DNA of 43,348 nt, taken from assembly GCA_027067055.1 (NCBI GenBank), contig JAMOMK010000053.1, forward strand, positions 1 through 43,348. Reading direction: 5' to 3'. The position numbers and the translations under genes were made by a program. This document shows, piece by piece, positions 1-43,348 of this stretch. The DNA comes from Lysobacterales bacterium (GTDB taxonomy: Bacteria > Pseudomonadota > Gammaproteobacteria > Xanthomonadales > Marinicellaceae). Numbering within the stretch: position 1 is the stretch's first letter; every line of letters begins with the position of its first letter. Below the pieces are notes generated by a model. That model saw only the letters and a program-made list of their open reading frames with translations. It did no database searches and had not been told where the DNA came from.

Positions 1-78
1 GCTGAATTCGAGTCAATTTTCGAGTTTTTGAATATTCAATAATGGCTTTTACAACTTTTTAGTATTTTTCATAAGTTC

Positions 79-91
79 TGCAAAGGTCTCT
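79..91 (+). repeat. Recurring 13-base motif TGCAAAGGTCTCT
   Basis: This short motif lies 38 bases ahead of the NAD kinase start. Near-copies with one mismatch occur in the same orientation at 3805-3817, 13046-13058 and 40701-40713, always between genes or at a gene edge. The reverse complement resembles ends of IS5-type elements as I remember them, but no transposase is present. It could be a remnant of mobile ends, a regulatory word or chance. The rest of 1-129 shows nothing else I can support. Confidence 0.3.
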
Positions 92-129
92 TATAGTATA
101 TTTTGCTTTGGTCATGTATTATTAACAAC

Positions 130-894
130 ATGAAAATAGCCATTGTTGCCAGTCAAGCCTTAAATTCTCAAAATGCCTTAAAAGAGCTAACTCAAAGGTA
201 TAAAAGCAATATTGTCGGTCAAAAAGAAGCAGATGTTATCGTTGCACTTGGCGGTGATGGGTTTATGCTGCATACTTTGCATCAGTTTATTGATGATGAC
301 AAGCCTGTATACGGAATGAGACGTGGGACAGTTGGATTTTTGATGAACCGTTATTATGAAGAAAACCTCATCGAACGTCTAAAAAAATCACAAGTAACCA
401 TTTTACACCCGCTAAAAATGCTTGCCACCACCACAACAGGCGAACACTATGAAGCACTGGCAATAAACGAAGTTTCATTATTACGCCAAACTCGCCAATC
501 CTCTCGCATTGGCATTAGTATTAATGGTCAAAATAAAATAGAACAATTAATAGGGGATGGAATAATCTTGGCAACACCTGCTGGTTCATCTGCGTACAAT
601 TTATCAGCGCATGGTCCAGTTTTACCCTTAGGAGCAGAAATATTAGCCCTGACTCCTATAAGTCCTTTTAGACCTAGACGTTGGAAAGGTGCTATTTTGC
701 CTGCTGATAGTTACGTTAAATTTTGTGTGCAAGATTGTGAAAAAAGACCAGTAAGTGCCACAGCAGATAATTTTGAAGTACGTGATGTAGACTGTGTAGA
801 AGTCTTTGAAGACCGTTCAGTTTCATTGAGCCTACTTTATGACCCAGAACACCGTTTGGAAGACAGAATAATCAATGAGCAATTCATCATCTAA
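130..894 (+). CDS. nadK: NAD kinase
   Basis: This enzyme phosphorylates NAD to NADP with ATP in the cytosol and so sets the NADPH pool. The 254-residue protein has the diagnostic GGDG phosphate-binding motif at residues 41-44, and the second conserved block, [19 protein letters not shown], comes past the middle. At 254 residues it is on the short side for the family, close to the compact type seen in alphaproteobacteria rather than the roughly 290-residue E. coli enzyme. I start it at the ATG at 130, which gives the usual MKIAIV opening; a reading from 103 would add nine atypical residues. It overlaps the next gene, a 5'-nucleotidase, by 20 bases, so the two nucleotide-metabolism genes are probably co-transcribed and translationally coupled. 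The transhydrogenase operon at 3.9-6.7 kb acts on the same NADP(H) pool. Confidence 0.93.
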
Positions 895-1834
895 TACACC
901 CAACTTCCCAAATTATGATACTAACCCTGTTTTGGTTATTGCTGTTTCCTCGCGCACGTTATTTGACCTTAGCCAAGAACATGACATATTTTTACAAGAT
1001 GGGGTTGATAAATATCGTGCTTACCAACTCGCACATGAAAATGAAATACTCAAGCCTGGTATCGCTTTTGACTTGGTACAAAAACTTCTTAATATTAAAC
1101 ACCCGAAAACACAACAACCCTTAGTTGAGGTGGTGCTGGTTTCACGCAATAACGGCGATACGGGCTTACGAATTTTTAATTCTATCGCACATTATGACCT
1201 AGCTATCGAACGTGCGGCTTTTTCTAATGGAAAATCACCTTTTGCTTACCTCAAAGCTTTTGGTGCCCATTTATTTTTATCCGCTCACAATAAAGATGTT
1301 GAATTAGCTTTACAAGCAGGATTTGCATCTGCCCATTTACTCACTCCAAAACATGAAAGAGATAAACCAAAAAACAACCAGTCGCAGGTACGTATTGCCT
1401 TTGATGGAGATGCGGTTTTATTTTCAGATGATTCAGAAAAAATTTACAAACAAGAAGGTTTAGAAGCCTTCCGAGAAAACGAGCGCAACAAGGCTCAAGA
1501 ACCACTCTCAGATGGTCCATTTAAACCCTTTTTAACCGCTTTGCACCAATTGCAAAGTTTATTTAGCGTTGATGAAACGCCTATCCGCACTGCATTAGTG
1601 ACCGCAAGAAGTGCTCCATCACATAAACGTGTGATATTAACTTTACGCAAATGGGGCATCCGTATTGATGAGGCCTTATTCTTGGGAGGGTTAGATAAGT
1701 CCGAATTCCTCAAAGCCTTTAAAGCCGACATCTTTTTCGATGACCAATTAATCCACATAAAATCTGCCAGCAACAGCCACCTAACATCAGGTCACGTGCC
1801 GCATGGGATTGCTAATATTAACCCTACGGTGTGA
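875..1834 (+). CDS. Cytosolic 5'-nucleotidase (NT5C1-like family)
   Basis: The 319-residue protein matches the bacterial family related to cytosolic 5'-nucleotidase 1, which dephosphorylates nucleoside monophosphates. Visible family signatures are [19 protein letters not shown] around residues 87-105 and the haloacid-dehalogenase-like block [15 protein letters not shown] around 174-188. A late FFDDQ block near residue 287 gives the last acidic residues. There is no signal peptide, which agrees with a cytosolic enzyme. The ATG lies inside the end of nadK, 20 bases before its stop. Substrate preference cannot be read from the sequence. The gene ends 26 bases before the first copy of the candidate RNA element. 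Confidence 0.85.
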
Positions 1835-1860
1835 TTATATATGCATTAAATTTTGCTCAA

Positions 1861-1903
1861 GTACAAACTTGTACAGTAAATCAAGGTTTCACACTTCTAT
1901 AAT
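1861..1903 (+). promoter_or_regulatory. Promoter of ncRNA copy 1 with palindromic operator
   Basis: A perfect palindrome GTACAA-N2-TTGTAC occupies 1861-1874 and a consensus TATAAT lies at 1898-1903. The 23-base gap is too long for TTGTAC to act as a normal -35 box, and the hexamer 17 bases upstream (AGTAAA) is poor. With a start near 1910 the palindrome is centred close to -42, the usual place for a class II activator. Copy 2 keeps the same palindrome and the same spacing, while most bases between the two boxes differ. Transcription-factor identity is unknown. Confidence 0.6.
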
Positions 1904-1909
1904 GGCGAC

Positions 1910-2033
1910 TCGTGGGTAAATGCTACGATGCGAGATTTTGTCAAATCTCCGACTGTAGCAATTTTAGTGGGATTGCGTAGCTCCACGGCTACGCTTGAAT
2001 CAGCAGCGAGAACAAGCGCTGCTGATTCTTTAT
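1910..2033 (+). ncRNA. Candidate structured small RNA, copy 1
   Basis: This is about 124 bases starting just after TATAAT and ending at a terminator-like hairpin. Stem 1 (1922-1959) pairs GCTAC with GTAGC and GAGATTT with AAATCTC around a 5x5 internal loop and a TGTC loop. Stem 2 (1975-1994) pairs GCGTAGC with GCTACGC around loop TCCACG. Stem 3 (1997-2028) is a perfect 12-bp pairing of GAATCAGCAGCG followed by a short T run. The CGTGG near the 5' end (1911-1915) could pair with the stem 2 loop as a pseudoknot. A 51-codon reading frame from 1928 crosses the element, but the differences from copy 2 in that frame change amino acids and preserve base pairs, so I favour RNA. I do not recognise a named family. 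Confidence 0.55.
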
Positions 2034-2186
2034 TAACTCACTTAATCCAGTCAACAAATCATCCATTTCTTATACACCCCTAGTCATCCAATAAATTAAG
2101 TCTCTTATCTAGCAACAAAATCCATTGATTTACAATTACTTCTGTAATTCAAATTAAAAGCAACTCATTCAAAAGAAAGCATATTA

Positions 2187-2349
2187 CCCAAATCCCGATA
2201 TAGAAAGTACGATGATAGCACAAGTCCTTGATGCACCTAGAAAACCCAGAAAAAGCTTCATCACCAATGAGGTGACTTTAGTTTTTCTTGATTTCCTATG
2301 CACATCAGTTACTTGCACTATCAAGCGCATTTCTATATCGGGATTTGGG
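2187..2349. mobile_element. 163-bp MITE-like hairpin element, copy 1
   Basis: The element begins CCCAAATCCCGATATAGAAA and ends with the exact reverse complement of those 20 bases. The interior is also an imperfect inverted repeat centred on TCACC-AATGA-GGTGA, so the whole element can fold as one long hairpin. It is flanked by a 5-bp target duplication TATTA (2182-2186 and 2350-2354). A second copy at 26649-26811 has the same length and differs at about four positions. It encodes no transposase, so it would have to be mobilised in trans. Confidence 0.85.
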
Positions 2350-2367
2350 TATTAAATACCTACAGAT

Positions 2368-2440
2368 AAAAAACAACTACCCATTCTTATTTAAAAGATG
2401 AGCAGCCATTCTCTCGGGGCGGGATATTTAGTTGTTTTTT
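2368..2440 (-). terminator. Possible terminator of the repeat-protein operon
   Basis: A perfect 12-bp inverted repeat, AAAAAACAACTA at 2368-2379 and TAGTTGTTTTTT at 2429-2440, overlaps the stop codon of the minus-strand repeat protein. Read on the minus strand, the second arm ends in a run of Ts. The roughly 49-base loop is long for an intrinsic terminator, so the call is tentative. Confidence 0.4.
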
Positions 2441-2718
2441 GTTGTGTAACAATAATGGCTAATGTTTGAGCCATCACCTACTACATTTACGTTTGATGAG
2501 CCGTCACCTACTACATTTACGTTTGATGAGCCGTCACCTACTACATTTACGTTTGATGAGCCGTCACCTACTACATTTACGTTTGATGAGCCGTCACCCA
2601 CTACATTTACGTTTGATGAGCCGTCACCCACTACATTTATACAAATCTGCGTAAAACTTTCTGCATTAACATTTAGGGTTAAAAATATTGTGACTACTAA
2701 TATTGTTTTCTTACTCAT
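2428..2718 (-). CDS. Small secreted protein of tandem 10-residue repeats
   Basis: The 96-residue product starts with a typical signal peptide (MSKK followed by a hydrophobic stretch, probable cleavage after NVNA, residue 19). The mature part is six runs of a decapeptide with core NVVGDGSSNV (residues 28-84), flanked by Cys26 and Cys90, which could form a disulfide closing the repeat. The regular V/G/D/S/N pattern suggests a stacked beta structure, but no family is recognised. The gene follows the DUF6502-like gene after 4 bases, so the two form an operon. Repeat differences at DNA level are almost all synonymous, which suggests recent expansion under protein-level constraint. The opposite strand also has long open frames, but these are a by-product of the 30-base periodicity. 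Confidence 0.65.
   Translation of the reverse strand: MSKKTILVVTIFLTLNVNAESFTQICINVVGDGSSNVNVVGDGSSNVNVVGDGSSNVNVVGDGSSNVNVVGDGSSNVNVVGDGSNISHYCYTTKNN
2468..2640. repeat. 30-bp tandem repeat (about 5.8 copies)
   Basis: The unit GAGCCGTCACCTACTACATT plus ten further bases repeats at 2468, 2498, 2528, 2558, 2588 and 2618, the last one incomplete. Copies differ by one or two transitions only, for example CCTACT versus CCCACT. Being a multiple of three, copy-number change would keep the secreted protein in frame. Confidence 0.95.
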
Positions 2719-2722
2719 GAGA

Positions 2723-3505
2723 TTACTCCTTTGTTTTATATTCTAAAAATGATATACCGTATTGTGGGTATGTATCTGCTTCAACATCATCTTCATATTC
2801 TATTAACTTTTGAGTCACCTCTTTATAATAACCATTAATTAAATTTTGAAAATCCAAATGCAATTGAGGAAAGTTTTTTGGATGAATCTGTGTTGAATAT
2901 ATTGTTTTCTGAATATACCTATCTTTTATGTTTTTTTCAGAAAAGTTATAAGTTAATGTTCCAACTGTTCTATCTATCTGTTTAGCAGTTAAATTCGAAA
3001 AGGCTACTTCTGTTTCATCCACTATTTGATTTAGATTAACAATCTCCACTTTTACCCCTAAATCTTTTAACGAACCATTTGTAATTAACTCCTCAAGTAT
3101 CGCTTGATATGTCAACGACCCAGGAGCTCTTTGTTCGCAGATGCTTTGAAAGGTTTTAAAAGGACCTAGTTTGGGTATCTTTGTTGACTGGTAATATTTA
3201 TGAGCGGTCCATCTAATATCTTCTAGGATAACTGATAGTTTATCTGGTTTAGCTCGTGGCATTTCTCCTTTTAAATGCTTGCTGATATACCTTCTATCAA
3301 TACCTGTACGAATGGCTAAGGCTACATGGGTTGCATCAGGATCAAGTCTTTGTGCTTCTAGGACAAGTTTTTCATCAAATAAGGCAAGAAATTCATTGCG
3401 TGGCAATCTAAATTTAATCACAATTTTAGCAATTGCTTTAGATAATAAGGACAAGGCTTTCTTCTTTAATTGTAAGTTTTGTTTGATTTTGGGATTAATA
3501 TTCAT
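2723..3505 (-). CDS. DUF6502-like putative DNA-binding protein
   Basis: The 260-residue protein resembles the DUF6502 family, whose function is not established to my knowledge. A basic N-terminal helical region is followed by a helix-turn-helix-like stretch (residues about 58-80, ATHVALAIRTGIDRRYISKHL), which points to nucleic-acid binding. The C-terminal half is hydrophilic with no clear motif and no membrane segment. It is first in a two-gene operon with the secreted repeat protein. Its start codon lies 14 bases from the GTACAA-N2-TTGTAC palindrome that belongs to ncRNA copy 2 on the other strand, so it could regulate, or be regulated through, that site. That link is inference only. Confidence 0.6.
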   Translation of the reverse strand: MNINPKIKQNLQLKKKALSLLSKAIAKIVIKFRLPRNEFLALFDEKLVLEAQRLDPDATHVALAIRTGIDRRYISKHLKGEMPRAKPDKLSVILEDIRWTAHKYYQSTKIPKLGPFKTFQSICEQRAPGSLTYQAILEELITNGSLKDLGVKVEIVNLNQIVDETEVAFSNLTAKQIDRTVGTLTYNFSEKNIKDRYIQKTIYSTQIHPKNFPQLHLDFQNLINGYYKEVTQKLIEYEDDVEADTYPQYGISFLEYKTKE

Positions 3506-3519
3506 TAATTTTCTCTGAA

Positions 3520-3562
3520 GTACAAACTTGTACAGTAGTTTTATAATCTAAACTCTTATAAT
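3520..3562 (+). promoter_or_regulatory. Promoter of ncRNA copy 2 with palindromic operator
   Basis: The same GTACAA-N2-TTGTAC palindrome as in copy 1 occupies 3520-3533 and TATAAT lies at 3557-3562, again exactly 23 bases apart. The sequence between the boxes is mostly different from copy 1 apart from AGTA after the palindrome. Conservation of both boxes and their spacing argues for a real activator-type promoter. It also lies just upstream of the divergent DUF6502-like gene. Confidence 0.6.
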
Positions 3563-3568
3563 GGCGAC

Positions 3569-3693
3569 TCGTGGGTAAATGCTACGATGCGAGATTTGGT
3601 CAAATCTCCGACTGTAGCAATTTTAGTGGGATTGCGTAGCTCCACGGCTACGCTTGAATCAGCAACGAGAACAGGCGTTGCTGATTCTTTTTT
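3569..3693 (+). ncRNA. Candidate structured small RNA, copy 2
   Basis: This copy is nearly identical to copy 1 over the transcribed part. Stem 1 spans 3581-3618 with loop GGTC instead of TGTC, and stem 2 is unchanged. Stem 3 (3656-3687) reads GAATCAGCAACG paired with CGTTGCTGATTC, so one G-C pair of copy 1 is an A-T pair here: both arms changed together. A stronger run of six Ts follows, giving a good intrinsic terminator. Transcription would run away from the divergent DUF6502-like gene. The rest of the gap, 3694-3841, shows no gene. Confidence 0.55.
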
Positions 3694-3841
3694 ACCACTA
3701 CTTCTCTACCACGAGTTCTTATACAAGATACACGCATTCATCAAATCTACCACAAAACAATTCTTTTTACAATTTAAAAGCATGTTATTGCAATAATGTA
3801 ATGTTGCATAGGTCTCTTTTTATGGGTCACATATTGCCAAT

Positions 3842-3876
3842 TTATAAAAAAGGCAATCAATTTATTTGATTGCCTT
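3842..3876 (-). terminator. Terminator of the transhydrogenase operon
   Basis: The perfect 11-bp inverted repeat AAGGCAATCAA / TTGATTGCCTT (3850-3860 and 3866-3876) with a 5-base loop is followed on the minus strand by TTTTTTATAA. It lies about 50 bases after the pntB stop, so it most likely ends the pnt transcript. Confidence 0.85.
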
Positions 3877-3928
3877 ATAAAGTAGACTTAATAATAAAGA
3901 ACCTTGAAACTCTTTATTGAATTACATT

Positions 3929-5317
3929 TTACAACTCTTTTAAGCCTGTTATCAATTCAGAAATAGCATCTTGTGCATCACCAAATAACATCTTAGTGTT
4001 GTCTTTAAAGAATAAGCCATTTTGAATGCCTGCAAAACCTGTACCGCGACCACGCTTAATCACGATAACATTTTTAGCTAAATCAGTCTCCAAAATTGGC
4101 ATACCATAAATTGAAGAGCTTGGATCATCGCGCGCCGCAGGATTGACCACATCATTGGCTCCAATCACTAGCGCAACATCAGTTTGTTTGAATTGTGGAT
4201 TAATGTCTTCCATGTCTTCAATCATATCATAAGGAACACCTGCTTCGGCCAACAATACATTCATGTGACCAGGCATGCGACCAGCAACCGGATGAATGGC
4301 AAACTTAACATCTACACCATTCTCAGTAAGTAACTGTGTCATTTCCCACAATTTATGTTGAGCTTGAGCCACAGCCAAACCATAACCCGGAACAATAACA
4401 ACGCGTTCAGCATACGCCATCATTATGGCCGCATCTGCTCCTTCAATTTCCTTCATTTCACCTTGATCACCATCAGCTCCACCCGAGTCATCTCCACCCA
4501 TTGAGCCAAACAACACGTTAGCAATTGAACGATTCATGGCTTTTGCCATTAACTGTGTCAACAAAGTACCTGCTGCGCCTACCAACATACCAGCAACAAT
4601 CATTGCCCAGTTACCCAAAACATAACCCTCAAATGATACAGCGAGTCCAGTGAATGCATTATAAAGTGAAATTACCACTGGCATATCCGCACCACCAATT
4701 GGCAATGTCATCAAGAAACCCAAAACAAGGGCCCCACCGAAGAATATCCACAAGTTCATCGCTTCCATGTGAGTGAAGGTATAAATACCAAAACCAATCA
4801 CGGCTAGGGCAAAAATACCATTAAAAATATTTTGACCAGGGAATGTATAACGCTTATCAATCAAGCCTTGCAATTTACCAAAAGCAATCAAGGAACCCGT
4901 TAATGAAATGGCTCCAATAAACACACCAATTAAAGCCAGTGAAGTTGGAATGGCTGACATTTGGTGTCCATTTGTGGCTTTGTAAAGTTCCATGGCTCCA
5001 ATAAAGGCCGCAGAACCGCCACCCATACCATTGTATAAGGCAACCATTTGTGGCATATCTGTCATTGCCACTTTTTTACCACTAACCCAAGCAAGTACCG
5101 TTGCTGAAACCAATGCCGCTAAAATCAACCAGTAATTTTCCATGCCAGGTGTTAAGAAAGTCACAACCGTAGCAATAACCATTCCGAATCCAGCCCAAAC
5201 TATGCCGCCTTTTGCCGTCCCTGGTGCTGACATTCTACGTAAACCCACAATAAATAATATTGCAGCTATAAAATAACTAAATTTAATTAATTCAGGAGCA
5301 TATTCAAATTCACTCAT
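3929..5317 (-). CDS. pntB: NAD(P) transhydrogenase subunit beta
   Basis: This is the membrane and NADP(H)-binding subunit of the proton-translocating transhydrogenase, which uses the proton gradient to drive hydride transfer from NADH to NADP. The 462 residues begin with several hydrophobic helices. The C-terminal soluble domain III contains VVIVPGYGLAVAQAQH (about residues 308-323), the NADP-binding glycine-rich loop, then GRMPGHMNVLLAEA and the GANDVVNPAAR block. Length matches the family. Its start overlaps the stop of pntAB by 4 bases, indicating translational coupling. Confidence 0.95.
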   Translation of the reverse strand: MSEFEYAPELIKFSYFIAAILFIVGLRRMSAPGTAKGGIVWAGFGMVIATVVTFLTPGMENYWLILAALVSATVLAWVSGKKVAMTDMPQMVALYNGMGGGSAAFIGAMELYKATNGHQMSAIPTSLALIGVFIGAISLTGSLIAFGKLQGLIDKRYTFPGQNIFNGIFALAVIGFGIYTFTHMEAMNLWIFFGGALVLGFLMTLPIGGADMPVVISLYNAFTGLAVSFEGYVLGNWAMIVAGMLVGAAGTLLTQLMAKAMNRSIANVLFGSMGGDDSGGADGDQGEMKEIEGADAAIMMAYAERVVIVPGYGLAVAQAQHKLWEMTQLLTENGVDVKFAIHPVAGRMPGHMNVLLAEAGVPYDMIEDMEDINPQFKQTDVALVIGANDVVNPAARDDPSSSIYGMPILETDLAKNVIVIKRGRGTGFAGIQNGLFFKDNTKMLFGDAQDAISELITGLKEL

Positions 5318-5619
5318 TTCTTATCTCCCTTATCGACTTTCTTTTTGGTCTTAAACATTTCAAGCATACGCTCGGTCACTACATAACCACCTGCGGCATT
5401 GCCTGCACCTAAAAATACGGCGATAAAACCAAATGTTTTTCCAAGGTCGGTTTCTGCATGACCCAATGCCACCATCGCACCAACCAAAACAATGCCATGA
5501 ATAAAGTTTGAACCTGACATCAAAGGCGTGTGTAAAACCACAGGCACTTTTGAAATAATTTCATTGCCGACAAATGCTGCCAACATGAATACATAAACTG
5601 CTACAAATCCGTCAATCAT
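5314..5619 (-). CDS. pntAB: NAD(P) transhydrogenase subunit alpha, part 2
   Basis: This 101-residue membrane subunit carries the helices that in E. coli form the C-terminal end of PntA. The sequence has three hydrophobic segments and the familiar block VPVVLHTPLMSGSNFIHGIVLVGA (residues about 25-48). It lies between pntAA (1-base gap) and pntB (4-base overlap). The split arrangement is the three-subunit form known from Rhodospirillum rubrum, in contrast to the two-subunit E. coli enzyme. A short charged Lys-rich tail ends the protein. Confidence 0.93.
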   Translation of the reverse strand: MIDGFVAVYVFMLAAFVGNEIISKVPVVLHTPLMSGSNFIHGIVLVGAMVALGHAETDLGKTFGFIAVFLGAGNAAGGYVVTERMLEMFKTKKKVDKGDKK

Positions 5620-5620
5620 C

Positions 5621-6739
5621 TTATTTCTCCACTACCATAGGGTGTACAGTTTTACCCTCTTTAGTTACATTACTTCCTTCCAAAATATCATCTTCCCAAT
5701 TGATGGCAAATTTACCTTCTTCATCTTTCATCAAAGACAATAAATTCCAAACATTGCGTGAATACATTTCACTGGCATGTAAGCCTAGAGAGCCTGCCAA
5801 ATTAACAGGACCAATATAAGTCACGCCATCTTTTTTAACTGTTTTTCCTTTTTCAGTTAAAGCGACATTTCCGCCACCTTCCGCACCTAAGTCCACTACA
5901 ATCGTACCAGGCTTAAGGTTTTTGGTCATTTCCTCTGTAATTAGGCGAGGAGCTGGACGTCCTGGAACCGCTGCCGTTGTTATTAGCACATCAACTTTTT
6001 TCAAATATTCAGTCATGGCTTCTTGTTGCTGTTTCTTTTCTTCGTCGGTTAATTCACGGGCATAACCACCCTCACCAACCGCATCAACTCCAAGGTCTAA
6101 AAACTTAGCACCTAGTGATTGAATTTGTTCAACCGTTTCAGGGCGAACATCATACCCCATCACCATTGCACCTAATCGTTTGGCTGTTGCAATAGCTTGT
6201 AATCCAGCCACTCCTGCACCAATGACAAAAACTTGTGAGGGACGAATAGTTCCAGCTGCAGTTGTTAACATTGGAAAGAATCGCGGTGATGCAACACCTG
6301 CCATCAATACCGCTTTATAGCCCGCAACCGAGGCTTGCGAGGATAACGCATCCATGGATTGAGCTCGGGACGTTCGTGGCACAAGCTCCATTGAGAAAAT
6401 TGTGATATTTTTCTTATTAGCGACATCATAACGCTCTTTATCTGCAAAAGGAGCAATCATTCCTACAAGTATCGTACCATTTTTCATGGTTTTAATTATT
6501 TCAGCACTTGGCGCAGCAATACAAACATAGACATCGACTTTTGCTAAAACAGACTTGGCATCCTTAACAATTTCGCAACCTTCATAAGCAGAATCAACAA
6601 AACCTGCTTCGCTTCCAGCACCTGCTTGCAGGATGACCTTCCACCCAGCCTTTATCATTTTTTTAGTGGTCTCTGGCACTAAAGCAACTCTTTGCTCAAG
6701 TTCCGAGGTTTCACTTATAAACCCAACAGTTATAGACAT
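5621..6739 (-). CDS. pntAA: NAD(P) transhydrogenase subunit alpha, part 1
   Basis: This 372-residue soluble subunit is domain I, which binds NAD(H). It shows the alanine dehydrogenase/PNT fold: an N-terminal SETSELEQRVALVPETTKK block, the catalytic-loop region PRTSRAQSMDALSSQ (about residues 121-135) and the Rossmann loop GAGVAGLQA (about 174-182). It is the first gene of pntAA-pntAB-pntB and has a good ribosome-binding site (AGAGGACA) before its ATG. The protein ends before any membrane segment, which confirms the split form. Confidence 0.95.
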   Translation of the reverse strand: MSITVGFISETSELEQRVALVPETTKKMIKAGWKVILQAGAGSEAGFVDSAYEGCEIVKDAKSVLAKVDVYVCIAAPSAEIIKTMKNGTILVGMIAPFADKERYDVANKKNITIFSMELVPRTSRAQSMDALSSQASVAGYKAVLMAGVASPRFFPMLTTAAGTIRPSQVFVIGAGVAGLQAIATAKRLGAMVMGYDVRPETVEQIQSLGAKFLDLGVDAVGEGGYARELTDEEKKQQQEAMTEYLKKVDVLITTAAVPGRPAPRLITEEMTKNLKPGTIVVDLGAEGGGNVALTEKGKTVKKDGVTYIGPVNLAGSLGLHASEMYSRNVWNLLSLMKDEEGKFAINWEDDILEGSNVTKEGKTVHPMVVEK

Positions 6740-6900
6740 ACTAATTGTCCTCTTTTAAAATAAATTCGACTCATTATGCGCGTACACACGAAACTATGCA
6801 AATAAAAATATATTATTAAACAATCGTATTATTTAAGGAGTCTATAAAAAATAGAGACAACTCAGTGGGTCTGAATTTTTCTATTTTTCTATAAATCCCC

Positions 6901-7116
6901 TCATGTGTCATGAGCCGAATCAATGACACATTTAAATTCAATTTCTGTCTTTTTTTCTTGTCGATTTGCAGAATAAACTTCCAAACCTCCATTTTGCACT
7001 AAGTGATAACCTATTGGGCATTGAGTTTTTACTAAAAGCTCTTCGCGCTTAGTAAAAGGTGCGCTTGCACAACCTGCAATCCCTAAGACCAGTAAAAACA
7101 ACTTCAGTCTTAACAT
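6901..7116 (-). CDS. Small lipoprotein, unknown function
   Basis: Starting at the ATG ending at 7116 gives 71 residues with a clear lipoprotein signal: MLRLKLFLLVLGIAGC, with lipobox LGIAGC placing the lipid-bearing cysteine at residue 16. A longer frame starting at 7188 adds 24 residues that spoil the signal. An AAGGG-type ribosome-binding site precedes the chosen ATG. The mature part is about 56 residues with two further cysteines (CPIGYH and FKCVID) that could form a disulfide. I do not recognise a family. It is transcribed toward the pnt operon but about 160 bases away, so it may be independent. Confidence 0.65.
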   Translation of the reverse strand: MLRLKLFLLVLGIAGCASAPFTKREELLVKTQCPIGYHLVQNGGLEVYSANRQEKKTEIEFKCVIDSAHDT

Positions 7117-7274
7117 TAAACTACCCTTATTAGAATAGCTAAATTTTAACACAATTGAACATGAAAAGCATCGCCTTCTTTTAATCACATTTGATTATTT
7201 GTTTATGTAACTCTGTTGCTATACAAACACTAAAATATTTAGTAGGATTAATTTAAATTAAACTGGTGCAATGT

Positions 7275-7835
7275 ATGCAAAACCAACTTGTTTTATTATT
7301 AAAAAATCGACGATCTGTATTGTCAAAAAATTTATCCGAACCTGGTCCTGATGAAAAGCAATTAAAAACAATTCTAGAAATTGCTGCACGTGTACCCGAT
7401 CATCGCAAGTTAGAGCCGTGGAGGTTCATTGTGATACAAGGTGATGCACGTAAAAACTTAGGTGGAAAATTCTGCGCTATTCGCTTGCAAAATTACAAAT
7501 TAACCAGCGAGCAAATTTCAGCAGAACAAAATCGTTACAATCACGCACCAACTGTAGTCGTGGTAGTTTTTTCCCCTGTGGAGCATAAAACGCCTGTTTT
7601 TGAACAGTTGTTGTCTTGTGGCGCAGTGTGTCAGCATATTAACTTAGCCAGTTCGGCTTTGGGATTTAATAGTCAATGGGTAACTAATTGGTGCAGCTTT
7701 GACAAAGATGCTCAAAAAGAATTAGGGCTTAAACCACACGAATCCATTGCAGGATTTTTTCATATTGGAACAGCCTCTTGTATTCCAAGTGACAGGCAAA
7801 GACCCAATCTAGATGACAAGGTTAACTACTATTGA
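7275..7835 (+). CDS. Nitroreductase family protein, YdjA-like
   Basis: The 186-residue flavoprotein aligns well with E. coli YdjA, an FMN-dependent NAD(P)H nitroreductase-family enzyme of unclear natural substrate. Shared features are NRRSV near the start, the AARVPDHRKLEPWRFIV block (about residues 37-53) and the GFFHIGTA strand near the C-terminus. I start at the ATG at 7275 because this makes the N-terminus match YdjA (MQNQLVLLLKNRRS); a GTG at 7266 would add three residues. No strong ribosome-binding site is seen. It is a single gene, convergent with ompW. Confidence 0.82.
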   Translation: MQNQLVLLLKNRRSVLSKNLSEPGPDEKQLKTILEIAARVPDHRKLEPWRFIVIQGDARKNLGGKFCAIRLQNYKLTSEQISAEQNRYNHAPTVVVVVFSPVEHKTPVFEQLLSCGAVCQHINLASSALGFNSQWVTNWCSFDKDAQKELGLKPHESIAGFFHIGTASCIPSDRQRPNLDDKVNYY

Positions 7836-7851
7836 TAGGACTCTAACAATT

Positions 7852-7882
7852 TGCAGAGACAATAAAACATTGTCCCTGCAAC
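7852..7882. terminator. Possible bidirectional terminator
   Basis: The inverted repeat TTGCAGAGACAAT / ATTGTCCCTGCAA with one mismatch and a 5-base loop lies between the convergent nitroreductase and ompW genes. No strong T run follows on either strand, so termination is plausible but not certain. Confidence 0.45.
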
Positions 7883-7912
7883 CTAAACTTTATTGTTTTA
7901 AGAGGGTTTTAA

Positions 7913-8602
7913 TTAAAAAGTTTTACCGAAACCAACACCCAACACCCATGGATTAATATCAATATCCACTTTAACTGGACCTAAAGCCGAATCAAAAGAA
8001 GCCGTTGTATCAATCTGAATGTACTTCGCATCAATATTGAATGACCAATCATTTTTCATTTCAAAGTCGATACCAAATTGACCAGCCAACCCAAAAGATG
8101 AATCAATATCTAGGTTGCTTGCACCTAATGCAGATTTTGCTCCAGCAGTTAAATCATCGTTAAAAAACAAAGTGTAATTTAAACCAACACCAGCATAAGG
8201 TCTAATTTTCGCTTTTGGATTAAAGTGGTATTGTAAAAATACCGTAGGAGGCAACACATTGGTATCTACAACTCTTGTCCCATCCGGAACATTTAATTCC
8301 GAAGGCAAACCAAAGACATTAACATCATGCTTACTACTTAAATCAGCCAATACCTCAACAGCTATATTGTCTGTCAGCATATAACCAATGGAAATATCCA
8401 GTGAGCTGTTACTGCCAACGGTCACACCAGTTCCTGCTAAATTTGCGCCATCAACATTTAACAAGCTTGAATCGTCACTTGGGTTGATATTTATTGCTCG
8501 CACATGCAACAACCAATCACCTTGTTCTACAGCAGAAACACTTAGTGTTGCACCTAATGAAGCAAGCATGCATACTAATAATTTTTTGTTTATTTTTTTC
8601 AT
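7913..8602 (-). CDS. OmpW family outer membrane protein
   Basis: This is a small eight-stranded outer-membrane beta-barrel of the OmpW family, which forms a narrow hydrophobic channel. The 229 residues open with a signal peptide (MKKINKK then hydrophobic, likely cleavage after SVSA at residue 24). The mature start, EQGDWLLHVRAININPSDDSS, is typical of OmpW. The middle block LPPTVFLQYHFNPKAKIRPYAGVGLNYT and the terminal aromatic residue (ends KTF) required for barrel insertion are all present. It is a single gene with about 210 bases of upstream spacer shared with the divergent nucleoside transporter. Confidence 0.92.
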   Translation of the reverse strand: MKKINKKLLVCMLASLGATLSVSAVEQGDWLLHVRAININPSDDSSLLNVDGANLAGTGVTVGSNSSLDISIGYMLTDNIAVEVLADLSSKHDVNVFGLPSELNVPDGTRVVDTNVLPPTVFLQYHFNPKAKIRPYAGVGLNYTLFFNDDLTAGAKSALGASNLDIDSSFGLAGQFGIDFEMKNDWSFNIDAKYIQIDTTASFDSALGPVKVDIDINPWVLGVGFGKTF

Positions 8603-8747
8603 TTTTATAATCTCAATTTAATTGCGTATATTATAATTCTCTAATATAAAAAATAATTGACAACCATCAAGTTAAAAGCATGTCGTTGATTTGTTTGCCA
8701 AAGACATGTGCAATGAGTTAATATTATTGTTAATTAATAACTCTCAA

Positions 8748-8777
8748 TTGACTTGTTAAATTACACGCCTATATAAT
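8748..8777 (+). promoter_or_regulatory. Sigma-70-type promoter of the nucleoside transporter
   Basis: TTGACT at 8748-8753 and TATAAT at 8772-8777 are separated by 18 bases, close to consensus. The expected start, near 8784, leaves a leader of about 28 bases before the ATG at 8812. Confidence 0.65.
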
Positions 8778-8811
8778 GTTGGATTAGCATTGACAAAGAG
8801 TTCTAAAACCT

Positions 8812-10386
8812 ATGAATGAGTTAATTGCCTCTCAAGGTATCAGTTTTACTTCAATTTCTCGCGGGATAATCGGTATGATTTCCCTTATAGCCATCGCCTA
8901 TATATTTTCTTCTGACCGCAAAAACATCTCTTGGAAAGTAGTGGGGATAGGTTTATTGATGCAACTAATTATTGCAGTTGGTGTCTTGTATGTACCTGCG
9001 ATTAAAGGCATATTTGAATTTATTGGTCATCGCTTTGTCGATGTTATGGAGTTTACTAAATCTGGCACTCGATTTTTATTTAATTCATTTGCAACAGGAA
9101 AGATTGAATCACCTTTAATCAACTTTGCCGTCATGATCTTACCCACCATTATCTTTTTCTCAGCCCTGACATCAGTTTTATTCTTTTTAGGCATTATTCA
9201 AAAAATTGTCAAGGGCCTTGCTATTATATTGACACGTACTCTAAATATTTCTGGTGCAGAGAGTTTATCAGTAGCAGGTAATATCTTCTTGGGTCAAACC
9301 GAGGCACCATTAATGATTAAAGCCTATTTGTCTAAAATGAATCGCTCTGAAATTTTACTGGTAATGATTGGAGGTATGGCAACTGTTGCTGGTGGGGTGT
9401 TAGCGGCTTATGTTAGTTTTTTAGGCGGCGATGATTTGGTGCAACAGGCTTTTTATGCGAAACATTTATTAAGTGCATCGGTTATGGCAGCACCTGGCGC
9501 TATTGTTGTTGCTAAGATATTAATGCCACAAACTGAAAAAATCGACAGCAACATTGAAGTCACCAAAGAAAAGGCAGGGTCAAACTTCTTAGATGCAATG
9601 GCAACAGGAACCTCAGAGGGGTTGAAACTTGCCATGAATATTGGTGCAATGTTATTGGTGTTTTTTGCATTTATTGCAATGGGCAACTATATTTTAGACA
9701 AAATTGGATTCTATACACGCTTTATTGATTTGTTGATTATGTCCGCTTTAGCAATGGCTTATGCTTATTATAAATATTCAAAAAAAGAAGTTAGCACTTA
9801 TATCAAATCTTTTTTAACCTCTTTGTTTTTTGGTATTGTTGTTTTAGTTTTTTATCGCTATCTGAGAGTTCACCTAAATGATGTGAACATATTAGCTAGT
9901 ATTTTTCCTTTTATTGACTCAGACCCTGATAAATTTATTGCAGGAACTTATTCATTAACTGGCTCTATCAATACATGGGTTGCAATAAATACCAACTATG
10001 ACAAACTATCTATGGAATTTATTTTAGGGTATACCTTCGCTCCACTGATGTGGTTAATTGGTGTTGCTAAAGAAGACATGACTATGCTTGGTCAATTATT
10101 AGGAATTAAGCTCATCGCATCTGAGTTTGTTGCCTATATCAACTTAGCAGAATTTAAAGATGTAACTCAACAAACACATATTCACTACCAAAAATCCATC
10201 ATGATAGCCACTTACATGCTATGTGGATTTGCCAACTTTGCTTCTATTGGCATCCAAGTTGGAGGAATAGGGCAACTGGCCCCAAACCAAAGAAAACGTT
10301 TATCAGAATTTGGTATGAAAGCATTGCTTGGTGGCATGCTGGCTTCGTTGTTGTCTGCAAATATTGCTGGCATGTTGGTAGGTTAA
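8812..10386 (+). CDS. NupC/CNT family nucleoside transporter
   Basis: This is a concentrative nucleoside transporter, expected to bring nucleosides into the cytoplasm with H+ or Na+. The 524-residue protein has about ten hydrophobic segments. It carries the family block NIFLGQTEAPLMIKAYL (about residues 161-177) with the substrate-contacting QTEAP, followed by the Gly/Ala-rich segment GGMATVAGGVLAAYVSFLGG. The closing block MLCGFANFASIGIQVGGIG is also typical. It is longer than E. coli NupC (about 400 residues), the extra length lying in the middle around residues 280-390, which is common in marine gammaproteobacteria and flavobacteria. Ion specificity cannot be read here. Confidence 0.9.
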   Translation: MNELIASQGISFTSISRGIIGMISLIAIAYIFSSDRKNISWKVVGIGLLMQLIIAVGVLYVPAIKGIFEFIGHRFVDVMEFTKSGTRFLFNSFATGKIESPLINFAVMILPTIIFFSALTSVLFFLGIIQKIVKGLAIILTRTLNISGAESLSVAGNIFLGQTEAPLMIKAYLSKMNRSEILLVMIGGMATVAGGVLAAYVSFLGGDDLVQQAFYAKHLLSASVMAAPGAIVVAKILMPQTEKIDSNIEVTKEKAGSNFLDAMATGTSEGLKLAMNIGAMLLVFFAFIAMGNYILDKIGFYTRFIDLLIMSALAMAYAYYKYSKKEVSTYIKSFLTSLFFGIVVLVFYRYLRVHLNDVNILASIFPFIDSDPDKFIAGTYSLTGSINTWVAINTNYDKLSMEFILGYTFAPLMWLIGVAKEDMTMLGQLLGIKLIASEFVAYINLAEFKDVTQQTHIHYQKSIMIATYMLCGFANFASIGIQVGGIGQLAPNQRKRLSEFGMKALLGGMLASLLSANIAGMLVG

Positions 10387-10398
10387 GTAGGATACTGC

Positions 10399-11283
10399 AT
10401 GAAAGAAGATGTCTATTTAATTGATGCCAGTATTTATATTTTTAAGAGTTATTTTTCCTATGGTGATGAATTTGTTGCTGCAAATGGCACCCCGATTAAT
10501 GCAGTTTATGGGTTTACACGATTTTTAACTCAATTTATTCATCAAACTAAAGCCAAGCATATCGCCTGTTGTTTTGATGAATCATTGGACTCGTCTTTTC
10601 GCAATGAAATATATCCTGACTACAAAGCCAATCGCGAACCTGCTCCACCAGACCTCAAACGACAGTTTAAATTATGCCAAGAAGTAGCAAATATTATGGG
10701 GGTTGCCACTTTTAGAGATGGTTATTATGAAGCAGATGACTTAATTGGCACATTGGCAAAACACTACCAAAACTTAAATCAGCCAGTTCATATAATCTCT
10801 GCAGATAAAGACTTAGCTCAATTAATTGGTCAGGAGGACAAATGGTGGAATTATGGGAAAGCCGCGCCCTTCTCACCTCAAGACATATATGAAAAATTTG
10901 GTGTTCACCCTCATCAAATTGCAGATTTTTTAGCTCTTACAGGAGACAGTGTAGATAATATCCCTGGAGTTCCTGGAGTTGGTGCAAAAACAGCAAGTCT
11001 ATTATTAAACCATTTTAAATCCTTAGATGAAATCATTTCTCGAAATCAAGAGATTAGATACCTCAGTTTTCGAGGAGCAAAATCATGTCAAAAGAAAATC
11101 GAAAACAATGTAACCGCAGCTAAATTGGCTAAAAAACTCACACTGATTAAGCAAGATATTGAACTTGATAGTTTTGACTTATCAAGAAATAAACTCGACT
11201 TAAGTCGAACAGAAAAACTCTTTGAATACCTTAACTTTGGTCCTTTATTGCGTAGAAAAATTCTTGAAATTGAACATATTTAA
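10399..11283 (+). CDS. 5'-3' exonuclease (PolI N-domain/ExoIX-like)
   Basis: The 294-residue protein is a stand-alone 5'-3' exonuclease/flap endonuclease fold like the N-terminal domain of DNA polymerase I or E. coli ExoIX (Xni). The metal-binding Asp pattern is visible: LIDASIYIFKSY at the start, YKANR near residue 76, YYEADDLIGTLA about 107-118, ISADKDLAQLI about 131-141 and LTGDSVDNIPGVPGVGAKTA about 176-195, the helix-hairpin-helix region. No polymerase domain follows. It starts 12 bases after the transporter stop with an AGGA ribosome-binding site, so it may share its transcript. It probably acts on flaps or RNA primers. Confidence 0.85.
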   Translation: MKEDVYLIDASIYIFKSYFSYGDEFVAANGTPINAVYGFTRFLTQFIHQTKAKHIACCFDESLDSSFRNEIYPDYKANREPAPPDLKRQFKLCQEVANIMGVATFRDGYYEADDLIGTLAKHYQNLNQPVHIISADKDLAQLIGQEDKWWNYGKAAPFSPQDIYEKFGVHPHQIADFLALTGDSVDNIPGVPGVGAKTASLLLNHFKSLDEIISRNQEIRYLSFRGAKSCQKKIENNVTAAKLAKKLTLIKQDIELDSFDLSRNKLDLSRTEKLFEYLNFGPLLRRKILEIEHI

Positions 11284-11342
11284 TTTCCAAATTTTATATT
11301 TGATGTGTTAGAATTCTAAAATAATAATAAAAGGGGGAGCCC

Positions 11343-12644
11343 ATGTCAAAAATTCAAATCCTTGTAGTTGATGATGAGCCAGATATATTACAACTTCTAA
11401 AAATCTCTCTTAATCGAATGGGGTTAACTGTTTATACCGCAGCAACCATTGGTGCTGCTAAAGTCGAATTAGATAAAGTCTCTTTTCATTTTTGTTTAAC
11501 CGATATGAAGCTCCCTGATGGTAATGGTATTGAATTGGTTGAATATGTTAATGAAAAATACCCCAATACACCAATCGCCATCATCACAGCTTATGGAACC
11601 ATCAGTCATGCCGTAAATGCTCTAAAAAAAGGCGCCTTTGACTTCATTACCAAACCCATTAGCATTCAAGTACTGCGTAACTTAGTTGCGAATGCAATTA
11701 ATCAATCCAATACTACTAAGAATAAGCCAAAATCAACTGGACCAAAACAATTAAAGGGCTCATCAGACTACATAAAATCCCTAAACTCGAAAATTAGTAA
11801 GCTTTCTAAATCACAGTCCTATGTCTATATCGAAGGCTCCAAAGGCACGTCAAAAAAATTAATAGCAGAATGCATTCACAACCTATCTCAAAGAAGTGAT
11901 GAACAATTTTATTCTTTTGATTGCCATGATGAACACCAAGATTTTACAGATTTATTTGGTGATGATAAAACTAAAGGTTTGCTAGTCGAGGCAAATGGAA
12001 GCACTTTATACCTTGAAAACATTGAACACCTTTCATTACCCAATCAAGAAAAACTTTACAACGTTCTTATCAAAAAGCAATTACCTACACCCACCAAAGG
12101 AGTTGTCAATCTTGATATAAGACTCATTTGTTCTAGTAATAACTCCATTAAAACCAAAATAAACCAAAATACTTTTAAACAAACATTATATGAACGCATA
12201 AGTATAATTGACATTAATACCCAAGAAATATCACAACACAGTGAAGACATTCCCATTCTTACTAAAGAGATACTTAATAAATACTCAAAACAATGGCAAC
12301 AATTGCCCTGTAAAATAGATTCACAAGCCTTACATAGACTTTGCCAATATGATTTTCCTGGCAATATGTTAGAACTAAAATTAATCTTAGAAAAAGCGGC
12401 AACCTTGTGTGACAACAGCATAATCAGAGAGGGCGATTTAGGCCTTGATGAAGTAGAGGCGCAACCAACACTAATCTCCCAAAGACACGATAAAAACCTT
12501 GAAGAATATATTGAAGAAATAGAAATTCAAGAAATCACTAAAGCATTAGAATTAACCAATAACAATAAGACGGCCGCAGCTAAAGTGCTAGGCATTAGCT
12601 TTAGAGCTTTGCGTTACCGTGTTAAAAAACTGGGCTTAGATTAA
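11343..12644 (+). CDS. PilR-like response regulator with decayed AAA+ domain
   Basis: The 433 residues comprise a receiver domain (1-120; D10, D11, phosphoacceptor D54, K104), a central region with the outline of a sigma-54 activator ATPase (about 137-365), and a Fis-type helix-turn-helix at the C-terminus (about 390-432). The receiver closely resembles PilR (DDEPDILQLLKISLNRM, CLTDMKLPDGNG). The ATPase is degraded. Walker A reads GSKGTSKK (165-172) instead of GESGTGKE, the GAFTGA loop is absent, Walker B reads LYLENI rather than LFLDEI, and the sensor II arginine is Leu343. It therefore probably cannot remodel sigma-54 RNA polymerase, but it could still bind DNA in a phosphorylation-dependent way. 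A GGGGGAG ribosome-binding site precedes the ATG. No cognate kinase gene adjoins it. Confidence 0.82.
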   Translation: MSKIQILVVDDEPDILQLLKISLNRMGLTVYTAATIGAAKVELDKVSFHFCLTDMKLPDGNGIELVEYVNEKYPNTPIAIITAYGTISHAVNALKKGAFDFITKPISIQVLRNLVANAINQSNTTKNKPKSTGPKQLKGSSDYIKSLNSKISKLSKSQSYVYIEGSKGTSKKLIAECIHNLSQRSDEQFYSFDCHDEHQDFTDLFGDDKTKGLLVEANGSTLYLENIEHLSLPNQEKLYNVLIKKQLPTPTKGVVNLDIRLICSSNNSIKTKINQNTFKQTLYERISIIDINTQEISQHSEDIPILTKEILNKYSKQWQQLPCKIDSQALHRLCQYDFPGNMLELKLILEKAATLCDNSIIREGDLGLDEVEAQPTLISQRHDKNLEEYIEEIEIQEITKALELTNNNKTAAAKVLGISFRALRYRVKKLGLD

Positions 12645-12653
12645 TAGAAACCT

Positions 12654-13043
12654 TTAGGCAAAGTCAACCCGGATTTGCTTGATTGTTTCGGTTTGCCATT
12701 CAACAAAGGAGCACTCATTACCCCAAACCACATCGGGCCAACACGCATCACCTTTTTTTCTCCCAATTACATGGATATGTAATTGAGAAACAACATTACC
12801 AATAGCAGCAACGTTAATCTTTGTAATTGAAAATATTTTTTGGAAATAAGTAGAAATCTGCTTTGTTAAATCATTTAAATCCTGTCGTTGAGATTGCGGT
12901 AAATCAAATACCTCTATCACATCGGTTTCAGGAACAATTATAACCCATGGTATGGAGGCATTTTTGTGCAACAACAAATGAAAGCCGTCTTTCTTAATTA
13001 AATAGTGCGTGTCTTTTTGTAATTGTTTATTAATCTCAAACAT
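12654..13043 (-). CDS. HIT domain protein
   Basis: This is a 129-residue histidine-triad protein, a nucleotide hydrolase or transferase fold. The triad region reads VVSQLHIHVIGR (about residues 84-95): the first His of HxHxHxx is Gln, a variant that many proteobacterial HIT proteins share and that keeps the catalytic middle His. The closing block, with WPDVVWG, is also typical of this subgroup. Substrate is unknown. Stop codons of this gene and the PilR-like regulator are 9 bases apart, with no terminator visible between them. Confidence 0.85.
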   Translation of the reverse strand: MFEINKQLQKDTHYLIKKDGFHLLLHKNASIPWVIIVPETDVIEVFDLPQSQRQDLNDLTKQISTYFQKIFSITKINVAAIGNVVSQLHIHVIGRKKGDACWPDVVWGNECSFVEWQTETIKQIRVDFA

Positions 13044-13160
13044 CGTGCAAAGGTCTTTTTTAATTAGATAATACCTTATTCTTCATTAATAGCTTATCTT
13101 TATTGGAATTCACATAGTAAAATGTGCATTTTAAATGCCCTTAAATAATAGAGTAGCCCT

Positions 13161-14420
13161 ATGTTTAACACAAATGACAGTATTGCCAAAACAGATCCGG
13201 AACTATATGCAGCGATTGTTAAAGAAAATCAACGCCAAGAAGATCATATTGAACTGATTGCTTCTGAAAACTACACCTCACCTGCAGTGATGGAAGCACA
13301 AGGATCACAATTAACCAACAAATATGCCGAAGGCTATCCAGGAAAGCGTTATTATGGTGGTTGTGAATATGTAGATATTGCTGAACAATTAGCCCTTTCT
13401 CGCGTTAAAGAGTTATTTAATGCCGACTATGCGAACGTGCAACCACACTCTGGCTCACAAGCTAACCAAGCTGTATATTTTGCTTTATTACAGCCGGGCG
13501 ACACAATATTAGGCATGAGTCTTGATCACGGTGGACATTTAACTCATGGGGCAAAGGTAAATATTTCAGGGAAATTATTCAATGCTGTTCAGTACGGCAT
13601 TGATGATTCAACAGGTGCAATTGATTTTGAAAATGTTCGTGAAATGGCTTTAAAACACAAACCCAAAATGATTATTGGTGGCTTTTCGGCTTATTCTAAA
13701 AAAATTGATTGGCAACAATTTCGCGATATAGCTGATGAAGTGGGTGCTTATTTTATGGTTGATATGGCACATGTTGCTGGTTTAGTCGCGGCAGGTGTCT
13801 ACCCAAGTCCCGTTAATATTGCTGATGTCACCACTTCGACAACACACAAAACTTTAAGAGGACCTCGTGGAGGAATCATCCTAGCTAAAGAAAATGCTGA
13901 AATAGAAAAGAAATTAAACTCTATTGTTTTCCCTGGAATTCAAGGGGGACCTTTGATGCACATAATTGCTGCCAAAGCCGTTGCTTTTAAAGAAGCCTTA
14001 CAACCAGAGTTTACAATCTACCAACAAAATGTGGTTGACAATGCTGATGTAATGGCAAAAACTTTAATCGAACGTGGTTATAACATTGTTTCAGGCGGAA
14101 CAGAAAATCATTTATTTTTATTAGATTTGGTGGATAAAGACATTACAGGAAAAGTTGCCGAAGCACGTTTAGGCGAAGCACATATCACCGTCAATAAAAA
14201 CGCCGTGCCAAATGATCCAAAATCACCCTTCGTCACATCTGGACTGCGCCTTGGTTCACCTGCTGGAACCACTCGTGGTTTTGGACAAGATGAATTTAAA
14301 AAAATTGCCAATTGGATTGCTGATATTATTGACGACATTGACAATGATGAAATCATTGAAACTGTCAAATCAAAAGTGACTGAACTTTGCCATCAATTCC
14401 CTGTCTATGGCAGCAAATAA
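13161..14420 (+). CDS. glyA: Serine hydroxymethyltransferase
   Basis: This PLP enzyme interconverts serine and glycine and feeds one-carbon units to tetrahydrofolate. The 419-residue length is standard. The opening [33 protein letters not shown] is the family signature, and the PLP lysine lies in [14 protein letters not shown] (about residue 230). The block [15 protein letters not shown] near the C-terminus is intact. It is followed after 10 bases by nusB and probably co-transcribed with it. Confidence 0.97.
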
Positions 14421-14430
14421 AGGATAAATA

Positions 14431-14880
14431 ATGAGTAACAAAAAAAACAAGAAACTACCTGAGCCATTAGCAGCAAAAAGACGCGCAAGAAAAAGATTAG
14501 TGCAAGCCTTATACCAATGGCAAATGAATGAATCTCCGGCTAGTGACATCATCAATCAATTTTTAACCGAACAAGATATGGGCAAAGTTGATCAAACTTT
14601 TTTCCAACAAACCCTGCGTTGGATAATTGCCAATATGGATGAAGTTAAAGCCGAAATCAATCCGCTCATGGAGCGTTCAAACTATGCAGTAGGAGAAGTG
14701 GAAAAAGCCATCATGATGATAGGGGTTTATGAGTTTAAAAACAACCCCGAGACTCCTTACAAAGTTGTATTAAATGAGGCAATTGAACTAGCAAAACAGT
14801 ACGGCGGCGATGGTGCGCACACTTTTATTAATGGAACTTTGCATAAGGCCTCAAAAAAATTACGCCCTTTAGAGCATTAA
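14431..14880 (+). CDS. nusB: Transcription antitermination factor NusB
   Basis: NusB joins NusE (S10) at boxA to support antitermination on rRNA operons. The 149-residue protein has a basic N-terminal extension (KKNKKLPEPLAAKRRARKRLVQALYQWQMN) with the usual R-x-x-A-x-Q-A-L-Y pattern. It ends with the helical VLNEAIELAKQYGGDGAHTFINGTLHKASKKLR block. It lies 10 bases after glyA with an AAAGGATAA ribosome-binding site. In E. coli nusB follows ribH; that neighbourhood is not kept here. Confidence 0.93.
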   Translation: MSNKKNKKLPEPLAAKRRARKRLVQALYQWQMNESPASDIINQFLTEQDMGKVDQTFFQQTLRWIIANMDEVKAEINPLMERSNYAVGEVEKAIMMIGVYEFKNNPETPYKVVLNEAIELAKQYGGDGAHTFINGTLHKASKKLRPLEH

Positions 14881-14919
14881 GCAAACTCTGAGAAATAGAG
14901 ACAACAACACAGCTTACCT

Positions 14920-17520
14920 TTAGGCTGCATTACGCGATGCATTAATGCTACCGAAAAAGGCACGAACAATTATTTTTTCATAGACTGACTTGAGGTTCTC
15001 ATCACCTCCATTTTTTTCAATTTCTTTGACTCGCATTAAAGCATATTGTTGAATAGTAATTAATGGTAAGATAATTTTTTCACGCATAGCAATTGAAGAT
15101 TTGGTATAAGGCGATTTTTCAAGTAATTGCTTTTGACCAGAAATTTTTAATAACAACCTTTTAGTCTGTTTAAATTCATCGTATATGCCTTGCCAAAATG
15201 AGCCAAATTTTTTATCTTCTTGCAAATAAGATGTCAGCGGAAAGTAACTTTTACTCAAGGCTTGCATAGAATTATCAATTAAGGTTCTAAAAAACAAAGA
15301 GTGTTTATATAAATCACTCACCTCTTGTAAACGATTGGCATCCTCATACTTTTTAAGAGCAAAACCGACACCGTAGAACCCAGGGACATTTTGCTTCATC
15401 TGTGTCCAAGCACCAACAAATGGAATAGCTCTTAGGTCTGATAGATTAAGTTTTTTGTCTGATTGGCGTTTCGAAGGTCGTGATCCTACATTGGTTAAAC
15501 CGTAATATTTTAGAACCGATACATCCTCAAGATAATCAATAAATAGTGAATCATTCTTAAATGCTTTATATGATTCAAAACCCAATCCAGCCAAATCTTC
15601 GATTAATGCATATTGTTTTTGACTTAGACTAGCCACGTTACCTTTAAATACAGTATTTTCAAGCCCTGCACACAATAATTGTTCAAGATTATACTGCGAC
15701 GAGTTGAGCGTGCCAAAATTTGAAGAAATGGTTTGCCCTTGTACGGTCAGTTCAATTTCATGATTAGCAATGTTTTCACCCAAGGATGAATAAAATTTAT
15801 TGGTATTACCTCCACCACGCGCAGGTGGCCCACCTCTTCCATCAAAAAAGACAACATTAATGTCATTCTTTATTGATATTTGACTCAAGTGTTCTTTGGC
15901 TTTAAAAATCCCCCAATTGGCTTTGAGATAACCACCATCTTTAGTACCATCAGAGAAACCAAGCATCACATATTGACGATTATTGCGTTGCGTGACATGT
16001 TGTCGGTAAGCAGGAATTGAGTACAAAGAACCCAAAATCTCCTCACCATTAGCTAAATCATCAATGGTTTCAAGCAAGGGTACAATATCGAGTGTAAAGT
16101 CATCTTTTTCCCAACCACATAAACGCGCTAATGTATACACCTCGATTAAATTCCTGGTGGATTGAGTATTTGAAATAATATACCGTCGACAAGCCTCTTG
16201 TCCATTTTCTTGTTGAATCTTTTTAATAACATAAAAAGACTTAAGCGTTTCTTTTGTTATTGTAGATTCGAATATTTCTGGGTCGATAGAACCTTCTATA
16301 TTGAGTAATATATTTATTTTACTACTGTCATCTAATTGCAAATAGTCCCTTGGTATATTACCAGTCATTGAACCAGATAATTTCCCCTGATGGAAAGCAT
16401 CAAATACTTCAACTAATACCTTTCCATGAATACGTGAGTCTTGACGAATATCTAAACTGGTAAAATAGAACCCAAACAAGTGAACCTTCACAATAAAATC
16501 CTCAACAACCTCAACAAACAGTCCATTGTGATTTTCCACGACAAGTTGCTTAATTTCATTCAAATCAATCAGTAATTCTTCCTTATTTTGATAAGTCTCC
16601 TCACCTGTGTTGTATATTGTTTGCGCTAGTTTATTATAGACATTATCCGCCAAATGATCGACCCCAGAAAATGTCATTCTAGTTCTAAGTATCCTTGAAT
16701 CCCTAAAATAGCAAATAAATATTTTATGTCTTAATTGTCTTGCTGTTTCATGCGTCACTTGTGCCGTTACAAAAGGGTTGCCATCCCTGTCTCCACAGGG
16801 CCAAAAACCGACATTAATAATATCGCTTTTATAGTCATTTACATCTACTTTTGACAATTCATACCTTATTCGACCATGCACCTTGGCAATGGAATGATAA
16901 AATACATTTTCTAAATACCACATCAACCGTGTTGCTTCTTCAAATGGTGAGGGTGCATCAGAACTAACAAAAGCGGTTTGTCCTAACTGTTGTAAAAGCT
17001 CATTCATTGTATCTAAATTATTGTTTCGTATCGCCGCCTCTAATTCACTAACAATTGATAAAACGCGTCCCTGATAAAATTGTGTTGGGTGTGCTGTTAG
17101 TACGATTTTAGCTTTAAAATTTTGCAGCTTCTGAATTAATGCTTGCGTTTGCTGGGTACTTTTAGCACGATTAAAAACAAAGGGAATTGTTCCATTGCCA
17201 TTGAAATTATGAATCTTCTCATAAGCCGCATCTTCCACTGCATCAAATAAAACAACCTGACGTTCAATATATTGCATGAACTTAAAGAGAATAGATATTT
17301 TATCTTTCTCATTATCAATATTTGTATAAGTAGATAAAAAATTATCTATGATTTCTTTGGGGGTTTTATTGTTGGCAAATTCATCCGTGCAATATTTCGA
17401 TAATAATGGCAAAAGCATTCCCACATCAGCAACGCCTTCAAATGGTAAAGTAAGAAACAAACTATTATAAACCTGGTACTTTGTTGCAATTAATTTCTGA
17501 AACTTCGTATTTGAACTCAT
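14920..17520 (-). CDS. ppc: Phosphoenolpyruvate carboxylase
   Basis: This enzyme makes oxaloacetate from PEP and bicarbonate to refill the citric acid cycle. The 866 residues contain the histidine signature VLTAHPTQ (about 140-147) and the second signature VMLGFSDGTKDGGYLKAN (about 521-538). The glycine loop FFDGRGGPPARGGG follows at about 562-575. The glycine-loop sequence and the C-terminal residues RNAA differ from the E. coli form (RNTG end, as I recall), and resemble the version common in Bacteroidetes. The gene stands alone, convergent with nusB, 113 bases downstream of the amidase gene. Allosteric behaviour may differ from the E. coli enzyme; that is inference. Confidence 0.93.
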   Translation of the reverse strand: MSSNTKFQKLIATKYQVYNSLFLTLPFEGVADVGMLLPLLSKYCTDEFANNKTPKEIIDNFLSTYTNIDNEKDKISILFKFMQYIERQVVLFDAVEDAAYEKIHNFNGNGTIPFVFNRAKSTQQTQALIQKLQNFKAKIVLTAHPTQFYQGRVLSIVSELEAAIRNNNLDTMNELLQQLGQTAFVSSDAPSPFEEATRLMWYLENVFYHSIAKVHGRIRYELSKVDVNDYKSDIINVGFWPCGDRDGNPFVTAQVTHETARQLRHKIFICYFRDSRILRTRMTFSGVDHLADNVYNKLAQTIYNTGEETYQNKEELLIDLNEIKQLVVENHNGLFVEVVEDFIVKVHLFGFYFTSLDIRQDSRIHGKVLVEVFDAFHQGKLSGSMTGNIPRDYLQLDDSSKINILLNIEGSIDPEIFESTITKETLKSFYVIKKIQQENGQEACRRYIISNTQSTRNLIEVYTLARLCGWEKDDFTLDIVPLLETIDDLANGEEILGSLYSIPAYRQHVTQRNNRQYVMLGFSDGTKDGGYLKANWGIFKAKEHLSQISIKNDINVVFFDGRGGPPARGGGNTNKFYSSLGENIANHEIELTVQGQTISSNFGTLNSSQYNLEQLLCAGLENTVFKGNVASLSQKQYALIEDLAGLGFESYKAFKNDSLFIDYLEDVSVLKYYGLTNVGSRPSKRQSDKKLNLSDLRAIPFVGAWTQMKQNVPGFYGVGFALKKYEDANRLQEVSDLYKHSLFFRTLIDNSMQALSKSYFPLTSYLQEDKKFGSFWQGIYDEFKQTKRLLLKISGQKQLLEKSPYTKSSIAMREKIILPLITIQQYALMRVKEIEKNGGDENLKSVYEKIIVRAFFGSINASRNAA

Positions 17521-17633
17521 AATAATACTCTTATTCTAATCATTGTAGATGTGTTTTATACTCTACATGAAAAATAATATTTTAAAAGATAATTTTATGA
17601 TTGAATCAGCTAGCTCATCATCGAGATATACAA

Positions 17634-18926
17634 TTAAGGTATAATTTTAGGTAAAATTAAGACTTCGCCGACTCGTATGTTATTTGATACTTTATTATTA
17701 AGCCGCATCAATTCTCTCATTGAAACTTTATAAGACTGTGCAATTGCCCCTAATGTTTCTCCACTTGAAACAGTGTGTTTTTCGGTGGTAATGTGATTGG
17801 CTATCCATGTATTTGGTGGTGGAGATTGATAAAAGTATTGCTTTATTCCATCTTTAATCGAACCAGCCAACTTTTGTTGAAACTTTTTAGTTTTCAATCT
17901 TTTTTCTTCTTTGGGATTACTAATATAAGCAGTCTCAATTAACATTGACGGTACATCTGGCGACTTTAAAACCACAAAACTTGCACGCTCAACATTCTTT
18001 TTATGTGGCTTTTCAATCAATTTTAAAGCCGATAAAACTTTTTTGGCTGCTTTATGACTCGCTTCCATAGAAGCATTTTGTGATAAATCTAATAAGACTT
18101 TTGCTAAAACATTGTCCTTATCTTCAAGTACCACCCCACCAACTAGATCCGAGTTGTTTTCAGATTGAGCCAACCATTTTGCCGCCTCAGATGTTGCTCC
18201 TTTTTTTGAGAGAATATAAACACTCATGCCATGAACTTTAGGATCCCGAAATGCATCGGCATGAATTGAAACAAATAAATCTGCTCGATTTTCTCGTGCT
18301 TTTTTAAAACGTTTGCGCAAAGCAACATAATAATCCCCTTTACGTATTAACACTGCTTTCATGCCTTTTTCTTTGTTGATTGAATCTGCTAGTCTTTTGG
18401 CAATTTGTAAAGTAATTGTTTTTTCACGAGTTCCTGATACTCCACTGGCACCTGGATCTTCGCCACCGTGTCCAGCATCCACAGCTATAATAACATCGCG
18501 GTCTTTATTTTGGTGTTTTTGGACAATTGTTTTCGTTTTTACTTTTGGTTTGCTTAATTGAATAACCAATCGGTGTCCATATTGTTTGGCTGGCTTGAGT
18601 AAAAAACTTTTGGCCTTTTGCTTGCTTCTCAAGTCAAAAACCAACCGCAGCGTTGTTTTGCCTTTTCTTCCATTGCGGATTTTTCTAATGACGGAGTTGT
18701 TCTTTACACTAAACTTTCGAGCAACCTTAGCATTTTCGATATCAACAACAATGCGTGGAGGGTTTTCTAACTGAAATAATTTATAGTCCACTTGTCCAGA
18801 TAAATCAATAACAGCTTTGGTATCTTCTGGACTCGTCCACACCCGCAAGCCCTTAACTTGAGTGGTCGCACTGACACTAAAGCTAAGAATCAATGTTATT
18901 AAAAATACAATTTTCAGTTTCATCAT
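17634..18926 (-). CDS. N-acetylmuramoyl-L-alanine amidase with AMIN and LysM
   Basis: This periplasmic murein hydrolase cuts the amide between MurNAc and the stem peptide during daughter-cell separation. It has a signal peptide (residues 1-20, ending SVSA), an AMIN domain (about 22-128) that localises such enzymes to the septum, an Amidase_3 catalytic domain (about 145-365) and a LysM peptidoglycan-binding domain (about 383-428). Zinc ligands H153, E168 and H222 and catalytic E331 are visible in DAGHGGEDPGA, EKTITLQ, SIHADAF and MLIETAYISN. The architecture matches AmiB/AmiC types. It is the last gene in the pdxH-nnr-tsaE-amidase run, as with the E. coli yjeF-yjeE-amiB order. Two ATGs are adjacent at the start; either is possible. 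Confidence 0.93.
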   Translation of the reverse strand: MMKLKIVFLITLILSFSVSATTQVKGLRVWTSPEDTKAVIDLSGQVDYKLFQLENPPRIVVDIENAKVARKFSVKNNSVIRKIRNGRKGKTTLRLVFDLRSKQKAKSFLLKPAKQYGHRLVIQLSKPKVKTKTIVQKHQNKDRDVIIAVDAGHGGEDPGASGVSGTREKTITLQIAKRLADSINKEKGMKAVLIRKGDYYVALRKRFKKARENRADLFVSIHADAFRDPKVHGMSVYILSKKGATSEAAKWLAQSENNSDLVGGVVLEDKDNVLAKVLLDLSQNASMEASHKAAKKVLSALKLIEKPHKKNVERASFVVLKSPDVPSMLIETAYISNPKEEKRLKTKKFQQKLAGSIKDGIKQYFYQSPPPNTWIANHITTEKHTVSSGETLGAIAQSYKVSMRELMRLNNKVSNNIRVGEVLILPKIIP

Positions 18927-18996
18927 TAAATTTTAGAGTTTTCATTCATAAAAAACAACTTTTATTGTTGAAATACAGTAAGATAGAGTTATTATA

Positions 18997-19413
18997 TCAT
19001 CTAACATCTAAAATCAACTCTCTTGAGTTTGAATTTTTCATATTGAATGACAAGGCTTTAGTTGGCAACGGCAATACTCCTTTGCCTTTTTGTGGCCACT
19101 CAATAACCACTACGTTTTGCTTATCAATTATTTCTTCAATTGCTATGTAATAGAGCTCTTCTGGACTACTTAAACGGTATAAATCCAAATGAAACAACTC
19201 AAATTGACCGAGTTTATAACTCTCATATATCGCATAAGTTGGGCTTTTAACTCGTCCTTCATAGCCTAAATGTTTAAGCAATAATTGAGTGAAAGTTGTC
19301 TTACCTGAACCCAAATCACCTTCCAAGAATATAATATCACCAGCTTTAACACTTTGGCTGAATGATTGAGCGAATTTATCTAGTTGTTTTAGGCTACTAA
19401 TATCTACTTTCAT
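18997..19413 (-). CDS. tsaE: tRNA t6A biosynthesis ATPase TsaE
   Basis: TsaE is the ATPase partner of TsaB-TsaD in making threonylcarbamoyl-adenosine at position 37 of ANN-decoding tRNAs. The 138-residue protein has Walker A GDLGSGKTTFTQ (residues 32-43), the family block VKSPTYAIYESY (about 56-67) and the LFHLDLYRL block with the acidic Mg-binding residue (about 74-82). It starts within the last codons of the NAD(P)HX repair gene (4-base overlap), so translation is probably coupled. Confidence 0.95.
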   Translation of the reverse strand: MKVDISSLKQLDKFAQSFSQSVKAGDIIFLEGDLGSGKTTFTQLLLKHLGYEGRVKSPTYAIYESYKLGQFELFHLDLYRLSSPEELYYIAIEEIIDKQNVVVIEWPQKGKGVLPLPTKALSFNMKNSNSRELILDVR

Positions 19414-20840
19414 TTAATTATCTCTGGTGCTTTTTCAAGCACATCTGATGCCATTAAACAATTACCTTTGTGACATGCTTGTGCTGCTAAAGCATGCCAG
19501 ACTACACCAGTATTAGCTGCATCTAAAGCAGTAAAATCTTGTGCCATTAGACCTGCAATTATCCCTGTTAACACATCACCCATGCCAGCTGTTGCCATGC
19601 CTGAATACCCAAAAGGACATATGTAAGTTGTCCCACTTGGTTCGGCAACAACTGTCCCAGAACCTTTTAAAACCACAATTGCATTATATTTTTTACTGAT
19701 TTCAAGTGAATATCTTACTCGGTCTGACTGAATTTTTTCGATACTTACACCTAGTAATTTTGCCGCTTCTTTTGGGTGCGGAGTAAGAACAACACCCCCA
19801 TTAAATTCATGCTGTTGAGCAATTAAGGTTAACGCATCGGCATCAATGACCATTTTTTTATTTTGGACAAGGCAATAATTTAAAACATCGCGAGATTCTT
19901 GATTCAAGCCCAAGCCAGGACCAATCGCTAGAACTTCGGATTTTGATAACAAACGAGAAGAATTTATATCAGCAGCGGCAATCAAGTCGGGACAGGCAAT
20001 TGAAATTAAACTCGCTTGTGCGTTATTGCTAACGACCTCAACTAATCCTGCTCCACTTCTTAAAACTGATTTACCAGCTAACACCAATGCCCCAAACATG
20101 CCATCATGCCCACCAACCACGACAACTGAACCAAAACTGCCTTTGTGGGTATTTTCGTTGCGGTTAAATTTCTGATGTGTCAACACATGGTGATCTAATA
20201 AAAAGCATGCACAAGCAACCTCATTATAAATCGTTTCAGCAACATTTAATGTTTCTAAAAACAATGCTCCACATTGATTTTTGCCACTATGGGTATGCAA
20301 TCCAATCTTGTGAGTTAATAGCGTAATGGTTGTATCGGCATTAACACAACTGCCCTGAATAATGCCAGTATTAGCATCCAATCCAGAGGGAATATCAATA
20401 GCTAAAATTTTGCATTGCTGTTGATTTATCCAATCTATTGCAGTGGCAAAATCTCCACTCACTTTTCGATTTAAACCCGTACCAAAAACAGCATCGACAA
20501 TACATGTAAACAGCTCAACTGGTGATTCATAAATAATTTTTCCGCCACCATCACAATATATTTGTGCTGCTTTTCTTGCATCAACAGGTAATTTATCAAT
20601 GGCTGCCAAGCTCCAAATCTTAACGCTTTTCTTGTTTTTCAACGCCAATGTTGCCATGACAAATCCATCGCCAGCATTATTGCCCACACCTGTTACAATC
20701 AACACTTTGGATTTATGTTGAATATAACTGTATACAGCCTGAGCAGCACGTTGCATTAACTCAAAACTACTGATTTTTAAATAATCAGCAGCACACCTGT
20801 CGATGTGTTTAATATCTTGACTGGTATAGAGTTTTTTCAT
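19410..20840 (-). CDS. nnr: Bifunctional NAD(P)HX epimerase/dehydratase
   Basis: This enzyme repairs hydrated NADH and NADPH. The N-terminal YjeF-N domain (about residues 1-205) epimerises R-NAD(P)HX, and the C-terminal carbohydrate-kinase-like domain (about 225-476) dehydrates the S form using ADP. Visible features are [17 protein letters not shown] near residue 52, [11 protein letters not shown] near 149, the [25 protein letters not shown] block, [12 protein letters not shown] and the [16 protein letters not shown] catalytic loop near the end. Length is close to the E. coli enzyme. It overlaps pdxH and tsaE by 4 bases each. Confidence 0.95.
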
Positions 20841-21472
20841 GGTGCTAATCGGTGAATCATCCAGTTCCTACCCTCTTTTTGGTAGACAAACCTATCGTGC
20901 AAGCGACTGCTTCGGCCTTGCCAAAATTCAAATTTTTCAGGAATAACACGGTAACCACCCCACGCACTTGGCAAGGGAATTTTTCCGGATGAAAATTTAG
21001 ACTTCATTTCGGCTAATTTTTGTTTTAGAAAGTCGCGCGATTCAATGATTTTTGATTGGGGAGAAATCCAAGCACCTAATTGCGAGCCTTTTGGACGAGA
21101 AGTAAAATATGCAAAAGATTCTGCTTGAGTAATTTTTTCAACTGTTCCAGAAATTCTAATTTGTCGCTCTAACCCTAACCAAGCGAATAACAATGCAACA
21201 GAATTATTTTGCTCTATATCCTGTGCTTTAGCAGAATTGTAATTAGTGAAAAACACAAAACCTTTATCATCGAATATTTTAAGCAAAACTGTTCGAATAG
21301 ACGGCTCTCCTTTGTCATTAACCGTTGCAATACTCATTGCATTAGGTTCATTGATTTGTGCATTTTGCGCTTGTTCAAACCAGCCATTAAATTGCTCAAA
21401 AGGACTGCTATTTAAATCCTCTCTATTTAATCCGAATTTTGTATATTCTTTTCTAAAGTTTGTAATATCCAT
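20837..21472 (-). CDS. pdxH: Pyridoxine/pyridoxamine 5'-phosphate oxidase
   Basis: This FMN enzyme makes pyridoxal 5'-phosphate from PNP or PMP. The 211 residues show [20 protein letters not shown] (FMN-binding region, about 46-65), [16 protein letters not shown] (about 128-143), [13 protein letters not shown] near 178-190 and the invariant ending WMIHRLAP. It is the first gene of a four-gene overlapping run with nnr, tsaE and the amidase. PLP made here is used by GlyA, encoded 7 kb away. Confidence 0.95.
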
Positions 21473-21642
21473 CTGATGCTAGATTATTTTATTAAAAACA
21501 CTTATTTTACCATGCAGCACTAAAACAGCTTCATAATTACACTGTTTTTATAATTTTAAATGTAAAGACAGTCTATAAAGCCTAATACTATTGGAATAAA
21601 AAATGATTTAGCTTAGAATATGGTCTTGAATAGGATATAAAT

Positions 21643-24009
21643 TTGGATACTAAAAGACTTAAAAATTTAAACACGATAGACCTTAAGATTCCAGGCTTAC
21701 GGATGATTAGCGAGATTGGCGAGGGTGGCATGTCTGTGGTTTATTTAGCTGAGCAAATTTCTTTAAAAAGAGAAATTGCTGTTAAAGTCATGCGTATTGA
21801 AATTGCAAAGAACGATTTAGATGTGCAACGATTTAAACACGAAGCCAAAACAATCGCTCAACTTGATCACCCAAACATTATTAACATCTACAATATTGGT
21901 CAAACATCAAAAGGTGAAATATTTTTCACCATGCCATATTTAAACCACGGCGATTTTTCAGATTATATTTTAGAAGATGAAAGTGAATTCATTAATCTGC
22001 TCATGACGATATGCGATGGTTTAGGATTTGCTCACCAACGTGGTGTTATTCATCGAGACATCAAACCTGAAAACTTATTATTTGATAAGTTTGGCAATGT
22101 TCAAATTGCAGACTTTGGTATTGCTGTTTCTAAAGATGGCACCCGAATGACTCAAGAGCATCAAATTGTTGGCTCTGCTCAATACATGAGTCCCGAACAA
22201 GCACGTTCACTCAAGGTTGGACCACAAACAGATGTCTATAGTTTAGGCATTGTGATCTATGAAAGGTTGACAGGAACTGTGCCTTTTGATGGCGATGAAA
22301 GTATATCGATTTTAGTTGACCATGTCAGTACAGAGCCCCCTCAACTTTCTTCAAAAATGCGCCATTGGCAAAAAATCATTGATAAATGTTTAGCTAAGTT
22401 GCCAGAAGACCGTTACCAATCTATGTCAGAGTTGAAACTCGCTCTTGACAACATCCCTACTAATGCATTGCAAAGAACCAACGATTCCATTCAACAAGTG
22501 CTTACAGGTGATGCAAAAACACATCTCAAATGGTTTATACCTAGCTTACTAATATTATTGGTAGTCGCTTTTTTCTCACTCCGCAAAACGACAAAAGAGC
22601 TTGATACTCCATTGATTGTACCACAAGAGATAAATGAAATTGTAGTCGCGCCTGTACAAGAAAAACAAAAAGAAATTGTTATCGAAGAAGACAATGATCA
22701 ATCTCGACCAGAGAGTAATGAACCACTAGAGTCAACACCTCAAATCATTCTAAAAGATGGATTTGCCTTTGAGAGTGAAGATCAATTCAATGCATCACCT
22801 AATGACGATGGGGCAATAACAAAAACCTCTGCTACTGAGTTAGATCAACAACAAGATATGACTGAAGTGGATTCAAATGCAGAAAATTCACTTTCAGAAA
22901 ACAATGAAAGTCTATTACTGGCAGCTTTTGAAAATATCGAAAAATACCAGCTCTCTCGACCAAAAAACAATAATGCAACAGATCAATTATTGCAAGTACT
23001 CAAAAGCGAACCTGAAAATGAGCAAGCCATTCAGGGAATCGAAAATATAGGTGGCAAATATTACCAACTTATCAAGAACTCCTTGCTTAAATATAAATTC
23101 AATACGGCTTTAAAACATGCCCGTTCACTTAGTAGATTTAATGCCAAAACCAACTTCTTAAATCGCAAACATAAGATACAAAACAAAGAACTAATTTCAC
23201 TAATTAAAAAGTTGGATATTTCATCTGATAGTTTTTCAGTTGAAAAAGTTAAATCGCTAGCAAGAATTGTCAAAACAATAGACCAAAAAAACCCTCTTGT
23301 TGTCACACTCAATGAACAAGCTCAATTTAAATTAAAGCCAAAAGTTGGTGAAACTTTACTAGATGAAAAGAATATTGAAACCATCTTAATCACCAATAAT
23401 TTAGCTGCATCAACAACTGAAGTCACGCTAGAACAATATAAAGAGTTTAGTAAACAAACCAACCGTGTTGCAGCAAGATGTAAACAGAAAGGCGGTGGCG
23501 GTTCATTTTTTGGTAAAAAGACATGGGAGAAACATTTCTTTGCTCAAAATAACAACCATCCCGTTGTATGCATCACTCAAGCCGATGCAAGTGCTTATGC
23601 CAATTGGTTATCAAAAGAGACAGGCAACCGCTACCGATTGCCAACTAAGAGTGAGTGGACTCTAATCTATGCAGATGCCAACAAAAATTTTAAAGCATGT
23701 GAGTCAGGTAACCTTGCAGGAAGTGAAGCCAGTAAAATTCGCAATAAAGAAAATAACTATGCATGCAATGACAACTACAAATTCACTGCTCCTGTAGCAA
23801 ATTTTTCCAAACAGAAAAATGGCATTTTTGATATTCAGGGTAACGTCAGTGAATGGATTGCTTGCCCTTCTGGGAACTGCAGCACGCCTATTGCAATGGG
23901 TAGCTCTTGGTACCATGGCCAACAATCCAATAACGCCATTCATGAAGAAAAGCATAAGGTTGATAGCGCCTATTCTTACATTGGATTTAGAGTTGTTCGA
24001 GATTTATAA
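21643..24009 (+). CDS. Ser/Thr kinase fused to formylglycine-enzyme-like domain
   Basis: The 788-residue protein has an N-terminal eukaryotic-type Ser/Thr kinase (about 17-275), one membrane helix (297-313), a low-complexity acidic linker and helical region, and a C-terminal FGE-sulfatase/SUMF1-type domain (about 590-788) that would be periplasmic. Kinase residues are complete: Gly loop GEGGMSVVY, K48, HRDIKPEN with D139, DFGIA with D157, and SPEQ. The C-terminal part shows TEVTLEQYKEF, ANWLSKETGNRYRLPTKSEW, GNVSEW and IGFRVVRDL. It starts at TTG, supported by an AGGA site 7 bases upstream and by the need for sequence ahead of the Gly loop. The C-terminal domain may be a binding or sensing module in such fusions rather than an active sulfatase modifier. 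Confidence 0.88.
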   Translation: MDTKRLKNLNTIDLKIPGLRMISEIGEGGMSVVYLAEQISLKREIAVKVMRIEIAKNDLDVQRFKHEAKTIAQLDHPNIINIYNIGQTSKGEIFFTMPYLNHGDFSDYILEDESEFINLLMTICDGLGFAHQRGVIHRDIKPENLLFDKFGNVQIADFGIAVSKDGTRMTQEHQIVGSAQYMSPEQARSLKVGPQTDVYSLGIVIYERLTGTVPFDGDESISILVDHVSTEPPQLSSKMRHWQKIIDKCLAKLPEDRYQSMSELKLALDNIPTNALQRTNDSIQQVLTGDAKTHLKWFIPSLLILLVVAFFSLRKTTKELDTPLIVPQEINEIVVAPVQEKQKEIVIEEDNDQSRPESNEPLESTPQIILKDGFAFESEDQFNASPNDDGAITKTSATELDQQQDMTEVDSNAENSLSENNESLLLAAFENIEKYQLSRPKNNNATDQLLQVLKSEPENEQAIQGIENIGGKYYQLIKNSLLKYKFNTALKHARSLSRFNAKTNFLNRKHKIQNKELISLIKKLDISSDSFSVEKVKSLARIVKTIDQKNPLVVTLNEQAQFKLKPKVGETLLDEKNIETILITNNLAASTTEVTLEQYKEFSKQTNRVAARCKQKGGGGSFFGKKTWEKHFFAQNNNHPVVCITQADASAYANWLSKETGNRYRLPTKSEWTLIYADANKNFKACESGNLAGSEASKIRNKENNYACNDNYKFTAPVANFSKQKNGIFDIQGNVSEWIACPSGNCSTPIAMGSSWYHGQQSNNAIHEEKHKVDSAYSYIGFRVVRDL

Positions 24010-24150
24010 CCACCTGGAAAACACGATAGAATCTCTATATTGCAAATATAGCGTTATTTTTCGACACTTTCTCTTCAAAAAACTATAAATAAAGCCAATA
24101 AACAGTAAAATTAGCAGCTCGTTAAAAAATAAAAAATCAGGATAGAAGCA

Positions 24151-25944
24151 ATGCGTAGTGACTTATGTGGCAATGTAACAGAGCAAAAATTAGATCAACA
24201 AGTCGAAGTCTGTGGATGGGTAGATAAACGCCGTGATCATGGTGGCGTAATATTTATCGATTTACGCGATCATACCGGTATTTTACAAGTCGTGGTAGAA
24301 CCTGATAATGCCGAAGCTTTCAAAATTGCTGAAGATGCGCGTTATGAATATTGTTTACACGTCAAAGGTCATGTACGTAACCGCCCAGAAGGTCAAGCGA
24401 ACTCCAATTTAAAATCAGGTAAAATTGAAGTAGTTGTGGACAACTATGAAGTTTTGAACAAATCAAAACCTTTACCTTTCATGATGGATGAAGAAGCGAC
24501 CGAAGCAGTGCGTTTAAAATACCGTTATCTTGATTTACGTCGTCCTGACATGCAAAAAAACATGCGCTTACGTAGCAAGTTAATTAGCACACTACGCAAC
24601 CACTTAGACAATCAGGATTTCCTAGATATGGAAACACCAATTTTAACTAAGGCGACTCCTGAGGGAGCACGTGATTTTCTTGTGCCATCACGTACACAGC
24701 AAGCTAAATTTTTTGCTCTACCACAATCACCACAGTTATTTAAGCAGTTGTTAATGATGTCTGGCATGGATAGATATTACCAAGTCGCACGCTGTTTCCG
24801 CGATGAAGATTTACGTGCAGATAGACAATTAGAGTTTACTCAACTCGATATCGAGATGGCATTTGTCGATCAAGAAGACGTGTTAAACATGGCCGAACCT
24901 ATGATACGCGATGCCTACAAAAAAGTCTTAGATGTAGATTTACCGAATCCTTTCCCGCGTATGACATATGCGGAGGCGATGCGACGTTTTGGTAGTGATA
25001 AACCAGATATGCGTATTGACCTAGAGTTGGTTGATGTAAATGATGCCGTAAAGAATGTTGAGTTTAAAGTTTTCTCAGGCCCTGCCAATGACCCTAAAGG
25101 TCGTGTAACAATTTTGAAAGTGCCTAATGGTGGCTCAATGTCACGTAAACAAATAGATGATTATGCTCCATTTGTGGCAAAATTTGGTGCAAGAGGTCTT
25201 GCTTGGATTAAAGTTAATGCCAAAGAAAATGGTCGCGATGGTTTGCAATCACCAATTGTAAAATTCCTTGATGATGATTCTTTGACTGCAATTCTAGATA
25301 AGACAGGTGCACAAAACGGTGACTTGTTATTTTTTGGAGCTGGCGAATACAGCACCGTGACTCAATACATGGGCGAGTTACGCTTGAAAGTAGGAAAAGA
25401 TTTAGACATGGTTAAAAAGGGGTGGCAACCTCTTTGGGTTGTTGATTTCCCTATGTTTGATTGGAATGAAGACGAAAAACGTTGGGATGCTATCCATCAT
25501 CCATTTACTGCCCCAACAGGTACAGAACAAGAATTGCGTGATAACCCTGGTACTGCACTTTCCAAAGGTTATGACATAGTTATGAATGGTGTTGAACTCG
25601 GCGGTGGCTCGATTCGTATCCATGATCAGAGCGTACAGTCGGCTGTGCTTGATTTATTAGGTATCAGCAAGGAAGATGCTCAAGCCAAATTTGGCTTTTT
25701 ACTCGAAGCGTTACAATACGGCTGTCCTCCTCATGGTGGAATCGCACTAGGTCTAGACCGTATGGCAGCTTTAATGTGTGGTGTTGATTCTATTCGTGAT
25801 GTTATTGCCTTCCCTAAAACCTCATCTGCGAGTTGCCCATTGACCTCTGCTCCTTCTGAGATTCCTGCCAGGCAGCTTGAAGAAGTGCATGTCATAGCCA
25901 TTTATTCTGAAGTTGAAGAAGACGATTCTGAGGAAGATGAATAA
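24151..25944 (+). CDS. aspS: Aspartyl-tRNA synthetase
   Basis: This enzyme charges tRNA-Asp; it is the bacterial class II type. The 597 residues begin with the OB-fold anticodon domain ([23 protein letters not shown]). The catalytic core follows with motif 2 around [22 protein letters not shown] and motif 3 in [13 protein letters not shown], and the bacterial GAD insertion lies between motifs 2 and 3. The C-terminus ends in an acidic tail ([11 protein letters not shown]) that is richer in acid than the E. coli protein. Whether it charges only Asp or also Asn tRNA cannot be judged here. It overlaps the following hydrolase gene. Confidence 0.96.
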
Positions 25945-26590
25945 CAAACAACATATTAGTGAACCTATTAGCGAACAAGCAGTTGTGCTTGTTCATGGCT
26001 TGTGGATGAGCCGCTGGTCTTTTCACTTTATTGCAAAACACCTGACTAACAAAGGCTATAAAGTTTACCGTTTTGGTTATAAAACCACCACACGACCCTT
26101 TGACTTTAACATGCAAAAGCTCCAAGCTTTTGTTAACTCACGTAAAGAAAACACCGTGCATTTAGTTGTGCATTCCATGGGTGGAATTCTATCCATGCGC
26201 TGCCTGCCGATGATTCGAAAATTGGGCAAATTAATCATGCTCGGTTCTCCCATTAATGGCTCACGTACAGCAAAAGCCATGAGTGAAAAAAAATGGGCGC
26301 GCTGGATGCTCAAATATGCAACTGAACCCTTAACTAATGGCGTAGTTAACCCTCAAGTCTTTCGGGAGTCTTATATGATTGCAGGAACATCCAATAGCAT
26401 AGGTATTGCACGATTAGTGACAAAACTCCCTCAGCCTAATGATGGAACCGTCGCACTTGATGAGACCCAAGCCGAATGGATAAACCACCATACAACCGAA
26501 AAAACCAATCACTTTCGTATGCTTTTCCATAGAAAGGTTCAACGAAAAATTGTTAGTTTTTTAACCAAAAAATTGGGCAATGAAAAATAA
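25937..26590 (+). CDS. Alpha/beta hydrolase (lipase-like)
   Basis: The 217-residue protein has the alpha/beta hydrolase fold: [17 protein letters not shown] near the start (oxyanion strand), the nucleophile elbow VVHSMGG with Ser near residue 84, and a probable catalytic His in [10 protein letters not shown] near 199. It resembles small PGAP1/triacylglycerol-lipase-like proteins of unknown substrate. No signal peptide is seen. I start it at the ATG at 25937, which overlaps the aspS stop by 8 bases; a TTG at 25913 in the same frame would add eight residues. It likely shares the aspS transcript. Confidence 0.8.
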
Positions 26591-26648
26591 CAAAGCAAAA
26601 CACAAAATAGACTAAAACTTGACTTCATTAATAATTAATCTTATAAGA

Positions 26649-26811
26649 CCCAAATCCCGATATAGAAAGTACGATGATAGCACAAGTCCTTAATGCACCT
26701 AGAAAACCCAGAAAAAGCTTCATCACCAATGAGGTGACTTTAGTTTTTCTTGATTTCCTATGCACATCCGTTACTTGCACTCTCAAACGCATTTCTATAT
26801 CGGGATTTGGG
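26649..26811. mobile_element. 163-bp MITE-like hairpin element, copy 2
   Basis: This copy has the same 20-bp perfect terminal inverted repeats and the same length as the element at 2187-2349, with about four substitutions. The target duplication here is TAAGA (26644-26648 and 26812-26816), different in sequence from copy 1, which shows independent insertion with 5-bp duplication. The right-hand duplication ends on the first base of the ATG of the next small gene. Confidence 0.87.
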
Positions 26812-26815
26812 TAAG

Positions 26816-27145
26816 ATGAAAATGTTTTATACTGTATCTTCACATTTCGTTAAAAAATACAATTTATCACAACTTGTTTCTTACGTGTTTATATTGTCTT
26901 TTGTGTATCTACAGTTTAATAATTTTACCTTTGAGAATAATCCAATTCAAAATGAAGCTGAGGACTTTTATGAATTAAACCTTGAGTTTAATGACAATGA
27001 TGATAACAATGATTCAAGCTCATGCACACTTGCAACCTTTAGCCTAACTCATTTATCTTTTATCAATTTTACAGCCGATGTAGAAGCTGCTCTTTTACAT
27101 ACCCAGTCTTTCCAGTATTCATCCCGCGCTCCTCCAATAACCTAA
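26816..27145 (+). CDS. Small exported/membrane protein, unknown function
   Basis: The ATG at 26816 gives 109 residues, with a second ATG two codons on. A hydrophobic segment (about residues 19-33) could be a signal or anchor. It is followed by an acidic Asp/Asn-rich stretch (about 50-69) and a C-terminal end SSRAPPIT. The general design, a small exported protein ending in RAPP-like residues, is seen in short proteins near metal-related genes, but I do not assign a family. A MITE is inserted directly at the start codon, so the original promoter and ribosome-binding site have been displaced. The longer frame from 26750 is coded partly by the MITE and is unlikely. Confidence 0.45.
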   Translation: MKMFYTVSSHFVKKYNLSQLVSYVFILSFVYLQFNNFTFENNPIQNEAEDFYELNLEFNDNDDNNDSSSCTLATFSLTHLSFINFTADVEAALLHTQSFQYSSRAPPIT

Positions 27146-27256
27146 CATTTATTTATAGATTTTAAACTCTGCTAAAAGTGATTGCCGGAGATTTTATATT
27201 TCCTATTATTTTATCAGGGCAGGCGAATATTATCATTTCTTAATGAGTGTGTTGTT

Positions 27257-28753
27257 ATGGACTATCCAAGTATTGTAATTTCAAAAAAACAAACTAAACC
27301 AAAATTTAGTCGTACAGTTCTACGTATAATTGGTTTGTTATTAATTATTTCCAGCCTTATTATGGTGCCACCAATTATTGTTGGTTATATCTACCAAGAT
27401 GGTGATATTAGTCCATTTATTGGTGGTTTTGCAACATTGTTTAGTTTTGGAAGTGCTTTATTATTCACCTATAGAAGTGCTAAATCTGATTTAAAAATTC
27501 GCAGTGGCTTTATTGTTGTGGGTTTATCTTGGTTAATTATTGGAGCAAGCTGTGCCATTCCACTTTACTTCTCACATTCTCTTAACTTGTCTTTAACTGA
27601 TGCCATTTTTGAGTCTGTTTCTGCCCTAACAACAACGGGTGCAACCATCATTAATCACTTGGATGAGCTGCCTCATTCACTGCTTTTTTATCGTCAACTA
27701 CTGCAATGGTTAGGCGGCATGGGAATTATTGTTTTGGCTATTGCTATTTTGCCCATGTTAAGAATCGGTGGCATGCAGATGTTTAAAGCCGAAACACCAG
27801 GTCCCATGAAAGACAATAAACTAACTCCACGCATTACCGAAACTGCCAAATCACTGTGGTATTTATATTTAGGCATTACTTTACTTTGTGCTTTAGCATT
27901 TTATATGGCTGGTATGAATGGATTTGATGCTATTGGTCATGCATTTTCCACTCTTTCTACCGGTGGCATGTCAACTCATGATGATTCCATGGCCTATTTT
28001 GATAATTCATTGATTGAATTTATTGCCATGATGTTTATGTTTATTGCTGGCATTAACTTTAGTTCGCACTTTATTGCTTGGCGTGCTGCATCACTCAAAC
28101 CTTATCTTAATGACATTGAAATCGGAACCTATGCAGGTATTGTGTTGACCTCTATTGTGTTGATTGTTCTCATTTTACTAAGCAATGACTATTATCCTAG
28201 TTTATATGAGTCAATTAGACACACATCGTTTCAAGTCATTTCTATGATTACGACCACTGGTTTTACTACTAATGATGTTAGCCAAATGCCGACTCTAGTA
28301 CCATTTTTACTTATCTTACTTGGCACAATGGGTGCTTGTGCTGGCTCAACTTCTGGTGGTATCAAAATGATAAGAATTGTCTTACTCAATAAGCTTAGTA
28401 TGCGAGAGTTGTATCGCCTAATCCACCCTCATGGTCAGTTTATTGTCAAACTTGATGGCAAAATAGTCAATTACCGTGTTTTGGATTCTGTTTCTGCCTT
28501 TATGCTGCAATTTATATTTATCCTAACAATATTTACCATGGCTTTACTATTTTTCGGTGAAGATTTAACAACCGCTGGGACTTCTGTTTTATCATCAGTT
28601 GCCAATATTGGACCTGCATTAGGAACAACTCATGTTAATTATGCCAATTTAGCAGATGGGAGTAAATGGACTCTATCCTTGGCGATGATATTTGGTCGAT
28701 TAGAAATATTTACTCTTTTTGTCTTATTGATTCCCTCATATTGGGAAAGTTAA
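27257..28753 (+). CDS. trkH: TrkH-type potassium uptake protein, paralog 1
   Basis: This is the inner-membrane potassium-translocating subunit of the Trk system, normally gated by TrkA on the cytoplasmic side. With the ATG at 27257 the protein has 498 residues, the same length as its tandem paralog. Four pore-loop repeats with conserved Gly are visible: TTTGAT, STGGMST, TTTGFTT and NIGPAL. The long conserved block LQWLGGMGIIVLAIAILP follows the first loop. A TTG start at 27182 would add 25 residues that have no counterpart in the paralog. No trkA is in the window. The two copies are 64 bases apart. Confidence 0.92.
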   Translation: MDYPSIVISKKQTKPKFSRTVLRIIGLLLIISSLIMVPPIIVGYIYQDGDISPFIGGFATLFSFGSALLFTYRSAKSDLKIRSGFIVVGLSWLIIGASCAIPLYFSHSLNLSLTDAIFESVSALTTTGATIINHLDELPHSLLFYRQLLQWLGGMGIIVLAIAILPMLRIGGMQMFKAETPGPMKDNKLTPRITETAKSLWYLYLGITLLCALAFYMAGMNGFDAIGHAFSTLSTGGMSTHDDSMAYFDNSLIEFIAMMFMFIAGINFSSHFIAWRAASLKPYLNDIEIGTYAGIVLTSIVLIVLILLSNDYYPSLYESIRHTSFQVISMITTTGFTTNDVSQMPTLVPFLLILLGTMGACAGSTSGGIKMIRIVLLNKLSMRELYRLIHPHGQFIVKLDGKIVNYRVLDSVSAFMLQFIFILTIFTMALLFFGEDLTTAGTSVLSSVANIGPALGTTHVNYANLADGSKWTLSLAMIFGRLEIFTLFVLLIPSYWES

Positions 28754-28783
28754 GGAGTCATGCTGTTGCAAGGTTAATATTAC

Positions 28784-28811
28784 TTGTACCAACTCTGGTT
28801 TTTTATATAAT
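28784..28811 (+). promoter_or_regulatory. Candidate promoter of trkH paralog 2
   Basis: TTGTAC (28784-28789) and TATAAT (28806-28811) are 16 bases apart. The predicted start falls on or next to the ATG at 28818, and there is no ribosome-binding site before that ATG, so the message could be leaderless. Confidence 0.4.
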
Positions 28812-28817
28812 GGTCAG

Positions 28818-30314
28818 ATGCAGAGTTCTTCACAATTTAATGCACAACAAAGTAATAATTCAACTTTTGGGAAAGTAGTCCTAAGAATTGTTGGCTTGTT
28901 GCTTACAATCGCAAGTTTATTTATGTTGCCGCCTATTTTAATTGGTTTTATCTATCAAGATGGCGATGTAAAACCCTTTATTCAAGGCTTTTTGACATTG
29001 ATTTTGTTGGGTTCATGCCTGCTTTATTTTTTTAGAAAAGCCAGAAGTGACTTAAATATTAGAAGTGGCTTTATAGTTGTAGGTCTTTCATGGATTATAC
29101 TCGGAATAAGTGGAGCAATCCCACTGTACTTTGATACCACTCTCAATCTATCTTTGGCTGACTCAATTTTTGAATCTGTTTCTGCTTTGACAACCACTGG
29201 TGCTACTATAATTACCCATTTGGATGATTTACCTCACTCTGTATTGTTTTATCGCCAACTGCTCCAATGGCTTGGTGGTATGGGAATTATTGTTTTGGCT
29301 ATTGCTATCTTGCCAATGCTGCGCATTGGTGGCATGCAGATGTTCAAAGCCGAAACACCAGGCCCAATGAAAGATAACAAATTGACACCACGTGTAACAG
29401 AAACAGCAAAGATGTTATGGTATATTTACCTAGGTCTCACTGTTATTTGTGCACTGGCTTATTTTATGGCTGGGATGAATCTATTTGATGCTGTATCTCA
29501 TGCTTTTTCTACCTTAGCTACCGGTGGCATGTCTACTCACAACGATTCCATTGCCTACTTCAACAATCCATTAATTGAATTGATTTGCATGGTTTTTATG
29601 ATTATAGCAGGAATTAACTTTGCCTCTCACTTTATTGCTTGGCGAAGTGCTTCAATGAAAGTTTACCTAAAAGATACCGAAATCAAAGTGTACATAAGTA
29701 TTATGATTGCGGCACTTGCAATGACTTCATTGGTCTTAATTATCAACAACTCCTACCCGTCTCTTTACGAATCTATCCGTCATGCTTCTTTCCAAGTGGT
29801 TGCCATGGTAACTAACACTGGGTTCTCTACAGCAAACATCAGCACTATGCCAGTTATGCTACCCTTATTTCTACTGTTATTAGGTTCTATAGGAGCCTGT
29901 GCAGGCTCAACCTCAGGAGGTTTGAAACTAATCAGATTAATATTGTTATACAAACTCAGCATTCGTGAGTTTTATCGCTTAATTCACCCGCATGGAAAGT
30001 TTATAATTAAACTTGATGACAAAACAGTCAATTACCGTGTACTCGATTCAGTTTCTGCTTTCATCTTACAATTTATGTTTTTATTAGCTGTCTTCACACT
30101 AATATTAATGACTTTTGGTGAAGATGTATTGACCTCTTCCACCACGGCATTATCAGCACTTGCAAATTTAGGTCCGGCACTTGGTGATGCAAGTTCGAAC
30201 TATGCCAGCTTAAATGACAGCAGTAAATGGCTTTTATCTTTAGTTATGGTTTTTGGTCGCCTGGAAATTTTCACTATCTTTATACTATTTATTCCAGCTT
30301 ATTGGGAAGGGTAA
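28818..30314 (+). CDS. trkH: TrkH-type potassium uptake protein, paralog 2
   Basis: This is a second TrkH of 498 residues, clearly a tandem duplicate of the gene before it; identity by eye is well over half, with the LQWLGGMGIIVLAIAILPML block and the following 30 residues almost unchanged. Pore-loop residues differ in detail: ATGGMST for STGGMST, TNTGFST for TTTGFTT and NLGPAL for NIGPAL. The key glycines remain, so it should conduct K+, perhaps with altered affinity or ion choice. It may have its own promoter inside the 64-base gap. A bidirectional terminator follows. Confidence 0.92.
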   Translation: MQSSSQFNAQQSNNSTFGKVVLRIVGLLLTIASLFMLPPILIGFIYQDGDVKPFIQGFLTLILLGSCLLYFFRKARSDLNIRSGFIVVGLSWIILGISGAIPLYFDTTLNLSLADSIFESVSALTTTGATIITHLDDLPHSVLFYRQLLQWLGGMGIIVLAIAILPMLRIGGMQMFKAETPGPMKDNKLTPRVTETAKMLWYIYLGLTVICALAYFMAGMNLFDAVSHAFSTLATGGMSTHNDSIAYFNNPLIELICMVFMIIAGINFASHFIAWRSASMKVYLKDTEIKVYISIMIAALAMTSLVLIINNSYPSLYESIRHASFQVVAMVTNTGFSTANISTMPVMLPLFLLLLGSIGACAGSTSGGLKLIRLILLYKLSIREFYRLIHPHGKFIIKLDDKTVNYRVLDSVSAFILQFMFLLAVFTLILMTFGEDVLTSSTTALSALANLGPALGDASSNYASLNDSSKWLLSLVMVFGRLEIFTIFILFIPAYWEG

Positions 30315-30346
30315 TCCTGAAAATATGTTATAACTTTTGTAGACAC

Positions 30347-30379
30347 AAAAAAGCCATGAGTTAAAACTCATGGCTTTTT
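30347..30379. terminator. Bidirectional terminator
   Basis: GCCATGAGTT (30353-30362) pairs with AACTCATGGC (30365-30374), flanked by a run of As on the left and Ts on the right, so it works on both strands. It serves the convergent trkH paralog 2 and the phasin gene. Confidence 0.9.
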
Positions 30380-30399
30380 ACTTTCATTCACTCTAGTTT

Positions 30400-31026
30400 T
30401 TATTTCTTCGTTACTTTTTTAGCGACAGCTGTTGTTTTCTTAGTCACTTTCTTTGCGACTTTTTTTACAGCAGGTGCTTTTTTTGTGACTTTTTTAGCAA
30501 CTTTCTTTACTACTTTTTTGGCAGCTGTTGCTGCTTTTTTTGGAGTAGGTGTTTTTTTAGTTACTTTTTTTGCAACAGTTTTAACATCTGCTACATAATT
30601 TCCTGTTAATTTTGAAACTTCAGTTGCTAATGTTTCAATCTTATCAAGTAAAGCTGAAATTTCAGCAGAAGATGGAATATCTAGTTTTGCTAATACTTTT
30701 TCTACACGTGTTTCAAAAATATTTTCTAACTTGTCCCAACTTCTTGATGCTTTGTTTGTTACTTTTCCAACATTGTCTTTCACTTCTTTAGTTGCAGTTT
30801 GGGTCGTTTTTTTAATAATTTTTTCAACACCTTTGCCTTCATCAACTAATTTATTGAATATTTTAACTCCTTCTTGTTGAGCTTTAGCAAATGCACCTAA
30901 TCCTGCTAACCAAATCTCATTGGCAGAACCCATAATGTTTTCTGCTACATTAGCTTTGTGAGCTGAAGTTTTAGGAGCTGTCTTTTTTACAGTTGCTTTC
31001 TTTTTTAATGTTTTTTTAATCGCCAT
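30400..31026 (-). CDS. Phasin family protein with lysine-rich tail
   Basis: The 208-residue protein resembles PhaF/PhaI-type granule-associated proteins. A basic start is followed by a phasin domain (about residues 28-145, beginning IMGSANEIWLAGLGAFAKAQQEGVKIF). The histone H1-like tail (about 150-208) consists of Lys-Lys-Val/Ala-Thr-Lys repeats. PhaF-type proteins coat polyhydroxyalkanoate granules and their tails bind DNA, helping to distribute granules. No PHA synthase gene is in the window, so a role in PHA storage here is inferred from the family only. Single gene. Confidence 0.85.
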   Translation of the reverse strand: MAIKKTLKKKATVKKTAPKTSAHKANVAENIMGSANEIWLAGLGAFAKAQQEGVKIFNKLVDEGKGVEKIIKKTTQTATKEVKDNVGKVTNKASRSWDKLENIFETRVEKVLAKLDIPSSAEISALLDKIETLATEVSKLTGNYVADVKTVAKKVTKKTPTPKKAATAAKKVVKKVAKKVTKKAPAVKKVAKKVTKKTTAVAKKVTKK

Positions 31027-31118
31027 GATTTTTTCCTCGTTAAGTTATGGTGCCCATTTAAAAGGGTTTGTCTAGAGCAAACACACTAATAGCTATATTT
31101 TATTAAATTTTCATCTAA

Positions 31119-32006
31119 TTAATCTAATAACCAACCAATTATTTCGGTTAATACATCGCCCTTGCGTGAAATATCATAAGGCGTATTATGACTATAGTTA
31201 CTGTCAACAATTGGAGCTTTCTTTTTTCGCTTACTCTCTCGCTTAGCTATTCGTGCTGCTTTTTCTTGATGCTTTAACAACAAACCAGAACGGATAAATT
31301 CTAATATCTCATCTAATTCATGAATATCAAACCACATGCCATGTTTGTGGCACACATCCACAACAACCCCACTCGACCCAGCGTAGTTTTTTCTTTGCAT
31401 GACCACTTCACATTGTGGGCATTTTTTATAAAACTTAGTGGGGTTAATCACTTCATTTTTAGCATAAGAGTTTGGTACAACTTTTTTTGCATGAATCAAT
31501 GTTCCTGATGCCGCTTCTTTTTGTGCTTGTTTTTCTAAATGCCTGAATACACTGGCAGATATCCAGATACCTGCACAACTATCACATTCTTTCAATGTAA
31601 ATACTTGCCCTGGCATTTTGCGTGAATGTAAGTGCTGGCCCTCACAGTTCGGACATGGCATAACTGTTTTTTTATAGTTCAAGTCATCTGAAACAATCGG
31701 AGTTGCACAAGAGTGACAAAATTTAGCTTTTGAACTGATTCGAGTCATGCAGTGTGGACATATTGTATTAAGATCCTGCTCATGCAAGGTAAAGCTTGAA
31801 CCACAGTATCGACAAAATGGCTCATGCTCTTTTCCTCGTGCTCCTCCACATGATGAACAACGAACAACCGCCGCATCATGAATTTTTACTGACGGCACCT
31901 CAAGTAAGTTGCCACAAAAACAGGCGAATTTTTCTCCTATGCGTTTATCGTGAACTTTATATTGATGTTGGCACTTGTCACACTGGACAATAATTTTAGT
32001 CTTCAT
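31119..32006 (-). CDS. Multi-zinc-ribbon protein (zf-TFIIB type)
   Basis: The 295-residue protein has a series of CxxC pairs. Starting at the N-terminus there is VQCDKC...FACFC, then VRCSSCGG...CRYCGS, then ICPHC...FCHSC. Two longer zf-TFIIB-like modules follow: PCPNCEG...ECDSCAGIWIS (about 117-151) and KCPQC...VCHKHGMWFDIHELDEI (about 195-234). The last part is basic (KRESKRKKK) and may bind nucleic acid. No enzyme motif or membrane segment is seen. Function is unknown. The start overlaps the end of ybeY by 11 bases, so it probably shares that transcript. Confidence 0.65.
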   Translation of the reverse strand: MKTKIIVQCDKCQHQYKVHDKRIGEKFACFCGNLLEVPSVKIHDAAVVRCSSCGGARGKEHEPFCRYCGSSFTLHEQDLNTICPHCMTRISSKAKFCHSCATPIVSDDLNYKKTVMPCPNCEGQHLHSRKMPGQVFTLKECDSCAGIWISASVFRHLEKQAQKEAASGTLIHAKKVVPNSYAKNEVINPTKFYKKCPQCEVVMQRKNYAGSSGVVVDVCHKHGMWFDIHELDEILEFIRSGLLLKHQEKAARIAKRESKRKKKAPIVDSNYSHNTPYDISRKGDVLTEIIGWLLD

Positions 32007-32448
32007 AGGGGTTTGGTATATTTAGTCTTTGTAATAATTTTATCTCCAGACTCTCCATTTTATCAGCTTCTTCATCTTTAATATGGTCGTAACCTAACAA
32101 ATGTAAAACTCCATGAATCGTTAGATGCGCCCAATGATGCATTATTGCTTTTCCTTGCTCATTAGCCTCAGCTTCAACTAGTGGTGCACAAATAGCTAAG
32201 TCACCAATCAAGTCTTCTTCAACATCTTCGGGAATCTCTAATGCAAAAGACAGCACATTGGTTGATTTATCTTTTCCCCGATAGGTTTTATTTAATTCTT
32301 GAGACAATTGCTCATCAACTATTTCAATACTGACTTGAAAAAACTCACCATGAGACTCAATCACTGTTTCAACCCATAAATCAAATTGTTCTATGCTTGG
32401 TGATTCAAATGCTGTTTCATTATTTAGTAATACTGGGATAAATTTCAT
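31996..32448 (-). CDS. ybeY: Endoribonuclease YbeY
   Basis: YbeY is a metal-dependent endoribonuclease needed for 16S rRNA 3'-end maturation and late 70S quality control. The 150-residue protein carries the diagnostic zinc motif HLTIHGVLHLLGYDH (about residues 107-121) and the earlier conserved block YRGKDKSTNVLSFA (about 55-68). Its usual phoH, ybeX and lnt neighbours are absent; instead it overlaps the zinc-ribbon gene. Confidence 0.94.
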   Translation of the reverse strand: MKFIPVLLNNETAFESPSIEQFDLWVETVIESHGEFFQVSIEIVDEQLSQELNKTYRGKDKSTNVLSFALEIPEDVEEDLIGDLAICAPLVEAEANEQGKAIMHHWAHLTIHGVLHLLGYDHIKDEEADKMESLEIKLLQRLNIPNPYED

Positions 32449-32558
32449 GCCTTTATTGTAGCATTTTTTAACAAAAGTTTACCATTTTACTTCATTACAA
32501 AGGCATAATCTTAGTCAATGAAATGTTATAATTAATCAACTTACAATGCACTTTATTT

Positions 32559-34340
32559 ATGTCAAAGCAGTTTATATATGGTAATTCAATCAAAATCAAA
32601 AGATTAAACTTAGCTTTTAGCACTCTCAATTTTGCCAATATTGGTCAATTTATTTCTGGACTAGTCTTAGTCTACTTCCTTAAAGATATGATTGATAATC
32701 ACACGTTGATTTATTGGTTTTCTGGATTGCTCATTTCTGTTTCTTTCGGCTTTAGCTTGCGATATTATTTTAATTCTCAATTTGATGCAAACGAAACTAG
32801 TCTAAAAAAATGGGAAGATTATTTCCTAATGGCTGTTTTTTTATCGGCATTAGTTTGGGGCTCTGCTGGTATTTTATTATTTACAAATAATTCACTAATT
32901 CATCAATTTTACCTAGAAATCTTACTGCTTGGCGTTGTTTCTGCTTCATTAAGTTTTCTTACTTGCTATTTGCGCGCAAGCTACCTTTTTATAATTTTGA
33001 CCTTATGCCCTCTTGCTTTCCATGCTTTTTTACTCAACACTGAAAACTCAACTGTTTTAACCGTTTTCATACTCACTTACTTAATCAGCGCATTGATTGG
33101 CGCTCACAAATTTAATAAATTTATTTTAGAGAACCTCAAGCTAAGCTTTGAAAGCAACCTTCAAGGAAAAAAAATCAATGAAAGTGAACAAAAGTTTAAG
33201 GCTCTATATAAACAAGCTGAACAGGCCAGTCAAGCTAAGTCTGTATTTCTTGCTAATATGAGTCACGAAATTCGAACGCCTATGAATGGTGTTATTGGCA
33301 ACACTAGTATGTTATTACTTAATCCGTTATCTCAAGATCAAAAACAACGTGCCCGTGCTATTAAAAGCAGTGCCGATTCAATGCTTTCTTTAATCAATGA
33401 TATCTTGGATTTTTCAAAAATTGAAGCTGGCATGTTACATGTCGAACACCATGATTTTGACTTTAACAATTTTATAGATGACTTTGCATCTTCAATTCTC
33501 AATAGTGTTCATGCAAAAAGCTTGAGTTTCACTTGTATCGTTAATCCTGAATTGAAACGCTGGTTTAAAGGTGACTCCAATAGAATTAGACAAATCTTGT
33601 ATAACTTAGTCAATAATTCAATCAAATTTACCGAACAAGGGGGCATTACCATTGAGTGCACTCCATCCTATAGTAACTCCATTTACACCATTATTAAATT
33701 TCAAATCACTGATACAGGTATTGGCGTGAATACTAACCTACAAAAAGATTTATTCAATCGATTTAGCCAAGCAGATGGCTCCACAACACGTAAATTTGGG
33801 GGGACAGGGCTGGGTTTAAGTATTTGTAAACAATTGACAGAGATAATGGGAGGTGAAATTAAGTTCATACCTCTTCCTGAAAAAGGCTGTCGTATTGCTT
33901 TCACCATTAGGCTAATTAAGATCAAAAAGCCTAAAAATATTTCATCCATTGATAAGAATAATTTTACTTCTGCTAATGCAAAGATTTTAGTTGTTGAAGA
34001 TAATACGACCAACCAAATTATTGTCAAAGATATGCTTGAGATACTCAACAATAAAGTTGACATTGCTACAAATGGCAAAGAGGCGATTACCTGTCTCAAA
34101 AGAAACAGATACGACTTAGTGTTTATGGACTGCCATATGCCAATAATGGATGGGTATCAAGCAACTACCGAAATACGTGGATTTTCAGCATCAGAACTCA
34201 ACTATAACATTCCAATTATCGCTATGACGGCAAGTGCTATGAGCGGTGATAGGGAAAAATGTTTACGCTCTGGAATGAGTGATTATATAACCAAACCCAT
34301 AGAACTCTCTATTATTCAGCAAAACTACAACAATGGATAA
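32559..34340 (+). CDS. Hybrid sensor histidine kinase, truncated by frameshift
   Basis: The 593-residue frame has about six membrane helices (1-190), a short coiled linker, a HisKA domain with H236 in FLANMSHEIRTPMNG, an HATPase domain (N box NNSIKF, GTGLGLSI) and a receiver domain (D524 in VFMDCHMPIMDG, K579 in YITKPIELS). It stops abruptly just after the receiver's last helix begins. The -1 frame immediately continues with KLQQWI and an Hpt domain to 34753, so the ancestral protein was probably about 730 residues. One base appears missing in the CAAAAC run near 34320-34324. Typical ArcB/BarA-like tripartite kinases need the Hpt for phosphotransfer. Confidence 0.85.
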   Translation: MSKQFIYGNSIKIKRLNLAFSTLNFANIGQFISGLVLVYFLKDMIDNHTLIYWFSGLLISVSFGFSLRYYFNSQFDANETSLKKWEDYFLMAVFLSALVWGSAGILLFTNNSLIHQFYLEILLLGVVSASLSFLTCYLRASYLFIILTLCPLAFHAFLLNTENSTVLTVFILTYLISALIGAHKFNKFILENLKLSFESNLQGKKINESEQKFKALYKQAEQASQAKSVFLANMSHEIRTPMNGVIGNTSMLLLNPLSQDQKQRARAIKSSADSMLSLINDILDFSKIEAGMLHVEHHDFDFNNFIDDFASSILNSVHAKSLSFTCIVNPELKRWFKGDSNRIRQILYNLVNNSIKFTEQGGITIECTPSYSNSIYTIIKFQITDTGIGVNTNLQKDLFNRFSQADGSTTRKFGGTGLGLSICKQLTEIMGGEIKFIPLPEKGCRIAFTIRLIKIKKPKNISSIDKNNFTSANAKILVVEDNTTNQIIVKDMLEILNNKVDIATNGKEAITCLKRNRYDLVFMDCHMPIMDGYQATTEIRGFSASELNYNIPIIAMTASAMSGDREKCLRSGMSDYITKPIELSIIQQNYNNG

Positions 34341-34753
34341 TAAGCTCGCAAAAACCATCACAAGAAGAAATTCAACAACAACCCAATCAATGTGAAGATT
34401 GGCAACTATTTGACTTTGGTGCTATTAACTCTCGCTTATCAGGAAACCATCTGCTTCTTATTAAAGTTTGTAAAACGTTTATTAGTTCTTCAACTAAGAA
34501 TCTAGAAAGTTTGAGTAATGCCCTAGAACACAAAGACTTAATTAAGCTTGAAAAACTCACACATGGAATCAAAGGAGCCTCTGCCACTGTGGGTTGCACA
34601 ATGTTATTTCATTGTTCAAATAGATTAGAGGCAAGTATTGAAAAGGGTGATTTTTCAGATATAAATTTCTATTTTAAGGAGTTAAAAAAGTGTTTTCACG
34701 ATTCAACTCGAGCTATAAACGATATATTAAACTCATTACCTAATCTAACTTAG
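34322..34753 (+). pseudogene. Hpt domain cut off by frameshift from hybrid kinase
   Basis: Reading in the frame one base back from the kinase gives an uninterrupted extension: KLQQWI completing the receiver helix, a Gln-rich linker, then a histidine phosphotransfer domain with the phosphoacceptor His in KLTHGIKGASATVG. The frame has no good start of its own; the nearest upstream stop is at 34280 and the first usable codon near the Hpt is a TTG at 34511 without a ribosome-binding site. It could be a real mutation, a sequencing error in the A run, or a low-level frameshift. The stop overlaps that of the convergent ybaK gene. Confidence 0.75.
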
Positions 34754-35217
34754 TTACAGATTGCATCAACTCTCGCTTGAGTTAATTCAACTAAAGCATG
34801 AGGTGAAAGCTCTACCTCCAAACCCCTTTGTCCTGCACTAACATATATACTTTCAAATGATTGAGCAGATTCATCAATCACTGTTGTTAATTTTTTCTTC
34901 TGCGCCAATGGGCTAACTCCACCCAATATATACCCTGTGGAACGTAACACTTCATCAACAGCCGCCATAGTCACCTTTTTTGATTGCATTACTTTGGCAA
35001 CTTTTTTCATGCTTAATGTATTTTTCACTGGAATAATAGCAACAGCTAATGTCTTATCTCCAAAAGAAACGATTAAGGTTTTAAATATTTTATTGGAATC
35101 TACACCCATCTTATTGGCAGCTTCTTGCCCATAAGAACCTTCCGTTTCATCGTGTTGGTATTGATGAACTGTGTGCTTTATTTTTTTATTTTTAAGGAGT
35201 TTTATGGCTGGAGTCAT
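34750..35217 (-). CDS. ybaK: Cys-tRNA(Pro)/Cys-tRNA(Cys) deacylase YbaK
   Basis: YbaK clears Cys mischarged on tRNA-Pro. The ATG ending at 35217 gives 155 residues opening MTPAIKLL, which matches the E. coli N-terminus; a start at 35229 would add four residues. Conserved blocks are KIFKTLIVSF, MKKVAKVMQSKKVTMA with its Lys residues, STGYILGGVSPLAQKKKL and YVSAGQRGLEVELSP. It lies 54 bases after rho and may be read from the same transcript. Confidence 0.92.
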   Translation of the reverse strand: MTPAIKLLKNKKIKHTVHQYQHDETEGSYGQEAANKMGVDSNKIFKTLIVSFGDKTLAVAIIPVKNTLSMKKVAKVMQSKKVTMAAVDEVLRSTGYILGGVSPLAQKKKLTTVIDESAQSFESIYVSAGQRGLEVELSPHALVELTQARVDAICN

Positions 35218-35271
35218 TGAACAATGCAATAGTGGTATGCAACAAATCCTTTTGTTGCGTGAATTAACACA

Positions 35272-36528
35272 TTATCGAGTCATTGATGTAAAGAACTCTT
35301 CATTCGTTTTGGTGTCTTTGAGTTTTTCAAGTAAAAATTCAATCGCCTGGATATCGTCCATCGGATGTAAAATTTTACGTAAAATCCACGCCTTAGTTAA
35401 AAACTCTTGAGGAACCATTAGTTCTTCTCTACGTGTACCAGAACGTTTAATATTAATCGCTGGCCATACACGTTTTTCTGCGATTCTTCTATCCAAATGC
35501 ACTTCCATATTACCAGTACCTTTGAACTCTTCAAAAATAACTTCATCCATTTTTGAACCTGTTTCAACCAATGCAGTTGCCAAAATAGTTAAACTGCCAC
35601 CTTCTTCAATATTTCGTGCTGCACCAAAGAAACGTTTGGGTCTTTGCAATGCGTTGGCATCCACTCCACCAGTTAACACTTTACCTGATGATGGTGCCAC
35701 TGTATTGTATGCACGAGCAAGACGTGTTATTGAATCCAATAAAATAATAACATCTTGTTTATGCTCAACTAATCTCTTAGCACGTTCAATCACCATCTCT
35801 GCCACTTGTACGTGACGTGATGCTGGTTCATCAAATGTTGAAGCAATAACTTCACCACGAACCATTCGTTGCATTTCTGTCACTTCTTCTGGGCGCTCAT
35901 CAATCAATAATACAAATAGTTTTGCATCGGGATTGTTGATGGCAATGTTTGTCGCAATATTTTGCATCATTAATGTTTTACCAGCCTTAGGTGGTGAAAC
36001 AATCAAACCACGCTGACCTTTACCAATTGGCGAAATCAAATCAATAATTCGCGCCGTTAAATCTTCTTTAGTACCTGTACCACGCTCCATAATCAACTGA
36101 TCTTGTGCAAACAGAGGTGTTAAGTTTTCAAACAGAATTTTTCCACGTGTATTTTCTGGTGGCTCGTAGTTAATTGTTTTAATTTTGAGCATGGCAAAAT
36201 AACGCTCAGAATCTTTAGGTGGTCTGATTTTACCTTCAATGGTATCACCGGTTCTTAATCCAAAACGCCTAATCTGACTAGGTGAAACATAAATATCATC
36301 AGGTCCTGCTAAATAACTGCCTTCTGGAGAACGTAAAAACCCAAATCCATCTGGAAGCACCTCAAGTACACCTCCACCATAAATGTCTTCACCTTTTTTG
36401 GCGTGTTTCTTTAAAATGTGAAAAATGAGGTCTTGTTTTCTGATTCGTGCTCGAAGTTCGATGCCCGCTTCTACTGCGATTTCTGTTAATTTTTGCGTAG
36501 AGTATTGCTTAAGTTCTGATAGGTTCAT
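35272..36528 (-). CDS. rho: Transcription termination factor Rho
   Basis: Rho is the hexameric RNA-dependent ATPase that ends many transcripts. The 418-residue protein is nearly the same length as E. coli Rho (419) and keeps the N-terminal RNA-binding domain ([21 protein letters not shown]). It also keeps Walker A in [14 protein letters not shown], the Q-loop and R-loop regions ([26 protein letters not shown]) and [20 protein letters not shown]. The gene follows trxA on the same strand, as in E. coli, with a 270-base leader between them. Confidence 0.97.
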
Positions 36529-36741
36529 ATATTTATATTGATTTTTTGATAATAGAAATTGAAATTAAAATAATTTTAATAATTTGATTTTGTTTAGTTT
36601 TTTGTTTTAAAACTAGGAATTAGAGCCCCAAAAGGGAATAGCTCTGCTTTGATGGCTGCTAAGTTATCACGTTAAATGCAGGTGAGCAACTCTTTTTTGA
36701 AGATGGTGTAAAAAACTTGGGGTTTTAAAGCATATTGAAAA
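36529..36741 (-). promoter_or_regulatory. Rho leader region with a hairpin
   Basis: Between the trxA terminator and rho lies about 210 bases without a gene. It holds a hairpin AGAGC-TATT-CCC / GGG-GCTCT on the minus strand (36622-36645), followed by an AT-rich run up to the rho start. In E. coli the rho leader attenuates its own expression through Rho, and this spacer could act alike. Only the hairpin is seen; the regulatory role is inference. Confidence 0.4.
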
Positions 36742-36779
36742 AAACAAATGGCAATCATTACCATGAACGCCATTTGTTT
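36742..36779 (-). terminator. Terminator after trxA
   Basis: AAACAAATGGC (36742-36752) pairs with GCCATTTGTTT (36769-36779) and the minus strand continues into TTTTTTTC. A nested ATGG/CCAT pair sits in the loop. It is about 20 bases after the trxA stop, so trxA can be expressed apart from rho. Confidence 0.85.
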
Positions 36780-36798
36780 ATAAATATCAACTGAGGCC

Positions 36799-37125
36799 TT
36801 AGGCAGTATGTTTATTTAACATTTCTACCAATTGTCCTTTTGATAAAGCACCAACATGTTGATCAACGACTTCACCACCTTTGAATACCATTAAAGTTGG
36901 AATCCCACGGATACCCATTTTGATTGCTGTATTTCTACAAGCTTCTGTATCGACCTTAACGACCTTAACTTGGTCTTTCATTTCTTCTGCCACTTCATCA
37001 ATAATAGGTGCAATCATGCGACAAGGTCCACACCATTCTGCCCAATAATCAACTAAAACAGGCACTTCTGAATTAATGTCTGCTTCAAAACTATCGTCTG
37101 TTGCGTATGTAATATTTTCGCTCAT
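36799..37125 (-). CDS. trxA: Thioredoxin 1
   Basis: This cytosolic dithiol protein reduces protein disulfides and serves ribonucleotide reductase and others. The 108-residue protein has the active site WCGPC with C32 and C35 and the usual following MIAPIIDEVA, the cis-proline block RGIPTLMVFKGGE and the C-terminal GALSKGQLVEML. It lies upstream of rho, as in E. coli, and 70 bases downstream of mazG. Confidence 0.97.
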   Translation of the reverse strand: MSENITYATDDSFEADINSEVPVLVDYWAEWCGPCRMIAPIIDEVAEEMKDQVKVVKVDTEACRNTAIKMGIRGIPTLMVFKGGEVVDQHVGALSKGQLVEMLNKHTA

Positions 37126-37195
37126 TATATGTTCTCCATAATGTATTTTAAATTTATTGAGGTGTATCTATGGGCGAGTAGACCAAAATACAACT

Positions 37196-37990
37196 TTAAT
37201 TTTTTATTATATTAGATTTCTCTAATGTTTTCACTTTATTCCAATAATTACCCAAGCTTTCTAAACTATAAACACCCTTTTTAGGCTCTTCTTGCTTAGC
37301 AATTTTTTCAACTGCTCTAAAACGGCTTTCAAATTTTTTGTTAGCATGGCGTAATGCTAATTGCGGATCTTGTTTTAAATGACGTGCTAAATTGGTGCAG
37401 ACAAAAAATACGTCGCCTAATTCATCTTTGATCAACTGTGGATTTTTTGTTTGGATGGCTTCTTTGAGTTCACCCAACTCCTCTTCCATCTTAGCAAATA
37501 CTGGTTCAATATCGCTCCAATCAAACCCTATGACAGCGGCTCGTTTAGTTAGTTTCACCGACTTCAACAACTCTGGCATGTTTTTAGGAATATCATCAAG
37601 AACACTAGCTGTGGTTTTTTCTGCTAACTTATCTTGTTCCCATTTTTGGCTTTGTTCTTCAGTATTTAATGTGTTAGCTTGATTGCCAAAAACATGTGGA
37701 TGACGCTGAACCATTTTTTTATTAAGGGTTTTAACTACATCACTAAAATTAAACAAACCCTTCTCTTTTGCCATTTGCGCATAAAAAACCACTTGAAAGA
37801 GTAAGTCCCCCAACTCCTCTTTTAAGTGAAGAAAATCATTCTGGTCAATAGCATCAACCACTTCGTATGCTTCTTCTATAGTATAAGTCGTCAGAGATTC
37901 AAAATTTTGATCAATGTCCCATGGACAGCCTTTTTCGGGATGACGCAGTTGCGCCATGATGTCTAATAATTCAGCAATTTCTTTATTCAT
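37196..37990 (-). CDS. mazG: Nucleoside triphosphate pyrophosphohydrolase MazG
   Basis: MazG hydrolyses NTPs and dNTPs to the monophosphate plus PPi and is linked to removal of abnormal nucleotides and to starvation response. The 264-residue tandem-domain form matches E. coli (263). The N-terminal half shows LRHPEKGCPWDIDQNFESLTTYTIEEAYEVVDAI and KEELGDLLFQVVFYAQMA, and the second half repeats the ExxE pattern in MEEELGELKEAI and KDELGDVFFVCTNLARH. The start overlaps the sensor kinase stop by 4 bases, so the pair is translationally coupled, an unusual neighbourhood. Confidence 0.95.
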   Translation of the reverse strand: MNKEIAELLDIMAQLRHPEKGCPWDIDQNFESLTTYTIEEAYEVVDAIDQNDFLHLKEELGDLLFQVVFYAQMAKEKGLFNFSDVVKTLNKKMVQRHPHVFGNQANTLNTEEQSQKWEQDKLAEKTTASVLDDIPKNMPELLKSVKLTKRAAVIGFDWSDIEPVFAKMEEELGELKEAIQTKNPQLIKDELGDVFFVCTNLARHLKQDPQLALRHANKKFESRFRAVEKIAKQEEPKKGVYSLESLGNYWNKVKTLEKSNIIKN

Positions 37991-39423
37991 GGTGGTAATG
38001 TTATTATAAAATGAGCCCCTTTTAATAAATCATGGTATTTAATCTCTATCTTCCCTTGATAAGATTCAACAATATCATTCACTATTGATAAGCCAATCCC
38101 ATGTCCTTTCACTTTTTCATCTCCTCGTACGCCACGGGCTAATAAAGTTTTTCGTTTCTCTTGGGTAATACCTGGTCCATCATCGGCAATTTCAATAATT
38201 AAACCTGTGCGCTTTCTATTCAACAAGGTTAAAGTTTTAATAGTGACCGATACATTTTGATCGCACCATTTATAGGCATTTTCAATCAAATTTCCCAGCA
38301 ATTCCATCAAGTCTCCATGTTCTCCATAAAATTCAGCTCCTGGTGCTGCTTGAATATGAGTTTTGACTTTTTTTGTTCGGTATACCTTATCCAATGTTCG
38401 GATAATTTGTTCCAATTTATCAATAACGGGAATGCCAATTGTAAAAGTGCGATGCCCTGCCACCGCAGCACGTTTGAGTTGGTATTCAACAATATCATTC
38501 ATGTTGGTGATTTGCTCACTGATCAAAGATCGATTAGTTTTTTCTTTATTCTCAAGCTCTGAATGAATAATGGCAAGTGGTGTTTTTAATGAATGCGCCA
38601 AATCACCTAAAGTTTTGCGTTGTCTATCAAGATTTTCCCGCTCATTTTCTAACAACTTATTTAAATTGGTCGTTAATCCAGCCAGCTCTGGTGGGTAGTC
38701 ATCACTGACTTGAGCAATTTTTCCTTTTTCTAAATCAAATAAATTTTCGGTTAATCTTTTAAGTGGTCGTAAGGACCAGTTCATTATTAAATATTGAATC
38801 CCCAGTAAAATAATACTCGTCAAAATCAACCATGTCCATAAAGTTTCTTCAAACTCAGCTAACTCTCTAAAATAGTTTTTCGCATCCTCAGTAACACTGA
38901 GGACATAAGGGACTTCTCCCAATTCATTAGCAATGGCAATTCCCGATGTCATGCGAAAAAAATCTTTGCCTTTAAACTTCAAAGGGGCATCAAAATGTGT
39001 TTCTCCAATTTTTAACAATTCAACTGGAGGCAAGCTTAATCCCAAAGTTGATTCTGATTGCCAGTTAAAATCATCTGCACGAATCTGTGCATAAATACCA
39101 GATTGAGGCTGGATTAGTTTTGGTATGGGTAAATTTTTGTGGATAAGGAGTTTGTTTTCTTCAGTAGTTTCAATCACTGAAATTAAGGCAAATACATACC
39201 CTTCAAGACGTTCCTTAACTAGATCTAGTGTCTTTTCTTTAAAAGCTCTATCCATCACCACACCAATCATGCCCAAAGCAATGACCAACGCTAAAGTAGC
39301 TGTTGTGATTAAACGATTAGTTAAGGAAAATTTCCGAAACGAACCTCTGTAAAATAGAGAATTTCTCAGCTTGTCCTTAAGTGTGTAGATGCGAGGTAAA
39401 ATTTGAAATGAATAGCTTTTCAT
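37987..39423 (-). CDS. PhoQ-like sensor histidine kinase
   Basis: The 478-residue kinase has two membrane helices (about 39-57 and 196-213) enclosing a roughly 138-residue periplasmic sensor domain, a HAMP-like linker (RPLKRLTENLFDLEKG), an H box with H277 in LGDLAHSLKTPL, and an HATPase domain (N box GNLIENAYKWC, GHGIGLSIV). The LADLAHSLKTPL-type H box and overall layout are like PhoQ, which senses Mg2+, peptides and acid in enterics. The ligand here is unknown. The partner response regulator lies 78 bases upstream and mazG overlaps downstream. Confidence 0.87.
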   Translation of the reverse strand: MKSYSFQILPRIYTLKDKLRNSLFYRGSFRKFSLTNRLITTATLALVIALGMIGVVMDRAFKEKTLDLVKERLEGYVFALISVIETTEENKLLIHKNLPIPKLIQPQSGIYAQIRADDFNWQSESTLGLSLPPVELLKIGETHFDAPLKFKGKDFFRMTSGIAIANELGEVPYVLSVTEDAKNYFRELAEFEETLWTWLILTSIILLGIQYLIMNWSLRPLKRLTENLFDLEKGKIAQVSDDYPPELAGLTTNLNKLLENERENLDRQRKTLGDLAHSLKTPLAIIHSELENKEKTNRSLISEQITNMNDIVEYQLKRAAVAGHRTFTIGIPVIDKLEQIIRTLDKVYRTKKVKTHIQAAPGAEFYGEHGDLMELLGNLIENAYKWCDQNVSVTIKTLTLLNRKRTGLIIEIADDGPGITQEKRKTLLARGVRGDEKVKGHGIGLSIVNDIVESYQGKIEIKYHDLLKGAHFIITLPP

Positions 39424-39501
39424 ATTCTTTAAAATTTCACCAAAGCAGATACATGCTTAAAGCCTGAGTTTTTTCTATTTTCCATAGACTCCTTCAGGAC
39501 A

Positions 39502-40182
39502 TCATTCTTCTGGTGGCCGCATACGATAACCACGACCACGAAGGGTTTCAATGACTTTCTGCTTGTGTTTTTCGGACTGAATTTTTCGACGCAGGCGACC
39601 GACAAAGACTTCAATTACATTGCTATCACGGTCATAATCTTGGTGGTAGATGTGTTCGGTTAAAGTACTTTTGGAAACTACTTCACCTTGATGTAACATT
39701 AAATACTCAAGAACTTTGTATTCGTAGGAAGTCAAATCCACTATTTTTTCCTCAGACCTAACCTCACCAGTAGATGTATTTAATGAAACATACCCACAAA
39801 CCAACTCCGGAGAAGAAAACCCTGCTGAGCGGCGCACCAAAGCATTAACGCGAGCAAGTAACTCAGGGAAGTGAAAGGGTTTGACCAAATAATCATCGGC
39901 ACCGGCATCTAAACCCATGACCTTATCCTGCCAAGAACCTCGAGCTGTTAACACTAAAATAGGAAAAGAACGCTCTTCATCTCTTAAGGTCTGAATAACT
40001 TCCATGCCAGAAACGCGTGGTAAACCCAAGTCAATAATGGCTAAATCAAATTCAAACTCACGACCAAGATACAAACCATCCTCACCATTGTCTGCACTTT
40101 CGACTACAAAGCCTTCTTCTTTTAATCTTTTTTCTAAAACTTCTCTTAAGTTTTCATCGTCTTCAATCAGTAATATTTTCAT
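39502..40182 (-). CDS. PhoP-like OmpR-family response regulator
   Basis: The 226-residue protein has a receiver domain (D8-D9 in IEDDENL, phosphoacceptor D51 in IIDLGLP, K in YLVKPFHF) and an OmpR winged-helix DNA-binding domain (VDLTSYEYKVLEYLMLHQGEVVSKSTLTEHIY, VFVGRLRRKI, VIETLRGRGYRM). It closely resembles PhoP of gammaproteobacteria. It is the partner of the downstream PhoQ-like kinase and follows the PepSY-like gene by 11 bases, giving a three-component operon. Confidence 0.9.
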   Translation of the reverse strand: MKILLIEDDENLREVLEKRLKEEGFVVESADNGEDGLYLGREFEFDLAIIDLGLPRVSGMEVIQTLRDEERSFPILVLTARGSWQDKVMGLDAGADDYLVKPFHFPELLARVNALVRRSAGFSSPELVCGYVSLNTSTGEVRSEEKIVDLTSYEYKVLEYLMLHQGEVVSKSTLTEHIYHQDYDRDSNVIEVFVGRLRRKIQSEKHKQKVIETLRGRGYRMRPPEE

Positions 40183-40193
40183 TGTATTGTGTA

Positions 40194-40643
40194 CTATTTA
40201 TTATCAGATGTTTCTCGAGTTGCAGGAGGTTTATTCACTTGTGTTCTGCTTCGAGGGTTAATATTTTGGCGTGGTGTATTTAAGCGTGAGTTATGCACCG
40301 GTCTATCACGAAGCTTACTGCGATTTAAGTTTTTTGGCGTTTGTTGGTAATTTCGATTATACGACTCAGGTCTTTGCTGTGAAGTATTATTCCTCGAATT
40401 ATGGTTGCTTTGATTAACAGGCACTCTGAATGTTTTAACGCGCCCAGAGGGTGTTAGTACTTGAATTTTATGAGTCGCACGCCCACTTGATTTCATCGTT
40501 CGTGCAGAAAGAATCTTGCCCTTTGTCTCCAGACGAACGGCTTGAGAGGCATCTGCTAATGAAACCTCTTTTTTGTTTTTTGCAGTACATGTCGGAGCAA
40601 CAACCAACAAACCAATCAATATAATACAATACAATTTTATCAT
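40194..40643 (-). CDS. Exported PepSY-like protein upstream of PhoPQ-like pair
   Basis: I start this 149-residue protein at the third of three nearby ATGs (ending at 40643), which is best spaced from the GAGGGA ribosome-binding site; starts at 40655 or 40646 are possible. A signal peptide (about 1-20) is followed by a PepSY-like domain: EVSLADASQAVRLETKGKIL, then THKIQVLTPSGRVKTFRV. The last 75 residues are a low-complexity Asn/Arg/Gln/Ser/Pro tail, basic and probably disordered. Small PepSY proteins often precede PhoPQ-like pairs in gammaproteobacteria and may act as periplasmic modulators of the sensor. That role is inferred from position. Confidence 0.72.
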   Translation of the reverse strand: MIKLYCIILIGLLVVAPTCTAKNKKEVSLADASQAVRLETKGKILSARTMKSSGRATHKIQVLTPSGRVKTFRVPVNQSNHNSRNNTSQQRPESYNRNYQQTPKNLNRSKLRDRPVHNSRLNTPRQNINPRSRTQVNKPPATRETSDNK

Positions 40644-40720
40644 CATTTCCCTCATCGTGTCATAATTTTAACATAACATCATGAATTGAACATGAATTTA
40701 TGTAAAGGTCTCTGTAATTA

Positions 40721-41389
40721 TTAACCCAACGCCAATTGTTCACGCATCGCATCAATCGTTGCCTTATAGTCTTCGGTATTAAAAATAGCAGAACCCGCAA
40801 CAAAGGTGTCAGCACCTGCTTGCATAATTTCACGAATATTATTAATTTTAACACCACCATCAATTTCCAGACGAATATCTCGACCACTTTTATTAATCAA
40901 CTCACGTACAAGGCGTGTTTTGTTGAGTGTTTCAGGGATAAAGCTTTGACCACCAAAACCAGGGTTAACAGACATCAACAATACCATATCCAATTTATCC
41001 ATAACATGTTCTAAAATATGCAGCGGTGTGGCTGGATTTAATACCAAACCAGCCTGGCAGCCAGACTCTTTAATCAAACCCAAACTTCTATCAACATGTT
41101 CAGAGGCCTCAGGGTGAAAAGTAATCATACTCGCACCGGCCTTAGCAAAATCAGGAATCACTCGATCAACAGGTTTTACCATCAAATGCACATCGATGGG
41201 AGCTGTAATACCATAATCACGCAATGCTTGACAAACCATAGGCCCAATAGTCAAGTTTGGTACATAATGGTTATCCATCACATCAAAATGAACCCAGTCA
41301 GCACCAGCATCCAAAACAGCTTGAGTATCTTCACCAAGACGCGCAAAATCAGCAGATAAAATTGAAGGAGAAATGATGAATTTAGACAT
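40721..41389 (-). CDS. rpe: Ribulose-phosphate 3-epimerase
   Basis: This enzyme interconverts ribulose 5-phosphate and xylulose 5-phosphate in the pentose phosphate pathway. The 222-residue TIM-barrel protein has the opening [34 protein letters not shown] with the metal-binding His/Asp, [12 protein letters not shown]-type block, [17 protein letters not shown] and [12 protein letters not shown]. It stands between the PepSY-like gene and a 160-bp palindromic element. Confidence 0.97.
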
Positions 41390-41420
41390 GTTAAGTACCC
41401 GATTTAATTAATTGTGTATA

Positions 41421-41580
41421 GAGGTATATGCATAACTAAAAACGGTGGGAATGTAGCCCACATTGACTATTTTTTCCTCTAAAAACCAAACTATAGAATG
41501 ACTATAGATTCAATTTTTAGAGAAAAAACTAGCTCAATGTGCATCTCCATCCCATTCGCCCATAGTTATGCATATACCTC
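41421..41580. repeat. 160-bp palindromic (MITE- or REP-like) element
   Basis: The element starts GAGGTATATGCATAACTA and ends with TAGTTATGCATATACCTC, a perfect 18-bp inverted repeat. The interior is also an imperfect inverted repeat, for example CACATTGA against TCAATGTG and TTTTTTCCTCTAAAAA against TTTTTAGAGAAAAAA. It is centred on CTATAG-AATGA-CTATAG. No clear target duplication is seen at its edges and only one copy is in the window. It fills most of the gap between rpe and prpF and could fold as a long hairpin. Confidence 0.75.
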
Positions 41581-41673
41581 ATTAGTATTTACTAATATAA
41601 AAACATTGTCAAGGTGGATAGTGTGTTAACTAAATAAATTTAATTATTTACTCAATCTACCTCACTAGCTTAA

Positions 41674-42834
41674 CTATGGCATACAAACCTGACCTTCCAT
41701 CAACACCCGAGCGCTACGGCTCATAATTACTTTTTTGGCTTGCCATTGTCCATTTTCTTGCACCACTTCCGCACCCACTTTTAATGTACCTGATGGATGA
41801 CCAAAAGTCACGAAGTTACGTCCTTCTCCACCTGCCGCTAGATTCACTAAAGTGCCTGGAATAGCTGAAGCCGTAGCGATGGCAACGGCAGCTGTACCCA
41901 TCATCGCATGGTGCAATAAACCCATGGATAAAGCGCGAACATTTAGGTCGATGTCAGACTCCTTGATGGCTTTACCACTTGATGAAGTGTAAGCACTTGG
42001 TGGAGCAACAAAAGCCACTTTTGGTGTGTGCTGTCTTGTTTTGGCTTGTTCGATGTTATCAATCAAACCCATCTTAATCGCACCATAGGCTCGAATAGTT
42101 TCAAACATAGCTAAGGCCTTTTCATCACCGTTAATATCACCTTGCAACTCTATACCTGTATAGTTGATGTCTTGGGCGTTTAAAAATATGGTTGGAATAC
42201 CTGCATTGATTAATGTTGCTTTAAATGTTCCCACACCCGGGACTTCTAGATTATCGACAATATTGCCAGTAGGAAATAGCTTATCAGCGGTGGGTTCTAC
42301 AAATTCAATTTTCACTTCAGCAGCAGGAAAGGTTACACCATCAAGTTCAAAATCGCCTGTTTCTTGCACTTGCCCATCGGTAATTGGAACATGGGCAATA
42401 ATGGTCTTTTTGATATTGGCTTGCCAAATTTTCACCACACAAATACCATCATCTGGTATTTTATTGGCATCAACAATACCCGAAGTAATGGCAAATGAAC
42501 CCACTGCAGCGGTTAAATTGCCACAATTTCCACTCCAATCCACAAAAGGTCTATCAATCGCCACTTGCCCGAACAAATAATCCACATCATGATCGGTTTG
42601 CGAACTTTTCGATAAGATAACTGTTTTTGAAGTGCTGGAAGTAGCACCTCCCATACCATCAGTTTGCTTACCATAAGGATCCGGCGAGCCAATTATTCGC
42701 AATAACAACTTATCCCTATAATTACCAGCAATTTGTGCTTGTTTTGGTAAATCCTCTAACTTAAAAAAGACACCTTTAGAAGTACCTCCACGCATATAAG
42801 TGGCAAGAATTTTGATTTGGGGTTTGAATGTCAT
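41674..42834 (-). CDS. prpF: 2-methylaconitate cis-trans isomerase PrpF
   Basis: PrpF isomerises 2-methylaconitate in the AcnD-dependent form of the methylcitrate cycle for propionate breakdown. The 386-residue protein has the signatures ATYMRGGTSKGVFF at the start, GSPDPYGKQTDGMGGATSSTSK (about 50-71), DWSGNCGNLTAAVGSFAI (about 98-115) with the catalytic-region Cys, and a C-terminal GHPSGTL block. Usual partners prpB, prpC and acnD are not beside it: upstream is a gene-free 408 bases and then an unrelated exported protein, and downstream is rpe. Confidence 0.93.
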   Translation of the reverse strand: MTFKPQIKILATYMRGGTSKGVFFKLEDLPKQAQIAGNYRDKLLLRIIGSPDPYGKQTDGMGGATSSTSKTVILSKSSQTDHDVDYLFGQVAIDRPFVDWSGNCGNLTAAVGSFAITSGIVDANKIPDDGICVVKIWQANIKKTIIAHVPITDGQVQETGDFELDGVTFPAAEVKIEFVEPTADKLFPTGNIVDNLEVPGVGTFKATLINAGIPTIFLNAQDINYTGIELQGDINGDEKALAMFETIRAYGAIKMGLIDNIEQAKTRQHTPKVAFVAPPSAYTSSSGKAIKESDIDLNVRALSMGLLHHAMMGTAAVAIATASAIPGTLVNLAAGGEGRNFVTFGHPSGTLKVGAEVVQENGQWQAKKVIMSRSARVLMEGQVCMP

Positions 42835-43242
42835 GTTTAGTGCCTTTTGAACTTCTGCTTTTAATAAGTTTATATTTTAAGTGACGATGGCAATTTTCAC
42901 AATTCATTTATCATCTGGCTTTTGGTAAATTGTTGTGCCGCCGGGTTAATAATACGACTGACACTAAAGACAATAGTTCAGAAAAACCTTATGCAAAATT
43001 AATTTACATAAAAATGACCTTTATTATAAGAAACAACGTATTAATAGATATTCCTGAATAAAAAGACGATTCCACAACTAAAAGTGAGACCGTCATCACA
43101 AAACAAACTCTGATTCAGGTGAAAACTAAAGAATGATGGCTAACTAATTGAATAAATAGAGAAATTAACAATATTTTCTTGTATAAAATCATCTAGTCAC
43201 CTATCATTCGCAACAATAACGATTAACAATGAGGTATATTAA
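42835..43242. other. Gene-free 408-base gap
   Basis: Between the divergent prpF and the exported protein at the right edge I see no credible reading frame, RNA gene or strong hairpin. The right part must hold the promoter of the next gene, but no box stands out. Confidence 0.5.
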
Positions 43243-43348
43243 ATGAATAAATTAACAAAAATTGCACTAGCCGCAAGTTTATTAGTTGGTGGAATCGCAT
43301 CAACACAAGCCTGCTCTTTAGGTGCTTGGGATGATAATGCTAGCAGCA
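43243..43348 (+). CDS. Exported protein, 3' end beyond the window
   Basis: The ATG at 43243 has a GAGG ribosome-binding site 8 bases upstream. The 35 visible codons encode a signal peptide (MNKLTKIALAASLLVGG followed by IASTQA), with probable cleavage after residue 23 and a mature start CSLGAWDDNASS. The signal could be type I (after TQA) or, less likely, lipoprotein-like with the Cys at 24. Too little is present to name a family. Confidence 0.7.
   Translation, partial: MNKLTKIALAASLLVGGIASTQACSLGAWDDNASS

Follow-up and report, generated by a model that had tools for sequence, protein, structure and literature searches.

Small RNAs driven by a divergently encoded activator are of a general kind, in which the sRNA gene and the regulator gene share an intergenic operator. 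The arbitrium system of Bacillus phages, built upon a TPR regulator, has a gene order (AimR-AimP-AimX) like that of the cassette described here. As excerpts of two papers describe it, the arbitrium peptide AimP inhibits the DNA-binding AimR and hence the expression of aimX (PMC9232636; PMC8464984). HetR is a dimeric three-domain HTH activator with a partially palindromic target and a small peptide inhibitor; its HTH lies in residues 1-98 and is accompanied by a flap and by the hood, which has an alpha-beta-alpha-beta fold and to which PatS binds (PMC4649674). NsiR1 is presented, in an excerpt of a further paper, as a HetR-dependent sRNA of approximately 60 nt that is encoded by a tandem array of 12 genes, expressed from DIF1-motif promoters (PMC9045159).

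The locus under study lies in a stretch of 43,348 nucleotides (the window) from a Lysobacterales bacterium, whose assembly (GCA_027067055.1) amounts to 3.42 Mb. A minus-strand operon of two genes, 4 nt apart, is bracketed by two copies of an RNA gene in direct orientation (Table 1), the copies being part of a direct repeat (1839-2035 and 3498-3694) that is 89% identical over 197 nt and, in a second comparison, 90% identical over 176 nt. An earlier, sequence-only reading of this DNA had described twin, near-identical direct units with three stems and a terminator around a two-gene minus-strand operon, and this description holds throughout, given the 89-90% identity, the covariation and the 12-bp terminator stems presented below, and open reading frames of 260 and 96 amino acids. 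Genes for NAD kinase and 5'-nucleotidase flank the cassette; the further flanking genes presumably encode pnt transhydrogenase. A MITE-like inverted repeat (2182-2354) also lies inside the bracket formed by the RNA copies.

Table 1. Features of the cassette (feature, position in the window, strand, remarks).
Operator-like palindrome AGTACAAACTTGTACA, RNA copy a	1860..1875	.	6/8 pairs; centre 41 nt upstream of CTCGTGG
-10 box TATAAT, RNA copy a	1898..1903	+	exact match
Small RNA copy a, lineage-specific duplicate	1909..2034	+	start predicted from -10 box
Small, apparently secreted protein, 96 aa, VGDGSSNVNV repeats between two cysteines	2428..2718	-	ORF; 30-nt DNA repeat
Regulator, 260 aa, remote DUF6502 relative, HetR-like predicted fold	2723..3505	-	
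Operator-like palindrome common to regulator and RNA copy b	3519..3534	.	centre upstream of both, 21 nt from ATG and 41 nt from CTCGTGG
-10 box TATAAT, RNA copy b	3557..3562	+	exact match
Small RNA copy b, copy conserved beside regulator	3568..3693	+	start predicted

The window units belong to a genuine structured RNA family. Covariance model R1, whose own alignment contains both copies, matches copy a at 1905-2034 (144.1 bits) and copy b at 3564-3693 (146.6 bits), and their folding z-scores are -4.62 and -4.88, respectively. Across 19 aligned copies the RNA folds as three stem-loops, of which the first contains an inner helix and the third is the terminator. This alignment (A1) holds 19 of 23 rows, the near duplicates G009a and G001a and the contig-end copies G007b and G010b having been omitted; 97.1% of its cells are paired and 20 of 29 pairs show two-sided changes, scores that none of 500 shuffles equalled. 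The count of further pair types was equalled by 49 of 500 shuffles, and sliding the pairing partners abolishes the covariation signal. A long-range helix proposed by RNAalifold, which pairs columns 5-12 and 66-74, lacks two-sided changes; it was excluded from the covariation test and is contained in model R1. Each window copy ends in a 12-bp stem followed by T (1997-2028 and 3656-3687), and the region 1800-3760 contains five terminator-like sites, both units included, as against 1.2 in shuffles. In each of 23 rows, representing 22 distinct copies, an exact TATAAT begins 11-12 nt before a CTCGTGG-like motif, three divergent copies having been left out of the count. Of the promoter that had been claimed for each unit, both window copies have this box exactly, and a consensus scan found a sigma-70 promoter at neither because the -35 box is absent. 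Nearly invariant unpaired stretches of the RNA comprise CUCGUGGGUAAA, UUUUAGUGGGAUU and the loop CUCCACGG. Searches of Rfam gave no match across the whole window at the gathering threshold, six matches within 1800-3800 at E up to 10, none of which overlaps an RNA unit, and five matches at five sister-genus loci, none at the RNA. Among the candidates rejected, matches of microRNA models at about 2182-2354 (E up to 10) fall on the MITE-like repeat, no tRNA or tmRNA identity was found, and a protein-coding reading fails, judged by eye, in that the copies do not preserve the frame of the short ORF and G008a lacks its ATG.

Blast detected a third copy in the same genome (copy c), and its matches covered all 11 genomes of the genus and 0 of 30 others. 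Model R1 found 26 places in all 11 genus genomes, which correspond to 25 distinct copies since two contig-end matches in G010 visibly overlap and are one copy; three of the 25 are divergent. Each genome carries one to six matches, in differing neighbourhoods. In a sample of 200 genomes of the order, R1 matched 12. Eleven of these make up the genus, and the twelfth, a weak match, belongs to a sister genus; it led to an older form of the RNA, whose locus precedes a glycine-zipper gene (PF05433). When that gene was fetched across the family, 17 of 18 sister-genus genomes proved to have a divergent homologue of the RNA in front of it, with covariation of its own in 23 of 35 pairs. A second model, R2, for which the sister-genus copies alone were used, returned exactly one copy in each of the same 17 of 18 genomes and reached the genus of the window in 3 of 11 genomes (E 8e-5 to 7e-4), the genome of the window not being among them; one g2 and three g4 genomes gave no match. 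A class-wide search with R2 matched 0 of 369 genomes, which is a weak negative, since under its strict filters the included genome of the window gave no match either; no sister-genus genome was seen among the genomes listed for that sample. Combined alignments of both genera yielded no consensus fold of use. Two sequences are common to most copies of the two forms, GUGGGUAA close to the 5' end and GGUCAAA within the first loop. The RNA family is new and, as far as sampled, confined to two genera that belong to a single Lysobacterales family, presumably the Marinicellaceae.

The position in the sister genus raises the question of whether the unit serves the glycine-zipper gene in cis, as its leader or attenuator, the window copies then being relics of such an element, as it lies upstream of that gene and on the same strand in 17 sister-genus genomes and at seven loci of the genus. 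However, the unit is closed by a strong terminator, the glycine-zipper gene starts approximately 100-400 nt later and, in our own reading, is preceded by a conserved promoter-like stretch of its own, and the window copies, among others, face unrelated genes or genes of the opposite strand. A leader is thus considered very unlikely. The variable number of copies and their differing homes, the local duplication in the window and the MITE-like element inside the bracket could instead be taken to indicate a mobile or repeated cassette of no regulatory meaning. However, compensatory changes maintain the stems, the -10 box and the spacing to the operator-like site are conserved, the sister genus keeps a single copy at a fixed place, and the regulator has no match among 50,697 phage records, so that this explanation appears highly improbable. 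Two free-standing RNA genes, each of approximately 125 nt and probably trans-acting, is the interpretation pursued below.

Relatives of the regulator occur in 11 of 11 genus genomes, and recurrent linkage between them and the RNA is apparent. The sequence-only reading had set units found genome-wide with no link to DUF6502, together with the lack of a transcript, as its refuting test, and on the linkage the outcome is divided. Close relatives of the regulator accompany 12 of 25 RNA copies, at ten loci (that of G007 being cut by a contig end), or 14 of 25 if one decayed regulator, which adjoins copy c, and one more distant family member, which follows a divergent RNA copy in G006, are counted. 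For the remaining 11 copies no regulator-family gene was found within 2 kb or up to the contig end, several of them lying near contig ends; of the nine among these that were tested, six keep the palindrome described below at a minimum of 6/8 pairs. At nine of the linked loci the RNA is divergent from the regulator and less than 100 nt from its start, and in G006 the distance is about 420 nt; the two linked copies left over are copy a of the window and the second of a tandem in G006. Comparable cassettes contain one RNA (G004, G009, G008, G010 and G002) or a tandem pair on one side (G006). The left copy of the window is thus a lineage-specific local duplication, and the proposal that twin RNAs around the cassette form a functional unit is not borne out.

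Between regulator and RNA lies an operator-like palindrome of 16 bp (consensus TGTryAAnnTTryACA), centred 40-42 nt upstream of the CTCGTGG motif. Among the 22 RNA copies with enough upstream sequence, the palindrome has at least 7/8 pairs at this fixed place in 13 (shuffle mean 0.064, maximum 2 in 1000, the shuffles ignoring the kinship of the copies), at least 6/8 in 19 (a figure without shuffle control) and fewer in 3, and these and the following palindrome counts overstate its strength, as the consensus was written post hoc, the copies are related and each linked cassette has one shared site. The halves vary between copies (TGTAC, TGTGC, TGTGT) and symmetry is kept. The palindrome is also found 18-87 nt before many regulator start codons, and, where RNA-linked cassettes conform to the consensus, the distance is 18-27 nt in seven of nine. 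Allowing at most two mismatches and a distance of 150 nt to the start, the consensus precedes 17 of 27 regulator-family genes as against 2 of 169 other ORFs, divided into 9 of 10 RNA-linked genes and 8 of 17 others, two of those eight sharing one site. It is absent, at the same settings, from 10 of 27, and several of these have other inverted repeats that are read as other candidate operators. Over the whole genome of the window a strict form of the pattern occurs at three places (control, one), namely at RNA copy c, at a divergent pair of regulators and in the interior of a coding sequence; both window palindromes are one base short of it. In the sister genus, no such site was found at RNA promoters (0 of 17, within 60 nt and with at most three mismatches), whereas a related inverted repeat, read from the sequences, lies approximately 17 nt before the ATG of 11 of 12 regulators, three of the 12 meeting the consensus at two mismatches. 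This palindrome, together with the recurrent linkage, upholds the earlier suggestion of a regulated RNA-protein module.

It is conceivable that the palindrome is bound by a global activator of the CRP/FNR type rather than by the neighbouring regulator, the linkage then reflecting shared history. A class II CRP-type promoter would have a site of this form at this position, and the variant TGTGC-N6-GCACA resembles a CRP-like site near -41.5. The winged helix of the regulator model also resembles the CRP domain, so that the regulator could itself read such a site. However, three places in a genome of 3.4 Mb, counted by the strict pattern alone, appear too few for a global regulator, and two of them are at an RNA or a regulator pair; the site also precedes RNA-less genes of the regulator family (8 of 17), and in the sister genus the related repeat stands before 11 of 12 regulators and not before the RNA. 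A global activator is accordingly judged unlikely. The explanation favoured, with moderate confidence, is that these are trans-acting sRNA genes of a new family which in the genus have been recruited to the regulon of the adjacent HTH regulator, under activation combined with autorepression of the regulator. Upon binding of a regulator dimer to the palindrome, the RNA gene would be switched on. Class II activators typically occupy a site near -42 at promoters that lack a -35 box, and such a role is suggested for the regulator by the like arrangement at the window copies. From the same site the regulator probably represses its own operon, as the closeness of the site to its own start codon suggests, and RNA copies elsewhere that have the same kind of site would respond in trans. 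The RNA may act post-transcriptionally through its nearly invariant unpaired stretches, and the small repeat protein may, more speculatively, feed back on the regulator. A target search by duplex energy, in which 200 gene starts were compared with the full-length RNA and with four segments of it, placed no neighbour class consistently on top; the top regulator matches are trivial, since apparently over-extended ORF starts overlap the RNA antisense.

Neither Pfam nor NCBIfam has a family that fits the regulator itself, for which no match appeared at E up to 10. It had been named a DUF6502 protein, and this assignment survives only as a remote relation. The Pfam model (PF20112) takes three other genes of the genome (C10, C71 and C114) and not that of the window, and 21 relatives of the regulator gave weak HTH matches (best 0.0067; HTH_24 in five) and scattered others, DUF6502 not being among the best 25 of 42 families. 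A comparison by hhalign with three true DUF6502 members, however, yields a probability of 98.7 and E 3e-16 over 244 columns, and profile A3 finds one of them at 2e-11; a later score of A5 against DUF6502 is not independent, the A5 query alignment already holding those members. By these profiles the regulator is a remote relative of DUF6502 rather than a Pfam member, and its profile reaches 47 of 121 genomes of the order, true DUF6502 members included. Neither the phage records mentioned above nor PHROGs and PADLOC (0 families at E up to 0.1) contain a match to it.

AlphaFold models of the regulator have a pLDDT of 83.3, or of 88.4 (pTM 0.71) with 38 sequences. In the second look of the structure aligner, HetR (4j00_A) ranked first of 1000 chains with Z 8.9 and rmsd 6.2 over 228 of 260 residues, although by the tool's own warning a Z near 9 can arise by chance in helical proteins; HetR accounts for four of the top five matches, MCM8 being the other, and among the best 50 listed only HetR entries cover the whole chain. 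With the first model, HetR scored Z 8.4-8.5. Foldseek placed HetR at rank 17 for the second model (E 0.27, TM 0.40) and not among the best 50 matches listed for the first. The predicted C-terminal part would resemble the alpha-beta-alpha-beta hood of HetR only if two unassigned stretches are strands. Support at the level of sequence is marginal. A profile search of PDB sequences at E up to 10 gave five matches and no HetR chain; hhalign of the regulator against HetR gave E 0.013 and a probability of 3.3% with A5 and E 0.073 with A3; true DUF6502 members against HetR gave E 0.09, and no alignment in global mode; and a single HetR sequence scores 20.7, a value that one of 59 unrelated proteins exceeds (22.7) and that lies above the best of 60 shuffles (18.4). 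HetR was found in no plasmid or viral contig, and TPR or RRNPP folds were not noticed among the structure matches listed, which excludes nothing.

The second gene of the operon was expected to encode a secreted repeat peptide. The decapeptide repeat is indeed present in the 96-aa protein and its N-terminus is, by eye, signal-like, so that it is apparently secreted; this judgement was made by eye, and a crude signal-peptide filter, which also passed over other obvious cases, did not flag it. Of the ten RNA-linked loci, eight have, next after the regulator, a gene for a small protein whose N-terminus looks signal-like, and two are truncated at a contig end; a small protein also follows the regulator at several other loci of the family. 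Since HetR is peptide-controlled and a small repeat protein follows the regulator here, the boldest reading is that of a HetR/PatS-like circuit, in which an activator of HetR fold is inhibited by a peptide of the repeat protein and the multicopy RNA is the output. This reading extends the recruited-sRNA explanation and does not compete with it. In addition to the recurrent small proteins, many of which contain repeats with DG[ST] cores, it draws upon the whole-chain fold match, and an excerpt on NsiR1 indicates that HetR too governs a multicopy sRNA (PMC9045159). However, the marginal sequence support, the Foldseek ranking and the possibility that such a Z is fortuitous tell against it, as do the small proteins themselves, those inspected having no RG(S/T)GR motif and the two flanking cysteines suggesting a folded structure. 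Such a circuit is thus considered rather unlikely. The same doubt attaches to the wider proposition that DUF6502-like regulators and HetR constitute one superfamily and that the cassette is a proteobacterial counterpart of HetR-PatS, comprising activator, co-transcribed secreted source of inhibitor and sRNA output, which is advanced as an unlikely idea.

Taken together, control of a new RNA family by its neighbouring regulator is probable, and the present data add an sRNA family, supported by covariation, that has no Rfam entry. The operator-like site, found at 0 of 17 sister-genus copies as against 19 of 22 genus copies (at least 6/8 pairs), points to a possible capture of the sRNA by the neighbouring regulator. 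As far as literature searches go, both the RNA family and the HetR-DUF6502 relation are unpublished: no paper naming DUF6502 was found, and among the matches listed there was nothing on such a relation for HetR outside cyanobacteria and nothing on this RNA for Marinicella with small RNA. To our knowledge, a HetR-type master regulator is known from cyanobacteria only. The link to HetR is unproven and is the part most deserving of specialist attention, as, if true, it would give HetR a large proteobacterial family and make peptide control of such regulators testable in Gram-negative bacteria. Further, if the circuit exists, paralogous regulators, each paired with a small protein whose repeats are distinct, would represent parallel private signalling channels within one genome.

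In comparison with described systems, the window regulator is like DUF6502 (PF20112) through remote homology over most of the chain and unlike it in that the Pfam model takes other genes of the same genome. The cassette is similar to the HetR-PatS/PatX-NsiR1 system of cyanobacterial heterocyst control in combining an HTH regulator, here a predicted activator, with a small peptide or protein and a multicopy sRNA, whereas that system belongs to another phylum, employs an RG(S/T)GR peptide and shows no significant sequence match to this one. The RNAs differ likewise, NsiR1 being approximately 60 nt long, tandem and expressed from DIF1-motif promoters, and the window RNA approximately 125 nt long with a palindrome at its own promoter. 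Arbitrium is a phage system with a TPR regulator, whereas the window regulator has no phage match and, among the structure matches listed, no TPR match that was noticed. From other small RNAs driven by a divergently encoded activator, the system in the window would differ in that a new RNA family is involved, several copies of which may answer to one type of operator.

The RNA matches at loci L107 and L106 are two divergent copies of the structured small RNA, in which the first hairpin is kept and the conserved linker is not, and they may possibly represent a second RNA subtype. At two further loci, L123 (5274-6771) and L122, two unequal regulator-family genes form a divergent pair without the RNA, and the two genes of a pair have in common a palindrome that lies between them (TGTACAAGTTTGTACA in L123). 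Longer regulator-family genes of about 334-345 aa are found at L037 (176-1177) and L074; in these a portion of the protein gives two matches to the query.

The window also carries two MITE-like inverted repeats with a common end, and a related end lies close to another regulator gene, at locus L110.

MITE-like inverted repeats of the window
Position	Separation of arms	End
2182-2354	27 nt	TTTCTATATCGGGATTTGGGT
26648-26812	27 nt	TTTCTATATCGGGATTTGGGT

A third cassette type, at loci L116, L117 and L118, is distinguished by the region upstream of the regulator, which is preceded by an inverted repeat (AGTAAAAAG...CTTTTTACT); in L117 and L118 a repeat protein, with repeats IDSDGSGVTK or LESDGSGID, is also encoded upstream. 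The ORF of L118 that adjoins the regulator gene, on another contig of the window's own genome (G000:C140), presumably resembles a REP-associated transposase.
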